From Erysipelothrix anatis (GTDB lineage Bacteria > Bacillota_I > Bacilli_A > Erysipelotrichales > Erysipelotrichaceae), in NCBI RefSeq assembly GCF_009828745.1, contig NZ_WTSX01000012.1:1-64000 (forward strand): a stretch of 64,000 nucleotides of DNA. The letters run 5' to 3'. Positions 1 through 64,000 of the stretch are shown here, piece by piece. Under the pieces are notes generated by a model. The model was not told the DNA's origin, made no database searches, and saw only the letters and a program-made list of their open reading frames with translations. Each line of letters begins with the position of its first letter. The first letter of the stretch is position 1. A program made the translations under genes and the position numbers.

Positions 1-83
1 GGTCTTTTATTTTTCTATTTAATTGCTTATACTTCATATGGGAGCTCCTTTTAGTCGGGTGGGCTCCTTTTATTATACAAAAA

Positions 84-153
84 CAACCGCACCTTGGTGG
101 TGCGGTTGAGATTTGAATTTAGGAAAACTACTTTAAAAAGTAGTTTTTTTTTT
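84..153 (+). terminator. tandem hairpins ending the upstream unit
   Basis: Two hairpins follow each other. The first has a perfect 10-bp GC-rich stem (84-93 with 99-108) but no T-tract. The second has an 11-bp stem (124-134 with 137-147) running into about ten T residues, a good intrinsic terminator. They presumably end a transcript entering from outside the window. Nothing coding is visible in positions 1-215. A weaker GGAGC/GCTCC pairing at about 41-68, followed by T residues, may be a third. Confidence 0.75.
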
Positions 154-215
154 AGATTATACGGCTTTATGAGTGGTTTTTGGTTCAAACGTTATAACAT
201 TTCGCAAAGAAAGCC

Positions 216-244
216 TTTACAAAGATTATAATGTTAGATATAAT
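216..244 (+). promoter_or_regulatory. sigma-A promoter of the PTS EIIC unit
   Basis: TTTACA (216-221), a 17-nt spacer and a perfect TATAAT (239-244). The transcript would have a leader of about 70 nt. That leader contains the inverted repeat GTACCT/AGGTAC (258-263 and 280-285), a possible operator or hairpin. Confidence 0.7.
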
Positions 245-320
245 ATGACTGTAATTCGTACCTACAACTTTTATAATGAAGGTACAAGGACATCGTAGGA
301 GATGTTAAGAGGAGGAAGTT

Positions 321-1694
321 ATGGAAGGAATTATCCAGTTTTTTGAGGACAAGTTAGTCCCAATTGCTGCTAAGATTGGTAATCAGCGTCACCTGATTGC
401 AATCCGTGATGCGTTTGCTGCATTGATGCCACTTGTTATGGCTGGTGCTGTTGCATTACTATTGAATAACGTTGTATTCAGCCCAACTGGCTTATTGTCA
501 ACTTTTGTTGGCGGGTCAGCTGAATCCGGGTTCTTCAAGTTTACAGGGGAATATATTTCACCAATTCTTGCAACTATGGATGCAGGAACACTCTCAATTC
601 TAGGTTTAGCACTCGCATTCGCAATTGCTTACCTACGTGCACAAAATGAAGGACAAGATGCTCTTGTCACAGGTACAATTTCAATTGGATCATTTATCAT
701 CTTAGGTGCTTTAGGACGTAAGAACCAAATGATCGCCCCTTGGATTGGTCACTACTTGGGAAGTCAAGGAGTCTTCGTTGCCTTAATTGTTGGACTTATC
801 GTTCCTGCAATTTACTTCGCAATTGTTAACCGCAACCTTACAATTAAAATGCCGGATACAGTCCCACCTGCAGTATCACGTGGATTTACAGGAATCATTC
901 CTGGTACAGTTGTATTGTTCTTATTTGCTGCAGTTAAATTTGCAATTACTAAAGTCCAATGGTCTGGATTAGAACAAATGTTTGGAGAGGCTGCTGCAAA
1001 CCCAAATATCTTCATGCTCTTTGAAGTATATATTGCGAAACCATTTGCATCAATTTCACAAGGTCCAACATTGATCTTAATTATTACAATTCTTGTTCCA
1101 ATTCTATGGTTCTTTGGATTACACGGTGCTAACTTATTGGCTCCAGTTATGAGTCCAATCTATGGAAACTTACAAAACCACAACTTACAAGCTTATGCTC
1201 AAGGTGTTAGAGATGTTGGATTTGACCCTCTCGGACAAAATACTTTAGCATACTGGGTAAGTGGTTCATGGGATGCATATGTATGGCACGGAGGATCGGG
1301 AGCAACACTTCCACTAATCCTTGCAATCTTACTCTTCTCAAAATTACGTGATCAAAAAGAGGTTGCGCGTTTATCACTCGCTCCTGGTATCTTTATGATT
1401 AACGAACCTGTTCTATTCGGTATTCCTATCGTCTTGAACCCAATTTACATTATCCCATTTGTATTGAACCAACCAGTTCTTGCAATGATCGGATATTATG
1501 CTTCAATTTCAGGATTTGCTGGTCCTATCGTTAACTCGATTCCTTGGACAACACCTCCAGTATTGAATGCATTATTAGCTACAAACTTCAGCATTGGTGC
1601 TGGTATTATCGCAGCAGTTAACTTTGCTATCGCATTTGCATTCTACGTACCATTCGTATTTGTTGCAAACCGCGCAGAAGGTATTGAAGCATAG
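321..1694 (+). CDS. PTS transporter subunit EIIC, lactose/cellobiose family
   Basis: This is the membrane channel of a phosphotransferase sugar uptake system. The 457 residues form about ten hydrophobic segments. They carry the EIIC-family signature around residues 355-365 (MINEPVLFGIP), typical of CelB/ChbC-type (Lac family) permeases that import beta-glucosides, cellobiose or chitobiose. GGAGG lies 5 nt before the ATG. No EIIA or EIIB gene is present nearby, so its phosphoryl donor must be encoded elsewhere. The nearby chbG-like deacetylase and UTRA-type regulator suggest an amino-sugar or beta-disaccharide substrate, but that is inference. A 12-bp hairpin separates it from the next gene. 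Confidence 0.88.
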   Translation: MEGIIQFFEDKLVPIAAKIGNQRHLIAIRDAFAALMPLVMAGAVALLLNNVVFSPTGLLSTFVGGSAESGFFKFTGEYISPILATMDAGTLSILGLALAFAIAYLRAQNEGQDALVTGTISIGSFIILGALGRKNQMIAPWIGHYLGSQGVFVALIVGLIVPAIYFAIVNRNLTIKMPDTVPPAVSRGFTGIIPGTVVLFLFAAVKFAITKVQWSGLEQMFGEAAANPNIFMLFEVYIAKPFASISQGPTLILIITILVPILWFFGLHGANLLAPVMSPIYGNLQNHNLQAYAQGVRDVGFDPLGQNTLAYWVSGSWDAYVWHGGSGATLPLILAILLFSKLRDQKEVARLSLAPGIFMINEPVLFGIPIVLNPIYIIPFVLNQPVLAMIGYYASISGFAGPIVNSIPWTTPPVLNALLATNFSIGAGIIAAVNFAIAFAFYVPFVFVANRAEGIEA

Positions 1695-1727
1695 ATTAGA
1701 CGTCTTTCTTAATAGAAATATATTCGG

Positions 1728-1758
1728 AAGTCCTGTATAATCTATTTATACAGGACTT
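1728..1758 (+). promoter_or_regulatory. 12-bp intergenic stem-loop
   Basis: A perfect 12-bp stem (1728-1739 with 1747-1758) with a 7-nt loop lies between the EIIC gene and the DUF3284 gene. No T-tract follows, so it looks more like an RNA processing or stability element than a terminator. It probably lets EIIC and the downstream genes be made at different levels. Confidence 0.5.
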
Positions 1759-1777
1759 ATCTATTGAAGGAGCACAC

Positions 1778-2212
1778 ATGATTAAAGAAACGATTTACAT
1801 TGAGAAACCTATTGAAGAAGTATGGAATTTTATCGAACTTGAATTTGCGAAGGTCTTTAAAACAAGTCCATCAAAATTACTTGGTAAAACAATTGAAGCG
1901 GAAACCATGAATTTTACTGGTAAAGTCATTGCCATTCGTCAAGAGGTCACAATTCAAGAAAAACCACACCGTTTGATTATTCAGTCTGAGTCAGGTCGTG
2001 ATCTGGTTGAGACGGAGTACATTCTTGAAACGGATGAAGCTGGAACAGGTACTTACCTTACTGCAAGCGAAAGTGGTAAAGGTAAAAAAAGTACGTTGCG
2101 ATCGCTAAACTACAGTCTCATGTCACTACCAATTTTACGTGGTAGCGCAAAGAAGAAAGTGAGAGCTCGTATCGAAGGTATTAAAATGTTAGTAGAGGGG
2201 GAGGCAGAGTAA
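1778..2212 (+). CDS. DUF3284 (SRPBCC-fold-like) protein
   Basis: A 144-residue soluble protein resembling DUF3284 proteins, which are often encoded beside cellobiose-type PTS genes. The N-terminus (KETIYIEKPIEEVWNFI) looks like the first strand and helix of an SRPBCC/START-like ligand-binding fold, and the C-terminus is basic. No catalytic motif can be named. It is preceded by AAGGAG and followed after 1 nt by a 74-codon gene, so the two are co-translated. The function is unknown; the position after EIIC suggests a link with the same sugar pathway. Confidence 0.7.
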   Translation: MIKETIYIEKPIEEVWNFIELEFAKVFKTSPSKLLGKTIEAETMNFTGKVIAIRQEVTIQEKPHRLIIQSESGRDLVETEYILETDEAGTGTYLTASESGKGKKSTLRSLNYSLMSLPILRGSAKKKVRARIEGIKMLVEGEAE

Positions 2213-2213
2213 T

Positions 2214-2438
2214 ATGATTCAAATTTCAAGTCCATTAAAACGTGATTTTATTAAAGGTTTATTTGAGGATTACGAAGTCGAAGGCTTTGTATATACACTC
2301 GAAAAAGAACAAGGGATTAAATTGATTTATTCAGTAAATAAACCAGATCAAATGGATCGGGCAATACGTTTATTTAAAGATCGTATCAAAGAATCAGACT
2401 TAGGACGAACATTGTTCTTCCAAGTTGTTGAAATATAA
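2214..2438 (+). CDS. hypothetical small protein, 74 aa
   Basis: I do not recognise the family. It is a short, charged, soluble protein with alternating beta-like and helical stretches and no membrane segment or cysteine. The ATG lies one base after the stop of the DUF3284 gene, with GGGGGAGG just upstream, so translational coupling is likely. It is the last gene of the EIIC unit, and a strong bidirectional terminator follows directly. Confidence 0.65.
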   Translation: MIQISSPLKRDFIKGLFEDYEVEGFVYTLEKEQGIKLIYSVNKPDQMDRAIRLFKDRIKESDLGRTLFFQVVEI

Positions 2439-2483
2439 AAAAGAACTTCACTGAGGATTTATCATCCGGTGAAGTTCTTTTTT
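2437..2483. terminator. bidirectional terminator
   Basis: A long stem (about 2437-2451 with 2469-2483) has A-rich and T-rich flanks on both strands. It serves the EIIC unit on the plus strand and the GntR gene on the minus strand, and it overlaps the GntR stop codon. Confidence 0.85.
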
Positions 2484-3192
2484 ATAGATTGGACAGTTTT
2501 AAGAATTTGGTATATTTATAATGGTGAATATCAATGGAGTAGTCAAAAATTTCTCCTGTTTTGAACATCGATTTGTTGGTCGAAATTAACGCTGGGTCAC
2601 CTTCTTGCAAACCCAGAAGATGTGCATCACGAAGATTGAGTGGTGCTGCTTCAATAACACGGTCTACATATCCTATTTGCCGATTCAAACCATTACGAAT
2701 GTAATCATAAATGGAGTCATTAATGATATCTTCATTTAGAAACGGAATGTATTGCTTGTTATAGTATGAATATTCAACAACCCATCGTTTACCGTCAATG
2801 ATTCGAAGTCGATTAATGTAATACAATTCTGTACCAACCGCACAGTTCATAATTTCTGCGAGAGATTCAGTTGCGGTGGTCTCATTGAATTCAATGATTT
2901 GTGATTCAATGGTACTGTTTTGAAAATCAGCGGTTAAGCCACGAAAATTTTCTAAATTAATGATTGAATTATCTTGTTGTGCGATATTACGAATAAACAT
3001 ACCGCTTCCTTGAACCGCCATAATATATCCACGTTTTACAAGTGTATCAACTGCTTTGCGAATTGTATTGCGGCTCACGTTGAATTCTTTACCCAACTCT
3101 TCCTCAGTAGGAAGTTTATTGCCATCGCTATAATAACCACTTAATATACGTTGTTCTATGTCGGAACTAATACTCTGATATTTATGTGTCAT
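2482..3192 (-). CDS. GntR-family regulator with UTRA domain
   Basis: A transcriptional repressor or activator of the HutC/FarR-type GntR group. Residues about 5-70 form the winged helix (LPTEEELGKEFNVSRNTIR), and about 80-235 form the UTRA effector domain that usually binds a sugar phosphate. The start is placed at the ATG at 3192 because GGGG lies 6 nt upstream. An in-frame GTG at 3204 and an ATG at 3198 are possible but lack a ribosome site. It is encoded head-to-tail after chbG and convergent to the EIIC unit, which it likely controls together with chbG. That target assignment is inference. Confidence 0.85.
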   Translation of the reverse strand: MTHKYQSISSDIEQRILSGYYSDGNKLPTEEELGKEFNVSRNTIRKAVDTLVKRGYIMAVQGSGMFIRNIAQQDNSIINLENFRGLTADFQNSTIESQIIEFNETTATESLAEIMNCAVGTELYYINRLRIIDGKRWVVEYSYYNKQYIPFLNEDIINDSIYDYIRNGLNRQIGYVDRVIEAAPLNLRDAHLLGLQEGDPALISTNKSMFKTGEIFDYSIDIHHYKYTKFLKLSNL

Positions 3193-3224
3193 AGTCATCC
3201 CCACGTGTCGTTGTAATCTCTTAC

Positions 3225-3253
3225 ATTATAACAAAAAAAAGGCTTAAACTCAA
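3225..3253 (-). promoter_or_regulatory. promoter of the GntR gene, inside the chbG terminator
   Basis: Read on the minus strand: TTGAGT (3253-3248), a 17-nt spacer and TATAAT (3230-3225). The -35 box lies in the loop and stem of the chbG terminator hairpin, so terminator and promoter overlap. Confidence 0.55.
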
Positions 3254-3263
3254 TGTTTAAGCC
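3233..3263 (-). terminator. terminator of chbG
   Basis: A perfect 9-bp stem (3255-3263 with 3241-3249) and a 5-nt loop, followed on the minus strand by eight T residues (3240-3233). The stem overlaps the chbG stop codon. Confidence 0.8.
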
Positions 3264-3973
3264 GTAATATCACGGTAAGTGATTAATTCAATGTTATGTT
3301 TGTTAACTAAGTCTTTTAGCGCTTGGCTGGTAAGTATTTCTAATTCGACTTGACGCCATGAAGTATAACTTGAAATTGATTCAAGATAGTCATCAACATA
3401 GGCAGGGTGAGTCATAACATCGACACATGCTGCTTTATCGGATTCGAAGAGTTCTTTAAAATAATCAAGTGATACTCCTTCTTTATAGAAAGCCCCATCA
3501 ACTAAGACTTCGGTGGGAAGGTTTAAACGTTCTGATCGGTAAGGAACATTATGTTTCTTTGCAAGCCGAACAACGACATCGTTAATTTTTGGATGCATAT
3601 GAACGTGATGGTGGGAGTCGAGATGCGTAATATCTAAGTGTTGTTTGATTGATTCAATTTGAGCATCCCATTCTGCAAAGAGTTCTTCATGGTCAATTGC
3701 ATCATCGATAGTATTAATTGTATATTTAAACTTGCCGGTTTCGTCTACGAGGGTTTTGTGTGAATCCAAGATGGGACGACCTGTAGTCAAGACCATATGT
3801 ACACCAACACCGAGTGATGGGTTTTCCTTTGCAAGTTGAATCGCTTCTTGAGTGTATTTCGTTGTTGCCATAAGTGTTGTGGATGTAAGGACTCCGTTCT
3901 TGTGACATTCAATAATGGCACGGTTTCCGCCTGAAGTTAATCCAAAATCATCCGCATTAATAATTACTTTCAT
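3257..3973 (-). CDS. chbG: ChbG/YdjC-like carbohydrate deacetylase
   Basis: A predicted metal-dependent deacetylase of the YdjC/ChbG family, which removes an acetyl group from diacetylchitobiose-type oligosaccharides (phosphates) so they can be catabolised. Visible metal ligands are the N-terminal NADDFG (residues 6-11), the HLDSHHHVHMHP cluster (about 117-128), and MTHPA further on. The length of 238 aa is normal. The ATG is preceded by AGGAGG. A minus-strand extended -10 (TGGTATAAT, 4002-3994) drives it. The neighbouring Lac-type EIIC and UTRA regulator support a chitobiose or related sugar pathway. The exact substrate cannot be read from the sequence. Confidence 0.85.
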   Translation of the reverse strand: MKVIINADDFGLTSGGNRAIIECHKNGVLTSTTLMATTKYTQEAIQLAKENPSLGVGVHMVLTTGRPILDSHKTLVDETGKFKYTINTIDDAIDHEELFAEWDAQIESIKQHLDITHLDSHHHVHMHPKINDVVVRLAKKHNVPYRSERLNLPTEVLVDGAFYKEGVSLDYFKELFESDKAACVDVMTHPAYVDDYLESISSYTSWRQVELEILTSQALKDLVNKHNIELITYRDITA

Positions 3974-4033
3974 TGTGGTATCCTCCTAGTAAAATTATAC
4001 CATGTTTGTTATGATGTTTGAGGAGGTATTTCA

Positions 4034-4516
4034 ATGAAAAATACAATCAAATTTACAATGGAAAATGGCAAAACAATGATTGCTGAACTTTATCCTGAAA
4101 TTGCACCGAAAACGGTTGCAAACTTTACAAAACTTGTTGAAGATAAATTTTATGATGGTTTAATCTTCCACCGTGTTATTCCAGGATTTATGATTCAAGG
4201 TGGCGACCCTGATGGAACAGGTATGGGTGGCCCTGGTTATTCAATTGACGGCGAATTTACATCAAATGGATTTAAAAATGAGTTGAAACATACTCTTGGC
4301 GTACTTTCAATGGCACGTGCAATGGATCCAAATAGTGCAGGAAGTCAGTTTTTCATCATGGCAGCAGATTCTCCACATTTAGATGGTCAATATGCTTCTT
4401 TTGGAAAAGTAATCGAAGGTCTTGATACAATTCAAGAAATCGTATCTGTAAGTCGTAATCGTAACGATCGTCCCGATACAGATCAACGCATCGCTACAGT
4501 AGAATTTATCGATTAA
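4034..4516 (+). CDS. cyclophilin-type peptidyl-prolyl isomerase
   Basis: A cytoplasmic peptidyl-prolyl cis-trans isomerase that assists protein folding. The 160 residues have no signal peptide. The cyclophilin core is complete, with FHRVIPGFMIQGGDP (catalytic Arg about residue 47), the GSQFFIM strand and a C-terminal FGKVIEG. GAGGAGG precedes the ATG. The gene is divergent from chbG and has its own terminator. It is comparable to small bacterial PpiB proteins; the substrate is unknown. Confidence 0.93.
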   Translation: MKNTIKFTMENGKTMIAELYPEIAPKTVANFTKLVEDKFYDGLIFHRVIPGFMIQGGDPDGTGMGGPGYSIDGEFTSNGFKNELKHTLGVLSMARAMDPNSAGSQFFIMAADSPHLDGQYASFGKVIEGLDTIQEIVSVSRNRNDRPDTDQRIATVEFID

Positions 4517-4542
4517 AAAAACAACCACACGGTTGTTTTTTT
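4515..4542. terminator. bidirectional terminator
   Basis: A 12-bp stem (4515-4526 with 4531-4542) with the tetraloop ACAC and A- and T-rich arms. It is shared by the cyclophilin gene and the convergent M24 peptidase gene. Confidence 0.85.
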
Positions 4543-4551
4543 ATATATTCG

Positions 4552-5589
4552 CTAGATTCGTGTGAGTTCTTTGCTGAAGTGATTCATAACATGGACTCCG
4601 TCTGCTGTAACATGAACGAGATCTTCTATTCGAATGCCACCAATTCCTGGAAGATAGATACCAGGTTCAATGGAGAAACACATACCGACATCAACGATTT
4701 TTTGATTGGTTTCGGAAACATCAAGATTTTCATGAGCTTCAGTTCCAATACCGTGACCGGTACGATGAATGAAGTATTCGCCATAACCCGCTTTGGTAAT
4801 CACATCTCGAGCAGCTTTATCAATGCTTGCTAATGTAACCCCTGGTTTAACAGCGGCAATGGCTGCTTCATTAGCTTGACGTACAATTTCATAAATGGGT
4901 TCAAGCTCTTTATTAGTTCCAACAAAGAAGCATCGGGTCATGTCTGATGCATAGCCTTCGTAGAATCCACCCATATCGACAAGAACCACATCGCCGTTTT
5001 GTAGAACTCGGTCTGTTGGAATCCCGTGAGGGTCTGCGATATTTTGAGTAAAAATAACAATCGGTTCAAAGCTGGGTCCCTGAAGTGGCGCAGTACTTTG
5101 TTTCGTTCGAACTATCTCAGCGAGTTCTCGCTCAGTCATTCCTACTTTAATTAAGTCGCGCATTTCGGTCATAATACGGTCATTGTGATGTGATGCAGTC
5201 TCAAGAAGCGCTAACTCATGAGCATCTTTGATCGTACGAATTTGTTCGAGAAGCGGTGATGCATTTACTAATGTATGGGTAGTGATGAATGGTATGACGA
5301 AACGTGCAGGCCAATTTCCATCAATTGCAAGTGGTCCTGATTCTAAATAAGATCCAAGAATACCAATCGAGTCCTCGGAATCACTGAATTGAACAGTTTG
5401 CAAATCATCAGGAGCTTCAAAAAGTTTGTTTAAGAAAAGTGTCGGAGCACCTGTTTTTTTAACAAGAAGTGCAATCATACGTTCTCCAACATCAAAACGG
5501 TGTCCGGTGTAATAATAGAGCATTGCTGGATCAGATATAATCAATTGCTTAACATCCATAATAGCTTGTAATTTTTGTATACGGTTCAT
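4552..5589 (-). CDS. M24-family Xaa-Pro peptidase
   Basis: A dimetal aminopeptidase of the prolidase/PepQ type, which cleaves dipeptides or the N-terminal residue before proline. The N-terminal creatinase-like domain covers about 1-120. The pita-bread catalytic domain follows, with all five metal ligands visible: two Asp in VDMGGFYEGYASDMTR, His in HRTGHGIG, Glu in FSIEPGIY and Glu in GGIRIED. The start is set at the ATG at 5589, where AAAGGAG sits at the right distance. An upstream extension of 14 codons has no ribosome site. The length of 345 aa is typical. Confidence 0.9.
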   Translation of the reverse strand: MNRIQKLQAIMDVKQLIISDPAMLYYYTGHRFDVGERMIALLVKKTGAPTLFLNKLFEAPDDLQTVQFSDSEDSIGILGSYLESGPLAIDGNWPARFVIPFITTHTLVNASPLLEQIRTIKDAHELALLETASHHNDRIMTEMRDLIKVGMTERELAEIVRTKQSTAPLQGPSFEPIVIFTQNIADPHGIPTDRVLQNGDVVLVDMGGFYEGYASDMTRCFFVGTNKELEPIYEIVRQANEAAIAAVKPGVTLASIDKAARDVITKAGYGEYFIHRTGHGIGTEAHENLDVSETNQKIVDVGMCFSIEPGIYLPGIGGIRIEDLVHVTADGVHVMNHFSKELTRI

Positions 5590-5684
5590 AATTAATCTCC
5601 TTTGCACTATTATAGGCACTTGAGTATCCAAAATGCAATGTCCTAAAGCCTATGCTATACTAAATATGAAAGGACGCTGATATT

Positions 5685-6038
5685 ATGGAAAATCAAATGA
5701 ATCAACTTATTATTATGAATAAAAACCCGGCAGATGCTTCATTACAAATTGTGATTCCACCGTTTCGTCCAATCAATTTATTCGAACTAGAAGATGATTT
5801 CGAATCGGTAACGCATGAAATTCAACGAAATATTTTTGATCAAAAACTTGCTAATTACATTATTGATTTTGTAACAGCATTTCGGGATGCAATGGAAGAA
5901 GCGGATGTTTTGCCTATCGTAGAATTCTTCTTAACGGGAGATGAAACGGCAATGAATCCCGAACAAATTAAATCGATTTTTGAAACAATTAAAGAGTTTG
6001 TCGAACTCGTCAATAATGAAGAACGCCTTATGCATTAA
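5685..6038 (+). CDS. hypothetical protein, 117 aa
   Basis: I do not recognise this protein. It is acidic, soluble and probably mostly helical, without cysteines or a membrane span. AAAGGACG lies upstream of the ATG. It stands alone between two oppositely oriented genes and has its own terminator. Codon use looks like that of its neighbours, so it is probably a real gene. Confidence 0.6.
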   Translation: MENQMNQLIIMNKNPADASLQIVIPPFRPINLFELEDDFESVTHEIQRNIFDQKLANYIIDFVTAFRDAMEEADVLPIVEFFLTGDETAMNPEQIKSIFETIKEFVELVNNEERLMH

Positions 6039-6074
6039 AAAAAGCCCGAACGGAAGATGTTTGGGCTTTTTTTT
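6037..6074. terminator. bidirectional terminator
   Basis: Stem GCCCGAAC with GTTTGGGC (one G-T pair), flanked by runs of A and T, between the convergent 117-aa gene and the DUF2721 gene. Confidence 0.8.
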
Positions 6075-6082
6075 GTAGGGAT

Positions 6083-6499
6083 TTAGTCTTCATTGACCTG
6101 AACGGTCAGATCATCAAGCTGCATTGTGAGCGCATCTATTGAAATGCTGAGCTCTTTTAGCAAAAAAACTAAAGAAAATAATAATAAAACTAGACTTGTT
6201 AAAAACAGAATTCCCGATAAATAAGGGATGTAAAGCATTGAAGTAATCATACTTAAGACCGCAAATGCAAAACTTGTCGCTCCGCACTGTTGCATGCGTT
6301 TGATAATTTTCATGCGATATTGCAAGTTCAGTATTTGATTCAAGTTTTCTGCTTTGGGGTACTCTTTATGCCGGTCGTAGAGTTGTCTGATTAAATCCGC
6401 CAAAACGACAAAACGATTCGTGTATGCGAGCATTAATAAAGAAATTGCAGGAAAGACCAAAGCGGGCGTCGTCAATGCAAAATCAAATGTGAAACTCAT
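6083..6499 (-). CDS. DUF2721-family membrane protein
   Basis: A small membrane protein of 138 residues that fits the DUF2721 pattern: the conserved start TTPALVFPAISLLMLAYTNRF forms the first span, a basic cytoplasmic loop follows, and two further hydrophobic segments precede an acidic tail. The function is unknown. The start at 6499 is chosen because AAGGAG lies just upstream and the family begins there. A 21-codon upstream extension is unlikely. It is divergent from lplA. Confidence 0.75.
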   Translation of the reverse strand: MSFTFDFALTTPALVFPAISLLMLAYTNRFVVLADLIRQLYDRHKEYPKAENLNQILNLQYRMKIIKRMQQCGATSFAFAVLSMITSMLYIPYLSGILFLTSLVLLLFSLVFLLKELSISIDALTMQLDDLTVQVNED

Positions 6500-6567
6500 A
6501 ATAAATTCTCCTTCTAGATTGTCCAAATCATAACAAATGAAAAGGCTGTAAAACCCCATCACTTTAG

Positions 6568-6596
6568 TTGAATTATAACGGATTAGGGCTTAGAAT
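6568..6596 (+). promoter_or_regulatory. promoter of lplA
   Basis: TTGAAT (6568-6573), a 17-nt spacer and TAGAAT (6591-6596), 35 nt before the lplA start. Confidence 0.55.
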
Positions 6597-6630
6597 AATA
6601 GAGCAGTGAGACAGAGAGTGAGGTATTACA

Positions 6631-7617
6631 ATGAGATATTTGAAGAATCCTTCGACCAATCCATATTTCAATTTAGCGTTGGATGAATATGCGATGAAGC
6701 ATATAGATTGTGATGAAGATTTCTTTTTTTTGTGGCAAAATGAGCCTTCTGTAATTATTGGTAAAAACCAAAATACAGCTGAGGAAATTAACCAAAAATT
6801 TATCGATGAAAAAGGGATAAAAGTAGCGCGCCGTGTTTCTGGTGGTGGTGCTGTGTATCACGATATCGGTAATTTGAACTTTACGTTTGTCATCAATGTC
6901 GACGATCCAGGCAAAGTTAACTATAAAAAGTTTGTTCAACCTGTGATTGACGCGCTTGCAAGTATGGGTGTAACAGCCGAAGCATCAGGAAGAAATGATA
7001 TTCTTGTTGATGGTCTAAAAATATCAGGAAATGCGCAACGTATGGCGAATGGCAAACTTATGCATCATGGCACGCTTATGTTTGATGTGGATGTTGAAAC
7101 ATTGGTTGAAGCGTTAAATGTTGATCCCGATAAAATTACTTCGAATGGCGTAAAATCTGTTCGTTCACGTGTTACCAATATTAAGGAGCATCTCCCTGAG
7201 GGTACGACACTCCAACAATTTTGGGATGCATTACAATTTTACTTATCGAATGAAGGAAAAGATGAAGAAATTATTCTGACGAACGAAGATATAGCGAAGA
7301 TTGAATACGAAGCAGTGAATCGCTTTGGAACTTGGGATTGGATTTATGGTGCATCACCAGAGTTTAATCTTAAAAATAGCAAACGATTCCCAGGTGGACG
7401 TATTGAGGTCTTGATGCACGTAACAGATGGACGTATTGATTCCGTTCGATTTATTGGTGACTACCTTGGAATTGAAGATGTTGAAGCAATTGAACAAAGA
7501 ATGCAAGGCACACGATTCAATCGTGCTGATGTAACGGCAGTCTTTGAACAATTTACACTCAATAAATACTTCGGCACTATTACTCTTGACGAAATACTTT
7601 CGGTAATGTTCGATTAA
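6631..7617 (+). CDS. lplA: lipoate-protein ligase
   Basis: It activates free lipoate with ATP and transfers it to the lysine of lipoyl domains such as those of the E2 subunit encoded downstream. The 328 residues show the ligase core (RRVSGGGAVYHDIGNLNFTF around residue 70 and KISGNAQR around 130) plus the C-terminal accessory domain of about 80-90 residues found in LplA. It sits directly before the pyruvate dehydrogenase operon, which supplies its main substrate. No lipoate synthesis gene is in the window, so scavenging of external lipoate is the likely route. Confidence 0.93.
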   Translation: MRYLKNPSTNPYFNLALDEYAMKHIDCDEDFFFLWQNEPSVIIGKNQNTAEEINQKFIDEKGIKVARRVSGGGAVYHDIGNLNFTFVINVDDPGKVNYKKFVQPVIDALASMGVTAEASGRNDILVDGLKISGNAQRMANGKLMHHGTLMFDVDVETLVEALNVDPDKITSNGVKSVRSRVTNIKEHLPEGTTLQQFWDALQFYLSNEGKDEEIILTNEDIAKIEYEAVNRFGTWDWIYGASPEFNLKNSKRFPGGRIEVLMHVTDGRIDSVRFIGDYLGIEDVEAIEQRMQGTRFNRADVTAVFEQFTLNKYFGTITLDEILSVMFD

Positions 7618-7671
7618 TTGTGAGAAACACACCACATTTAACAAATATTCACAGTAAATACATTATTATCG

Positions 7672-7700
7672 TTGAATGAAACAAGCTTACATGGTACATT
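7672..7700 (+). promoter_or_regulatory. promoter of the pyruvate dehydrogenase operon
   Basis: TTGAAT (7672-7677), a 17-nt spacer and TACATT (7695-7700) with an extended TGG immediately before it. A small CTAGG/CCTAG hairpin lies in the leader. Confidence 0.5.
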
Positions 7701-7733
7701 TAATATGTATTGCTAGGCACTAAGACCTAGTAA

Positions 7734-8875
<1,142 letters not shown>

Positions 8876-8876
<1 letters not shown>

Positions 8877-9856
8877 TGGCACAACTAACTATGATTCAAG
8901 CCATTACAGAAGCGCTTGATATTGCCCTTGAACGCGATGAAAATACATTAATTTTTGGTGAAGACGTTGGGAAAAACGGTGGAGTTTTCCGTGCTACTGA
9001 CGGACTTCAAGAAAAACACGGTGAAGACCGCGTATTCGATACACCACTTGCTGAATCAGGAATTGGTGGATTAGCAATCGGATTGGCTTTAGAAAAATAC
9101 CGTCCAATCCCTGAAATTCAATTCTTCGGATTCGTATTCGAAGTAATGGACTCTGTTGTTGCTCAAATGGCACGTACTCGTTACCGTCTAGGAAACACAC
9201 GTCAAATGCCTATTACAATTCGTTCACCATTTGGTGGAGGAGTTCATACACCTGAGCTTCACTCAGATAACTTAGAAGGATTAATGCAACAAACACCAGG
9301 TATTAAAGTTGTTATTCCTTCAAACCCTTATGATGCAAAAGGTCTTCTTCTTGCAGCTATCGAAGACAACGATCCAGTTGTTTACTTAGAACACATGAAG
9401 TTATACCGTTCATTCCGTGATGAAGTTCCAGAAGGATACTACACAATTCCATTAGGAAAAGCTAACATCGTAACAGAAGGTACTGATGTAACAATCGTAA
9501 CTTACGGTTACATGGTTCGTGAAGCAATTAAAGCTGCAGAAGCATTAAAAGCTGACGGAATTAACGCAGAAGTTATCGACTTACGTACAGTATCTCCAAT
9601 TGATATTGAAACAATCGTTGCTTCAGTAACAAAAACAGGCCGTCTTGTTATGGTCCAAGAAGCACAACGCCAAGCAGGTGTTGGTGCAGTTGTTATGTCA
9701 GAAATTGCAGAACGTGCAATTCTTACACTAAGCGCACCTATCGGTCGTGTCGCTGCTCCGGATACAGTATTCCCATTCGGTATGGCAGAGAGCGATTGGT
9801 TACCAAACGCACAAGATATCATCAATAAAGTTCGCGAAACAGTAAACTTCGACTAA
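8876..9856 (+). CDS. pdhB: pyruvate dehydrogenase E1 component, beta subunit
   Basis: The partner of PdhA in the alpha2-beta2 E1 enzyme. Diagnostic segments are [31 protein letters not shown] and the C-terminal transketolase half (LRTVSPID, then VVMSEIAER). It is 326 aa, complete. GGAGGG sits in the end of pdhA, and the two genes overlap by one base, so the subunits are translationally coupled. Confidence 0.95.
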
Positions 9857-9874
9857 TAGAGGAGGCCAAATAAT

Positions 9875-11476
9875 ATGTCATTCAAATTTAAAATGCCTGA
9901 TGTTGGTGAAGGAATCGCAGAAGGTGAAATCGTACAATGGTTTGTTAAAGAGGGAGATACAATTTCAGAAGATCAACCTTTATTAGAAATCCAAAACGAT
10001 AAACTCGTTCAAGAAATTCCATCACCTGTTTCAGGAAAAATTACAAAAATTCTTGTAGAACCAGGAACCGTATCAACAGTCGGTGACGACCTTGTTGAAT
10101 TTGCAGTAGAAGGTGGCGCTCCAGCCGCTGAAGCACCAGCAGAAGCAGCAGCTCCAGTAGCCGCAGCACCTGCAGCAGCACCAGCTGCATCAGCAAGTTT
10201 TGTATTCAACATGCCAGATGTTGGAGAAGGAATTGCTGAAGGTGAAATCGTACAATGGTTTGTTAAAGAAGGAGATACTATCTCAGAAGATCAACCATTA
10301 CTTGAAATTCAAAATGATAAACTTGTTCAAGAAATTCCAGCTCCAGTATCTGGAACAATTACAAAAATTCATGTCACACCAGGAACCGTATCAACAGTCG
10401 GTGACGCTTTAGTTGAAATCTCAACAACAGGCGGCGTATCAACACCTGCAACTCAAACAGCAGCTCCAGTAGCCGCAGCTCCAGTAGCAGCACCGGCATC
10501 AAACGGAGTTCAACATGCTGGCAATACAATTGCTAACCGTGTTCTTGCAATGCCTTCAGTACGTTCATATGCACGTTCAAAAGGTGTTGATTTAACACAA
10601 GTTTCAGCATCCGGTAAACACGGACATATCCGTAAATCAGATGTTGATGCATTCTTAGCAGGTGGTGCACCAGTTGCAGCAGCAACAGAAACAGCATCAT
10701 TCGCACCAGAATCAATCAAAGAAGAAAAAGCAGCAGCTCCAGTAGCTAAAGCAGCAGTTGTAGCACCTAAAGGTGAAGTAACTCGTGAAGCAATGACACC
10801 AACACGTCGTGCAATCGCTAAAGCAATGGTTACAAGTAAAAAAGAAGCACCACACGTTACGATTTTTGACGAAGTGGATGTAACAGCACTCGTTAACCAC
10901 CGTAAGAAATTTAAAGATGTGGCAGCATCACAAGATGTAAAACTCACATTCTTACCTTACGTTGTGAAAGCTTTAGTTGCAGTTGTTCGTAAATACCCTG
11001 TTCTCAACAGCAGTGTTGATGACAAAACGAATGAAATTGTATACAAAAACTACTACAATATCGGATTTGCTGCCGATACACCGCATGGACTATACGTACC
11101 AAACGTGAAAAATGCAGATTCAAAAGGTATCTTTACTATTGCTAAAGAAATTACAGAACTTGCAGCAGCAGCAAACGACAACAAACTTGCAGGACCAGAT
11201 ATGCGAGATGGTACAATTACAATCTCTAATATTGGATCAGCACGTGGATTATGGTTTACACCAATTATCAACTTCCCAGAAGTTGCAATCTTAGGTATCG
11301 GCCGTATCGACAAGAAACCAGTCGTTCTTGAAGATGGAACACTTGGTGTTGGTAATGTACTAGCGTTATCATTAAGCTTTGACCACCGTATTATCGATGG
11401 TATGACAGCTCAAATGGCGATGAACGAAGTGAAACGCCTCTTAAGCAATCCAGAGCTTCTCTTAATGGAATCATAA
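9875..11476 (+). CDS. pdhC: dihydrolipoyl acetyltransferase (E2) with two lipoyl domains
   Basis: The core of the pyruvate dehydrogenase complex, which passes the acetyl group from E1 to CoA. Domains: lipoyl 1 (about 2-77) and lipoyl 2 (about 108-183), each with the lipoylated lysine in QNDKLVQE; Ala/Pro-rich linkers; the E3/E1-binding domain (about 222-262, [15 protein letters not shown]); and the catalytic domain (about 300-533) with FDHRIIDGM. The two lipoyl domains are nearly identical in protein but differ at many synonymous sites. AGAGGAGG precedes the ATG. Confidence 0.95.
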
Positions 11477-11496
11477 TAGAAGGACGGACATAAAAT

Positions 11497-12903
11497 ATGG
11501 TAGTTGGAGATTTAGCATTAGAACTCGAAACAGTAGTTATCGGTTCAGGTCCTGGTGGATATGTTGCAGCTATTCGTGCAGCACAACTTGGACAAAAAGT
11601 AGCAATTATTGAAAAAGAATACATCGGCGGCGTTTGCTTAAACGTCGGATGTATTCCATCAAAAGCATTAATCAATGCAGGACACCGTTACCGCGAATCA
11701 TTAGATTCAAAAGCTTTCGGTATCTCAGCAGACAATGTAACAATTGATTTTGCAGCAACTCAAGAATGGAAAGATACTAAAGTTGTTAAACAACTTACAT
11801 CTGGAGTCGAAATGCTTCTCAAAAAGAACAAAGTAGAAATCATTCGTGGAACAGCATTCTTCAATGATACACACCAATTACGTGTTGTTAATGGAGATGA
11901 TGCACAATCATATACATTTAAAAATGCAATCATCGCAACGGGAAGTCGTCCTATTGAAATCAAAGGTTTCAAATATGGTAAACGAGTTCTTGATTCAACA
12001 GGCGGATTGAACTTAAAAGAAATTCCAAAACGCTTAGTTGTTATCGGTGGTGGTTACATCGGAAGTGAGTTAGCTGGTGTATATGCTAACTTAGGAACTG
12101 AGATCACAATCTTAGAAGGTGGTCCATCAATTCTTCCTCAATTCGACAAAGACATGATTAAACTTGTTGAAACTGAGTTTAAATCAAAAAATGTTAATAT
12201 CGTAACAAATGCAATGGCTAAAGAAGCAAAAGAGCTTGATGATGCAGTAGCAATTACATATGCAGTAGACGGAAAAGATGTAACAATCGAAGCTGATTAC
12301 GTATTAGTAACTGTTGGACGTCGTCCAAATACAGACGAATTAAGCTTGACAGTAGCTGGCGTTGAAGTTGGTGAGCGCGGATTAATCCCTGTTGACAATC
12401 AAGGCCGTACAAGCCAAAGCCATATCTTCGCAATCGGAGATGTCGTTCCTGGAGCAGCATTAGCTCATAAAGCTTCATACGAAGCAAAAGTTGCTGCTGA
12501 AGCAATCTCAGGACACCCATCAGCAGTTGACTACGTTGCAATTCCAGCAGTCTGCTTTACAGACCCAGAACTTGCAACAGTTGGTTTAACTGAAAAAGAA
12601 GCTAAAGAACAAGGACTTGTTGTTAAAGTTTCTAAATTCCCATTTGGAGCGAATGGTCGTGCACTTTCATTGAATGCAACTGAAGGTTTCGTTCGTTTGA
12701 TCTCAGACAAAGAAACAGGATTACTATTAGGTGGTCAAGTTGCAGGTGTTGGAGCATCAGATATCATCGCTGAAATTGGATTAGCTGTTGAAGCTCGTAT
12801 GAATGTTGAAGATTTATCATTAACAATTCATGCTCACCCTACATTGTCAGAGACAATCATGGATGCGTCAGAGTTATCATTAGGATTACCAATTCATATC
12901 TAA
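11497..12903 (+). CDS. lpdA: dihydrolipoyl dehydrogenase (E3)
   Basis: A FAD enzyme that reoxidises dihydrolipoyl groups of E2 with NAD. It shows the FAD-binding [10 protein letters not shown] near the N-terminus, the redox disulfide [13 protein letters not shown] (Cys about 48 and 53), the NAD-binding [11 protein letters not shown] and the C-terminal HAHPTLSE with the catalytic His-Glu pair. It is 468 aa, full length. Last gene of the pdh operon, followed by a strong terminator. Confidence 0.95.
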
Positions 12904-12910
12904 TCAAAGG

Positions 12911-12938
12911 AACCCGCAAAATTTGCGGGTTTTTCTTT
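12911..12938 (+). terminator. terminator of the pdh operon
   Basis: A 9-bp stem (12911-12919 with 12923-12931) with a 3-nt loop and a T-rich tail. Confidence 0.88.
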
Positions 12939-12941
12939 ATT

Positions 12942-13110
12942 CTGAAACAATTTTCAGACGTTGCTTCATATTTTGCAATAATAGATGCAGAATTAAAATG
13001 TTTAATAGCGTTTCATAAGCTCATCTATTGCTTATATAAAGGCATGAAACGCAATCCAGACGCTATTTAACACTGAATGTAACTACAAATGAAACAATTT
13101 TCAGTAATTT
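12942..13110 (+). promoter_or_regulatory. complex upstream region of oppA: repeated palindromes and CodY-like site
   Basis: The 330-bp gap before oppA has no gene. It contains a 15-bp direct repeat, TGAAACAATTTTCAG, at 12943-12957 and 13090-13104, each copy an imperfect palindrome. Between the copies lie nested inverted repeats: GCGTTTCAT/ATGAAACGC (13008-13016 and 13044-13052), ATAAGC/GCTTAT (13015-13020 and 13030-13035) and AATAGCGT/ACGCTATT (13004-13011 and 13060-13067). Positions 13096-13110 match the CodY box AATTTTCWGAAAATT at 13 of 15 bases. All lie upstream of the promoter, so DNA-binding sites are more likely than a riboswitch for oppA. Confidence 0.45.
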
Positions 13111-13152
13111 ACAAAACTTTTTCAAATATTTGTGTAATCTATGAAAAATCAA

Positions 13153-13180
13153 TTGACAATTGTATGAAATGATATATAAT
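13153..13180 (+). promoter_or_regulatory. consensus sigma-A promoter of the opp operon
   Basis: TTGACA (13153-13158), a 16-nt spacer and TATAAT (13175-13180), both hexamers perfect. It lies 57 bp before the oppA start. Confidence 0.8.
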
Positions 13181-13236
13181 TACAAACATACAGTAAGTCA
13201 CGTAGGTATTTACTTGTAAATAAGGAGGAAGAAGTA

Positions 13237-15174
13237 ATGAAAAAGATATTTGCACTTTCATTAGCAGTTCTTTTGGTTCTCACAGGTTGTGGACAATCAA
13301 AAGGCGGTGGCTCAGCCGAACTGTCTAATAAATACTCATATGTATATTCAACTGACTTAAACATGTTGGACTATACAGTATCAATGAAAGCTACAGATGG
13401 AGACCACTTTGGTAACTTTGTAGATGGATTATATGAAAATGACCCTTATGGAAACTTTGTGCCAGCATTAGCTGAATCACACACAGTTTCAGATGATGGA
13501 CTCGTTTATACATATAAAATTCGCCAAGGCGTAAAATGGGTTACAAACACAGGGGATGAATATGCAGAAGTTAAAGCTCAAGACTGGGTAACTGGAATTG
13601 AACATGCAGTTGCAGAAAATTCACAATCTCTCCCAATCGTAATCGGAAGTATTAAAGGACTCGCAGAATACCGCGAAAACCCAGCTTTAGGTATCGAATC
13701 AGTCGGTATGAAAGCTCTTGATGATTACACACTTGAAGTTACATTGAACCAACCAGAAACATTCTGGCAATCAAAACTTGTTTACGGTATCTTATACCCA
13801 ATCAATGCTGAATTCTTGAAAAATCAAGGGGATGCATTTGGTGGAGCGGATCCATCAAGTATCCTTTATAACGGACCATATGTTCTTGTAAATAACACTG
13901 CAAAATCAGAAATTCGTTATGAAAAAAATAAAGCATACTGGGATGAAAAAAATGTCTTCTTAGATGAAATCAAACTTATCTATGATGATGGTAAAAAACC
14001 AGATGAATTCATCAACCGTATGGAAAAAGGTGAATTAACAACTGCACGTGTTTACCCTAACTCACCTGGATATGCACAAGTTAAAGAAAAATACGCTGAC
14101 AATATTATTACGTCAGATACAAACGGAACAACATTCTATGCTACATTCAATGTTAACCGTGCATCATACAACCACACAAGCAAAACAACAGATCAAGAAA
14201 AAGCGGATACACAAGCAGCGATTCAAAACCGTAGCTTCCGTCAAGCTATTGGTCATGCATTCGACCGTGGATCATACAATGCACAATCAGTTGGAGATGA
14301 TTTGAAGTCAGTTGCTTTACGTAACACTTTAATTCCACCTACATTTGTTACTGTTCCTGGTCATGACTATGGACAACTTGTAACAGCTGAAATGCAAGCA
14401 TTGGATGCTGAACTATACAAAGACTTCAAAATCGAAGATGGACATGACGCACTTTACAACCCAGAAGTTGCTAAAGGATTAATCGAAAAAGCAAAAGCTG
14501 AGTTACCAGGTGTAACATTCCCAATTCGTATTGATGTTCCAGTATTACAAACAAGCGAAATCCAAGTAAATATGGCTAAATCTTTAAAACAATCAGTTGA
14601 AACATCATTAGGTACAGAAAATGTACAAATTGACTTACAATTGCTTGATAAAGATCCATACTACAATGCTACATACTTTGCAGAGTCAGGTGCTCAATCA
14701 GACTTCGACCTCTCAACAGCATCAGGATGGGGTCCAGACTACCTAGATCCAATGACATACTTGAATATCTTTAACTCACGTAATGGTGATGTTCTTCAAG
14801 TTCTTGGATTAGATGGTTCAACAAACCCTAACGGAAACGCAAGCTCAGTTGACGCAATTAAAGCAGTCAGACTTGCTGAATTCGATGCATTACTTGATGC
14901 AGCAGCTGCAATCACAGATAGCCCAGAAGCACGTTTCAAAGAATTTGCTAAAGCAGAAGCTTGGTTAAATAATGAAATGTTATTCATTCCTATCTATGCA
15001 CAAGGTGGAACACCAAGTGTAACAACTACAGTTCCTTACTCACGTACATGGGGTTGGTCAGGTTTATCAACAAACCGATTCAAGTTCATGAAAGTACAAA
15101 AAGAACCTGTAACAGTTGCTCAACGCGATGAAGCGAAAAAAGCATGGGATGCAGAACGCACAAAACAAAACTAA
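13237..15174 (+). CDS. oppA: oligopeptide ABC transporter substrate-binding lipoprotein (OppA/AmiA)
   Basis: A surface lipoprotein that captures oligopeptides for the OppBCDF importer. The signal peptide ends in the lipobox LTGC (Cys18), followed by a Gly/Ser linker and a full SBP_bac_5 domain. The 645-aa length matches the streptococcal AmiA/AliA group, which fits the long OppB partner encoded next. AGGAGG precedes the ATG. It has a consensus promoter and an upstream region rich in palindromes. A hairpin after the gene probably reduces read-through to oppB, so the binding protein is made in excess. Confidence 0.93.
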   Translation: MKKIFALSLAVLLVLTGCGQSKGGGSAELSNKYSYVYSTDLNMLDYTVSMKATDGDHFGNFVDGLYENDPYGNFVPALAESHTVSDDGLVYTYKIRQGVKWVTNTGDEYAEVKAQDWVTGIEHAVAENSQSLPIVIGSIKGLAEYRENPALGIESVGMKALDDYTLEVTLNQPETFWQSKLVYGILYPINAEFLKNQGDAFGGADPSSILYNGPYVLVNNTAKSEIRYEKNKAYWDEKNVFLDEIKLIYDDGKKPDEFINRMEKGELTTARVYPNSPGYAQVKEKYADNIITSDTNGTTFYATFNVNRASYNHTSKTTDQEKADTQAAIQNRSFRQAIGHAFDRGSYNAQSVGDDLKSVALRNTLIPPTFVTVPGHDYGQLVTAEMQALDAELYKDFKIEDGHDALYNPEVAKGLIEKAKAELPGVTFPIRIDVPVLQTSEIQVNMAKSLKQSVETSLGTENVQIDLQLLDKDPYYNATYFAESGAQSDFDLSTASGWGPDYLDPMTYLNIFNSRNGDVLQVLGLDGSTNPNGNASSVDAIKAVRLAEFDALLDAAAAITDSPEARFKEFAKAEAWLNNEMLFIPIYAQGGTPSVTTTVPYSRTWGWSGLSTNRFKFMKVQKEPVTVAQRDEAKKAWDAERTKQN

Positions 15175-15206
15175 TAAATATTAAATACATTTAAACAGCC
15201 GTAAGG

Positions 15207-15234
15207 TGAGGGTTAATAATTTAACCCTCATTTT
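15207..15234 (+). terminator. partial terminator between oppA and oppB
   Basis: A perfect 10-bp stem (15207-15216 with 15221-15230), a 4-nt loop and only four T residues. It is a typical attenuating hairpin after a binding-protein gene; the downstream genes have no other visible strong promoter. Confidence 0.65.
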
Positions 15235-15256
15235 GTGGCGCTAAGGAGGTAAAGCA

Positions 15257-16750
15257 ATGAAAAAATATGTATTGCAACGTATTCTGCGTTCAATTCTTTC
15301 GATTCTTATCGTAACAACAATTGCTTTCGTTCTTGTATACTCATTGGTTCCACGTCAAGATATTTTTGTCTCAGATCCTACCTATACAAAATTGAAAGCA
15401 CAACCAGATGAACTTTTAGACTATGAAAATGTCACATACCAAAGTAACGGTTATTTGGATTACTATAATCCTTCACAACTTTGTACAGCTGCTACATCAA
15501 CAGATGCAGAGTACACAGACTGTGTTGATGGAAATGGTAAACAATATATCGATGCTTGGGCACAAGCGAATTCCAAATGGGTAGTTAACACTATGCCTAT
15601 GTCAGGAAAACCTTATGCAACACGAGAAATACCTACACTCGAAAAAGTTGTCCGTTTTTACGGATCATTCTTACAAATTGACCATCCATGGAGAGTTCAG
15701 GATGCGTCAAATCCTGATTTATCCCGTGGATTAGGGCTATCAATGAATGAGAATGTTGGATTAGCTGTCACTTGTGATGGCTGTGAAAGCAAAAATCAAC
15801 TTTATATAAATGGTACATTCCCATTTATTCATCAAAACTTTATTAAAATCAATCTAGGAAAAGCATATCCAACTTACAAGGGACAAGATGTAACACAGGT
15901 AATTGGTGGATCACAAGGATCACCAGTATCACGCCAAGTTACTTTTGAAACTGGAAAAACAGGGAATTCCGCACTTGACTTTGGAACATGTAAGTACCGT
16001 CCATCCGATCGCCTAGACCGACTCGATAAAGAAAACTTTAATGATAACTATACAGACTGTCTTTCAGTAAATGATGCACCTTCAATGTTGAGTATGTCAT
16101 TTATTACAGGAGTAATGTCGGTTATTCTAGCTTATGCAATAGCAGTTCCTGCTGGAGTTGTTATGGCACGTAAAAAAGGAATGTTTGTGGACCGTTTTGG
16201 TGTTGCAATCATTACTGTTTTAATCTCGGTTCCAAGTTTAGCTTCAGTTTACTTCTTCCGTATGATTGGATCATCATTCTTTGGAATGCCTGAGAACTTC
16301 CCAACATTGGGACCTTCAAATCCGCTGTCTTACGTAATGCCTACGATTATTCTTGCACTTCTTTCAGTTTCTGGAATTATGATGTGGATTCGTCGTTATA
16401 TGATTGACCAACAATCCGCAGACTATGTTAAATTTGCGAAAGCAAAAGGTCTTTCAGATAAAGAAATTTCTAAAAATCATATTTTCAAAAATGCAATTAT
16501 TCCAATTACAGCAGGTATTCCAGCATCTGTGATCGGTGCGATTGCAGGGGCAACAATTACTGAGCAAGTATTTGCTATGCCTGGAATGGGTAAAATGTTA
16601 CCGGATGCGATATTGCAACATAATAATGCAATCGTTATTGGACTAGTATTCATCTTTACAACAATGTCAATTATTTCAGTACTCCTTGGGGATATTCTGT
16701 TAACAAAAGTTGACCCACGAATCAAACTTGATACAAAGGGAGGAAAATAG
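15257..16750 (+). CDS. oppB: oligopeptide ABC transporter permease (OppB/AmiC)
   Basis: A membrane permease of the Opp/Dpp family. A first span near residues 11-30 is followed by an extracytoplasmic region of about 230 residues containing several cysteines, then five spans with the EAA-type loop in the second half. At 497 aa it is much longer than Bacillus OppB (about 310) but the same size as streptococcal AmiC, so the insert is a known variant of the family and not a fusion accident. TAAGGAGG precedes the ATG. Confidence 0.9.
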   Translation: MKKYVLQRILRSILSILIVTTIAFVLVYSLVPRQDIFVSDPTYTKLKAQPDELLDYENVTYQSNGYLDYYNPSQLCTAATSTDAEYTDCVDGNGKQYIDAWAQANSKWVVNTMPMSGKPYATREIPTLEKVVRFYGSFLQIDHPWRVQDASNPDLSRGLGLSMNENVGLAVTCDGCESKNQLYINGTFPFIHQNFIKINLGKAYPTYKGQDVTQVIGGSQGSPVSRQVTFETGKTGNSALDFGTCKYRPSDRLDRLDKENFNDNYTDCLSVNDAPSMLSMSFITGVMSVILAYAIAVPAGVVMARKKGMFVDRFGVAIITVLISVPSLASVYFFRMIGSSFFGMPENFPTLGPSNPLSYVMPTIILALLSVSGIMMWIRRYMIDQQSADYVKFAKAKGLSDKEISKNHIFKNAIIPITAGIPASVIGAIAGATITEQVFAMPGMGKMLPDAILQHNNAIVIGLVFIFTTMSIISVLLGDILLTKVDPRIKLDTKGGK

Positions 16751-16751
16751 C

Positions 16752-17678
16752 ATGCAAAAAACAGCAGACGAAAGATTTCAGTTCGTAAAACTTGATGCTC
16801 TAGCGTCAGAACGTATTGATGCACCACGCTACTCCTATTGGAACTCTGTTTGGCGTAAATTTATTAGTAATAAAGTAGCTGTTACGATGCTTGTCGTATT
16901 GGCATTAACATTACTTATGTCATTTATTCAACCGATGTTCTCAGGATATGACTTCATGGATACATCAAACATTAATGATATTGGTGCTCGTTACCAATGG
17001 CCATCATTCCAATACTGGTTTGGTACCGATGGAAATGGTCACTCACTCTTCGATGCCGTATGGGCGGGGGCTAAGACGTCTCTTTCAATCGGGTTGCTTG
17101 CAACGCTCTTTACATTTGTTGTAGGTATTACTGTTGGAGCTGTGTGGGGTTATTCAAAACATTTAGATCGAATTATGATCGAAGTATATAACGTTGTAAG
17201 TAACGTTCCATACATCTTAATTGTTATCGTTATTTCATATGCAATGGGATCGGGCTTCTGGAATCTTCTATTTGCGATGTGTATCACCAGTTGGGTTGGT
17301 ACGGCATATAGCATTCGGATTCAAGTTATGATCATGCGTGATCGTGAATATAACCTTGCGTCACAAACATTAGGAACACCGCTTCCACGTGTTATTCAAA
17401 AGAACATTTTGCCTTACTTAATTTCAGTTATCGTAACGCAAATGTCTCGTTCTCTTCCAGCTTTCATCTCTAGTGAAGTTTTCCTTTCCTATATTGGTGT
17501 TGGACTTGGAGCGAATATTCCATCACTTGGTCGTATTATTTCAACGTATACATCAAGTATGACAACTCATCCATATCTGTTCTGGATTCCTGTAGGAGTT
17601 TTAGCGCTTGTATCTGTCTCACTCTATATCGTTGGACAAACACTTGCTGATGCCTCAGATCCAAGAACACACATGTAA
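16752..17678 (+). CDS. oppC: oligopeptide ABC transporter permease (OppC/AmiD)
   Basis: The second permease of the oligopeptide importer, 308 aa, the AmiD size. A cytoplasmic N-terminus leads to six hydrophobic segments, with the family loop around ASQTLGTPLPRVIQKNILP. The start at 16752 is chosen because GGGAGG is well placed and the gene begins one base after the oppB stop. An in-frame ATG at 16710 would overlap oppB and lacks a site. Confidence 0.92.
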   Translation: MQKTADERFQFVKLDALASERIDAPRYSYWNSVWRKFISNKVAVTMLVVLALTLLMSFIQPMFSGYDFMDTSNINDIGARYQWPSFQYWFGTDGNGHSLFDAVWAGAKTSLSIGLLATLFTFVVGITVGAVWGYSKHLDRIMIEVYNVVSNVPYILIVIVISYAMGSGFWNLLFAMCITSWVGTAYSIRIQVMIMRDREYNLASQTLGTPLPRVIQKNILPYLISVIVTQMSRSLPAFISSEVFLSYIGVGLGANIPSLGRIISTYTSSMTTHPYLFWIPVGVLALVSVSLYIVGQTLADASDPRTHM

Positions 17679-17689
17679 GGCGGTGCATT

Positions 17690-18778
17690 ATGAATAAAAC
17701 TATATTAAAAGTAGAAGATATCGTCGTAAAGTTTAAGGTTCGTGATCGCGAGTTAACAGCGATCCGTAATCTTTCGCTTGATATTCTAGAAAATGAAACA
17801 CTTGCAATTGTAGGTGAATCAGGATCAGGTAAATCGGTTCTTACGAAAACATTTACTGGGATGTTAGAATCTAATGGATATATCTCATCTGGTAAAATTA
17901 GCTATAACGACATTGTTTTAACAGATATTAAAACAGACAAAGAATGGGAATCCATTCGTGGTGCAAAAATTGCAACGGTCTTTCAGGATCCAATGACATC
18001 ATTGAACCCAATTCGTACTATTGGTTCGCAAATTACGGAAGTAATTATCAAGCATCAAGGTATGTCAAAAGTGGAAGCTAAAGCTGAAGCTATCAGTTTG
18101 ATGAAGCGTACAGGAATTCCGATGGCTGAGAAACGTTTTGATGATTATCCTTTCCAATACTCAGGAGGGATGCGTCAACGTATCGTTATTGCCATTGCAT
18201 TGGCGTGTCGTCCAAATATTTTAATTTGTGATGAACCAACTACAGCATTGGATGTTACCATTCAAGCTCAAATTCTTGAATTAATCAAAGACTTACAAAA
18301 AGACTATGGATTTACAACAATTTATATTACGCATGATTTAGGTGTTGTTGCATCGGTTGCAGATAAAGTAGCTGTTATGTACTCAGGCCAAATTGTAGAG
18401 TATGGCAAGGTAGAGGAAATCTTCTATGAAAGCCGCCATCCTTACACATGGTCATTACTATCATCATTACCTCAATTAGGCGTTAAAGGTGAAAAACTCT
18501 TCTCGATTACAGGAACACCACCATCACTTTATAATGAAGTTGTGGGGGATGCTTTTGCACCGCGTAATCCATTTGCGATGCAAATAGATTTTGAAGAAGA
18601 ACCACCACGTTTCCAACTTTCAGAAACTCATTTTGCGCGAACATGGTTGTGTGATGAACGTGCTCCAAAAATTGAGAAACCAGAAGTTATTCGTGACTTA
18701 CACAGTAAAATTCTGAAAATTGAAAGCATGAATAAATCAAAACATATGCACACTGAGGAGGAATCAACAAATGTCTAA
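17690..18778 (+). CDS. oppD: oligopeptide ABC transporter ATPase (OppD/AmiE)
   Basis: One of two ATPases powering the importer. Walker A GESGSGKS (about residue 44), signature YSGGMRQR, Walker [13 protein letters not shown] and a switch His in ITHDLG are intact. The C-terminal oligo/dipeptide extension (ITGTPPSL and beyond) is present, as expected for OppD. It overlaps oppF by 8 bases. Confidence 0.94.
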
Positions 18779-19712
18779 AGATAAAGATGTTATTGTATCG
18801 ATTAAGGACCTTGTTGTTCAATTCGGTAGTGGTAAAAATGTATTTACCGCTGTAAATAAAGTTAGCTTTGATATTTATCGTGGCGAAACGTTTGCGCTTG
18901 TAGGTGAATCAGGATCCGGTAAAACGACTATTGGTCGTACAATCGTCGGAATTAACGAAATTGCTGATGGAGAAATTCAATTTGAAGATCTTCAAATTAA
19001 GCGTAAAATGGCGAAGAAAGATCGTGAGAACATTATTAAAAATGTTCAAATGATTTTCCAAGATCCAGCTGCATCATTAAATGAACGTGCTACTGTAGAC
19101 TATATTGTTTCTGAAGGACTTCATAACTTTAAACTCTATAAAAATGAAGAAGACCGTATTGAAAAAGTTGAAAACATTATTCAACGCGTTGGTTTACTTC
19201 CAGAACACTTGACACGTTATCCGCATGAATTCTCAGGTGGGCAACGTCAACGTATTGGGATCGCTCGTGCGCTTGTCATGGAACCCAAGTTTGTTATTGC
19301 TGATGAACCGATTTCAGCACTTGATGTATCAATTCGCGCGCAGGTTCTAAACCTTTTGAAAGAACTTCAAGAAGATAAATCGCTCACATACCTATTTGTT
19401 GCGCATGATTTATCTGTTGTTCGTTTCATTGCGGATCGTATTGCAGTTATCCATCATGGGGTTATTGTTGAGTTAACAGAGACAGAAGAATTGTTCCGTA
19501 ACCCAATTCACCCATATACAAAATCATTGCTTTCTGCGGTTCCGGTTCCGGATCCACAAGTTGAACGCAATAAAAAACTTATCATCTATAAAGAAGATAT
19601 GCACGATTATGAAACGTCAAAACCTTCTTTCGTAGAAATTCGACCTGGACATTTTGTTTGGGCAAATGAAGAAGAAGTTGCTGCTTACCGAGCAGAACTT
19701 GCAACGCAATAA
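18771..19712 (+). CDS. oppF: oligopeptide ABC transporter ATPase (OppF/AmiF)
   Basis: The partner ATPase of OppD. Walker [10 protein letters not shown], signature FSGGQRQR, Walker [13 protein letters not shown] and switch VAHDLS are intact. At 313 aa it matches AmiF. GAGGAGG at the end of oppD serves its start, so the pair is translationally coupled. Last gene of the operon, followed by a terminator. Confidence 0.94.
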
Positions 19713-19715
19713 TCA

Positions 19716-19745
19716 AAAAAGCGTCCATGCGACGCTTTTTCTTTA
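19716..19745 (+). terminator. terminator of the opp operon
   Basis: A 10-bp stem (19716-19725 with 19731-19740), a 5-nt loop and a T-rich tail. Confidence 0.88.
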
Positions 19746-19761
19746 TCTAGAGCATTATAGG

Positions 19762-19810
19762 TTGCAACAGAAAGTGACTATGCTATAATTAGTTAGTCGA
19801 CTAACTAATT
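19762..19810 (+). promoter_or_regulatory. MarR promoter with overlapping 24-bp palindromic operator
   Basis: TTGCAA (19762-19767), a 16-nt spacer and the extended -10 TGCTATAAT (19781-19789). A perfect 24-bp palindrome with arms AATTAGTTAGTC and its complement occupies 19787-19810, overlapping the end of the -10 and the start point. This is the position expected for an autorepressor, so it is the likely binding site of the MarR protein encoded next. Confidence 0.75.
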
Positions 19811-19823
19811 AAGGAGAGATAGT

Positions 19824-20252
19824 ATGGAAAACCAGCTTATTACGCTTTTCAGACAAGTGACGTCAAAACATCGTGCAGTTGTTCAAAACTATTTAGATGA
19901 TTACGATCTCTATATTGGACAACCACGATTTTTATCGACTTTGAAACGTAATCCGGGAATTACGCAAAAAGAACTTGTTGAAATTATGAACGTATCAAAG
20001 GAGTCCGTTTCAGTGACCGTGAAGCGTCTCGAAGCAGCTGGGTACATTAATAGAGCAGTAAGTGAGTCAGATCGTAGGGAGAAGCACCTATTTCTATCTG
20101 ACAAAGGGGAAGAGCTCGTACTAGATTTTACAGAAGGGTTTGAGCGTATTGATACAGTGCTTTTTCAATCACTGTCAGAATCACAACGCGAAAATTTAGC
20201 TGTTACATTTAAAATTATGTTAGATGATTTGGAAAAGGAGTTGGAAAGATGA
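19824..20252 (+). CDS. MarR-family repressor of the adjacent exporter
   Basis: A 142-residue winged-helix regulator. The recognition region (ITQKELVEIMNVSKESVSVTVKRL) and the basic wing (SESDRREKHLFLSDKG) are clear. AAGGAG lies upstream. Its stop overlaps the start of the first ABC gene by 4 bases (ATGA), and a perfect palindrome covers its promoter. It is therefore likely to repress itself and the exporter until a drug or lipid-like ligand binds. The ligand is unknown. Confidence 0.88.
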   Translation: MENQLITLFRQVTSKHRAVVQNYLDDYDLYIGQPRFLSTLKRNPGITQKELVEIMNVSKESVSVTVKRLEAAGYINRAVSESDRREKHLFLSDKGEELVLDFTEGFERIDTVLFQSLSESQRENLAVTFKIMLDDLEKELER

Positions 20253-21979
20253 AGAAATTTTTTAAGTATTTTAAACCTGAAATTCCAGCTGCGATATTGG
20301 GAATTATCTTTGTAGGTGGTGTTGCGTTTATCGAACTGTACCAAATACAATTGATGGCTGAAATCATTGATGTAGGGATTGCACAATCAGACTTTAATGT
20401 TATTTTGTCTGTAGGTCTCAAGATGATGGGGCTGGCTTTATTCGCAGCTGCAGTGGCAATGTTAGGTCTTGTGTTTCCATCTCAAGTCTCAAATAACTTT
20501 GCATTACGATTACGTGAAGATTTATTTAAACGGATTCAAACATTTTCAATTAAGAATATGTCAACGTTTCAAACGTCTTCACTTGTTACACGTTTAACCA
20601 ATGACGTTAACTTTTTACAAAGAACACTTATGATGTGTTTGCGTCTTTTAGTAAGGGCGCCGGTGTTCTTGGTGAGTACAGTATACCTGACATACATTAT
20701 TAGCCCAGAGTTATCTTGGGTAATGCTCGGTGCTGTAGTTTTTCTATCACTTGTTTTAATTTATGTCATTAAAGCAGGGTTCCCACGATTTGTAAAATTA
20801 CAAAAAATGGTTGACCATATGAACCGTAAAGTTCAAGAGTCGCTCATGAATATACGCGTTATCAAATCATTTGTTCGAGAAGATTTTGAGGATGACGGAT
20901 TTGATACAGAGAATAAACAATTGTTTGATGCGAACGTATCAGCAATGAATTTGATGATTGTGATGAACCCGGCCTTAACGGGTGCGGTTCACTTTGCAAC
21001 ATTATTTATCGTTTGGATTTCGGCATTCTTGATTGTGGATCAAAATATGATTCAAGTTGGAGACTTGCTTGTGTTCATCAACTATTTACGATTTACGATG
21101 TTCTCTATGATGATGATTACGAATGTTCTGATGATGGTATCACGAAGTAAAGCGTCAGTCATTCGTTTATCAGAAGTATTGGATACTGATTCAGATATTC
21201 GTAATGCTACAGACGCATACCAATTAGATGATGTTAAAGGACATATTCGATTTGAAGATGTGTCGTATCGTTACTATGATGATGCGAATAATGTACTTCA
21301 TAACATTAATCTAGATATTAACCCGGGTGAGCATATTGGAATTATTGGATCAACGGGAAGTGGTAAGTCTACCTTAATAAACCTCATGGCCCGTTTAATC
21401 GACGTCTCTGAAGGAAAGATTACGCTAGACGGTGTTGATATCAGAAATCTGGATATGGCCTTCTTACGTAGCCAATTTGGCTTTGTGCCGCAAAAGAATG
21501 TCCTGTTTACTGGAACAATTGGTGGAAACCTACGACTCGGTAACGAAAATGGAACTGAAGCGGACATGCGTCGAGCTACTGAGGCAAGCTCAATCTACTC
21601 GTTTATCCAAGAAAATCCGCAAGGATTTGATTATCCTGTACAACAGGGGGGAACGAACTTCTCAGGTGGACAACGTCAACGTTTATGTATTGCTCGTGCG
21701 TTAATGGTGAATCCACGTATCCTTGTTTTGGATGACAGTACGAGCGCATTGGATGCTGCAACGGAACAAACTGTCAAAGCATCCATTGCCAAAATGTATA
21801 GTGAAACTACGGTAATTAGTATCGCTCAAAAAATCAGCTCAGTTGCTGACAGCGATAAAATTGTGGTATTGGACGAAGGACGGATTGTTGGTTTGGGTAA
21901 ACATGATGAACTCCTTGAATCATGTACCGTTTACCAAGAAATCTATCACAGTCAAATGAGTAAAGGAGGTATGGAGTAA
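20249..21979 (+). CDS. ABC exporter half-transporter, degenerate-site subunit
   Basis: Six membrane segments (about 15-300) are followed by an ATPase domain. Walker A GSTGSGKST and signature SGGQRQR are intact. However, Walker B reads LVLDDSTSALD, with Asp in place of the catalytic Glu, and the switch His is Gln (ISIAQKIS). These are the marks of the non-hydrolysing site in heterodimeric exporters such as BmrCD or LmrCD. It overlaps both neighbours and pairs with the next gene product. It likely exports drugs or other amphipathic compounds. Confidence 0.9.
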   Translation: MKKFFKYFKPEIPAAILGIIFVGGVAFIELYQIQLMAEIIDVGIAQSDFNVILSVGLKMMGLALFAAAVAMLGLVFPSQVSNNFALRLREDLFKRIQTFSIKNMSTFQTSSLVTRLTNDVNFLQRTLMMCLRLLVRAPVFLVSTVYLTYIISPELSWVMLGAVVFLSLVLIYVIKAGFPRFVKLQKMVDHMNRKVQESLMNIRVIKSFVREDFEDDGFDTENKQLFDANVSAMNLMIVMNPALTGAVHFATLFIVWISAFLIVDQNMIQVGDLLVFINYLRFTMFSMMMITNVLMMVSRSKASVIRLSEVLDTDSDIRNATDAYQLDDVKGHIRFEDVSYRYYDDANNVLHNINLDINPGEHIGIIGSTGSGKSTLINLMARLIDVSEGKITLDGVDIRNLDMAFLRSQFGFVPQKNVLFTGTIGGNLRLGNENGTEADMRRATEASSIYSFIQENPQGFDYPVQQGGTNFSGGQRQRLCIARALMVNPRILVLDDSTSALDAATEQTVKASIAKMYSETTVISIAQKISSVADSDKIVVLDEGRIVGLGKHDELLESCTVYQEIYHSQMSKGGME

Positions 21980-23772
21980 TGAGTCAAAAAAGTTTAGTTA
22001 TCGGAAAGCATAAGCCTAAAGATCAGAAGAAAACTTTGGGACGTTTGATTTCATACCTTGGTGAAAGTAAAGTCTTATTGACCGTAGTTATCATTGCGTC
22101 GGTCTTATCGACATTAGGTGGGCTTTATGGAGCGTATGCCATCTCACCAATGATTCAAATTATTCAAAATGCTTTAAATGGTGTTATTACCCGCAACATG
22201 ATGATTGAACAATTAGGAGTTCAAATTCTAGTGTTGGCTGTCATTTTTGCTATTGAAGTTGCAACAATGTATTTGTCTGCACGTTTGATGGTAAAGATAT
22301 CTCAGAGAACGGTGGAAACCATTCGGAAAGAAATGTTCTCACATGTCTTACGTATGAAAGTCAGCCATCATGATGCGAATGCACATGGGGATTTAATGAG
22401 TCGTTTCACCAACGATATTGATTTGGTTGGTGAAGGCTTAAATACCGCTGCAGCTTCCATTATCATCAATGTTTTTACGTTGATTGGTACAATTATCGTT
22501 ATGTTTATGTTGAGTCCGATTTTAACTGTTTTAACCCTGATTATCATTCCGTTATTAAGTTTGATGTCAAATGTCATTATTAAGAAATCGCGAATTTACT
22601 CGAAGCGACAACAACAATCATTGGGTGATTTAAATGGTTATATCGAGGAAACGATGGAAGGCCAAATGGTGATGCAACTTTTCAACCATGAAGCACAAGC
22701 GCGAGAAGATTTTCAAGTTAAGAATAAAATCTATCGAAAAAACTCGCAGTTTGCACAAATTATTTCTATTATGATTTATCCTTTAATGCAGAATATTAAT
22801 ACAATAAGCTATGCAATCATTGGGATTGCGGGTGGTTGGTTATCGATTAATGGGATGTTGAGTGTCGCAAACCTTGGTGCCTATGTTAATATGACACGGA
22901 CACAAGGAAAACCAATCAATGAGATATCGAGTCAGTTCACAACATTGCAATCTGCAATTGCCTCAGCTGAGCGTATCTTTGAATTGCTTGATTGGACAGA
23001 GGAAATGGTAAATGCTGATGATGTTATCTTGGATAACGTAATTGGAGATGTTCGTTTTGAGAATGTTACATTTGGCTATAATCCAGATGTTCCTGTTCTT
23101 AAAGATGTTTCCTTTTGGGCAAACCCTGGCCAGAAAATCGCATTCGTTGGATCAACGGGTGCTGGTAAGACAACTATTACGAACTTGATTTCACGATTCT
23201 ACGAAATCAATGCAGGAAAAATTCTTATAGATGGTCAGGAAATTTCGGAAATCAACCGTTATAGCTTACGGAAGCATATTGCAATGGTACTTCAAGATAC
23301 ACACTTGTTTAGTGGAACAATCATGGAAAATATTCGTTATGGAAATCTTGAGGCAACCGATGAAGAATGTATCGACGCAGCGAAACTTGCGAACGCGCAT
23401 CATTTCATTCAAACTTTAGAACATGGTTATAATACTGTAATAAGTGGTACGGGTTCTGAGCTTTCACAAGGACAGAAACAACTGCTCAATATTGCGCGAG
23501 CAGCAGTTGCGAACCCAAGTATTTTAATCCTTGATGAAGCAACATCATCTATCGATACCCGAACAGAACGTCTAATCGAGCAAGGAATGGATTCTTTAAT
23601 GGAAGGTCGAACAACTTTCATTATTGCTCACCGTCTTTCAACGGTGCGAAATTCCGACGCAATTATCGTTTTAGAACACGGAGAAATTATTGAACGTGGG
23701 GATCATGATGAATTAGTGGCTATGGGTGGTCGCTATGCATCGCTGTACTCAGGTCAAACACAATTAACGTAA
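21979..23772 (+). CDS. ABC exporter half-transporter, catalytic-site subunit
   Basis: The second half of the heterodimer, 597 aa. Six membrane segments precede the ATPase domain. Walker A GSTGAGKTT, Walker B LILDEATSSID with the catalytic Glu, and switch IIAHRLS are canonical, but the signature is LSQGQKQ, with Gln replacing the first Gly. Its own Walker motifs would meet the good signature of the partner (active site), and its poor signature would meet the degenerate Walker B of the partner (inactive site). The start overlaps the previous stop by one base. Confidence 0.9.
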   Translation: MSQKSLVIGKHKPKDQKKTLGRLISYLGESKVLLTVVIIASVLSTLGGLYGAYAISPMIQIIQNALNGVITRNMMIEQLGVQILVLAVIFAIEVATMYLSARLMVKISQRTVETIRKEMFSHVLRMKVSHHDANAHGDLMSRFTNDIDLVGEGLNTAAASIIINVFTLIGTIIVMFMLSPILTVLTLIIIPLLSLMSNVIIKKSRIYSKRQQQSLGDLNGYIEETMEGQMVMQLFNHEAQAREDFQVKNKIYRKNSQFAQIISIMIYPLMQNINTISYAIIGIAGGWLSINGMLSVANLGAYVNMTRTQGKPINEISSQFTTLQSAIASAERIFELLDWTEEMVNADDVILDNVIGDVRFENVTFGYNPDVPVLKDVSFWANPGQKIAFVGSTGAGKTTITNLISRFYEINAGKILIDGQEISEINRYSLRKHIAMVLQDTHLFSGTIMENIRYGNLEATDEECIDAAKLANAHHFIQTLEHGYNTVISGTGSELSQGQKQLLNIARAAVANPSILILDEATSSIDTRTERLIEQGMDSLMEGRTTFIIAHRLSTVRNSDAIIVLEHGEIIERGDHDELVAMGGRYASLYSGQTQLT

Positions 23773-23797
23773 AGGTGGCTTTTGCCACCTTTTTCTT
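23771..23797 (+). terminator. terminator of the MarR-ABC operon
   Basis: A 9-bp stem (23771-23779 with 23784-23792), a TTTT loop and a T tail. It overlaps the stop codon. Confidence 0.85.
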
Positions 23798-23827
23798 GTT
23801 ATAATTAGCCTGTCGGGGGTAACATAT

Positions 23828-24511
23828 ATGTTAAATGTAGAATATTTAGATAATTGTGGATATACGGTTGAAACAGAGTCTGGTATTTATGTTTTTGATT
23901 ATGTAGGGGGACAATTACCATCGCATTATTTATTTAGTAAGAAGCCTACCTATTTCTTTGTGACGAGCACAGATGAGAAGCGGTTTAGTGACTCCATCTT
24001 GGCATATCGTAAACCTGTATTTTATGGGGGTACAAAGAATGTAACAGGCTCGATTGATGTACAAAAGGTTGAGCCCGGGGATATCCTTCACCTGGGTCAT
24101 GCACGTGTGTATGTCTATCAAGCGACCCGCTCGGGTGTCTATTTCGTAATCGAGGAAAAGCATCGCGTGATTGTTCACGGTGGTGATTTGAACAACTGGC
24201 ATTGGTCACGACTTTCAACACAACGACAAATCAAGTCAGCTGTTGAACGCTTTGAGAATGCCTTGATTCCACTCCATCGCTTTGAGACAATCGATCTAAT
24301 GATGTTTTCAATTGATCCAGAAATGATGCAAGACTATGACTTAGGTGCACGAACTGTTATCAAGCGTTTTAAACCGAAGTACTTTTTCCCAATGCAGTTT
24401 GGAGAAAGTATTCATAATCTTGAATCGTTCTTGAATTGGACAGAGCAAATAGCAAGTACACAGTGTTACAAACCATTGTATAAAAATCATATTTTTAGAA
24501 TCGAGGCATAG
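23828..24511 (+). CDS. MBL-fold-like protein with degenerate metal site
   Basis: A 227-residue protein resembling a small group of metallo-beta-lactamase-fold proteins, recognisable by HGGDLNNWHW (about residues 118-127) and the start VEYLDNCGYTVET. The usual HxHxDH metal motif should follow the first strands, but here the segment reads TSTDEKRFSD, without histidines. It may therefore be inactive or have another role. A GGGGG tract is the ribosome site. The next gene begins 6 bases after it ends, suggesting a two-gene unit with the HAD phosphatase. Confidence 0.65.
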   Translation: MLNVEYLDNCGYTVETESGIYVFDYVGGQLPSHYLFSKKPTYFFVTSTDEKRFSDSILAYRKPVFYGGTKNVTGSIDVQKVEPGDILHLGHARVYVYQATRSGVYFVIEEKHRVIVHGGDLNNWHWSRLSTQRQIKSAVERFENALIPLHRFETIDLMMFSIDPEMMQDYDLGARTVIKRFKPKYFFPMQFGESIHNLESFLNWTEQIASTQCYKPLYKNHIFRIEA

Positions 24512-24517
24512 TATTAA

Positions 24518-25156
24518 ATGTATAAAGCAGTAATTTTTGACTTGGATGGGACATTGATGAATACCATTGCAGATATGGGAAACAGTATGAACCGCTCACT
24601 TGAAAAGCGTGGTTTACCAACACATACACTCGTAACCTATCAAACATTTGTTGGTAATGGCATTCCTAAACTCGCAGAGCGTTCCATGCCTGAGGGTTAT
24701 GGTGATTTTGAGGGATTACTTCAAGATTTCCTCGATGATTATGCGCATCATTATGCGGATGATTCTGAGCCCTACGATACCGTTGTTGCAACATTAACGA
24801 CGTTGAATGAGCGTAATGTTCCAATCGCAATCGCAACCAACAAAAAACAAGAATATACTGATGGAATTGTAGAAGCGTATCTGGGTGATATTGATTTTGT
24901 GGCCGTGATTGGTGATCAGTTTGATGGCAAACATAAGCCAAACCCACATTATCCATTATCCATTGCACAAACAATGGGTGTAGACCCAAGCGAAATTCTT
25001 TTTGTAGGTGATAGTGATGTCGATATGAAGACTGCCGCAAATGCTGGCATGACACCAATCGGGGTCGCATGGGGTTTCCGTGCTGTGGAAGAGTTAAAAA
25101 TGCATGGGGCTTCACAAATACTAGCATCTATGGATGAAATTCTAACATTCTTTTAG
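24518..25156 (+). CDS. HAD-family phosphatase, phosphoglycolate-phosphatase-like
   Basis: A soluble hydrolase of HAD subfamily I. Motif I is FDLDGTLMNT (nucleophile Asp about 9), motif II is IATNKK, the Lys is in KHKPNP, and motif IV is FVGDSDVDM. The alpha-helical cap lies between motifs I and II. Proteins like this are annotated as phosphoglycolate phosphatase, but small HAD enzymes vary in substrate, so the gene symbol is withheld. 212 aa, complete. Confidence 0.85.
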   Translation: MYKAVIFDLDGTLMNTIADMGNSMNRSLEKRGLPTHTLVTYQTFVGNGIPKLAERSMPEGYGDFEGLLQDFLDDYAHHYADDSEPYDTVVATLTTLNERNVPIAIATNKKQEYTDGIVEAYLGDIDFVAVIGDQFDGKHKPNPHYPLSIAQTMGVDPSEILFVGDSDVDMKTAANAGMTPIGVAWGFRAVEELKMHGASQILASMDEILTFF

Positions 25157-25177
25157 CCTGTAGCATACAGGCTTTTC
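25155..25177 (+). terminator. terminator after the HAD gene
   Basis: An 8-bp stem, AGCCTGTA (25155-25162) with TACAGGCT (25166-25173), and a T-rich tail. It overlaps the stop codon. Confidence 0.8.
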
Positions 25178-25236
25178 TTTTGTCTAGCAAGCACCCAAAA
25201 AAAATGCTAAAATAGAGCAGTATGTAGGAGGATTTT

Positions 25237-26799
25237 ATGAATAAGAAACCTGTAGTTTTAATTGTCATGGATGGTGTTGGTTTAACAGACCAAGTTGAAG
25301 GTAACGCAGTTGCTCAAGCACATACTCCATTCCTCGATAAATTAATGGAAAGCTCACCAAATATTGAATTAAAAGCTCATGGACTTGCAGTTGGATTACC
25401 AACAGATGAAGACATGGGAAACTCAGAAGTAGGTCACAATGCTTTAGGATCTGGACAAATTTTCTCACAAGGTGCGAAACTTGTTAATGAATCAATCGAA
25501 GATGGCAGTCTTTTTGAATCAAAAGCATGGAACCTATTAACCGATTCACTCGAAAACAATACGTTACATCTTTTAGGGTTATTATCAGATGGAAATGTTC
25601 ATGCACATGTTAACCATGTCGAGGCATTAATTAAAGAAGCTAAAAATTCTGGTGTTAAACACTTAGCATTACATGCACTTCAAGATGGTCGAGATGTTGA
25701 ACAACAATCAGCACTTATTTATATTGACCGTATCCAAGCAGTTATGGATGCATTGAATGATGACACATTCCACGCTGAATTCGCAAGTGGTGGTGGTCGT
25801 ATGCTCGTTACAATGGATCGCTATGATGCGGACTGGGGCATGGTCGAACGTGGATGGAAAACTCATGTCTTGGGTGAAGCAGAAATGTTTGAATCGGCAC
25901 AAGCTGCAATCGAACACTTCCGTACTGAAGATCCAAAATTATCAGACCAATATATTCCAGCTTGGGTGGTTGGTAAAGATGGTAAAGCAGTTGCACCAAT
26001 CGTTGATGGAGATTCCGTAATTCTCTTTAACTTCCGTGGTGACCGTGCGCTTGAAATTTCAAAAACATTTGAAGGCGATGCATCATTTGATAAATTTGAC
26101 CGTGTTCGTGTTCCTAATGTCAAATTTGCAGGGATGCTTCAATACGATGGAGATTTAGGAATTCCAGCGAACTTCTTAGTTGAACCTCCACGTATTTCAA
26201 ATACATTAACTGAAACACTCATCGCAAATAACAAGTCATCATTCGCAATTTCAGAAACTCAAAAATATGGACACGTTACATATTTCTGGAATGGTAATAA
26301 ACTTGATAAATTTGATGAGACACTCGAAACATTTGTTGAAATCAAAGGTGATGATGTTACTTTTGATCAACGTCCTTGGATGAAATCAGCAGAGATCACT
26401 GATGAAGTTATTGCTGCAATCCAAAGTGGAAACTATGACTTCATTCGTCTCAACTTCCCTAATGGGGATATGGTTGGACATACTGGTGATATGCTCGCTT
26501 CGATTATTTCAGTTGAAGCAGTTGATCTTGCAATCGGTCGTTTGTTACCAGTTGTTGAAAAACATGATGCAACTTTAATCGTTCTTGCAGACCATGGTAA
26601 TGCTGATGAAATGATTGATAAAAAAGGTAATGCGAAGACATCACACAGTCTGAACCCAGTACCATTCATCGTTTACAACCGCGATGTGGAACTAAAACAA
26701 GACGGTAATTATGGACTCGCTAACGTCGCAGCAACAGTTGCCGACTTACTTGATATTGAACCAAATCCAGTATGGGAAACATCTTTAATTAAAAAATAA
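25237..26799 (+). CDS. gpmI: 2,3-bisphosphoglycerate-independent phosphoglycerate mutase
   Basis: A glycolytic enzyme interconverting 3- and 2-phosphoglycerate, dependent on manganese. The alkaline-phosphatase-like fold shows VMDGVGL near the start, the phosphoserine motif GNSEVGHNALGSG (Ser about 63), FNFRGDRALEI and the C-terminal metal ligands in LADHGNADEM and KTSHSLNPVP. 520 aa, full length. TAGGAGG precedes the ATG; TGCTAAAAT upstream looks like an extended -10. A cofactor-dependent isoenzyme, gpmA, is also present about 15 kb away. Confidence 0.95.
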   Translation: MNKKPVVLIVMDGVGLTDQVEGNAVAQAHTPFLDKLMESSPNIELKAHGLAVGLPTDEDMGNSEVGHNALGSGQIFSQGAKLVNESIEDGSLFESKAWNLLTDSLENNTLHLLGLLSDGNVHAHVNHVEALIKEAKNSGVKHLALHALQDGRDVEQQSALIYIDRIQAVMDALNDDTFHAEFASGGGRMLVTMDRYDADWGMVERGWKTHVLGEAEMFESAQAAIEHFRTEDPKLSDQYIPAWVVGKDGKAVAPIVDGDSVILFNFRGDRALEISKTFEGDASFDKFDRVRVPNVKFAGMLQYDGDLGIPANFLVEPPRISNTLTETLIANNKSSFAISETQKYGHVTYFWNGNKLDKFDETLETFVEIKGDDVTFDQRPWMKSAEITDEVIAAIQSGNYDFIRLNFPNGDMVGHTGDMLASIISVEAVDLAIGRLLPVVEKHDATLIVLADHGNADEMIDKKGNAKTSHSLNPVPFIVYNRDVELKQDGNYGLANVAATVADLLDIEPNPVWETSLIKK

Positions 26800-26808
26800 T
26801 ATTTCTCG

Positions 26809-26845
26809 ACCAATTTCACAATTTTTTGTGGAATTGGTTTTTTTA
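26809..26845 (+). terminator. terminator of gpmI
   Basis: A 12-bp stem with one G-T pair (26809-26820 with 26827-26838) followed by seven T residues. Confidence 0.88.
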
Positions 26846-26887
26846 TTGATGTGAACGCCATGCAAATATTAATTTTATGTAAAAATA

Positions 26888-26916
26888 TTCACAAACACAT
26901 AAAATAGGTCTATAAT
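26888..26916 (+). promoter_or_regulatory. promoter of the LPATG surface protein
   Basis: TTCACA (26888-26893), a 17-nt spacer and TATAAT (26911-26916). The ribosome site downstream is a run of seven G (about 26928-26934). Confidence 0.65.
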
Positions 26917-26940
26917 GAAAACATACCGGGGGGGTATAAT

Positions 26941-28776
26941 ATGAAAAAAATAATGAGTCTTTTTGTCACCCTTGTTTTACTAATGAGTGGTGCAAGCATG
27001 AATGTTCATGCGGATGCGCAAGAGAAAGTGGTCTATCCGGATCTCAGTCTCACCACATCTTCCAAATCAGTCAAAGTTGGAGACGAATTTACGTATTCCA
27101 TTAATAACTTTGAGTTTGATACAGATGTTCAAACTCACATGCAGGGGATGTATCGTGAGGCACTGATGTTTCACTTCTTTTCTGAGTCCACGGATAGTTC
27201 GATTGAACTCCAAAGCATCGAATTTCCGAAATTAGAATTTGTAACTGAAGACAACCAACATTATGGTGCTGTTGTTAAAATTATGGATTTTGGTCAAACG
27301 GATGGTATTGAATTTACAACATGGTTAAGTGGAGAAGATTATACAACGATTAACCGTGATCAATTTGTGGAACTAACGCAAGATTTTACAAAGAATGGAT
27401 ACCGTGTCTATGTGCGCCCAACAGAAGAAGGCAGTGATTATGGTGTTTATGGTGCCCAATATAAATCAATGAAGGCATCAGGTCCAATCAAATTTAATTA
27501 TAAAGTCGTTGGTAATGGACAACCACGTGCAGATAAGCCATACCCATATTTTGTGTTCAGTGCTTTTAGTCCAGAAAGCGATTTGCCTGCAAATAATAAA
27601 TTTGGTTATGTTTACTTTGCAGATTACGGATTAACGCGTGAAGTTGAGACACCGTTCAACCCAGCAGACAAAACGTTGTCGCTCAAATATACCGTGACAA
27701 ACACAGGTCCGTATAACATTACAAATATTAATCTATTTGAAAAAGCAAACGGCTTTGTGCCAGTAGAGGGTGGTTGGCAATTGATTGATGATATTTTCGT
27801 CAAACCCATAACTACTGAAGCGGGTTATGATGTGATCGCACCTGGTGAGTCGCGTGAATTTGTTCAACAATTTAAGCTTGATGATTCAACCGTTAAGGCA
27901 AATTACACGTTTGAAGGCGGTCTTTACACGAACGGTGATTTTGCGAACAAAACAGATATTGAGAATCTCATGATAAATATTGCGAAACCGAAGTATACTG
28001 TAAATTTTGAGACGAACGGCGGAACCGCAGTTCAAAGTATTCTCGATATCGTAGCAGGTTCAACAATATCCATGCCGCAAACAACCCGAACTGGATTTAC
28101 TTTCAAAGGGTGGTTCGTTGACCAAGCATTAACACAAAAATGGGACTTTGCATTCAATCGTGTTGAGAATAATATGACTCTTTTCGCAAAATGGGATGAA
28201 AATCCAGTGGTTGAAACGTTTGATGTTACATTTAACAGTAATGGTGGCTCTGCCGTTTCAAGTCAAGTGGGGCTATCAAAAGGTGCAAAAATTTCCAAAC
28301 CGCTAGATCCAAGCCGTTCAGGATATACTTTTAAAGGATGGTTTGTGGATGAAGCCATGACAACATCATGGAATTTTGATATGAACACAGTTACTGGAAA
28401 CACAACACTTTATGCTAAGTGGGATGTAAATCCAGTGGTTGAAACGTTTGATGTTACATTTGACAGTAATGGCGGCTCTGCCATTTCAAGTCAAGTGGGG
28501 CTATTAAAAGGTGCAAAAATTTCCAAACCGCTAGATCCAAGCCGTTCAGGATATACTTTTAAAGGATGGTTTGTGGATGAAGCCATGACAACATCTTGGA
28601 ATTTTGATACAGACACTGTCGATAAAAATATTACACTTTTCGCGAAGTGGGAAGCAAAATCTATTGATAAAACGTTACCAGCAACGGGACAAAGTTCCGA
28701 TAATTTTGTATTTGTGGGACTGGTTTTATCAGCGGCTGGTCTTCTAATAGTGCAACGTCGACGTCTTCAAAAATAG
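26941..28776 (+). CDS. LPxTG-anchored surface protein with three InlB-type repeats
   Basis: A cell-wall protein. A signal peptide (about 1-25, ending near VHA) leads to an unrecognised region of about 325 residues, probably beta-rich. Three Listeria-Bacteroides (InlB B-type, Flg_new) repeats then run from about 351 to 573, each ending in a FAKW or YAKW motif, and the last two are almost identical. The sorting signal is LPATG at 579-583, then a hydrophobic span and a basic tail (QRRRLQK), so sortase anchoring is expected. Adhesion or host interaction is plausible for this architecture. The ribosome site is a homopolymeric G tract, which is unusual. Confidence 0.88.
   Translation: MKKIMSLFVTLVLLMSGASMNVHADAQEKVVYPDLSLTTSSKSVKVGDEFTYSINNFEFDTDVQTHMQGMYREALMFHFFSESTDSSIELQSIEFPKLEFVTEDNQHYGAVVKIMDFGQTDGIEFTTWLSGEDYTTINRDQFVELTQDFTKNGYRVYVRPTEEGSDYGVYGAQYKSMKASGPIKFNYKVVGNGQPRADKPYPYFVFSAFSPESDLPANNKFGYVYFADYGLTREVETPFNPADKTLSLKYTVTNTGPYNITNINLFEKANGFVPVEGGWQLIDDIFVKPITTEAGYDVIAPGESREFVQQFKLDDSTVKANYTFEGGLYTNGDFANKTDIENLMINIAKPKYTVNFETNGGTAVQSILDIVAGSTISMPQTTRTGFTFKGWFVDQALTQKWDFAFNRVENNMTLFAKWDENPVVETFDVTFNSNGGSAVSSQVGLSKGAKISKPLDPSRSGYTFKGWFVDEAMTTSWNFDMNTVTGNTTLYAKWDVNPVVETFDVTFDSNGGSAISSQVGLLKGAKISKPLDPSRSGYTFKGWFVDEAMTTSWNFDTDTVDKNITLFAKWEAKSIDKTLPATGQSSDNFVFVGLVLSAAGLLIVQRRRLQK
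28201..28656 (+). repeat. tandem 228-bp repeats inside the surface-protein gene
   Basis: Two consecutive 228-bp units (starting at about 28201 and 28429) encode 76-residue InlB-type repeats. They are nearly identical over about the first 180 bases and diverge towards the end. The preceding repeat (about 27993-28200) is clearly more diverged, so the last duplication is recent or is kept similar by recombination. Confidence 0.8.
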
Positions 28777-28790
28777 TGAAAATGTATACA

Positions 28791-28816
28791 AAGGAGCCAA
28801 TTAAGGCTCCTTTTTT
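28791..28816 (+). terminator. terminator of the surface-protein gene
   Basis: Stem AAGGAGCC with GGCTCCTT (28791-28798 and 28805-28812) and a T-tract. Confidence 0.85.
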
Positions 28817-28893
28817 CTCAAATAATAGAACAATGATTGCAATTCAAAATAAATCTGTGTATAGTAAATCATATTAAAGAGAGGAGCATTACC

Positions 28894-28968
28894 ATGCAAA
28901 AAATTCTACATAAGATTACTAACCAAAACGAAATGAGCGTGCGTTCACAGCTCCACTCGAGTCTATAA
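28894..28968 (+). CDS. 24-codon leader ORF before the ABC exporter
   Basis: A short reading frame with a good ribosome site (GAGAGGAG, 7-8 nt before the ATG) encodes MQKILHKITNQNEMSVRSQL plus four residues and stops at 28968, 53 bases before the ABC exporter start. Its codons for Ser-Gln lie inside a segment that can pair with RNA near the exporter ribosome site. By analogy with leader peptides of drug exporters (such as bmrB before bmrCD), it could act in ribosome-mediated control. Expression has not been shown; this is inference from the layout. Confidence 0.5.
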   Translation: MQKILHKITNQNEMSVRSQLHSSL

Positions 28969-29021
28969 GAATACTCTGACTGTGAAAACACCTCGCGATT
29001 ATTAATTAAGAGAGGGTTCAC
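28944..29021 (+). promoter_or_regulatory. mutually exclusive RNA pairings controlling the exporter ribosome site
   Basis: TTCACAG in the leader ORF (28944-28950) can pair with CTGTGAA (28980-28986). The same CTGTGAA region, extended by CCTC (28991-28994), can instead pair with GAGG and TTCAC (29012-29015 and 29017-29021), hiding the ribosome site up to the base before the ATG. The two structures cannot coexist, as expected for an attenuation switch operated by a ribosome on the leader ORF. Confidence 0.45.
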
Positions 29022-30737
29022 ATGAACAATATTAAACGTTTTTTTTCATATTATAAGCCATATAAGGCTATTTTTACTGTGGTGTTATTGAGTGCTTTTG
29101 CATTATCACTGATTTCGCTACTTTTTCCAATGATTATTCGCTATGCGACAAAAGAACTTGAAGTCGGTAACGTGTCAATCATTGTACCAGTTGTCACAGG
29201 AATGTTATTACTGGTTCTTATCTATACAGCAGCATCATTCTATTTATCGTACCAAGGCCACATGACGGGGGCTCGTATTGAGAATGATATGCGTAAAGAA
29301 TTATTTTCACATTATCAAGATTTATCCCTGGATTTTTACGACAATCATAAAGTAGGTTCTTTAATGTCACGAATCACCGGTGATTTATACAATATTGGAG
29401 AGCTTGCACACCATGGACCAGAAGATATGGTTATGACGAGTGTGAGTTTTGTCGGAGCGTTAATTCTAATGCTTCTCATAAATGTAAAGCTTGCACTGAT
29501 ACTCTTCGCCTTGATTCCCTTAATTTTCATTTATGCTCTTGTTATGAGTCAACGAATGGGGAAACAATATGGTGTTAACCGAGGTATTATGAGCGATATG
29601 AATGCGTCGATTGAAGAATCATTGTCGGGAATTCGTGTCGTTAAATCATTTGCGAATGAGGATCATGAAAAAGCGATGTTTGCAGAGTTAGGCAATACTT
29701 TTATCGAAGGTAAAAAGGCGTTCTATCGATCGGAGATTTTATTCTATGAAGGTCTTGATGGGTTTATAACGGCTATGCCTGCAATCTTACTTGCTTTTGG
29801 AGGCTTTGCATTGTACATGAATGCGATTGACTTAGCAGACCTTCTTGCTTTCTTCTTACTCATGTCTAATTTCACCAATCCGATTCTTAAGTTTATGCAC
29901 TCAATGCTTCTATTCCAAGATGGTGCATCTGGGTTCAAACGCTTTTTAGAGTTTATGGATATCGAGCCAAACATTAAAGAAAAAGATCGGGCAATTGTAC
30001 TTGGAACAGTGGATGGCAATATTGAGTTTGAACATGTATCATTTTGCTATGACGATGGAATAATCAATGTTCTTGATGACATTAATTTTGAAGTCAACTC
30101 AGGAGAATTTGTAGCGCTTGTTGGTGCATCGGGATCGGGGAAATCAACATTAACTTCTTTATTACCTCGCTTCTATGACGTTACACACGGCGCGATTAGA
30201 ATTGATGGAGTAGATGTCCGTGATGTTACCTTTGACTCATTGCGCAATAACATTGGAATTGTTCAGCAAGAAGTTTATCTATTCTCGGGCACAATCTACG
30301 AGAACATTGCTTATGCGAAACATGATGCAAGTATGGACGATGTCATTGCGGCTGCCAAACAAGCCAATGCCCATGATTTTATTATGTCACTGCCAAATGG
30401 TTACCAAACCGATATAGGTCATCGTGGTGTGAAATTGTCGGGAGGACAACGTCAACGCTTAAGCATTGCGCGTGTGTTCCTAAAGAATCCACCTGTACTT
30501 ATTTTTGATGAAGCAACCTCATCGTTGGATAATGAAAGTGAGCGTGTCGTTCAAGAAGCTATGGAAACTCTTGCAGCTAACCGAACCACAATCGTCATTG
30601 CGCATCGTCTTTCGACAATTCGAAATGCGAAACGGATTATTGTGTTGGATGATCATAAAATCGCAGAGACTGGAGACCATGAGTCGTTAATCCGTCAAGA
30701 AGGAGTTTATGCATCTCTCTATAATGCACAGTACTAG
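29022..30737 (+). CDS. ABC exporter (membrane and ATPase domains fused)
   Basis: A 571-residue multidrug/lipid-type exporter. Six membrane segments (about 15-290) precede an ATPase domain with intact Walker A GASGSGKST, signature LSGGQRQR, Walker B LIFDEATSSLD and switch IAHRLS. All catalytic residues are present and no partner gene adjoins, so it probably works as a homodimer. It is preceded by a small leader ORF and possible alternative RNA structures, which suggests induction by a translation-affecting compound. The substrate is unknown. Confidence 0.88.
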   Translation: MNNIKRFFSYYKPYKAIFTVVLLSAFALSLISLLFPMIIRYATKELEVGNVSIIVPVVTGMLLLVLIYTAASFYLSYQGHMTGARIENDMRKELFSHYQDLSLDFYDNHKVGSLMSRITGDLYNIGELAHHGPEDMVMTSVSFVGALILMLLINVKLALILFALIPLIFIYALVMSQRMGKQYGVNRGIMSDMNASIEESLSGIRVVKSFANEDHEKAMFAELGNTFIEGKKAFYRSEILFYEGLDGFITAMPAILLAFGGFALYMNAIDLADLLAFFLLMSNFTNPILKFMHSMLLFQDGASGFKRFLEFMDIEPNIKEKDRAIVLGTVDGNIEFEHVSFCYDDGIINVLDDINFEVNSGEFVALVGASGSGKSTLTSLLPRFYDVTHGAIRIDGVDVRDVTFDSLRNNIGIVQQEVYLFSGTIYENIAYAKHDASMDDVIAAAKQANAHDFIMSLPNGYQTDIGHRGVKLSGGQRQRLSIARVFLKNPPVLIFDEATSSLDNESERVVQEAMETLAANRTTIVIAHRLSTIRNAKRIIVLDDHKIAETGDHESLIRQEGVYASLYNAQY

Positions 30738-30749
30738 ATTTTAAAAGAG

Positions 30750-30771
30750 AACAGCACATGCTGTTTTTTTT
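30750..30771 (+). terminator. terminator of the ABC exporter
   Basis: Stem AACAGC with GCTGTT (30750-30755 and 30760-30765), loop ACAT, then a run of T. Confidence 0.8.
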
Positions 30772-30774
30772 ATA

Positions 30775-30789
30775 TGATAATGATTTCAA
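30775..30789 (+). promoter_or_regulatory. Fur-like box upstream of the iron-siderophore operon
   Basis: TGATAATGATTTCAA matches the 7-1-7 Fur box TGATAATnATTATCA at 11 of 14 defined positions, with the left half perfect. It lies 5' of a TATAAT at 30810-30815 that could belong to the same promoter. A second possible promoter is TTGCGA-17-TATTGT (30877-30905). Iron-dependent repression is expected for this operon. Confidence 0.5.
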
Positions 30790-30825
30790 TAGCCATCATC
30801 ATCCATTAGTATAATTTGTGCAGTG

Positions 30826-30952
30826 TTTCACAAGAATATTGTTACAACCGCAGTATTCAGTTCTTTGTGAAAGTATTTGCGAATTAGATTAGTGAATTGT
30901 ATTGTTTTGCTCTCTAAATAAAACTAAACTAAGAGAGCAAGGGAGGCATTTC
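30826..30952 (+). promoter_or_regulatory. two inverted repeats in the leader of the iron-siderophore operon
   Basis: This gap of over 300 bases before the permease holds two hairpin-forming repeats. The first is interrupted: TTTCACAA/TTGTGAAA (30826-30833 and 30865-30872) enclosing GAATATTG/CAGTATTC. The second is the perfect 9-bp TTGCTCTCT/AGAGAGCAA (about 30906-30914 and 30931-30939), just before the ribosome site of a small ORF. They may be operators or leader RNA structures; the sequence does not decide. Confidence 0.45.
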
Positions 30953-30953
30953 A

Positions 30954-31085
30954 ATGAACATAATGCAAATAAAATCTCGAGTCTATGTTTATAATGCATC
31001 GTTTGCAGTGCTTTTACTCAATGTCAGAAATCGTGAAGTTTGTGATATTGAGTACAAGGAATGTGGTAATTCATATGTTAGTTGA
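30954..31085 (+). CDS. 43-aa small ORF coupled to the siderophore permease
   Basis: An ATG with GGGAGG 8 nt upstream opens a 43-codon frame (start MNIMQIKSRVYVYNASFAVL, two cysteines near the C-terminus). It ends 11 bases inside the first permease gene, in another frame. The permease itself has a poor ribosome site, so this ORF probably delivers ribosomes to it (translational coupling). I do not recognise the peptide. A leader role or a small membrane-associated peptide are both possible. Confidence 0.4.
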   Translation: MNIMQIKSRVYVYNASFAVLLLNVRNREVCDIEYKECGNSYVS

Positions 31086-32043
31086 TCGTAATCAGTATCG
31101 ATACTTAGCTGTTGGATGTCTTGTTCTCTTAGGACTTGCATCGTTATTCGTAGGCGCTTTGGACATGTCGTTGTTACAGTTACTCGCAGGTAATACCAAT
31201 GCGTGGCATACATTAATGTATAGTCGTTTGCCACGAGTTATTGCAGTTATTCTCACGGGTATTTCGCTGTCTATTGCAGGTCTCATTATGCAAAAGCTAT
31301 CACAAAATCGCTTTGTTTCACCATCCACTGCCGTGACGATGGACGGCGCCCGTTTGGGAATCTTGGTTGCGTTTATCGTCTTATCAAACCAATCGCTGTG
31401 GAGCATTTCCATTTTTGCATTACTCTTTGCTGCAGTCAGCACAGTGCTATTTATGACTGCAGTTTCAAAACTAAAAATTAAGAATATCGTGTTTGTCCCA
31501 TTATTAGGAATTATGATTGGTATGATCATCGATTCTATCACAACATTTTTAGCCCTTAAGTTTGACTTGTTACAAGTTTTGTCAGGCTATATGACAGGTA
31601 GCTTCACACCAATCCTGCAAGGAAAATACGAGTTATTATTTATTAGTATTCCACTTATTATAATTGCGGTTCACTATGTCCATCGGTTTAGTATCGTCGC
31701 CATGGGTGAAGATTTTGCCCATAACATTGGTATGAACTACAAACGTGTCATGCTATTAGGAATCTTGATTGTCGCAACACTAAGCGCAAGTGTCATTGTA
31801 ACAATAGGAAGCATTCCGTTTGTAGGGTTAATTGTACCCAATGTCATTGCGTATCGGTTTGGCGATGGTCATCAAGACATGCTTTTTGATACAGCATTGT
31901 TGGGCGCAAATTTATTGCTCGTTTGTGACCTCATAGCACGCTTAGTTATTTATCCATATGAAGTGCCTGTAAGTCTAGTTTTAGGGATTATAGGTTCAGC
32001 GTACTTCTTATTTATTTTGTTGCGAGGTAATTATGAAACGTAG
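31075..32043 (+). CDS. iron-siderophore ABC transporter permease 1 (FecCD family)
   Basis: A membrane permease of the BtuC/FecCD family, similar in type to the YclN/FatD/CeuB group. Many hydrophobic segments are present, with the family motifs RLPRVIAVILTGISLSIAGL near the start and GSIPFVGLIVPNVIAYRFG near residue 255. The start at the ATG 31075 (MLVDRNQ) gives a normal N-terminus of 322 aa. An in-frame ATG at 30985 is possible but lacks a ribosome site. It overlaps the second permease gene by 11 bases. Confidence 0.88.
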   Translation: MLVDRNQYRYLAVGCLVLLGLASLFVGALDMSLLQLLAGNTNAWHTLMYSRLPRVIAVILTGISLSIAGLIMQKLSQNRFVSPSTAVTMDGARLGILVAFIVLSNQSLWSISIFALLFAAVSTVLFMTAVSKLKIKNIVFVPLLGIMIGMIIDSITTFLALKFDLLQVLSGYMTGSFTPILQGKYELLFISIPLIIIAVHYVHRFSIVAMGEDFAHNIGMNYKRVMLLGILIVATLSASVIVTIGSIPFVGLIVPNVIAYRFGDGHQDMLFDTALLGANLLLVCDLIARLVIYPYEVPVSLVLGIIGSAYFLFILLRGNYET

Positions 32044-32962
32044 ATATGAATGGCTCATAATTGCCGTAATGTTATCCCTTGTATACTTCTTTTGGGGAAT
32101 GAATAGCAATAATTATCAATACCTGATGTATCGTCGTAGTACGCGATTGCTGGCGATGTGGTTCGTTTCACTGCTAACTACAACCGCGACAACTTATTTT
32201 CAAGTTACGACTAACAACCGAATTCTAACGCCATCACTGTTGGGATTCGAACGCATGTATATTCTGGTTCAAACAGTTATTGTGTTTTTACTGGGAATCT
32301 TCATGAAACCATCCTTAAACTTTCTTGTATCCGTTTTTGTAATGGTCGGTATTGGTACATTGTTTTATGGCATTATTCTTAAAAAAATGCAACGGGATCT
32401 GTTTGTATTACTATTGGTTGGAACGGTTCTTGGAACGTTATTTTCCAGTATCAGTGCCACGATGCAAATGATGATGGATCCGAATGAATTCTCGATGATT
32501 CAAAGTCAATCGTTCGCATCGTTTAATGCAGTTGATACCAATGTATTATTTATTGGTATGGGATTATCCTTGGTAGGCTGGTTTCTCGTGTACCGCATCC
32601 ATCATCAAATTGATGTTGTGGCTCTGGGTACTGACCATGCTATAAATCTTGGCATTCATATACCACAATTTCAGATTTATAGTTTAGCGATTGTTGCGCT
32701 ATTTACTGCGATTTCTACAGCGCTTGTCGGTCCTATAGGTTTTTTAGGACTTATCGGCACGAACGTAGCACGAGAATTCTTGCAGAAACACACAACGCGT
32801 TCGATTATTACGCAGGGTGTCTTCTTCTCTACAAGTTTGCTACTGGCATCACAACTTCTCTTTGAAAGACTGTTGAATTTGAATACAAGTGTTAGTGTAT
32901 TTATTAACCTTTTAGGGGGCGTCTACTTTATTTATCTCATGTTAAGGGAGCGATTTAAATGA
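32033..32962 (+). CDS. iron-siderophore ABC transporter permease 2 (FecCD family)
   Basis: The second permease of a YclO/FatC/CeuC-like heterodimer. Hydrophobic segments run throughout its 309 aa. The conserved family segment is GPIGFLGLIGTNVAREFL (about residues 233-250). A GAGG lies before the ATG, and the gene overlaps the flanking genes at both ends (11 and 4 bases), so the operon is tightly coupled. Confidence 0.88.
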   Translation: MKRRYEWLIIAVMLSLVYFFWGMNSNNYQYLMYRRSTRLLAMWFVSLLTTTATTYFQVTTNNRILTPSLLGFERMYILVQTVIVFLLGIFMKPSLNFLVSVFVMVGIGTLFYGIILKKMQRDLFVLLLVGTVLGTLFSSISATMQMMMDPNEFSMIQSQSFASFNAVDTNVLFIGMGLSLVGWFLVYRIHHQIDVVALGTDHAINLGIHIPQFQIYSLAIVALFTAISTALVGPIGFLGLIGTNVAREFLQKHTTRSIITQGVFFSTSLLLASQLLFERLLNLNTSVSVFINLLGGVYFIYLMLRERFK

Positions 32963-33714
32963 TTGAAATAACAAATCTATCAAAAAAATATGGTGATTTT
33001 CTTGCATTGGATACGTTAACACTCGACATTCATCGCAATAAAATCACAGCCATTGTTGGCGAGAATGGTTCTGGGAAATCAACATTACTTAATATTTTAG
33101 GGCGTCTCCAACCAGCTACTCAGGGACGTGTATCTGTAGCGCATAAAGATATCCACGACTATAGTCACTTGGAATTTGCGCAAAAGGTAGGAACTTTAAA
33201 ACAATCGAATGGTATTAACCTCAGATTGACGGTTAAAGATCTCGTCTGTTTTGGCAGGTATCCACACAACCAGGGGAAACTGTGTGATGAGGATCTTTTG
33301 ATTGTGGAAGAATCATTAGCGTTTATGAATTGTTTAGATTTACGTGATAAATACATTGATACGTTGAGTGGGGGCCAACTCCAACGGGTTTATATAGCGA
33401 TGATACTTGCACAGGATACAGACATCATGTTGCTTGATGAACCCTTAAATAATCTTGATTTAAAACATGCACATGAAATGATGGAAATCATTCGTCGACT
33501 TGTGGATGAACGAAACAAAACTGTCGTGATTATTATGCATGATATTAATATGGTGTACCGTTATGCTGACAATGTGATTGCACTAAAACATGGTCGTTTG
33601 ATGTGTGATGGGTGTGTTGAGGATGTGCTCAATCCTCGCATGTTGTTTGATATTTATGGAATGAAGTTTACGGTACAAGGATGTGCTTCTCATAAAGTTG
33701 CATTTATAGAATAG
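32959..33714 (+). CDS. iron-siderophore ABC transporter ATPase
   Basis: A 251-residue ATPase of the FecE/FepC type. Walker A GENGSGKST (about residue 34), signature LSGGQLQR, Walker B IMLLDEPLNNLD and switch IIMHDIN are intact. It is encoded between the second permease gene and the binding lipoprotein gene, the order seen in YclNOPQ of Bacillus. It energises ferric-siderophore uptake. Confidence 0.92.
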   Translation: MIEITNLSKKYGDFLALDTLTLDIHRNKITAIVGENGSGKSTLLNILGRLQPATQGRVSVAHKDIHDYSHLEFAQKVGTLKQSNGINLRLTVKDLVCFGRYPHNQGKLCDEDLLIVEESLAFMNCLDLRDKYIDTLSGGQLQRVYIAMILAQDTDIMLLDEPLNNLDLKHAHEMMEIIRRLVDERNKTVVIIMHDINMVYRYADNVIALKHGRLMCDGCVEDVLNPRMLFDIYGMKFTVQGCASHKVAFIE

Positions 33715-33722
33715 AGGAAAAT

Positions 33723-34634
33723 ATGAAAAAAATTATTGTAGTTTTAATGGCGGTGCTCGTGTTAGCAGGGTGTGCACCCAAAGGAAAAACACAGGGAAAT
33801 ATTGAAATAACCCATAAACTTGGAACGACCAATGTTACCTTAAATCCCGATAAAGTAGTCATATTTGACATGGGAATTTTAGATATTTATCAAAAGTTTG
33901 AACTGCCGGTTGGTGCAGTTGCTAAAGCGTCTCTACCAAAGTCGTTGGATGCTTATAATGATGAGGCCGTTATGGACGCAGGAACATTGTTTGAGCCTAA
34001 TTTAGAGGCTCTAGCAGAATTTGGACCAGAGCTAATTATAGTTTCGGGACGTGCATCAAAACACTACGATGAACTTTCGAAAATAGCGCCTACAATTTAT
34101 ATGGGACGTGATTCGAGTGATGCTGGATTATTAGAATCCGTCGCAGCAAATATCGATACTCTTTCAAAAATCTATACAGATACAGATTTCAAAGATGCTA
34201 TGAAACCGTTAAATGATGCTGTAACAAATCTGGCTACGAAAGCAAAAGCATCGAACCTTTCAACAATGTTTATCATGGCAAATGGTGATGAAGCAAAATC
34301 ATTCGGAGCAAAGAGTCGTTACGATCATGTCTTTAACGAATTTGGTTTTACTCCAGTTGATCATGAACTTGATCCATCAACACATGGTGCATCCGTATCA
34401 TTTGAACTTATTAATGCATTACAACCAGAAATTATGATTGTTATGGACCGAGCTGCAGTAACAGGTGGCAAAACTTTAGCCAAAACACTCATGGATAACG
34501 ATTATGTCAACAACACTCCAGCAGCAAAAAACAATCGAATTATCTATGTAAATCCAGAAAGCTGGTATTTAACAGAAGGCGGATACCAAGCAATTTTAGA
34601 TATGGTTAATGAACTAACACCATTGTTCTCATAA
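33723..34634 (+). CDS. iron-siderophore substrate-binding lipoprotein
   Basis: A surface lipoprotein with signal peptide and lipobox LAGC (Cys17) and a class III (helical-backbone) binding fold. The segment ELIIVSGRASKHYDELSKIAPTIY resembles YclQ/FatB/CeuE, which bind petrobactin-type and catechol siderophores. The organism could use xenosiderophores, since no siderophore synthesis genes are near. It is 303 aa, and a terminator follows. Ligand identity is inference from the family. Confidence 0.88.
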   Translation: MKKIIVVLMAVLVLAGCAPKGKTQGNIEITHKLGTTNVTLNPDKVVIFDMGILDIYQKFELPVGAVAKASLPKSLDAYNDEAVMDAGTLFEPNLEALAEFGPELIIVSGRASKHYDELSKIAPTIYMGRDSSDAGLLESVAANIDTLSKIYTDTDFKDAMKPLNDAVTNLATKAKASNLSTMFIMANGDEAKSFGAKSRYDHVFNEFGFTPVDHELDPSTHGASVSFELINALQPEIMIVMDRAAVTGGKTLAKTLMDNDYVNNTPAAKNNRIIYVNPESWYLTEGGYQAILDMVNELTPLFS

Positions 34635-34639
34635 GAAAT

Positions 34640-34673
34640 AGGTAGCATATACTCCATTATGCTACCTGTTTTT
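34640..34673 (+). terminator. terminator of the iron-siderophore operon
   Basis: A 10-bp stem (34640-34649 with 34658-34667), an 8-nt loop and a G-T5 tail. Confidence 0.82.
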
Positions 34674-34760
34674 GTATTGTTTTAGACACTTAGATTCTAT
34701 TCCATTATGGATGGTTTATGGTACACTATATGCAGATATAACTTTATAAAGGGGTAATAT

Positions 34761-36413
34761 ATGAAAAACGAAAAGGATTACATTTATATCCATGGCCACC
34801 GTAATCCCGACACGGATTCAATTGTATCAGCGATCGCTTATGCACATTTGAAAAACGAACAAGGGATTCCTGCCATAGCGTGTCGTTTGGGGAAGTTAAG
34901 CGAAGAAACAGAGTACATTCTTGATAAGTTCGGTTTTGAGGCACCAATCTTATTAAAAGATGCACGTGCAACTTTGGATGAAATTGAGTTGGATGAGGCA
35001 ACTGAAATTCATTTGGATACATCGATCAAGGATGCGATGGACATTCTTCAAGAAAAGCGTCAAACGCTTGCTGTCGTTGATGACCGCCATAATCTGGTTG
35101 GGGTTGTTACATCATCAAATTTGGCACACATTGCCATGGGTGATACGGCGCACTCTATTGAACTCTTGAAACGAACACCCGTAGAGAATATTGTAAATGC
35201 AATCGATGGAACACTAGTCTATAAACCTAAAGAATTCCGTTTCAATGGAAAAACTAGCATCGTTGCGTTAGCATCATCAAAGTTAGAAAACTATAATCTC
35301 AAAGACCGTTTGGTCATTTTAGGGAATGATTCAGAAGCCCAGCTTGAAGCAATCAATAAAGGTGCAGCATGTATTGTTGCTGTCTGGACGGAAGAAATTA
35401 GTGATGAAGTCTTACAACATGCAATTGAATTCGGTTGTGCCATTATTTTATCGTCCCATGGTTCAATGAATACGTCACGTTATCTTATTTTTTCGCCAAG
35501 TGTTCGTGAAATCATGACAACCAATTTACTCTACTTTAATAAGAACGAATTTGTAGACGATGTAGAGTCACAGATGCTTAAAACGCGATTCAGATCCTAC
35601 CCAGTTGTTGATGATGATAACCGTATTTTCGGATTTGTCGCACGCTACCATATTCTCAACAGCCCAAGTAAACGTTTGATTTTGGTAGACCATAATGAAT
35701 ATTCCCAAAGTGTTGAAGGGGTGGAAGAGGCTGAAATTCTTGAAGTCATTGACCATCACCGTATTGGAGATTTAAATACGGTTAAACCCATTTATTTCCG
35801 CAACGAAATTATCGGATCTACCGCATCAATTATTACAAAAATGTATCATGAAAATGGTGTCAACATTCCACGTAATATTGCATCTATTTTATTAGCGGCA
35901 TTGATTTCCGATACTTTAAATCTTAAGTCGCCAACAACAACGAAGCAAGATTTTCGCATAGCACACCAACTTGAGGCAATATCAGGATTGGATCGCTACT
36001 CATTCTCGCAAGAGATGTATGAAGTCACGTCATCATTACGAAACAAACCGTATGAAGACATCATTAATCAAGATATCAAGACATTCCACATCTCAGGAAA
36101 AGAAGTTATGGTATCGCAAGTGGTTATTTATCACTTCACCGAACTCGATGCCATCCACGAAACTTTTGAAGAATCAATGGAAGAGTATGTCAATAAACAT
36201 GGCTTAGACTTACTTGTCGTTGTCTTCACAAGTATCGAAGATAATGGATCGATTATTGTTTCAGCGGGTTCATTGAAATCTTCGGTTCTGGATGCCTTCC
36301 CACAATCAGAATCGGACGATCGCTCATTCCTACCTGACGTTGTGTCACGTAAGAACCAGATCATACCAAGGCTGTCGACAGCGATTGCACGTTCAGTTCA
36401 GAAGAAAATGTAA
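34761..36413 (+). CDS. ppaC: manganese-dependent inorganic pyrophosphatase with CBS-DRTGG insert
   Basis: It hydrolyses pyrophosphate in the cytoplasm. DHH-family motifs flank a regulatory insert: HGHRNPDTDS (metal site, residues 10-19), then CBS 1 (about 75-130), a DRTGG-like domain (about 140-250) and CBS 2 (about 255-310), then VDHNE, DHHRIGD and the DHHA2 domain to residue 550. CBS-PPases of this layout are controlled by adenine nucleotides and often by diadenosine polyphosphates. Length is normal for the subgroup. Monocistronic. Confidence 0.93.
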   Translation: MKNEKDYIYIHGHRNPDTDSIVSAIAYAHLKNEQGIPAIACRLGKLSEETEYILDKFGFEAPILLKDARATLDEIELDEATEIHLDTSIKDAMDILQEKRQTLAVVDDRHNLVGVVTSSNLAHIAMGDTAHSIELLKRTPVENIVNAIDGTLVYKPKEFRFNGKTSIVALASSKLENYNLKDRLVILGNDSEAQLEAINKGAACIVAVWTEEISDEVLQHAIEFGCAIILSSHGSMNTSRYLIFSPSVREIMTTNLLYFNKNEFVDDVESQMLKTRFRSYPVVDDDNRIFGFVARYHILNSPSKRLILVDHNEYSQSVEGVEEAEILEVIDHHRIGDLNTVKPIYFRNEIIGSTASIITKMYHENGVNIPRNIASILLAALISDTLNLKSPTTTKQDFRIAHQLEAISGLDRYSFSQEMYEVTSSLRNKPYEDIINQDIKTFHISGKEVMVSQVVIYHFTELDAIHETFEESMEEYVNKHGLDLLVVVFTSIEDNGSIIVSAGSLKSSVLDAFPQSESDDRSFLPDVVSRKNQIIPRLSTAIARSVQKKM

Positions 36414-36417
36414 AGAA

Positions 36418-36450
36418 AAGGAGATTGCTTCATGCAGTCTCCCTTTTTTT
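36418..36450. terminator. terminator between ppaC and the convergent PII-like gene
   Basis: A stem of about 9 bp, GGAGATTGC with GCAGTCTCC (one G-T pair), then a T-tract on the plus strand. The A-rich flank on the other side may serve the minus-strand gene too. Confidence 0.78.
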
Positions 36451-37120
36451 ATTTTGATGTATTGTAATCGTTTAAGCCCATAACCCGACTTGCATCAAGG
36501 GTAAATATGATTCCTTTATTTGGTGATTCAATATCCAATGATTCACGGATTTTTTCCATAATGGCTAATGTTTGATCCTTAGGTGCAAGGATTAATACCA
36601 TATCTTTTTCAGGTTCAATATTTATACCAAAAAGTTTCGGATCGTTTGGATTTGCACGTCCTCGAGCATGAATCACGGTAGCACCAACACTACTAATTTC
36701 TTTTGAAGCATCAATGACTGTATCTGCTTTACCGTGATCAACGATTGTAACTATTATTTCATAACCCATATCGGTTCCTCCTTCTTGGCGACAGTTGTAT
36801 AAGGTTGTCGGTGTCATTCCATAATCAATATCTAAACTAATTGTGGTAATTGTCCCATTCAGACGTTTCTTCCACCGTTTCTTTATATTTTCATAAATTG
36901 CTTCTTCATATGACGATTCAGCAATCAATAGCGCAAGTTCTTTTCGTTGATCTTCAAAGCCAAACCAATTCATCAACATATCATGAATTACGGTATGCCC
37001 TGGAATAATCAATGAACCAAGATATAGGTTAGGGTCTGTGTAATCCAAAAAGCGTGACGCTTGATGTACATTAACAACACCGATGATAAGTTTTAAATGT
37101 GCGAATTGTGTATCGATCAT
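36449..37120 (-). CDS. PII-like protein with two ferredoxin-fold halves
   Basis: A soluble 223-residue protein. The C-terminal half (about 117-215) looks like a PII/GlnK-type signalling domain (GYEIIVTIVDHGKADTVID, GATVIHARG with a T-loop-like segment, then EKDMVLILAPK). The N-terminal half (about 7-105) has a similar strand-helix pattern but is diverged. The conserved PII T-loop tyrosine motif is absent. It is encoded downstream of, and overlapping by 4 bases, a DUF1538 membrane protein, so it probably gates or senses for that protein. The ligand is unknown. Confidence 0.72.
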   Translation of the reverse strand: MIDTQFAHLKLIIGVVNVHQASRFLDYTDPNLYLGSLIIPGHTVIHDMLMNWFGFEDQRKELALLIAESSYEEAIYENIKKRWKKRLNGTITTISLDIDYGMTPTTLYNCRQEGGTDMGYEIIVTIVDHGKADTVIDASKEISSVGATVIHARGRANPNDPKLFGINIEPEKDMVLILAPKDQTLAIMEKIRESLDIESPNKGIIFTLDASRVMGLNDYNTSK

Positions 37121-38583
37121 GATTGAGACCTCTTTTTCTTGTAAATAACACCTAAGATTTGTACAGCAACAATTGGCATCATAGCAATCATCGCAATAAT
37201 ACCAAAGCCATCCACCATAACATTTGCAGTAGGGATGACAGTGGCGACACCTTGTGCGAAAGCAAGTACGAATGTGGCAGTCATGGGACCTGAAGCTACG
37301 CCTCCGGCATCAAATCCGACCCCAACAAAAATAGGTGGTACCTTACGCGAAAGATATAGCGCAAGACCAAATCCTGGGAGTAAGAAGTGCCAAAGCTTAA
37401 TTGAAGGAATCAGAATGCGGATCATTGAAAGACTGACAGCTAGAGCAATCGCAATGGAAAGTGTAATCAGTATAATTCTTTTCGGAATCCCACCAGCAGT
37501 AACATCTTCAATTTGCTCGGTGAGAACATATACAGCGGGCTCTGCTAAAACAACAACGGTTCCTATACCAAACCCAACTAGAACAAGTACGAGTCCAGAT
37601 ACGTCACGTGCGAGTGTCTCACCCATGATACGCCCCACTTCCATAAACCCTGCATTAACCCCAGTTAAAAATAAGGTCAATCCGACAAGTGTATAGGCAA
37701 GTCCTCGTAGTATTTGATGATGGCGCCGGCGTTTTAATTTAAACCCAAAATGATTGAATAAAAGATAGACGATTGTTAATGGAATTAACGTTATGGTGAC
37801 TGCTTGAAATTCATGCGGAAGCATTATTAAAAATGGTTTAAGGATTCCGACAGTCGGAATTACAGCAACCGCATCACCTTGAATTTCCGTAAAGTTAAGG
37901 ATGATGCTCATCAACATAATCATTAATATAGGTCCGATTGAAGCAAGCCCAACAAGTCCAAAACTGTCTTCTTCAGCTGTTTTACCACCTTTAAGCTGAG
38001 AGACACCATATCCCAGTGCTAGGATGAATGGTGTTGTCATGGCACCTGTAGTTGCTCCGGAAGCATCCACTGAAATAGCGAGAAATTCTTCGGAGACAAA
38101 AAATGCCAAAACAAATAACAATCCATAAAAACCGATGAAAAAGCGATTTAAGGATCCGTTGAAGAGGATTCTCAAAAGTCCTACTACAACCATAATTCCA
38201 ACTCCAATTGAAACAATCGTAATAATAAAACTTGGAGCTAAAGCACCCCCTGAAGCGCTAAAAATTTGATTGGCTAAGATAGCAAGATCCGGTTCAGCGA
38301 CTGTTATTAAAAACCCAAGGATAAAGCCTAAAACAATAACTACAATCGTTTTATTTGTTTTCGCAATGGTCTTTCCAAGTAATGAACCAATGGGGGTAAT
38401 TCCAATTTCAGCTCCGAATAGGAAGATACCCAATCCGATGATTACAAAGATGGATCCGATTATAAAGCGAATGAGTACATCTAATGCAAGTGGTGCAATG
38501 GTGAAATGAAGAAGGAGTACGATCGCAACAATTGGCAATACGGACCCAGCAACTTCTTTAAATTTATCTAAAAGTATGTCCAA
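37117..38583 (-). CDS. DUF1538-family multi-spanning membrane protein
   Basis: A 488-residue membrane protein with about twelve hydrophobic segments and an internal duplication. Each half has the pattern VLGFILGFLITVAEPDLAIL or VLVGFGIGTVVVLAEPAVYV, with a conserved Ala-Glu-Pro in the middle of the membrane, and a following GATTGAMTTPF or GGVASGPMTATF. The paired inverted-looking motifs suggest a transporter of unknown substrate. The start is TTG at 38583, supported by AAAGGA 7 nt upstream and the lack of any nearby ATG. It forms a two-gene unit with the PII-like protein. Confidence 0.75.
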   Translation of the reverse strand: MDILLDKFKEVAGSVLPIVAIVLLLHFTIAPLALDVLIRFIIGSIFVIIGLGIFLFGAEIGITPIGSLLGKTIAKTNKTIVVIVLGFILGFLITVAEPDLAILANQIFSASGGALAPSFIITIVSIGVGIMVVVGLLRILFNGSLNRFFIGFYGLLFVLAFFVSEEFLAISVDASGATTGAMTTPFILALGYGVSQLKGGKTAEEDSFGLVGLASIGPILMIMLMSIILNFTEIQGDAVAVIPTVGILKPFLIMLPHEFQAVTITLIPLTIVYLLFNHFGFKLKRRRHHQILRGLAYTLVGLTLFLTGVNAGFMEVGRIMGETLARDVSGLVLVLVGFGIGTVVVLAEPAVYVLTEQIEDVTAGGIPKRIILITLSIAIALAVSLSMIRILIPSIKLWHFLLPGFGLALYLSRKVPPIFVGVGFDAGGVASGPMTATFVLAFAQGVATVIPTANVMVDGFGIIAMIAMMPIVAVQILGVIYKKKRSQS

Positions 38584-38705
38584 AAAATCATCCTTTCTCT
38601 ATTCATACAGTAAAATGTTTGTGTTTGACGCTTTTTAATAAAGCTGCACTATATTAAGTATAACTTATTTTCGAAATTAAACAAAAAATCTACCCGAGGG
38701 TAGAT

Positions 38706-40139
38706 TTAAAGGTCATAGGCATCATTGCGAATTTCTTCTTCAATCCATGTGAATCCATCGCGTGCTAAGAGATCGTGTGATCCCTGAGGACCATTGGTAA
38801 ACGCTGGATAAGTTTCCGGTTCATCTCCTTGATGGTGTCGAATTATGTCTTCAACAAAGGCCCAACTGCGTTTGACTTGATTAAAGCTAGCGAAGAGACT
38901 GTGGTCGTCTTCAAGAGCTGCATTGAGAAGGCGTTCATAGGCTTCAGGCGTATTCATACGGTTTTCATAGTCGCATGATTGGCAGAAGTCCATTAACACA
39001 GATTGTGTTTCATGGGATTGGCCAGGTTTCTTGATGTTGAAGCGTAGGTAGATACCTTCTTCCGGTTGAATTTTGATAATCAAGACGTTTGCCGGTGCAT
39101 GATCTTGTTGCTTAAATTCAACGACTACTTCGGTTATGCGTTTATGCATCCTTTTACCAGTTCGAACATAGATTGGGGTGTTGCGCCATCGTGGTGTTCG
39201 AATACCAAGTTTCAACGCAACAAATGTTTCAGTACGTGAATGCTCATCCACTTTATCTTCATCACGATAGCTCATGGATTCTTGATTTTGTGTATATTGA
39301 CCAAAGATGACGTCTTGATCCATATTTTCAATGTATAAGTTATCGAGAATCGCTTCTTGTGCTTCATGAATTGATGTTGCATCCATTGTTTCAGGTTTAT
39401 CCATCGTTACAATTGATAAAATTTGAAGTAAATGATTTTGGAACATATCTTTGAGTGCACCAGTGTGGTCATAATAGTTTCCACGATTTTCGACACCGAC
39501 AAGCTCATTTGCAGAAATCTGGATATTCGCGATATTATCAGCATTCCAGATATTTTTGAAGATTTCATTTGCAAAGCGAATGGTGAAGATGTTTTGTACC
39601 ATTTCTTTCGCAACATAATGATCAATGCGATAGATATGATCTTCATCAAATATATTGGAAAGTGTGTGATTGATGGATTCTGCAGATTTTAAATCATTAC
39701 CAAACGGTTTTTCGATGATAATTTTACTATCTTTGGCGAGGTTGTGTTTCTCAAGTTTTTGAGCAATTATCTCGAAAAAAGAAGGGGCGACTGCAAAATA
39801 GTAGAGTTTTTTTGCGTTGGCATCGATATCTTGGAACCGTGTGAACAGACGTTCGTAACCTTCATCTTCGGTAAAGGTCATTTCAAAATAGGTGACATGA
39901 TTTAAAAATGCATCGAGGTGGTCATCACTCACATGAATGCGACTATGTTCTTGGAGCCATGGGCGCGCAAGGTCACGGTACGATTCAGAGGTTAGCGGTT
40001 GACGACCAATTATGACAATATGTAAGTGGTCCGGAAAGTTATCCGTGCACTTCAGATTGTAGAAAGCAGGGAGGAGCTTACGATACGTAAGGTCCCCCGT
40101 ACCGCCAAAGATAGTGACAATGTGATTGTCCTTATGCAT
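38706..40139 (-). CDS. zwf: glucose-6-phosphate 1-dehydrogenase
   Basis: First step of the oxidative pentose phosphate pathway, producing NADPH. NADP-binding IFGGTGDLTYRKLLPA is at the N-terminus; the substrate and catalytic segment is RIDHYVAKEMVQN (most enzymes have DHYLGKE, so V-A replaces L-G here). The start at 40139 gives 477 aa, the usual length; longer in-frame versions run into gnd and lack a ribosome site. It overlaps the end of gnd by 8 bases, so the two genes are one operon with gnd first. Confidence 0.93.
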   Translation of the reverse strand: MHKDNHIVTIFGGTGDLTYRKLLPAFYNLKCTDNFPDHLHIVIIGRQPLTSESYRDLARPWLQEHSRIHVSDDHLDAFLNHVTYFEMTFTEDEGYERLFTRFQDIDANAKKLYYFAVAPSFFEIIAQKLEKHNLAKDSKIIIEKPFGNDLKSAESINHTLSNIFDEDHIYRIDHYVAKEMVQNIFTIRFANEIFKNIWNADNIANIQISANELVGVENRGNYYDHTGALKDMFQNHLLQILSIVTMDKPETMDATSIHEAQEAILDNLYIENMDQDVIFGQYTQNQESMSYRDEDKVDEHSRTETFVALKLGIRTPRWRNTPIYVRTGKRMHKRITEVVVEFKQQDHAPANVLIIKIQPEEGIYLRFNIKKPGQSHETQSVLMDFCQSCDYENRMNTPEAYERLLNAALEDDHSLFASFNQVKRSWAFVEDIIRHHQGDEPETYPAFTNGPQGSHDLLARDGFTWIEEEIRNDAYDL

Positions 40140-41550
40140 TTTTTTGATTCCATTCATGATGGAAATGTCCAGGCTCGTCAAGACGCTCGAAAGTATGTGC
40201 GCCAAAGAGGTCACGTTGTGCTTGAATTAGATTTGCATTACCGCGTCCGGTGCGGTAAGCGTCAAAGTAGCTAATTGCACTGGTGAAAGCCGGCATACTA
40301 ATTCCTTGTTGGATTGCGGATGCGATGACATCACGCAAAGATTGTTGGTAGTCCATGAGATTTTCTTTAAAGGATGCATCAATCATCAGATTTGCTAAGC
40401 TTGAATCTGTGATATATGCATCACTGATGCGGTTTAAGAATGCGGCGCGGATAATGCAACCTTCGCGGAAAGTACGTGCAATTGCTCCAAAGTCTAAGTC
40501 CCAGTTATACTCAACTGAAGCATTCTTCAAGAGATCAAATCCTTGTGCATAAGCAATAATCTTGCTTGCATATAATGCTTGACGTACGGATTCGATAAAT
40601 GCATCTTTGTCCTCAATGGTAACACGTGGAGCATCAAAGTTTAGAATGGATGCTGCATGAATACGTGCATCTTTTTGGCTCGACATGAAGCGTGCGAAAA
40701 CTGCGGATGCTAATAAGGAAGCATCAGTTCCCGTTGTGAGCGCCTCTTCAGCAGTCCATTTACCAGTTCCTTTTTGAGCGGCTGTATCTGTAATGACATC
40801 GACAAGATGCTTACCAGTTTTGGGATCAATTTCTTTGAATATTTGAGCTGAAATTTCGATTAAGAAACTTTCTAACTCACCATTATTCCATGTATCAAAA
40901 ATGGTGGCGAGCTCGTCGTTGTTGAAACCACCAATGTGTTTCAGCACTGAATAAGCTTCAGCAATTAATTGCATATCTGCATATTCAATACCGTTGTGAA
41001 CCATTTTGACATAGTGTCCAGCACCGTCAGTTCCCATGTATGTTGCGCATGGTTCACCTTTATATTTCGCTGAAATGTCTTCGAGAATGGCTTGGACATA
41101 TTGGTATGCATCAGCACTTCCGCCTGGCATGATAGCAGGGCCGAAGCGTGCTCCTTCTTCACCACCAGAAATTCCAACACCTAGATAGCGGAATCCTTGA
41201 GCTTCAATTTCTTGTGTACGACGAATTGTATCGTGGAAGTTGGAATTACCACCGTCCATAATAATATCGCCTTCGTCTAATAAAGGAAGTAATCCTTCAA
41301 TCACTTTATCAACAGCCATTCCAGCCTTGACCATAAGTACCATTTTTCGTGGGGTTTCTAATGAAGCCACAAAATCTTCAAGTGTTTTGTATAAATGTAA
41401 ATTGTCATGTGGATTATCGGCAATAACAGCTTCCCCTACAGCGTATGTACGGTTATAAATTGCTACCTGATACCCGTGATCTGCCATATTCAGTGCGAGA
41501 TTTGAGCCCATTACGGCTAATCCGATGACACCTATATTGTTTGTTTGCAT
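40132..41550 (-). CDS. gnd: 6-phosphogluconate dehydrogenase, decarboxylating
   Basis: It converts 6-phosphogluconate to ribulose 5-phosphate with NADPH formation. The N-terminal GLAVMGSNLALNMADHGY binds the cofactor. IMDGGNSNFHDTIRR, GVGISGGEEGARFGPAIMPGG and KMVHNGIEYADMQLI (catalytic Lys and His) are intact. 472 aa, full length. GGAGG precedes the ATG. Transcribed before zwf. Confidence 0.95.
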   Translation of the reverse strand: MQTNNIGVIGLAVMGSNLALNMADHGYQVAIYNRTYAVGEAVIADNPHDNLHLYKTLEDFVASLETPRKMVLMVKAGMAVDKVIEGLLPLLDEGDIIMDGGNSNFHDTIRRTQEIEAQGFRYLGVGISGGEEGARFGPAIMPGGSADAYQYVQAILEDISAKYKGEPCATYMGTDGAGHYVKMVHNGIEYADMQLIAEAYSVLKHIGGFNNDELATIFDTWNNGELESFLIEISAQIFKEIDPKTGKHLVDVITDTAAQKGTGKWTAEEALTTGTDASLLASAVFARFMSSQKDARIHAASILNFDAPRVTIEDKDAFIESVRQALYASKIIAYAQGFDLLKNASVEYNWDLDFGAIARTFREGCIIRAAFLNRISDAYITDSSLANLMIDASFKENLMDYQQSLRDVIASAIQQGISMPAFTSAISYFDAYRTGRGNANLIQAQRDLFGAHTFERLDEPGHFHHEWNQKNA

Positions 41551-41633
41551 AAACTACCTCCAAGTTCTGGTATCATTGTACAACATGACACGATATTCGC
41601 CTAGTCATGTAACTTTCTTTTATCTTAAATAGT

Positions 41634-41668
41634 CATAAAAAAACGCGCATTGATGCGCGGATTTTTTG
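41634..41668. terminator. terminator of gpmA, usable on both strands
   Basis: Stem CGCGCAT with ATGCGCG (41644-41650 and 41653-41659), with seven or more T residues on the minus-strand side and also T residues on the plus side. It separates gpmA from the gnd-zwf unit downstream on the same strand. Confidence 0.82.
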
Positions 41669-42418
41669 TTATTTGGCTTTGCCTTGGTTGGCAACAGCTT
41701 CCATTTTTGCTTTTAATGCGTCCTGGTCACCAAGATAGTACGAGTTCGCGACAGTGAAGTCTTCGTTAAATTCGTAAACTAAAGGAACACCTGTAGGGAT
41801 ATTGACACCCATAATTGCATCATCACTCATATTGTCAAAATATTTAACCAGAGCACGTAATGAATTTCCGTGAGCAACAATGAGCACGCGTTTACCATCA
41901 ACCATTTGTGGTTTGATGACCGTTTCAAAATAGGGAACAGCTCGCTCGATTGTTTCTTTCAATGATTCGTGGAGTGGTAATATCGATTTATCACTGACAT
42001 CACGATAGGCATCCATATTCCGAGGTGCTCGTGGGTCGTCATTTTCAAGAACGGGTGGCTTGACATCAAATGAACGGCGCCAGATAAGTACTTGATCTTC
42101 ACCATATTTTGCTGCCGTTTCGGCTTTATCTAGACCTTGCAAGGCGCCATAATGACGCTCATTTAGGTGCCAATCTTTAACGATTGGTAACCAATTGCGA
42201 TCCATTTCATTAAGGATGTACTCCATTGTGTGGATGGCACGTTTTAGATAAGACGTATAAACAATATCAAAATCAAACTGTGCTTCGTTCAGTAATTTAC
42301 CACCTTGAATTGCTTCTTCAACGCCTTTTTCAGATAATTCGACATCAGCCCACCCAGTAAAGAGGTTTTTTCGGTTCCATTCACTTTCGCCATGTCGTAC
42401 TAATACTAATTGCATCAT
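41669..42418 (-). CDS. gpmA: 2,3-bisphosphoglycerate-dependent phosphoglycerate mutase
   Basis: A cofactor-dependent glycolytic mutase, isofunctional with gpmI at 25 kb. The phosphohistidine motif [12 protein letters not shown] opens the protein; [22 protein letters not shown] and the second histidine in [14 protein letters not shown] follow. The start is put at the first of two adjacent ATG codons because GGAGG lies 9 nt upstream. A 48-codon upstream extension has no support. About 249 aa, normal. Confidence 0.93.
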
Positions 42419-42517
42419 AAATTGATTCCTCCTCATAAGATAATTATAGTGTACACCCAATTGTGAATCTTTGCACGTGAGGTGGTATAAAAAAAATAAA
42501 ATAATAGTGCGAAAGTA

Positions 42518-42546
42518 TTGAATAACATAGTTAACCACTATATAAT
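42518..42546 (+). promoter_or_regulatory. promoter of the nitroreductase gene
   Basis: TTGAAT (42518-42523), a 17-nt spacer and TATAAT (42541-42546), with the gene starting at 42584. Confidence 0.7.
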
Positions 42547-42583
42547 GACGATTGTAAAACATAGTGACACAGGAGGAATTAAA

Positions 42584-43177
42584 ATGTCAAAGATTTTATC
42601 AATCATGAACGAACGCCGCACACGTTACGGTCTAGCTAAGAGTACAACAGTTTCAAACGATGCAGTGCGTGCACTTGTAGAAGAAGCAGTTCAAGTTGTA
42701 CCATCAGCTTTCAATGCACAAACACAACGAGTTGTAGTATTATTTGATGACGCATCAGACAAATTCTGGGATTTAACACGTGAAGAGCTTCGTAAAGTTG
42801 CTCCCGCAGAAGGATTTGAAAATACAATTGCTAAATTAGAATCATTCAAACAAGGTAACGGAACGATTCTTTACTTCTACGATACAAACGTTGTTGAAGG
42901 GTTACAATCACAATTCGCATTATATGCAGATAACTTCCCAATTTGGGCACAACAAGAAAATGGAATGCTCCAATATACAGTTTGGACAGCATTAACCGAA
43001 GCAGGTCTTGGTGCTAGCTTACAACACTACAATCCAATCGTTGACGCTGCTGCTGCACAAGAGTGGGATCTTCCTGCAAACTGGAAACTGGTAGCTCAAA
43101 TGCCATTTGGTGAAGCAGTCGATACACCTCAAGCAAAAGAACTTGCACCTGTTGCCGACAAAGTAAAAGTATTCTAA
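42584..43177 (+). CDS. nitroreductase-family flavoprotein, Frm2/HBN-type
   Basis: A small FMN oxidoreductase of 197 aa. The N-terminal NERRTRYGL (FMN phosphate contact), [34 protein letters not shown] and the C-terminal [11 protein letters not shown] are those of the Frm2-like nitroreductase subgroup, linked in other organisms to redox or lipid stress. The start at 42584 has AGGAGG; a TTG 66 bases upstream is inside the promoter. Physiological substrate unknown. Monocistronic. Confidence 0.87.
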
Positions 43178-43182
43178 AACCT

Positions 43183-43210
43183 AAAACTCAGGAGACTGAG
43201 TTTTCTTTTT
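43183..43210 (+). terminator. terminator of the nitroreductase gene
   Basis: A 9-bp stem (43183-43191 with 43196-43204), loop GAGA and a T-rich tail. Confidence 0.85.
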
Positions 43211-43218
43211 ATGATATT

Positions 43219-43245
43219 TTAGCACTCTTGTGTTGACATTGCTAA
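43219..43245 (+). promoter_or_regulatory. CIRCE-like element 1 (HrcA operator)
   Basis: TTAGCACTC, 9 nt, then CATTGCTAA. The left half is perfect and the right half matches GAGTGCTAA at 7 of 9. It overlaps the -35 box TTGACA (43233-43238). Confidence 0.65.
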
Positions 43246-43260
43246 ATGATGTGATATACT
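43233..43260 (+). promoter_or_regulatory. promoter of the Hsp20 gene
   Basis: TTGACA (43233-43238), a 16-nt spacer and TATACT (43255-43260), sandwiched between two CIRCE-like elements. Confidence 0.75.
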
Positions 43261-43269
43261 AACTATGTA

Positions 43270-43296
43270 ATAGCACTCTATACACGAGAGTGCCAA
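43270..43296 (+). promoter_or_regulatory. CIRCE element 2 (HrcA operator)
   Basis: ATAGCACTC, exactly 9 nt, then GAGTGCCAA: 16 of 18 positions match the CIRCE consensus. It lies between the transcription start and the ribosome site, the classical place. Confidence 0.85.
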
Positions 43297-43307
43297 GGAG
43301 GTACATT

Positions 43308-43706
43308 ATGAGAAATGAAGTAACGAAACGACCAAGTACATTATTCGAAAGCCTCTTCGGCGATGATATCGCGAATAATGTTACCTACGGAACAGGAATC
43401 GATATTTATAAAGAAGATGATAAATATATCGTGGATTTGGAAATTCCTGGCTTCCAAAAAGAAGATATTGATGTCCAGTTTAATGGTGATGTTTTAACCA
43501 TTCAAGCTTCACATACCGTAAAATCTGAAGATGAAACAAAGGATTATTTCTATAAATCACGTCGGACAGATCGTGTACACCGACAAATTCGATTTGCAGA
43601 CGTTGATGAATCCAAAGTTGACGGCAGTTATGAAAATGGTGTTCTAAAAGTTATTTTACCGAAAAAGAATAAAGAAGATATCGTTAACAGAATTACGATT
43701 AAGTAA
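43308..43706 (+). CDS. Hsp20/alpha-crystallin small heat-shock protein
   Basis: An ATP-independent holdase chaperone of 132 aa. A short N-terminal arm leads into the alpha-crystallin domain (about 28-125, with YIVDLEIPGFQKEDIDVQF, then DYFYKSRR and VDESKVDGSYENGVLKVILPK). The start at 43308 follows AGGAGG; an upstream in-frame GTG lies inside the CIRCE element. HrcA control is likely from the two CIRCE-type sites. Confidence 0.93.
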   Translation: MRNEVTKRPSTLFESLFGDDIANNVTYGTGIDIYKEDDKYIVDLEIPGFQKEDIDVQFNGDVLTIQASHTVKSEDETKDYFYKSRRTDRVHRQIRFADVDESKVDGSYENGVLKVILPKKNKEDIVNRITIK

Positions 43707-43722
43707 AGATTCTGTTAATCAC

Positions 43723-43760
43723 AAAGCATGGTTCCTAAAAAGGTATCATGCTTTTTTTGT
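43723..43760 (+). terminator. terminator of the Hsp20 gene
   Basis: AAAGCATG pairs with CATGCTTT (43723-43730 and 43747-43754) around an inner CCT/AGG pairing, followed by T residues. Confidence 0.75.
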
Positions 43761-43796
43761 TTGTGGTATAAAGATAGTAGGGAGAGACGATTTACT

Positions 43797-43825
43797 TTGA
43801 CTACCAAACTAATCGGCGGTATACT
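43797..43825 (+). promoter_or_regulatory. promoter of the UMF1-type transporter gene
   Basis: TTGACT (43797-43802), a 17-nt spacer and TATACT (43820-43825). Confidence 0.7.
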
Positions 43826-43852
43826 ATTCCGGTAACCTTAAGGGGGATTACT

Positions 43853-45094
43853 ATGAAACTAACAAAACAAGAACGATCTTGGATTCTTTATGATGTCGCG
43901 AATTCAGCGTTTACACTTATTATTACAGCGACACTTCCAATTTACTTTCGGGCGATGGCAGAATCCGCTGGCGTAGCTGACAATATTGTCAGTGCGTGGT
44001 GGGGAACTGCGACATCGATCTCTTTACTTGTATTAGCGTGTTTATCACCATTTTTAGGCGCAATGGCTGATTATAAAGGCTATAAAAAACGTTTGTTTGT
44101 TATTGGATTACTGATTTCAGTTGTTTCTGCTTTCGCATTTACGTTTGCGACAGATTGGCAAGTATTTATCGCACTTTATATTGTTGCGCGTTTGGGATAT
44201 TCCGCGTGTAATATCTTCTATGATGGAATGCTTGTTGATATCACCACAGATGAGCGGATGGATCATATCTCGTCATTAGGGTATGCATATGGATATATTG
44301 GAAGTACCATTCCATTTATTGCAGGAATCTTGCTTATTTTCTTTGGTGAGAAAATTGGAATTTCAACACAACTGGCAACACAATTATCATTTGTCATCAT
44401 TATTGTTTGGTGGTTAGTATTATCTATTCCTCTCATCAAAAATGTTGAGCAAATTCATTATTTAGAAAAACAAGATAATATTGTGACTTCAAGCGTGAGT
44501 CGCGTTCGAAAAACACTGGTAGATATTAAACAATCACCACGTATTTTATTCTACATTTTAGCTTATTTCTTCTACATTGATGGAGTTTATACGATTATAT
44601 CGATGGCGACAGCGTATGGTGGCGAAGTCGGAATTTCATCGGACCAAATGCTTCTTGCGTTGTTATTAACGCAATTTGTAGCATTCCCATTTGCAATTTT
44701 CTCAGTTAATTTTGCGAAACGATACTCACAAATTAAAGTCATCAAATTCTACATTCTCATGTATATGTTTATTGCGGTCTTTGGTTTCTTCTTGAAATAT
44801 ACATGGCAGTTCTGGTTCTTAGCGATTTTGATTGGAATGGCCCAAGGTGGAATTCAATCTTTATCACGATCATACTTTGGACAAATGATTCCCAAACACA
44901 AAGCAAACGAGTACTTTGGCTTCTTTGATATTTTTGGAAAATTTGCCGATTTTATGGGACCTTTAATCATAGCAATTTCATCGGTTGTATTCGGACATTC
45001 ACGTTATGGTGTCTTACTATTGGTGGTTCTATTTATAATTGGATATGCATTACTCACTAAAGTAGAGAAGATTGAAAACGAAACAGCGGTTTAA
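43853..45094 (+). CDS. UMF1/Atg22-like major facilitator transporter
   Basis: A 413-residue membrane protein with about twelve hydrophobic segments. The start RSWILYDVANSAFTLIITAT and the segment GMAQGGIQSLSRSYFGQMIP are typical of the UMF1 (Atg22-like) branch of the major facilitator superfamily. Members are proposed to export small solutes such as amino acids, but bacterial substrates are largely unknown. AAGGGGG precedes the ATG. It has its own promoter and terminator. Confidence 0.85.
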   Translation: MKLTKQERSWILYDVANSAFTLIITATLPIYFRAMAESAGVADNIVSAWWGTATSISLLVLACLSPFLGAMADYKGYKKRLFVIGLLISVVSAFAFTFATDWQVFIALYIVARLGYSACNIFYDGMLVDITTDERMDHISSLGYAYGYIGSTIPFIAGILLIFFGEKIGISTQLATQLSFVIIIVWWLVLSIPLIKNVEQIHYLEKQDNIVTSSVSRVRKTLVDIKQSPRILFYILAYFFYIDGVYTIISMATAYGGEVGISSDQMLLALLLTQFVAFPFAIFSVNFAKRYSQIKVIKFYILMYMFIAVFGFFLKYTWQFWFLAILIGMAQGGIQSLSRSYFGQMIPKHKANEYFGFFDIFGKFADFMGPLIIAISSVVFGHSRYGVLLLVVLFIIGYALLTKVEKIENETAV

Positions 45095-45120
45095 GAGTTG
45101 CCTCAGGCAACTCTTTTTTT
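45093..45120 (+). terminator. terminator of the UMF1 gene
   Basis: A perfect 10-bp stem (45093-45102 with 45106-45115), loop TCA, and a T-tract. It overlaps the stop codon. Confidence 0.88.
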
Positions 45121-45190
45121 GTTAAGATTATCAACTAGGATTCACGTTTCGATTGCAAAAATTTGTTATACTTATCAAAAGAGGTGGCCT

Positions 45191-46513
45191 ATGATTAGAC
45201 TTTCAGATGAAATTCAAGACGTATTACAACACTTAGAACACCAAGGATACCAGGCTTATATTGTCGGGGGATTTGTTCGCGATGCCCTTGAAGGTCAACT
45301 GAGTACTGATCTCGATATTGCAACAGATGCCCGTCCAGAGCAGTTGTATCCATTATTCAAAACAATTGAAACGAACGTGAAAATGAACCAATATGGCATT
45401 AAATTTGAACGTGGCGCATACAATTTTGAGATTACCACCATGCGACGTGAGACTTATAATGATACGACACGTCACCCTGACGCCTTTGAATTCGTTACGA
45501 CGCCACTTGATGATGCCGTTCGCCGTGACTTCACAGTTAATGCTCTTTATTACAATCGTAGCAATGGCATTCTTGATTTTCATGGTGGCATGGCTGATTT
45601 AGCCTCAAGGCGCATACGAATGATTGGTGATCCCATTGTCCGCTTTCGAGAAGATCCCATTCGAATTTTACGTTTATTTCGATTCCAGGGTGAACATCAG
45701 TATCAGGTTGATGCTGCAACGTTTAATGCAGCCTACATGAATCGAGACCATTTAATGTCAGTTCAGGGTGTAAATTTACGTCATGAAATTACACGACTCT
45801 TATTAAGTGTTGGATGTTATCCAACGATGATTGCGAATCCATGGGTATTGGGAAAGGTATTTGCGCCCCTTGAAGCGACGATCCATTTTGACCAAAAGAA
45901 TCCCTACCACAATCGAGATCTCTTTAACCACACATTGACTGTCGTCGCAGGAACACCCCGAAAACTAGAAATCCGGTATGCGGCATTATTTCATGATATC
46001 GGTAAAGTAAACACGCAGACAATTGACAATCAAGGGATTGCACACTACCGTGGCCATGCCATTGAAAGCAAACACCTAGCACAACCCATCTTAGAGTCAT
46101 TGCAACTTCCCAAAAAGCAAATTAACTATATTCTTGATTTAATAACGTATCACAGCATGCATTTAGAAGTATCATTGAGTCAGATGCAACAATTAATTAG
46201 AGTTCATGGACTTGCATGGACCCAAGATCTAATTCGACTCAAGCACGCAGATAATTTAGCTAAATCGGATAAAGCAGCGTATCAGTTGGAGAAGACAGCG
46301 CAATTCGAACAACTCATTCAAACCATACAAGAAGAAAATTACCCGACACATGTCCGAGATTTAGCGTTGTCACCACTAGAAATTCAAGCGTTAGGAGTTG
46401 CGCTTTCGCAGACTCAAATTGTTCTAGAACGTCTTTTAGATGGCGTCATTAACCAAACCATCACAAATACAAAAGAAGCATTAACTGCATATATAATGGA
46501 GGAATTACAATGA
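45191..46513 (+). CDS. cca: CCA tRNA nucleotidyltransferase
   Basis: It adds or repairs the 3' CCA end of tRNAs. The class II nucleotidyltransferase head shows IVGGFVRDALEG and STDLDIATDA (catalytic Asp pair), followed by the RRDFTVNAL neck motif and an HD-like C-terminal region (ALFHDIGKVNT). The start at 45191 has GAGGTGG in front. An upstream in-frame extension of 31 codons overlaps the previous terminator and is rejected. 440 aa. Its stop overlaps the next gene (ATGA). Confidence 0.92.
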   Translation: MIRLSDEIQDVLQHLEHQGYQAYIVGGFVRDALEGQLSTDLDIATDARPEQLYPLFKTIETNVKMNQYGIKFERGAYNFEITTMRRETYNDTTRHPDAFEFVTTPLDDAVRRDFTVNALYYNRSNGILDFHGGMADLASRRIRMIGDPIVRFREDPIRILRLFRFQGEHQYQVDAATFNAAYMNRDHLMSVQGVNLRHEITRLLLSVGCYPTMIANPWVLGKVFAPLEATIHFDQKNPYHNRDLFNHTLTVVAGTPRKLEIRYAALFHDIGKVNTQTIDNQGIAHYRGHAIESKHLAQPILESLQLPKKQINYILDLITYHSMHLEVSLSQMQQLIRVHGLAWTQDLIRLKHADNLAKSDKAAYQLEKTAQFEQLIQTIQEENYPTHVRDLALSPLEIQALGVALSQTQIVLERLLDGVINQTITNTKEALTAYIMEELQ

Positions 46514-47211
46514 GCTATATAGAAATTCAAGATATTACAAAAGTATACAAAGTCGGTGACGTCGAAATCAGAGCATCTGATGGTGTGACATTTAATTTGG
46601 ACCAAGGAAAGTTTATTGTTGTCGTGGGACCTTCGGGTGCTGGTAAAACGACAGTCATGAATATTCTTGGAGGTATGGATCAACCGACATCGGGAACGGT
46701 TATCGTTGATGGAAAAACCATCACCGATCTTAATGATCGAGAAATGACCCAATACCGTCGTGATGATGTTGGTTTTGTCTTTCAATCATACAACTTGATT
46801 TCTAATCTCACAGCACTGGAAAACGTAGAACTTGCAACTCAAATTCGAAAAGAAGCGAAAAACCCCAAAGATGTATTAAAACAAGTAGGGCTGGAAGCTC
46901 GCTTAGATAACTTTCCAGCACAGTTAAGTGGTGGAGAGCAACAACGTGTTGCGATAGCACGGGCCATTGCCAAAAACCCAAAACTTTTATTGTGTGATGA
47001 GCCAACAGGTGCTTTAGATACTGAAACTGGGCAGCAAATCTTGCGTGTCCTTCGCGAATGTTCAGATATTTACGGTATGACCGTCGTCATCATTACGCAT
47101 AATCAGACAATTACAGAAGTCGCCGATCGTGTCATTGAAATTAAAAATGGCCGCGTAGTATCCGATCGTGAAAACATGTTTGTGAAAGATGTGGATGATA
47201 TCAAATGGTAA
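46510..47211 (+). CDS. MacB/LolD-type ABC transporter ATPase
   Basis: A 233-residue ATPase for the large FtsX-type permease encoded next. Walker [10 protein letters not shown], signature LSGGEQQR, Walker [13 protein letters not shown] and switch IITHNQ are intact. The opening [18 protein letters not shown] is typical of the MacB/BceA/LolD clade. ATGGAGGA at the end of cca is the ribosome site. The gene overlaps cca by 4 and the permease gene by 7 bases. Confidence 0.93.
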
Positions 47212-50200
47212 AAGATATACTGCGTGAAATTAAAGCCAAATGGTTTCAATTTATCGCAATTGTTACGATTACTGCATTGGGTGTTGGTTTCTTTGCTGGA
47301 ATTCGCGTTACAGGATACGACATGCGAACTACAGCAGACCGCTATATGGAAACAAGTGAGGCACTCGACTTTGAATACCGCAATACATTAGGAATTGACC
47401 AACAAATGTTAGATGAGCTGAGTACAATCGTTGATGGCACTGCGGTGGGAGTGTACGATACGGATGCATTTATCGGTATTTCTCAAGGAGACGCTGTCGT
47501 TCATGTTGTGGAACTAAATGATAGCACTGCGCGTGACTTAACACTTATTGAAGGACGTATGCCAACACAAAAAAATGAAGTTGTTGTCGATAGTATGTTT
47601 AAGGAACGCAGCAACTTCCAAATTGGCGGTAAAGTTCAACTTAAGAGTAATGATATCTTTGAGGCATCAGATCTGACGATTGTTGGCTATGTCCAGTCTA
47701 ATCTTTATATGAATCTTGAACGTGGGTCCACAACCATCGGTTCGGGAAATGTTTCAGGCTTTATTTATGCACAAGACTTGGATAAAAAGGTAGATGTCTT
47801 TACAAGCGCACGGTTTAATCTAAATCCTGAAGCAGATGTGAGTGTCCAACGACAAGCTGTTATTGATCAAGAGCAGTCATTAATTAAGAATCGATTTGAT
47901 CGCCTAAGTGCTCCGATCATTGAAGAACTTGAAGCAGCCCAAGAAACGTTAAATGCAGAAAACGAAACGGCTGTCACAGAAATTAATAAAGCAAAACAAG
48001 ACTTAGCCGCAGCGAAAGAAACTCTTGATGCAGCCTATATTGATTTAAACGCGGGATTAAACACTATGGCGCAAGGTCTTGGAACGCAAACTGTCACAGG
48101 ATCTCTTCAAGACAAGCTTGATGCTCTCGTACGAATTACTGATGGAAAAGTAAATATTGATGTAAAACAATTGACTGATGGAATTGCACAAATTGACGCA
48201 AATCTTAGCGTGATTGAAGCGACCGAAGCTGAATTAAACACGGGGATTGCCCAAGTTGAAACAAAGAAAGCAGATGCTATTGCATTGCTGGCGAATCCAA
48301 CTTTAACGGATGAGGAAAAAGCTGCTCTTGAAGCAAGCATTGTACAGTTTGATGCTAGCCTTGTGGAATTGAATAGTCAAAAATACCAACTGCTTGCCCA
48401 AAAGGCCGAAGCCATCGCAATGAAACAAGAATTAGAATCGAAACTTGCGGAAGCAAATGCAGGCATCGATTCACTTCGAAGTTCACAAGGAACACTTCAA
48501 GCAGGTATTACACAATATAATGCAGGAATGGCAACCTACGAACACGGTGTCCAATCCTTAGAAACGAAAACAACCGAAGTCGCAGCCGCAATCAATGATG
48601 CACAACGTAAAATCGATAATGGCTACACTGAACTTGAAAGTAAAAACAATGGAAAACAATTTGTACTTGAGCGTAAAGACGTCCTCATAGGGTACAATGA
48701 ATTTTATCAAGATAGTGACCGTATTGAAGCAATTGGTCAGGTTTTTCCACTGATATTCTTTGGTGTCGCAATTCTCGTCACTTTAAGTACCATCTCACGA
48801 ATGATTGATGAATCACGATCACAAATTGGCGTATATAAAGCCTTGGGTTATAGTTGGATTTACGCCTCAATGAAGTTTGTTGGTTTTGCATTCTTTAGTT
48901 GGTTCATTGGTTCGGTAATAGGGATTATTTTTGGCTTTTATCTTATTCCAACACTTATTTATGATGCATATCGAATTATGTATCAAACACCACCGCTTGT
49001 GCCAGAAATTGTCTGGTCGTATGCATGGCAACCGTTGCTCGTAAGTTTTATTTCGAGTGTCGGAATTGCATTTGTGAAAGCTGCGAAAGTAAGTCGTGAA
49101 GGTACTGCAAATCTCTTGCGTCCTCCAATGCCTAAGGCAGGAAATCGGATGCTTTTAGAACGAGTAACGCCAGTATGGAGTCGTCTAAGTTTCCTCTATA
49201 AAGTAAGCTTGCGGAATCTGTTTAGAAACAAAACACGGTTTATGATGACCCTGATTGGTATCGGTGGCTGTGCCGGATTACTAATCACTGGGATTGGAAT
49301 TCGCCATTCAATTTACTCAATCGTCGACAAACAGTTTGATACCATTAATAAATATGATGGCATGATTATGCACGATGGTGCGAGCGATTTTGGTGATGTT
49401 TCGTTTACTGCGACATTAGATGTCACATCTGAGTTTGTCGATGTAGCGGGTACAAATAGCCAATTATTTGTAGTTGAGGATTTTGAAAAATTACCAGAAT
49501 TTGTTTCGATGCAAACACGACGTAATCAAGAACCCATTCCTTTAAAGAATGATACTGTTGTAATCACTGAAAAATTAGCAATTCTTGAAGGGTTAAGTAT
49601 TGGGGATCCATTTACACTCCAACGAAATGATATTGACTACACCTTTACAGTGGGTGGAATCACAGAAAACTATGTTCTTCATTATGTTTACATGAGTGAC
49701 GAAACGTATGAGTCGGTAACAGGGAAGACCATTCATCCCAATTTAACACTCTTTAATACAGACGCCGATCATACAATGCTTTCGGAAAAAATTCTCGCCA
49801 ATGATAATGTCTATTCGGTGCAATATATGGATGTTATGCAAGAAACTTACCGAGAGTCCATGGGTAACTTTGATATCGTTGTGTATGTTATCGTTGGTGC
49901 TGCATTTGCCCTCGAGCTAATAGTTCTACTCAATCTTATTACTATGAATATGAGTGAGCGTAAAAAAGAACTGGCTACATTAAAAGTTCTAGGATTCTAT
50001 CCTAAAGAATTGTCAACTTATATCATGCGTGAGAATATTATCTTAACGTTTATAAGTGTAATGGGTGGAATCGTCTTTGGATTTATACTGCATCGCTATG
50101 TTGTTTTATCGGCAGAACTGGATGCAATTATGTTTAACCGTGAACTGCAGTGGTCTAGTATTATTATCGCGACACTCATCACATTCATTATCTCGGTTGT

Positions 50201-50273
50201 GACCAATCTTGTGATGTCACGTCGTGCCAATGATGTTAACATGAGCGAAGCGCTTAAGACCTTTGATAACTAA
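47205..50273 (+). CDS. large FtsX-type ABC permease with extracellular coiled coil
   Basis: A 1022-residue membrane protein. A first span (about 16-34) leads to a long outside region: a MacB_PCD-like part (about 45-230), then a helical stretch rich in Ala, Glu, Gln and Lys (about 235-465), probably a coiled coil. Three spans follow (about 508-620), and a second FtsX unit starts with a span near 680 and ends with three spans after 880. Such permeases transmit mechanical force rather than transport small substrates, for example in lipid or envelope-protein handling. The specific role is unknown. Confidence 0.87.
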   Translation: MVKDILREIKAKWFQFIAIVTITALGVGFFAGIRVTGYDMRTTADRYMETSEALDFEYRNTLGIDQQMLDELSTIVDGTAVGVYDTDAFIGISQGDAVVHVVELNDSTARDLTLIEGRMPTQKNEVVVDSMFKERSNFQIGGKVQLKSNDIFEASDLTIVGYVQSNLYMNLERGSTTIGSGNVSGFIYAQDLDKKVDVFTSARFNLNPEADVSVQRQAVIDQEQSLIKNRFDRLSAPIIEELEAAQETLNAENETAVTEINKAKQDLAAAKETLDAAYIDLNAGLNTMAQGLGTQTVTGSLQDKLDALVRITDGKVNIDVKQLTDGIAQIDANLSVIEATEAELNTGIAQVETKKADAIALLANPTLTDEEKAALEASIVQFDASLVELNSQKYQLLAQKAEAIAMKQELESKLAEANAGIDSLRSSQGTLQAGITQYNAGMATYEHGVQSLETKTTEVAAAINDAQRKIDNGYTELESKNNGKQFVLERKDVLIGYNEFYQDSDRIEAIGQVFPLIFFGVAILVTLSTISRMIDESRSQIGVYKALGYSWIYASMKFVGFAFFSWFIGSVIGIIFGFYLIPTLIYDAYRIMYQTPPLVPEIVWSYAWQPLLVSFISSVGIAFVKAAKVSREGTANLLRPPMPKAGNRMLLERVTPVWSRLSFLYKVSLRNLFRNKTRFMMTLIGIGGCAGLLITGIGIRHSIYSIVDKQFDTINKYDGMIMHDGASDFGDVSFTATLDVTSEFVDVAGTNSQLFVVEDFEKLPEFVSMQTRRNQEPIPLKNDTVVITEKLAILEGLSIGDPFTLQRNDIDYTFTVGGITENYVLHYVYMSDETYESVTGKTIHPNLTLFNTDADHTMLSEKILANDNVYSVQYMDVMQETYRESMGNFDIVVYVIVGAAFALELIVLLNLITMNMSERKKELATLKVLGFYPKELSTYIMRENIILTFISVMGGIVFGFILHRYVVLSAELDAIMFNRELQWSSIIIATLITFIISVVTNLVMSRRANDVNMSEALKTFDN

Positions 50274-50296
50274 AACTCCTTCGGGAGTTTTTTTAT
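50272..50296 (+). terminator. terminator of the cca-ABC operon
   Basis: Stem AAAACTCC with GGAGTTTT around a stable TTCG loop, followed by T residues. It overlaps the permease stop codon. Confidence 0.85.
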
Positions 50297-50327
50297 CGAG
50301 AAAGCGACTTGAATCAGACCAACTTAG

Positions 50328-50357
50328 TTGACAATAAAGACCCGATTTGTGTAAAAT
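50328..50357 (+). promoter_or_regulatory. promoter of the CBS-domain membrane protein unit
   Basis: TTGACA (50328-50333), an 18-nt spacer and TAAAAT (50352-50357), 32 nt before a small ORF. Confidence 0.6.
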
Positions 50358-50389
50358 TATGAGTAGAATATATTAATGGAGGATTGTTT

Positions 50390-50509
50390 GTGGAAAACAG
50401 TGACCAGGACAGTTGTAGTCCTACGTGTTTTATTTTAAATATAATAAATCATAAAATTGATGTGGAGAAGGCGTTCAGATCCTTTTTGTTTATAAAGGAG
50501 GAGGCATAA
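50390..50509 (+). CDS. 39-aa small ORF before the CBS-domain membrane protein
   Basis: A GTG start with GGAGG 7 nt upstream opens a 39-codon frame (start MENSDQDSCSPTCFILNIIN) that ends one base before the ATG of the next gene; its last codons contain that gene's ribosome site (AAGGAGGAGG). The placement after a good promoter, the good ribosome site and the exact abutment argue for translation and coupling. Two cysteines lie in the first third. I do not recognise it; a leader peptide or small partner are possible. Confidence 0.45.
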   Translation: MENSDQDSCSPTCFILNIINHKIDVEKAFRSFLFIKEEA

Positions 50510-50510
50510 T

Positions 50511-51833
50511 ATGGGTTTACAAATAGTAATGTTACTTGTATTGGTAATGCTTAATGCGTTCTTTGCAGGAAGCGAACTTGCGTTCGTATCGATTAACAAT
50601 AACAAACTTAAACAAATGAAAGAGGAAGGAAATAAGAAGGCGGCTACGGTTTTAGCTTTAAAAGAAAACCCAAACCAATTCTTATCAACCATCCAAATTG
50701 GTGTTTCACTTGCAAGTATTTTATCTGGGGCATTTGCGTCTGAAGCATTTGCGCAAGTCTTAACAGATTGGATTACAGCGAATGCGAACTTAACACCAGC
50801 CGTTGTTAAACCAGGGGCTATGATTGCAGTTACATTATTGACATCATATCTGATGCTTGTATTTGGAGAACTTGTTCCAAAACGAATTGCGATGACCAAT
50901 CCGCAAGGATTTGCATTTTTTGTAGTTTACCCAATTTCGATACTTTCAAAAATTACGAAACCAATCGTTAAGTTCTTGTCAATGTCGACCAACCTAATTT
51001 TACGTTTAGTTGGAATTGATCCACATGCTGCGGAAGAAGAAGTAACGGAAGAAGAAATCCGAATCATGGTTGACGCAGGAGAAATTGATCTCAATGAAAA
51101 AGAAATGATCAATAACATCTTTGAATTTGACAACCAAGAAGTGTCAGATATTATGACGCACCGTACAGATATAGTTGGTATCGATGCAACAAGTACTTTT
51201 GAAGAAATTATGAATCTCGTGGATGAAGAACGTTTTACGCGTTATCCAATCTACGACGATAGCATTGATAAAATCATTGGGATTATCCATTTGCGTGATT
51301 TACTTCGATACGTTAAAGAAGCAAACGGAAAACCGTTTGATATTAAAGAATTAATTCGCGAACCTTACTATGTTCCCGATTCAAAACGAATTGATGAACT
51401 CTTTAGAGAACTTCAAAATGTCAAAATGCATATGGCCATTGTTATCGATGAATACGGTGGAACGGCTGGAATTGTAACCATGGAAGACCTTATTGAGGAA
51501 ATCATGGGAAATATCATGGATGAGTATGATGACGAGGAAGGCAACGAAATTGTCGAAGTGCATGAAGGGGAATACCTTGTCGAAGGTCTTGTTGATCTTG
51601 AAGAACTTGAAGATGTATTGGATATTGGTTTACCGATTGATGACTACGATACACTTAGTGGGTTCCTTGTAAGTGAACTTGGCCGGATTCCAACTATGGA
51701 AGACGTTATCAATGATGAGTCTGATACTGTCTTTGGCGGCTATCGATTCTCTATTATCGAACTCGATGAGAAGGTTATCGCGAAAGTCCGCGTGACAAAA
51801 GAAAAGCAAGTCGAAGACGACTTGCAAGATTAA
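50511..51833 (+). CDS. CBS-domain membrane protein of the CNNM/CorB (DUF21, HlyC/CorC) family
   Basis: A 440-residue protein. The DUF21 membrane domain (about 1-180, with FFAGSELAFVSI and STIQIGVSLASILSGAFASE) precedes paired CBS domains (about 205-330, with MTHRTDIVGID and VIDEYGGTAGIVTMEDLIEEIMG) and a C-terminal CorC_HlyC domain (about 345-430). Relatives export or regulate magnesium or other divalent ions; the older label hemolysin is not informative. It is probably translationally coupled to the small ORF before it. Confidence 0.9.
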   Translation: MGLQIVMLLVLVMLNAFFAGSELAFVSINNNKLKQMKEEGNKKAATVLALKENPNQFLSTIQIGVSLASILSGAFASEAFAQVLTDWITANANLTPAVVKPGAMIAVTLLTSYLMLVFGELVPKRIAMTNPQGFAFFVVYPISILSKITKPIVKFLSMSTNLILRLVGIDPHAAEEEVTEEEIRIMVDAGEIDLNEKEMINNIFEFDNQEVSDIMTHRTDIVGIDATSTFEEIMNLVDEERFTRYPIYDDSIDKIIGIIHLRDLLRYVKEANGKPFDIKELIREPYYVPDSKRIDELFRELQNVKMHMAIVIDEYGGTAGIVTMEDLIEEIMGNIMDEYDDEEGNEIVEVHEGEYLVEGLVDLEELEDVLDIGLPIDDYDTLSGFLVSELGRIPTMEDVINDESDTVFGGYRFSIIELDEKVIAKVRVTKEKQVEDDLQD

Positions 51834-51834
51834 T

Positions 51835-52260
51835 CTAAATATAATACATTATGGCATCGCCGGACTCAGATTTTATGATTTCGGCGATGTCTTTTAATCG
51901 AATCGCTTCGAGGCGTTCACGAATTGACTGATCCAAAGGTGTATACAAATGTGTGCATAACACGCGATTGATAACATCATCATCTGTTGACGGTGGTGTT
52001 TTTTCAAAAAGTGAAGGTTCCAAAGCAAGTAAGATATTCAACATATTACAATTATTAGATTTTAAATAGTAACCACCTGCGGGACCTTTCACAGCGTCTA
52101 CAAGGTTGGCTTGTTTCAAACTCGAAAAGACTTGTTCAAGATAAATCTTAGAAATATTGAGGTGTTTTGCAATATTTACTAGAGTGGTAAGTTCTTGGTC
52201 GTTGATATGCATATAAGTTAAGGCTGCAATGCCATAACGTGTACGTGCGGATAATTTCAT
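51835..52260 (-). CDS. Rrf2-family regulator, CymR-like
   Basis: A winged-helix regulator of 141 aa (MKLSARTRYGIAALTYM, then LVNIAKHLNISKIYLEQVFSSL). The three-cysteine cluster motif of IscR is absent, so an iron-sulfur cluster is unlikely. It is divergent from cysK, the arrangement expected for a CymR-type repressor of cysteine metabolism, which in Bacillus acts with CysK itself. The start at 52260 has AAGGATGTGAT upstream. Direct targets are inference. Confidence 0.82.
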   Translation of the reverse strand: MKLSARTRYGIAALTYMHINDQELTTLVNIAKHLNISKIYLEQVFSSLKQANLVDAVKGPAGGYYLKSNNCNMLNILLALEPSLFEKTPPSTDDDVINRVLCTHLYTPLDQSIRERLEAIRLKDIAEIIKSESGDAIMYYI

Positions 52261-52396
52261 TTTTATCACATCCTTATTCACTATGTTATTCGTTTTGAAA
52301 ATTAATGTCAATCATTCTAACCATTTCAGTTTACGAACCGATAAACGGTATGGTATACTTAAAACATAGTTAACATATCGAAAAGGTGGGTTTAAA

Positions 52397-53326
52397 ATGA
52401 AAATCTATAAAAACATACGTGAATTAATTGGAAATACACCACTGATTGCACTAGAAAATATCTCTAAAACAGAAGGTGCAGTTGCTGATGTCTACGCTAA
52501 AGTTGAATACTTCAATCCGAGCGGAAGTGTGAAAGATCGCGCAGCGTTAGGGATGCTTACAAAAGCATTTGAAGAGGGTGCTATCGATAAAGACACCGTT
52601 ATTATCGAACCAACAAGTGGAAACACAGGTATTGGACTCGCATCAATCGGGGCATCTCTTGGAATGAAAGTAATCCTTACGATGCCTGAAACGATGAGTG
52701 TTGAACGCCGTAATCTTTTAAAGGCGTACGGTGCAGAAGTCGTATTAACTGAAGGTCCGCTTGGGATGAAAGGTGCGATTGCGAAGGCTGAAGAGCTCAA
52801 GGGGTCGTATGATAATGCATTTATCCCTTCACAATTTGAAAACTACTCCAATGCAGAAATGCATTATAAAACAACTGGACCAGAAATCTTTAATGATACC
52901 GACGGCACAGTTGACATTCTTGTCGCTGGAATTGGAACAGGTGGTACGATTACCGGAACTGGAAAATTCCTTAAAGAAAAGAATGCTGATATCCAAGTTG
53001 TTGCAGTAGAACCTGCAAGTTCAGCAGTATTAAGTGGTGAAAGTCCATCACCTCATAAAATTCAAGGAATCGGTGCTGGATTTGTGCCTGGAATTCTAGA
53101 TACAAAAATCTATGATTTAATATCCAAAGTTACTGATGATGAAGCAATTGCAATGGGACGCCGATTAGCACGCGAAGAAGGACTTCTCGTTGGGGTATCT
53201 TCAGGAGCGGCTGTTAGTGCTGCAATGAAACTTGCTATACTACCCGAAAACAAAGGAAAGACAATTGTAGTTGTTTTACCTGATACGGGTGAGCGCTACC
53301 TTTCAACACCAATGTTTGCAGAGTAA
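52397..53326 (+). CDS. cysK: cysteine synthase (O-acetylserine sulfhydrylase)
   Basis: A PLP enzyme making cysteine from O-acetylserine and sulfide. The PLP lysine is in NPSGSVKDRAA (about residue 42); PTSGNTGIGLA and GTGGTITGTGKFLK bind substrate and phosphate. 309 aa, full length. AAAGGTGG precedes the ATG, and a TGGTATACT extended -10 lies upstream. It is divergent from an Rrf2 regulator that probably controls it. Confidence 0.94.
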   Translation: MKIYKNIRELIGNTPLIALENISKTEGAVADVYAKVEYFNPSGSVKDRAALGMLTKAFEEGAIDKDTVIIEPTSGNTGIGLASIGASLGMKVILTMPETMSVERRNLLKAYGAEVVLTEGPLGMKGAIAKAEELKGSYDNAFIPSQFENYSNAEMHYKTTGPEIFNDTDGTVDILVAGIGTGGTITGTGKFLKEKNADIQVVAVEPASSAVLSGESPSPHKIQGIGAGFVPGILDTKIYDLISKVTDDEAIAMGRRLAREEGLLVGVSSGAAVSAAMKLAILPENKGKTIVVVLPDTGERYLSTPMFAE

Positions 53327-53350
53327 GAACTGTTATTAACAGTTCTTTTT
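53325..53350 (+). terminator. terminator of cysK
   Basis: A 10-bp stem AAGAACTGTT with AACAGTTCTT and a short ATT loop, followed by T residues; it overlaps the stop codon. Confidence 0.85.
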
Positions 53351-53380
53351 TGATATATTAGTAAAAGAAGAGGTGACCGA

Positions 53381-54001
53381 ATGAAAGATATGAAGAAACA
53401 ACCACGCTATCAACAAATTGCAATGGATATTGCTGCCCGGATTGCGCGTAATGATTTTGAAGAAGGGCAACGTATATCTGGACGTTCGGTACTATCGAGT
53501 GAATATGCAGTGTCTCCCGAAACAATTCGTAGAGCAATCAATCTACTTGAGGAAGAAAATGTCGTCGAAGTCGCACCAAATTACGGTGTCATTGTTGGTA
53601 CAAAGGTTCAGGCGCTTGCCTACTTAGATGGGAATGCATCGGTAAATGATGCGACGGCCTTAAAACATAAACTGACGTCTCTAATGGATAAACGTCATGA
53701 ACTTGATGTAGAAATCAACAATGTGATTCAAGAAATAATGGATATCTCCAGTCGTTTTGCATCGTCAGATCCCCTAAGACGATTTGAGTACAACATTGAT
53801 CCATCGTCCAAACTAGTTGGTAAGAGTATTCGCAGTTCGTCATTTTACCAAATTACGAATATGACAATCATTGCAATTAGCCGACAGGGAGAGATGATGT
53901 TGTCACCAGGTCCAGACGCAGTTTTTGAAGCACAAGATGTTCTTGTGGTTGTCGGACATATTCAAGATGTGATTAAGGTTGAAATGTTGGTACAAGGCTA
54001 G
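53381..54001 (+). CDS. GntR-type regulator with RCK_C (TrkA_C) domain, BusR-like
   Basis: A 206-residue transcription factor. The N-terminal GntR winged helix (about 8-75, SGRSVLSSEYAVSPETIRRAINLL) joins a helical linker (about 88-130) and a C-terminal RCK_C domain (about 135-206, DPSSKLVGKSI to FEAQDVLVVVG). This is the architecture of BusR, the cyclic-di-AMP-sensing repressor of compatible-solute uptake in streptococci and lactococci. No bus or potassium transporter gene adjoins, so the targets lie elsewhere. The c-di-AMP link is inferred from family. Confidence 0.85.
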   Translation: MKDMKKQPRYQQIAMDIAARIARNDFEEGQRISGRSVLSSEYAVSPETIRRAINLLEEENVVEVAPNYGVIVGTKVQALAYLDGNASVNDATALKHKLTSLMDKRHELDVEINNVIQEIMDISSRFASSDPLRRFEYNIDPSSKLVGKSIRSSSFYQITNMTIIAISRQGEMMLSPGPDAVFEAQDVLVVVGHIQDVIKVEMLVQG

Positions 54002-54017
54002 GCATAGCCTTTTTTTT
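53994..54017 (+). terminator. terminator of the BusR-like gene
   Basis: A 7-bp stem AAGGCTA with TAGCCTT (53994-54000 and 54005-54011), loop GGCA, and a run of T. It overlaps the stop codon. Confidence 0.82.
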
Positions 54018-54049
54018 GTGATAAAATCAAAGAGAAAATCGTACCAAAG

Positions 54050-54242
54050 ATATACTTATATTAAATTCTTCTTAAGAGAGAGATGGGTTGGTGAAACATC
54101 TTGTGGAATAAATAAAAGTGCTCCTTTGACAGATGGGTCGTGTACCCCGTAGTGTTTGCGTTAAAAACATTGAGGTGTATACGGCTAGTATAAATCAGGA
54201 TGGTACCGCGTGAAAACGTTCCTGTTGGGGATGTTTTTTTTA
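54050..54242 (+). ncRNA. T-box riboswitch of alaS
   Basis: A tRNA-sensing leader. Stem I has the AGAGAGAGATGGGTTGGTGA region (about 54075-54094), with a GCT (Ala) triplet at about 54120-54122 as the likely specifier. The highly conserved T-box, GGATGGTACCGCG, is at about 54198-54210, and a terminator hairpin (54215-54222 with 54228-54235) runs into eight T residues. Uncharged tRNA-Ala should favour the antiterminator and switch alaS on. Confidence 0.92.
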
Positions 54243-54261
54243 TATTCAGGAGGAAGAAACA

Positions 54262-56880
54262 ATGAAACAACTAACAAGTCAACAAATACGGACAATGTTC
54301 TTGGAATTCTTTGAATCAAAGAACCATATGATTGAACCAGGGGCTCCCCTTGTTCCAATTAATGATGATACATTGCTATGGATTAACTCAGGTGTTGCAG
54401 CTTTAAAGCGCTACTTTGACGGTTCTGTAAAACCACAAAATCCGCGTATTACAAATATTCAAAAGTCCCTACGTACAAATGATATTGATAATGTAGGTCG
54501 TACTGCTCGTCACCATACATTCTTTGAAATGATGGGTAATTTTTCTATTGGAGATTATTTCAAAAAAGAAGCAATTGCATATGCATACGAATTCTTATTT
54601 TCTGACCAATGGTTAGGACTCGATGTTAATAAAGCATACTTTAGTGTACATACACTTGACGATGATGCATTCAACTATTGGGTAAATGATCACGGTGTAG
54701 ATCCTGCCCGAATCTTACGTACCGATGATAACTATTGGATGATTGGAAATGGTCCAAGTGGTCCGAATAGTGAAATTTTCTATGACCGTGGTGAAAAATA
54801 TGATCCCGAAAACATCGGTGAAAGACTCTTTTTCGAAGATTTAGAAAATGATCGTTATGTCGAGGTATGGAATGTTGTGTTCTCTCAATTTGATGCTGTA
54901 GAAGGTCAACCCATTGAGACGTTCAAAGAATTACCACAGAAAAACATTGATACTGGAATGGGGTTTGAACGACTTGTAAGTATTGTTCAAGAAACAGATA
55001 CTAACTTTGAAACAGATCTTTTCCAACCATTATTATTAGCAATTTCGAATTTGACAGATATTAAATACGAAGAGAATGTGATGGCATATCGCGTCGTTGC
55101 GGATCATATTCGTTCATTAGTCTTTACACTTGCTGATGGCGCACTGTTCTCAAACGAAGGACGCGGATATGTTCTTCGACGTCTTTTACGTCGTGCAGTT
55201 CGTTTCGGTAAGGTTCTCAATATTGAAGGTTTATTCTTAAGTGAATTGGTGGATGTTGTAGTAGATACCATGAAACCGGCATATCCATATCTAACAGATC
55301 GTCAAGAGATGATTAAAGAATTGATTCTTAATGAAGAAAAACGTTTTGCAAAAACATTAAGTGGTGGTGAAAAATTATTGTTGGATACAATTGAACATCT
55401 CGAAGATGACAAACTACCAGGTGCTGTTGCTTTTAAACTCTACGATACCTATGGATTTCCAATTGAATTAACACAAGAAATTGCTCAGGAACACCACATT
55501 GAAGTTGATTTAGAAGGATTTAAAGTGAGTCTTGAAGCACAACGTGAACTCGCACGCTCAAGTCGAACAAAATCTGAATCAATGGGATCTCAACAAGAAG
55601 ATATCATGAATTTCAAAGAACCAAGTGAATTTTTGTATGACGCTCTTGAAACGCAGGCTAAAGTAATCGGATTGTTTGTTGATGGAAAACAAGTGACATC
55701 TTTCGAAGGGAAAGGTCATGTTATCTTTGATAAGACAGTGTTTTACGCTGAAAGTGGTGGCCAAGTTGCTGACACTGGAGTGCTTGCTTCAGATACTGTT
55801 CACGGTCATGTATTGGATGTTAAACGTGCTAACGGAGGGCAAAACCTTCATTTTGTGAATATTGAAGGAACACTTGAAGTTGGGCAGATTCTAACTTTAA
55901 AGGTAGACCGAGAACGTCGCATTTTAATTCGTAAGAACCACTCTGCAGTTCACTTGTTGCAAGCTGCGTTGCGTGACATTGTTGGAGACCACGTTACACA
56001 AGCGGGATCTTATGTCGATGATCAATACTTCCGTTTTGATTTTACACATTTTGACAAACTTACAGATGCGCAGCATAAACAAATTGAAGATCAACTCAAT
56101 GCATGGATTGCTGCATCCCTCCCAATCATTACGGAAGAAAAACCACTCGATGAAGCTAAGGCAATGGGAGCGATGGCACTTTTCTCAGAAAACTACGGTG
56201 ATGTTGTTCGTGTTGTTTCAATGGGCGATGTTTCAATAGAACTATGTGGAGGAACTCATGCAACAGGAACCGGAGAAATCGGTTTATTCAAACTCATTTC
56301 TGAAGAAAGTGTGGGCTCAGGAGTTCGTCGTATAACAGGTAAAACAAGTAAAGGTGCCTTGGAAGCATATCAAGCTTATGAACATGAAGTCGCTGTTTTA
56401 CGCGATACCTTGCACCTTACACCGCAAAAAACATTAAAAATGAGAATCGATGAAATGGTTGATGAAATGAAAGACCTTGAAGGAAAATACGCAGCGATGA
56501 TTTCAGAAATTATTGCAGTTCAAGCACAAAATCACATTGCGAATGCACTAAGCAACGAAGCTGGACTATCCTTCTCGTGGATCGAATTAGATGATCAAGA
56601 TGTTGACTTCGTAAAAGATATGGTCGAACGCGTTCGAAACAGTGTTGATATTGTTGTTGCAGTAAACAAGAAAGAATCATCACTCGTATTTGTTGCTGGA
56701 TCAAGCGAAAATGCAATTAAAGCAGGGTTTAAGGCTGGTGATTTAGCAAAACTTGCAGCTGTCACAACTGGCGGAAACGGTGGCGGTCGTCCAAACTTCG
56801 CACAAGCGGGTGGTAAAGATTTAAGCAAACTCAGTGATGCGAAAGGCGAAATCTACAATAAAGTAGGGATTATCCTTTAA
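54262..56880 (+). CDS. alaS: alanyl-tRNA synthetase
   Basis: It charges tRNA-Ala. Class II catalytic core (about 1-240, with RTARHHTFFEMMGNFSIGDYF), tRNA-recognition region, editing domain with HSAVHLLQAALR (metal-binding His) and CGGTHATGTGEIG, then the C-terminal oligomerisation domain ending with GGNGGGRPNFAQAGG. 872 aa, full length. AGGAGG precedes the ATG, and a T-box leader controls it. Confidence 0.96.
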   Translation: MKQLTSQQIRTMFLEFFESKNHMIEPGAPLVPINDDTLLWINSGVAALKRYFDGSVKPQNPRITNIQKSLRTNDIDNVGRTARHHTFFEMMGNFSIGDYFKKEAIAYAYEFLFSDQWLGLDVNKAYFSVHTLDDDAFNYWVNDHGVDPARILRTDDNYWMIGNGPSGPNSEIFYDRGEKYDPENIGERLFFEDLENDRYVEVWNVVFSQFDAVEGQPIETFKELPQKNIDTGMGFERLVSIVQETDTNFETDLFQPLLLAISNLTDIKYEENVMAYRVVADHIRSLVFTLADGALFSNEGRGYVLRRLLRRAVRFGKVLNIEGLFLSELVDVVVDTMKPAYPYLTDRQEMIKELILNEEKRFAKTLSGGEKLLLDTIEHLEDDKLPGAVAFKLYDTYGFPIELTQEIAQEHHIEVDLEGFKVSLEAQRELARSSRTKSESMGSQQEDIMNFKEPSEFLYDALETQAKVIGLFVDGKQVTSFEGKGHVIFDKTVFYAESGGQVADTGVLASDTVHGHVLDVKRANGGQNLHFVNIEGTLEVGQILTLKVDRERRILIRKNHSAVHLLQAALRDIVGDHVTQAGSYVDDQYFRFDFTHFDKLTDAQHKQIEDQLNAWIAASLPIITEEKPLDEAKAMGAMALFSENYGDVVRVVSMGDVSIELCGGTHATGTGEIGLFKLISEESVGSGVRRITGKTSKGALEAYQAYEHEVAVLRDTLHLTPQKTLKMRIDEMVDEMKDLEGKYAAMISEIIAVQAQNHIANALSNEAGLSFSWIELDDQDVDFVKDMVERVRNSVDIVVAVNKKESSLVFVAGSSENAIKAGFKAGDLAKLAAVTTGGNGGGRPNFAQAGGKDLSKLSDAKGEIYNKVGIIL

Positions 56881-56926
56881 TTTTTCACAGTGATACGATA
56901 AAATAGAAACAAAGGATGTGATACAA

Positions 56927-57187
56927 ATGTCTAAAGATAATGTAGCAGAAACAATGGCTTATAATTCTGAAGTAGTTCGTCAAGCAAGAATTAAAGAAAT
57001 TGTTAAGGAAGTAAAAGAGGCTCTTGACGACCGCGGCTATCAAGCTGTCAGTCAGATATCTGGTTATTTAATCTCAAATGATCCCGCTTATATTTCTTCA
57101 CACAAAAACGCACGAAATACGATTCAAGAAGTTGAACGTTATGAAATCATTGAAGAACTAGTGCGTTTCTATCTCGAGGAGAAGTAA
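56927..57187 (+). CDS. ireB: IreB family regulatory protein (DUF965)
   Basis: A small cytoplasmic protein of 86 aa with the family pattern: ETMAYN near the N-terminus, GYQAVSQISGYLISNDPAYISSHKNARN-type core and a closing EIIEELVRFYLEEK. In Enterococcus, IreB is a substrate of the kinase IreK and affects cephalosporin resistance. The start at 56927 has AAGGATGTGAT upstream. It overlaps ruvX by one base, in the order alaS-ireB-ruvX found in many Bacillota. Confidence 0.92.
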   Translation: MSKDNVAETMAYNSEVVRQARIKEIVKEVKEALDDRGYQAVSQISGYLISNDPAYISSHKNARNTIQEVERYEIIEELVRFYLEEK

Positions 57188-57621
57188 TGCTCGGAAAAGC
57201 ATTAGGATTAGATTTTGGTTCTAAAACATGTGGGGTTGCAATGTCGGATGCGTTAGGAATGTATGCGCACCCAGTTGCAACACTCTATTATAAAGAGTCT
57301 ATAGACGAACTTAAGGCTCCGCTAGAAGAACTAATTACAAAAGAACGCATAAAAAATATTGCCCTAGGTTATCCCAAAATGATGAACAATGATGTTGGAG
57401 ACCGCGCGCAATTATCAGAAGATTTTAAAAACACATTAGAAACTTGGTTTAATGTTAAGGTTACGCTTGTGGATGAACGTCTCACGAGTGTTGCGGCAAA
57501 CCGCGTCCTTATTGACCAAGACATGTCACGTAAAAAAAGAAAACAAGTAGTCGATCAGTTGGCTGCAGTTCAAATTCTGCAATCGTACCTCGATAGACAA
57601 CGATTCCTGGAGGGAAAATAA
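57187..57621 (+). CDS. ruvX: Holliday junction resolvase-like / pre-16S rRNA nuclease (YqgF)
   Basis: An RNase-H-fold nuclease of 144 aa. ALGLDFGSKTCGVAMSD carries the first catalytic Asp; LVDERLTSVAA and the C-terminal KQVVDQLAAVQILQSYLD complete the site. YqgF matures the 16S rRNA 5' end in other bacteria; an earlier proposal is Holliday junction resolution. GAGGAG sits in the end of ireB. Confidence 0.93.
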   Translation: MLGKALGLDFGSKTCGVAMSDALGMYAHPVATLYYKESIDELKAPLEELITKERIKNIALGYPKMMNNDVGDRAQLSEDFKNTLETWFNVKVTLVDERLTSVAANRVLIDQDMSRKKRKQVVDQLAAVQILQSYLDRQRFLEGK

Positions 57622-57622
57622 A

Positions 57623-57961
57623 ATGAATACAGATGAAAAAACAATCATCGTCATCAATGATGACGGTACCGAACAAGCAATGGATATCCTTTTCACATTT
57701 GAAGATGATACATTCAACAAATCATACGTCCTTTACATCAATCCTGAAGATGAGTCAGGTGAAGTATTCGTATCTAGTTATACACCAGAGGGTGAATTAG
57801 AAAGCATTACTGATGAAAAAGAATGGGAAATGATCGAAGAAGTATTCAACGCATTTATCATTAAGCATGAAGAAGGACACGATCATGATCACGACCACGA
57901 CCACGACCACGATCATCATCACGATCATGACCATGACCATGATCACAGTCATGAACACTAG
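57623..57961 (+). CDS. DUF1292 protein with long His/Asp tail
   Basis: Residues 1-85 match the DUF1292 (YrzB-like) pattern: an acidic protein of unknown function conserved between ruvX and mltG. The last 27 residues (86-112) are almost only His (15) and Asp (10), alternating, and are likely to bind zinc, nickel or another divalent ion. GGAGGG precedes the ATG. The end of the gene overlaps the mltG start. The tail is encoded by a hexanucleotide-like repeat of CAY and GAY codons and could change length by slippage. Confidence 0.85.
   Translation: MNTDEKTIIVINDDGTEQAMDILFTFEDDTFNKSYVLYINPEDESGEVFVSSYTPEGELESITDEKEWEMIEEVFNAFIIKHEEGHDHDHDHDHDHDHHHDHDHDHDHSHEH
57878..57958 (+). repeat. CAY-GAY simple repeat encoding the His/Asp tail
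   Basis: About 81 bases consist almost entirely of alternating His and Asp codons with mixed third bases (C or T). The mixed third positions reduce, but do not exclude, slippage. The last part also carries the start codon of mltG in another frame. Confidence 0.75.
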
Positions 57962-59012
57962 GTCAAAAACAGCAATTAAAGTAATAGCAGCCGTTGTAAG
58001 TTTACTTGTAGCGGCTGGTGTTATGTTTGCTGTTCTCTACAACATAAATACCAAACCTGTGGCATCATCCACTGATCCAGTATTATTCCAAATAAAAGAA
58101 GGAGAATTTCAAAAAGAAGTTCTCAGTAATTTAGAGGAGCAAGGAATCATCAAATCATCATTCTTTGCGAATATTCAAGCGAAAGTGTCCGGTTATGGCG
58201 ATACATTCCAAGGAAACTTTGAACTTGATAAAGCATGGAGTACTAAAGAAATTCTCGAATACCTAAGCGATGAAACCAATGCTGCACCAGACGAAGTAAA
58301 CATTATGCTCGTTGAAGGTAGTTGGGCGAAAGATATGGCAAAGAAAATTTCGCAACATACTACAGCGTCTCAAGAAAAATTACTTGAATTATGGAATGAT
58401 AAAGAATACATTGCACGATTAATGGAATACTATGAGGTACTACCTGTAGAATTATTGAACAATAAAGATGCGCGTGTTCTATTAGAAGGATATTTGTATC
58501 CAAATACATATACATTTAATATCGAAGCGAGTGAAAAAGAAATAACAGAATTACTCGTCGCAAATGCAGATCTTCAATATCAAAAATATAAAGACCGCAT
58601 CGAGAAAACTGGCCTCACACCATATCAACTCACAACACTTGCATCGATTGTTGAATACGAAGCAAGTACTGAAGAAGATATGCGAATGGTCGCGGGTGTC
58701 TTCATGAACCGTTTGAAACAAGATATTAAATTAGAATCAAGTGTTACCGTATGTTATGCGCTTTACGATTTTAAAAATTGGGAAGATTGTGAATCAGAAC
58801 AACCAGACTCACCTTACAACACATACTTGAATCAAGGATTGCCACCGGGGCCAATTCTAAATCCATCAATCAAAGCAATTGAAGCAACATTAGATTATGC
58901 TGAGCATGATTATATCTTCTTTATCGCAGATGTTCATGGAGATGGAAAAGTACATTACCAAAAAACATATGAAGAACATGAAGTCGTTCGTAAGGAACTA
59001 CTTGGATATTAG
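57951..59012 (+). CDS. mltG: endolytic murein transglycosylase MltG
   Basis: A membrane-anchored enzyme that cuts nascent peptidoglycan strands. One span near residues 10-30 is followed by a LysM-like region and the YceG catalytic domain with the Glu in ASIVEYEAST and the closing DSPYNTYLNQGLPPGPI. The start is set at the ATG at 57951 (MNTRSKTAIK), inside the end of the DUF1292 gene. There is no clear ribosome site, so translation probably relies on coupling. An upstream in-frame extension would run through the His/Asp repeat and read as poly-Thr/Ile/Met, which is not credible. 353 aa. Confidence 0.9.
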   Translation: MNTRSKTAIKVIAAVVSLLVAAGVMFAVLYNINTKPVASSTDPVLFQIKEGEFQKEVLSNLEEQGIIKSSFFANIQAKVSGYGDTFQGNFELDKAWSTKEILEYLSDETNAAPDEVNIMLVEGSWAKDMAKKISQHTTASQEKLLELWNDKEYIARLMEYYEVLPVELLNNKDARVLLEGYLYPNTYTFNIEASEKEITELLVANADLQYQKYKDRIEKTGLTPYQLTTLASIVEYEASTEEDMRMVAGVFMNRLKQDIKLESSVTVCYALYDFKNWEDCESEQPDSPYNTYLNQGLPPGPILNPSIKAIEATLDYAEHDYIFFIADVHGDGKVHYQKTYEEHEVVRKELLGY

Positions 59013-59020
59013 GAGGAAAT

Positions 59021-59650
59021 ATGGACCCAATTGTCATCGGAATTGCCGGAGGAAGTGCTTCTGGAAAGTCTAGTATCGCAAAGAAATTAAAAGAATGTTA
59101 CAAAGAAACTAATAGCGTCGCAATCATCCGTATGGACGATTATTATAATGACCAAACTGATGTTCCTATGGAACAACGTTTGAATACTAATTATGATCAT
59201 CCGTTCGCATTTGATATGGAATTGCTTGTAAGTGATATTCAAAAATTAAAAAATAGAGAAGCAATTAAAAAACCTGTGTATGATTTTATGAATCATACCC
59301 GCAGTCAATTTTATGAGGACTTAATGCCAAGCGACGTTATTGTTGTTGAAGGTCTTATGACATTAGACAATGATAGCCTGCGTGAAATGCTAGACATCAA
59401 AGTGTTTGTTGATACAGAAGCAGATGTTCGTTTCATTAGACGTCTGAAGCGTGACGTAAATCAACGTGGCCGTGAAATGGATCACGTCATTGAGCAGTAT
59501 GTAAGTACAGTTCGTGTAATGCATGATCAATTTGTTGAGCCATCAAAACGCCATGCAGATATTATTATCCCAGAGGGAGCTCATAATACTGTGGCTATTG
59601 ATTTGTTAACAACCAAAATAAGTAGTATCATAAATAGTAGTGTGTTATAA
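59021..59650 (+). CDS. udk: uridine kinase
   Basis: It phosphorylates uridine and cytidine in pyrimidine salvage. The P-loop GIAGGSASGKSSIAKKL opens the protein; MDDYYNDQ and the lid RRLKRDVNQRGR follow. 209 aa. AGGAGG precedes the ATG. Position between mltG and greA is conserved in Bacillota, although the peptidase genes found between them in Bacillus are absent. Confidence 0.94.
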   Translation: MDPIVIGIAGGSASGKSSIAKKLKECYKETNSVAIIRMDDYYNDQTDVPMEQRLNTNYDHPFAFDMELLVSDIQKLKNREAIKKPVYDFMNHTRSQFYEDLMPSDVIVVEGLMTLDNDSLREMLDIKVFVDTEADVRFIRRLKRDVNQRGREMDHVIEQYVSTVRVMHDQFVEPSKRHADIIIPEGAHNTVAIDLLTTKISSIINSSVL

Positions 59651-59672
59651 TTCAAAAACAAGGAGTGATAAT

Positions 59673-60143
59673 ATGACAGAAAGAATTCCAGTAACTCAGG
59701 AAGGTCTTGATGAGCTGAATCGCGAACTTCGTCATTTAATTGAAGTAGAACGACCAGAAGTAATTGAAGACTTAAAAGCAGCACGTGCACAAGGTGACTT
59801 GTCCGAAAATGCTGACTATGATGCAGCACGTGACCGTCAGGCACGCGTTGAAGCGCGCGTACGCGAGCTTGAAGCAACAATTTCAAAAGTTGAAATTATT
59901 GATACATCAAGTAAGAAAAAACACAAAACGGTGAGCCTTGGTGCCACAGTAACAATTTTGGATATGGGTATTGACGAAGAAGAGACATTTAATATCGTTG
60001 GATCTGTTGAAGCCGATCCAGAAAATGGTAAAATCTCCAACGTTTCACCACTTGCTCAAGCAATGCTTGAAGCAGTAGAAGGTGATATCGTTGAAGTCAA
60101 TGTTGAAGAACCTTACCAAGTTAAAATTTTAAAAATTAAATAA
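59673..60143 (+). CDS. greA: transcription elongation factor GreA
   Basis: It rescues backtracked RNA polymerase by stimulating transcript cleavage. The N-terminal coiled coil carries the acidic tip in GDLSENADYDAARDRQ (about 41-56); the C-terminal FKBP-like domain includes SPLAQAMLEAVEGDIVEV. The start at 59673 has AAGGAGTG. 156 aa, normal. Confidence 0.95.
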   Translation: MTERIPVTQEGLDELNRELRHLIEVERPEVIEDLKAARAQGDLSENADYDAARDRQARVEARVRELEATISKVEIIDTSSKKKHKTVSLGATVTILDMGIDEEETFNIVGSVEADPENGKISNVSPLAQAMLEAVEGDIVEVNVEEPYQVKILKIK

Positions 60144-60188
60144 TTAGGATATGTTGCATTACATACGCACTTAGAAATAGGTGATAGT

Positions 60189-60662
60189 ATGCAACGTATT
60201 CTTTTTTTTATAGTTTTAGGTGCAGTCGTTGGGACAGGTGTTTGGAATATTTTAGATATAAAGCGAATGCAATCAGTAAGTCATGAAGAGATACAGGTAA
60301 CTGTGATTTATAACGAAAAAGCTTTTCCTATTAAAATGGAACCATAAGCGACGATGCGCGAATTACTTACTAAGGTAGAACTAGGCAACGATGTTGACCT
60401 CCAAAAGATTAATCCGGAAAGAATTCTGAGCCATCGAGATGTCATTTCTATACCAGTGAAACAGCAACAAGCTTTAATTTCAATTAATCATGGGGATGCA
60501 AAAGACTTAGAGTCATTACCAGGCGTCGGCCCTAAAATGGCTTTAGACATCATTGACTATCGTACTCAGTTTGGATTTTTTCAAACGCTCGAATCGTTAA
60601 AATCGGTAAAGGGAATGGGGGCTAAGAAATTCGAGAAACTTCTTCCTTTTATCGGATTGTAA
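60189..60662 (+). pseudogene. comEA: comEA, interrupted by an in-frame stop codon
   Basis: ComEA is the membrane-anchored DNA receptor of natural transformation. The first 52 codons (60189-60344, AGGTGA upstream) encode a signal anchor and the start of an SLBB-like region. A TAA at 60345-60347 interrupts it. The same frame continues with ATMRELLTKVEL, then the helix-hairpin-helix domain (LESLPGVGPKMALDIIDYR, VKGMGAKKFEKL) to 60662. A single base change (for example CAA to TAA) explains it. Without read-through or reinitiation (an ATG follows at 60354), no complete ComEA is made. A sequencing error is the main alternative. Confidence 0.8.
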
Positions 60663-60715
60663 CATACTCGCTCGTTATATTATGTGTCTTTGAGGGTGAA
60701 GTAACACTACAAGTA

Positions 60716-62446
60716 ATGTTAGCTATCCTTATGGTGATGCCGATGTATCGATGCTATTCTTATCGAACGTTGTTTTTTATAGCGATTATTTTAGTTTTCT
60801 GCTTATCTCGAAATTCCCTACCCGTTACTACATATGTTGTTGGCCATGTTGAACGCATCCAGCCACATTCAATAATTATCTACGACAACTACCAAGGTTA
60901 TCGAGTAAACGGGTCTTACGATGTCAGTATTGGGGACACAGTTCAAGTTGATGGTAATTTTGAAACAATACCCATAACTTCTGAGCGTGTTGTTTATAGT
61001 GTTAATAATGCGAAATTGATTAAAATTGAAACTTCTATGGGTATACGGTCGTGGATATGGAATCGTGTTAAGTATTCTTCTATTTTGCAACATGTCCTCT
61101 ATGGTATCGGCAGTGATGTGCACGTTTGGCGCGTATTGGTCTCGGTATACATATCAGGTTTTCTACTACTTGTTTACACTTTTTTTCGAAGGTGGATTGG
61201 AACATATCGAGCATTGCTGATGAATCAAGTCTTGAGCTGTGTAATTGTTTTAGCTTTTGGTTTTCGTTTATCCACAGCGCGACTTGTATTGAAGTCATTC
61301 TTACCAATACACGCCCAAATTATTTTGATCTTAACACTGTTTCCAAATAGTCTGTTAACCCCGACATTTATAATGTGTTATGGTGTAGAGCTTATACATG
61401 GAATTGGAAGACATTGGGAACGACTTTCGCCGACGCTTGTGCGCTTCATGTTCTATCAGGCTCTATTTTATCGCAACAATATAATTGAACACTTATGCTT
61501 TCGGTGGATTCGTTATATCTATGGCCTCGTTTATGCTTTTGCCATTCTTGCACTTTTATGTCCGGGAATCGAGAATATTGCTCTTTCACTCATGAATGCA
61601 ATTGAATCAAACTTGAACAGCGCGTTTACAAATCGTTTTGCTATTGTTGGTGAGTTGCATGGAATGCTTGCTATTGGCTTGATACTTTTATATCGACAAA
61701 TGAGTCATAAACAATTCTGTTATACGTTGCTTCTTGTTTCTATTTTTATTGTTTATAATCCATTTTATCGCGTTACGTTTATTGATGTTGGGCAAGGGGA
61801 TGCCACTTTAGTCCAGTACCCCTTTAACAGTTACACGACGCTAATTGATACTGGAAAAGCGTCGGCTAAATATAAATTGCTTAAAGCATTAACGCGTCAG
61901 GGTGTCGTTAATGTTAATCAACTTGTCATCACGCATCCGGATAATGATCACAATGGGAATCAAGAATTCATAGAGCAGAGGTTCCATCTTAAAGCAATAA
62001 CACACAAAACAGAACCAGTGGTCTTAGCAGATACTATCTTAGATAAACAATCATTTCCGAAAGGTAACGAAAATTCTCGAATTTTGGTTTTGCCGTACAA
62101 CGTCTTAATTACGGGTGATGCCTATCAATCACAAGAAGAGATTATTGCTAAAAATCATCTGGTTGGCTGCTTAAGTGTATTAAAATTGGGTCATCATGGC
62201 TCAAAAACCTCAACATCGGATATATTGCTAGATGCAACACGACCGAAATATGTAGTAATTAGTTCGAAGAAATCAACATATGGGCATCCGCATCAGCAAG
62301 TGTTAAGAAAGCTACATAATCGGCGTATCCCTTACTTGCATACAGAAACACATGGGGATATAACAATCTATATCAATTCTATTTTTCATGTAGTACTTAC
62401 AAAGAAACATACATTTGATATAATAGAACCGGTGATAAAATGTTAG
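60716..62446 (+). CDS. comEC: ComEC/Rec2-like DNA channel protein, short form
   Basis: A membrane protein with many spans (to about residue 350) followed by an MBL-fold domain (about 355-560) with VDVGQGDATLV-like FIDVGQGD, THPDNDHNG, ITGDA and KLGHHGSKTS. At 576 aa it is shorter than the usual 700-800 of ComEC. The start has no ribosome site, and the frame stays open upstream back into comEA without ATG, GTG or TTG. The SGLH region of the competence domain appears altered (GSDVHV). It may be decaying along with comEA. Confidence 0.75.
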   Translation: MLAILMVMPMYRCYSYRTLFFIAIILVFCLSRNSLPVTTYVVGHVERIQPHSIIIYDNYQGYRVNGSYDVSIGDTVQVDGNFETIPITSERVVYSVNNAKLIKIETSMGIRSWIWNRVKYSSILQHVLYGIGSDVHVWRVLVSVYISGFLLLVYTFFRRWIGTYRALLMNQVLSCVIVLAFGFRLSTARLVLKSFLPIHAQIILILTLFPNSLLTPTFIMCYGVELIHGIGRHWERLSPTLVRFMFYQALFYRNNIIEHLCFRWIRYIYGLVYAFAILALLCPGIENIALSLMNAIESNLNSAFTNRFAIVGELHGMLAIGLILLYRQMSHKQFCYTLLLVSIFIVYNPFYRVTFIDVGQGDATLVQYPFNSYTTLIDTGKASAKYKLLKALTRQGVVNVNQLVITHPDNDHNGNQEFIEQRFHLKAITHKTEPVVLADTILDKQSFPKGNENSRILVLPYNVLITGDAYQSQEEIIAKNHLVGCLSVLKLGHHGSKTSTSDILLDATRPKYVVISSKKSTYGHPHQQVLRKLHNRRIPYLHTETHGDITIYINSIFHVVLTKKHTFDIIEPVIKC

Positions 62447-63378
62447 ATGTAATCTACGGTACTGACCGATTTCAAATTCAGGAACACATAAAACGTATTG
62501 AAAATGAACATCGTGGGCAGCATGGTGATTTTGATCTTGTTAAAATTGATATGGCTTCAAAAGAGTTTCACATCGATCAGCTCGAAGAAGCAGTAATGAC
62601 GTTCTCGCTCTTTGGCGGTAACAAACTTGTTGTTTTTTCACATCGTGATAAAGAGCAGAAAAAAGCTCCGGAAGCAGAGCTCATACAGCTTTTGGAACGA
62701 TCCTCACTAGAAGTCAGAATCGTCATAATTTTTGATAAAAAACCACTTGCTAAAACAAAAATAAAGAAATTCTTAGATAAGCATGCGCAGAACCATGTTC
62801 TTGACACTGTCGATGTTGGACTTATCAATCAACGTATCCGAGATGCCATTAAAGCTCAAAATATTCAAATTCAAGAAGCGGCAATCCAATTGTTGGTACA
62901 ACGAATTGAGAATGACCTCGTTCAGCTTGAATCAGAGCTAAATAAGCTTAGCGTGTTGGGGCGCCCCATCACAAAAGAAGACGTTAATGTTTTAGTGTCT
63001 CGCCCTTTTGAGAGCGAGATGTTTAAATTATCCAATGCAATCTTAGATCGTAATGTTACGGAAGCGTTTGCGCTATATCAAGATTTCCTCGAATTAAAAA
63101 TGGATCCACTATCGCTCATTGGTCTCATAGCATTCAGTCTTCGACGCATTTATCAAGTTAGCGCACTCTATGAAGCACATTTAATGGCAAACACGATTAG
63201 TGAGATTTTAGAAATATCTTCGAAACAAGCAGCCTTCCTAATTAGAAATCAAATACGCGATTCACGAAGTGTTTTAATGTTACTTAATATGCTTGCGGAA
63301 ATAGACCAAAACGTTAAGTTAGGAAAGATTGACCAATACATCGCATTTGAACTTTTTCTCTTGCAAATAAAAAAATAA
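62440..63378 (+). CDS. holA: DNA polymerase III delta subunit
   Basis: The clamp-loader delta subunit that opens the sliding clamp. The 312 aa show the typical order: VIYGTDRFQIQEHIKRI at the N-terminus, AVMTFSLFGGNKLVVF, and the C-terminal helical collar (LLNMLAEIDQNVKLGKIDQYIAFELFLL). It overlaps comEC by 7 bases; comEC-holA-rpsT order is conserved in Bacillota, although rpsT is inverted here relative to holA, as in Bacillus. Confidence 0.92.
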   Translation: MLDVIYGTDRFQIQEHIKRIENEHRGQHGDFDLVKIDMASKEFHIDQLEEAVMTFSLFGGNKLVVFSHRDKEQKKAPEAELIQLLERSSLEVRIVIIFDKKPLAKTKIKKFLDKHAQNHVLDTVDVGLINQRIRDAIKAQNIQIQEAAIQLLVQRIENDLVQLESELNKLSVLGRPITKEDVNVLVSRPFESEMFKLSNAILDRNVTEAFALYQDFLELKMDPLSLIGLIAFSLRRIYQVSALYEAHLMANTISEILEISSKQAAFLIRNQIRDSRSVLMLLNMLAEIDQNVKLGKIDQYIAFELFLLQIKK

Positions 63379-63404
63379 AAAGCCGATACACGGCTTTTGT
63401 TTTT
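63377..63404. terminator. bidirectional terminator between holA and rpsT
   Basis: Stem AAAAGCCG with CGGCTTTT (63378-63385 and 63391-63398), with T-rich tails on both strands. Confidence 0.85.
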
Positions 63405-63419
63405 TATAGATACTATAAA

Positions 63420-63680
63420 TTAGATAGTATTAATGAGTTTAGCAAGTGTCGACTTTTGACGACTTACGTAGTTTGGATGATGGATATTACTTGTAATTGA
63501 TTTATCAAGTAATTCGTTTGCACGGTTGAAATATGCAACCGCATCGTCTTTACGACCCTCTTCAACAGCAAGACGAAGATTTGACATTGTAGTACGTAAT
63601 GACGACTTTTGACGTTTGTTAGCTGCTGTAGCTTTACGTGTCGTCAACACTCGTTTCTTTTGACTTTCAATTTGTGGCAT
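63420..63680 (-). CDS. rpsT: 30S ribosomal protein S20
   Basis: A small basic 16S-rRNA-binding protein of 86 aa ([20 protein letters not shown] at the start, helical throughout). The start at 63680 follows AGGAGG at 7 nt; an in-frame GTG two codons upstream is not needed. It is convergent to holA and divergent from fmt. Confidence 0.93.
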
Positions 63681-63756
63681 AAACACACCTCCTATGTGGA
63701 TTAATCATAACATTTTTCGAAACATAGAAAGTGATAATCCATTGAAAGATATAACT

Positions 63757-63785
63757 TTTAACTTAGCCGTAAAGCATGCTATAAT
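63757..63785 (+). promoter_or_regulatory. promoter of fmt
   Basis: Extended -10 TGCTATAAT (63777-63785) with a weak -35, TTTAAC (63757-63762), at 17 nt. Confidence 0.6.
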
Positions 63786-63804
63786 AGCCCTAGGATGTGA
63801 TAAA

Positions 63805-64000
63805 ATGCGAGTAATATTTATGGGGACGACCCCTTTTTCATGTGTAGTGCTTCAACAACTACTTGATGACAACTATGATGTTGTCGCTGTTGTGACACAA
63901 CCCGATCGCCCATTCGGACGAAAACGTGAGCTAAAAGCTTCACCAATCAAAGAATTAGCAATCGCAAATAACATTGATGTTTTACAACCTGAACGTATAC
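63805..64000 (+). CDS. fmt: methionyl-tRNA formyltransferase, 5' part only
   Basis: It formylates initiator Met-tRNA. The first 65 codons are in the window: [20 protein letters not shown] matches the conserved Fmt start (VIFMGTPxFS), then [20 protein letters not shown], the usual PDRPxGRxxxLxxSPVK loop. AGGATGTGAT lies upstream. The gene runs off the right edge. Confidence 0.92.

Follow-up and report, generated by a model that had tools for sequence, protein, structure and literature searches.

The DNA stretch analysed here (hereafter, the window) comprises 64,000 nucleotides of a contig of Erysipelothrix anatis and carries, on its minus strand, two overlapping genes. The first one (37117..38583) starts with a TTG codon and encodes a DUF1538 protein of 488 amino acids in which the Pfam family PF07556 is found twice (E 3e-128 overall). 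The second one (36449..37120) encodes a tandem PII-like protein of 223 amino acids with a P-II match in its C-terminal half. The stop codon of the DUF1538 gene and the start codon of the PII gene share the four bases ATGA (37117..37120, minus strand), in agreement with the original prediction of two open reading frames with a 4-base overlap.

A terminator-like stem-loop is located after the upstream zwf-like gene (38686..38707, minus strand), detected by a consensus scan whose yield was about the same as in shuffled sequences, and another one, supported by the consensus scan and by the sequence itself, is common to the convergent genes at the other end (36420..36442, unstranded). These flanking stem-loops suggest that the DUF1538 and PII genes constitute their own two-gene transcription unit, a terminator scan being weak evidence. 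The convergent neighbour (34761-36413, plus strand) encodes a CBS-DRTGG-DHH-DHHA2 protein, i.e., a family II pyrophosphatase into which a regulatory region is inserted. No riboswitch (Na+, c-di-AMP or others) was found within the window or adjoining the operon in the relatives. In one relative (L033), a fluoride riboswitch (2904-2975, plus strand) lies directly behind the PII gene and presumably belongs to the next gene; the scan of the relatives otherwise yielded unrelated tRNA and glmS matches elsewhere.

The closest named locus is that of E. aquatica (L022), which contains the same gene pair and whose DUF1538 protein is 98% identical over its full length. Compared with this species, the DUF1538 gene shows a dN of 0.009 and a dS of 0.34, the tandem PII gene shows a dN of 0.012 and a dS of 0.28, and each PII half taken separately gives a dN/dS far below 1. 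With a dN/dS of about 0.03-0.04, purifying selection acts on both genes: silent changes greatly exceed amino-acid changes, and thus both genes, including the diverged N-terminal half of the PII protein, are being maintained.

The PF07556 profile scores 425.7 bits on the 488-aa protein against a cut-off of 22.6, with two full copies (E 9.6e-66 and 1.6e-64), and hence the internally duplicated membrane protein that had been predicted does contain two complete DUF1538 domains. The protein is a natural fusion of two DUF1538 units, each of them equivalent to one UmpAB subunit. It had been claimed as well that DUF1538 has no assigned function, but this is contradicted by UmpAB of Halomonas zhaodongensis, in which two paired DUF1538 proteins, both of them required, work as a heterodimeric Na+(Li+,K+)/H+ antiporter (PMC5484666). 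The activity of UmpAB, with a pH optimum of 9, was established by complementation, co-immunoprecipitation and vesicle assays (PMC5484666). In addition, a predictor of growth pH lists DUF1538 among the key families in pH adaptation (PMC13255231). The NCBIfam models of UmpA and UmpB score 157.5 and 136 bits, respectively, on the window protein, far under their equivalog cut-offs (490/500), and thus it is a homologue that is not filed as UmpA or UmpB and whose inferred substrate may differ. By homology, the window DUF1538 protein would be a UmpA fused to a UmpB, i.e., a putative cation/proton antiporter.

An AlphaFold2 model of the DUF1538 protein, built with 49 related sequences (mean pLDDT 88.5, pTM 0.88), predicts that each half crosses the membrane seven times and that two of these passes are interrupted, the first at the AEP motif and the second next to the DxxG motif; the alignments used for the structure models excluded rows from annotated plasmid records. 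Among the 49 homologues, the Lys+Arg counts of the loops alternate along the whole protein, placing the N terminus inside, the linker outside, and the C terminus inside. The linker between the halves (residues 230-248; 37840..37896, minus strand), predicted to be extracellular, has a mean of 2.67 Asp+Glu versus 0.92 Lys+Arg in the 49 homologues. This alternating charge pattern indicates that the two halves are oppositely oriented, which would explain the need for UmpA and UmpB to be made together. Twelve membrane spans had been proposed for this protein; however, two inverted halves of seven spans (7+7 = 14) are a better reading that fits the two broken helices per half of the model, the positive-inside pattern, and the seven segments predicted per UmpAB subunit (PMC5484666).

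The Ala-Glu-Pro motifs pointed out previously are real and almost invariant (E97, P98 and E348, each in 49/49 homologues). According to the model and the homologue alignment, the first motif (residues 96-98; 38290..38298, minus strand) lies at a helix break and contains the invariant Glu97, and the second one (residues 347-349; 37537..37545, minus strand) contains the invariant Glu348. The alignment also revealed an invariant Asp173 (38065..38067, minus strand; VDASGATTG) beside the broken helix 165-178/183-196, and an invariant Asp425 (37309..37311, minus strand; FDAGGVASG) in the counterpart of this helix in the second half. Both Asp residues, as well as Arg389, are identical in 49/49 homologues.

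A search of the PDB with the DUF1538 model gave no confident fold match among the solved structures, and a sequence search of the PDB gave no solved relative. The best fold row, with a Z of 5.5 (rmsd 5.6, 154 residues), was that of NCX_Mj, a Na+/Ca2+ exchanger, and is within the chance range for helical proteins. The rows of NCX_Mj, DASS and EAAT are too weak to establish a fold relationship with DUF1538. It is unlikely that the fused DUF1538 protein moves some other substrate (for instance K+ alone, or else an organic ion or divalent cation) and that the PII protein senses the metabolism of that substrate. The missed equivalog cut-offs, the fact that a single DUF1538 pair has been assayed so far, and the weak structural likeness to NCX_Mj would agree with this possibility, but the acidic and Gly/Pro motifs are invariant in all 49 homologues, and a Z score like that of NCX_Mj is common among unrelated helical proteins. 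The reading that we prefer for the membrane protein is a monovalent-cation/proton antiporter.

PII proteins are mainly known as nitrogen, carbon, and c-di-AMP signallers. The P-II match in the C-terminal half of the 223-aa protein passes the Pfam cut-off narrowly (26.4 bits versus 25), and the N-terminal half of the window protein gave no match in the Pfam scan. The C-terminal half (residues 120-215; 36476..36763, minus strand) superposes on solved PII proteins (VIA Z about 10, rmsd 1.9-2.7 over 85-101 residues) and, as deduced from the structure match, the profile alignment to PDB PII chains and the residue counts, keeps in Lys172 the equivalent of the PII Lys58. The N-terminal PII-like half (residues 9-96; 36833..37096, minus strand) was delimited by alignment and model. 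A predicted structure without the PII fold had been named as a possible refutation; the model of the tandem protein (pLDDT 70) shows the PII-type beta-alpha-beta-beta-alpha-beta order in both halves. Moreover, Pfam detects two P-II stretches in the tandem protein of a congener (L006), and in many genomes the N-terminal and C-terminal halves are separate neighbouring genes, each one matching the corresponding half of the profile. Thus, the two PII-like halves that had been described hold, the C-terminal one by Pfam and superposition and the N-terminal one through the congener, the split genes of the relatives and the order of the predicted fold. A P-II match was found in 30/31 family members, and the closest solved sequence relative is PDB 9p1x chain H (105 aa, 12 chains), a P-II family nitrogen regulatory protein (E 1.7e-6). 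In the lineage of the window the N-terminal half has diverged, losing the GGT and GRG motifs that are kept in congeners. The idea of an asymmetric sensing by the two halves, raised by the original prediction, fits this stronger divergence, as far as it can be read from the sequences.

The residues that would bind ligands depart from those of the canonical PII proteins. In the profile alignment to PDB PII chains the Lys58 equivalent is kept in 29/31 homologues, but Lys90 is replaced in 31/31, and Arg101 is present in 0/31, Gln39 in 1/31 and Arg103 in 1/31. When PROSITE-type patterns were used, neither the uridylylation motif YKGAEY nor the C-terminal signature GDGKIF was found in any of the 31 homologues. 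A canonical GlnB/GlnK identity was thus rejected, since most of the ATP-phosphate and 2-oxoglutarate residues have been lost and there is no uridylylation motif, and the binding of ATP or 2-oxoglutarate in the usual way appears unlikely. PF00543 has no other match in the genome than the tandem PII gene. A link with ammonium transport was discarded as well, because the genome has no Amt gene. The protein shares with PstA/DarA, the c-di-AMP receptor of family PF06153, a PII-like fold and its occurrence in Bacillota, but this identity was also rejected: the window PII protein has no PF06153 match, and the genome has its own PF06153 gene elsewhere. The loss of most canonical residues, together with the presence of this separate PstA/DarA gene, means that the ligand cannot be assumed.

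The loss of most canonical ligand residues could also indicate that the PII-like protein serves the assembly or stability of the antiporter and is not a switch gated by a ligand, a role to which the stoichiometric translation expected from the ATGA overlap would be suited. We regard this as very improbable, because the equivalents of Lys58, Gly89 and Phe92 and the GGT/GRG loop are conserved in most members, suggesting a retained pocket, and because UmpAB assembles in E. coli without a cognate PII.

To determine how general the pairing is, 392 genomes drawn from the phylum Bacillota were searched with a profile of the tandem PII protein. DUF1538 was found in 95 of the 392 genomes, and the PII profile matched 94 of these 95; in the exception (G221), DUF1538 is reduced to a remnant of ~165 residues that is interrupted by a stop. 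In all 85 genomes whose coordinates were compared (84 with listed coordinates plus G418, whose coordinates were taken from the DUF1538 and PII searches), the two genes adjoin each other on the same contig and the same strand, with the PII gene downstream in 84 and upstream in one (G355). The gene pair was also found in two spirochaete MAGs and in alphaproteobacterial plasmids.

The arrangement of these genes varies considerably. The two DUF1538 units (A and B) and the two PII halves are four genes (A, B, PII, PII) in L043; each of the two proteins is a fusion of its own units (AB + PII-PII) in the window, the genus, L022-L026 and others; many genomes have a fused DUF1538 protein followed by two PII genes (AB, PII, PII); and the alphaproteobacterial plasmids L070 and L071 carry A, B and a single PII. 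The DUF1538 protein of a congener (L012), which also has a separate tandem PII gene, continues at its C terminus into a third PII-like domain, and the positive-inside pattern predicts that this terminus is cytosolic. This fusion, together with the repeated splitting and joining of genes that stay linked, is the strongest evidence, from comparative sequence analysis, for a shared function. The proposal of a DUF1538 transporter with a PII-like partner is thereby strengthened, its dedicated character being backed by the conservation of the pair in Bacillota, spirochaete MAGs and plasmids and by the fusion of the congener. Among other variants, three consecutive PII-like genes lie beside DUF1538 in L058 (5463-6388, minus strand), where they are upstream of the DUF1538 genes, and in L065 (4984-5955, plus strand). 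In the congener G006 (L009 1468-2933, minus strand), a break close to the start disrupts the DUF1538 frame, due to a recent decay or to a sequencing error, and the PII gene is intact.

It should be pointed out that four genomes of one family have a PII-like pair (L072 5843-6554, L073 5371-6092, L074 4821-5541 and L075 5636-6356) and no DUF1538 in the genome, and thus the coupling is not absolute. These pairs adjoin a pseudouridine-synthase-like gene that precedes DUF1538 in relatives such as L076 and L077, and it appears that the antiporter was lost and the PII pair was kept. Their loop has drifted (IEPEKE) compared with that of the linked pairs, which is suggestive only; they may be remnants, or they may act on a different target.

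The existence of these pairs bears on a reverse flow of information in which the antiporter would be the sensor, and its conformation or ion load would capture or free the PII protein to act on other cytosolic targets, as AmtB does when sequestering PII. A PII protein that may have another target in these four genomes, and a UmpAB that functions without PII, would be compatible with this proposal; however, in L012 the antiporter itself carries a fused PII domain, and DUF1538 is practically never found without a PII gene, so we consider it quite unlikely.

Taking into account all these data, we propose, with somewhat better than even confidence, that the pair consists of a monovalent-cation/proton antiporter, so assigned by homology, with its own cytosolic PII-type regulator, the gating being deduced from gene linkage. 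The invariant Glu of the AEP motifs and the Asp of the DxxG motifs, at the breaks of the discontinuous helices, probably form the cation/proton site. The antiporter would expel Na+ (Li+, K+) while admitting H+, contributing to salt and pH homeostasis. Co-produced from the overlapping gene, the tandem PII protein would assemble, probably into a trimer or a pseudo-hexamer of PII folds, and would sense a cytosolic small molecule. It would then dock on the cytosolic face of the antiporter and throttle or release the flux, in the manner of GlnK with AmtB and of SbtB with SbtA. The analysis itself establishes the gene pair, its homology and linkage, the natural fusion, the topology signal and the PII fold of the C-terminal half; the transport by the window member, the docking, the direction of the control, the ligand and the oligomeric state are inferred. 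In E. coli, UmpAB is active although no cognate PII was provided (PMC5484666), and thus the PII protein would modulate the antiporter rather than enable it.

The locus is a conserved antiporter-PII module in which an antiporter of a known kind, here fused, is accompanied by a distinct PII-like protein of tandem form. Among the papers searched, none links DUF1538 to PII or describes their pairing, and the public annotation sets a 'P-II family nitrogen regulator' beside 'DUF1538' without comment. If the proposal is true, this pairing of PII with a Na+(K+)/H+ antiporter, both conserved and portable, would extend the PII gating to ion and pH homeostasis, and the PII-annotated gene adjoining DUF1538 would gain a concrete partner. 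In addition, candidate residues (two Glu, two Asp and one Arg) can be pointed out in an antiporter family that has no relative of solved structure. According to a review, the known PII-controlled transporters are those able to act as trimers (PMC10710835), a reservation for the proposed gating, and the module would offer a test of whether the control by PII needs a trimeric transporter.

Compared with UmpAB, the window protein belongs to the same family and has homologous paired units of seven predicted helices each, but it is a single polypeptide, distant in sequence, with a PII gene attached, and the paper on UmpAB makes no mention of PII. As in GlnK-AmtB, a PII-fold protein is encoded beside a transporter and presumably acts in the cytosol; however, the transporter is unrelated, the window genome lacks Amt, and the PII protein differs from GlnK in having no uridylylation motif, a shorter T-loop region, lost ATP/2-oxoglutarate residues, and a tandem instead of a single domain. 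The module resembles SbtB-SbtA in pairing a PII-like protein with a Na+-linked secondary transporter, but SbtA is a trimeric bicarbonate/Na+ symporter and SbtB is a single PII-like domain (PMC10710835, PMC8352866). We tentatively suggest, with a little less than even confidence, that the module represents a class of PII-gated transporters in which an inverted 7+7 cation/proton antiporter without a confident solved match is joined to a dedicated two-domain PII protein, non-canonical for ATP/2-oxoglutarate, and in which PII signalling would serve ion and pH balance instead of nitrogen uptake.
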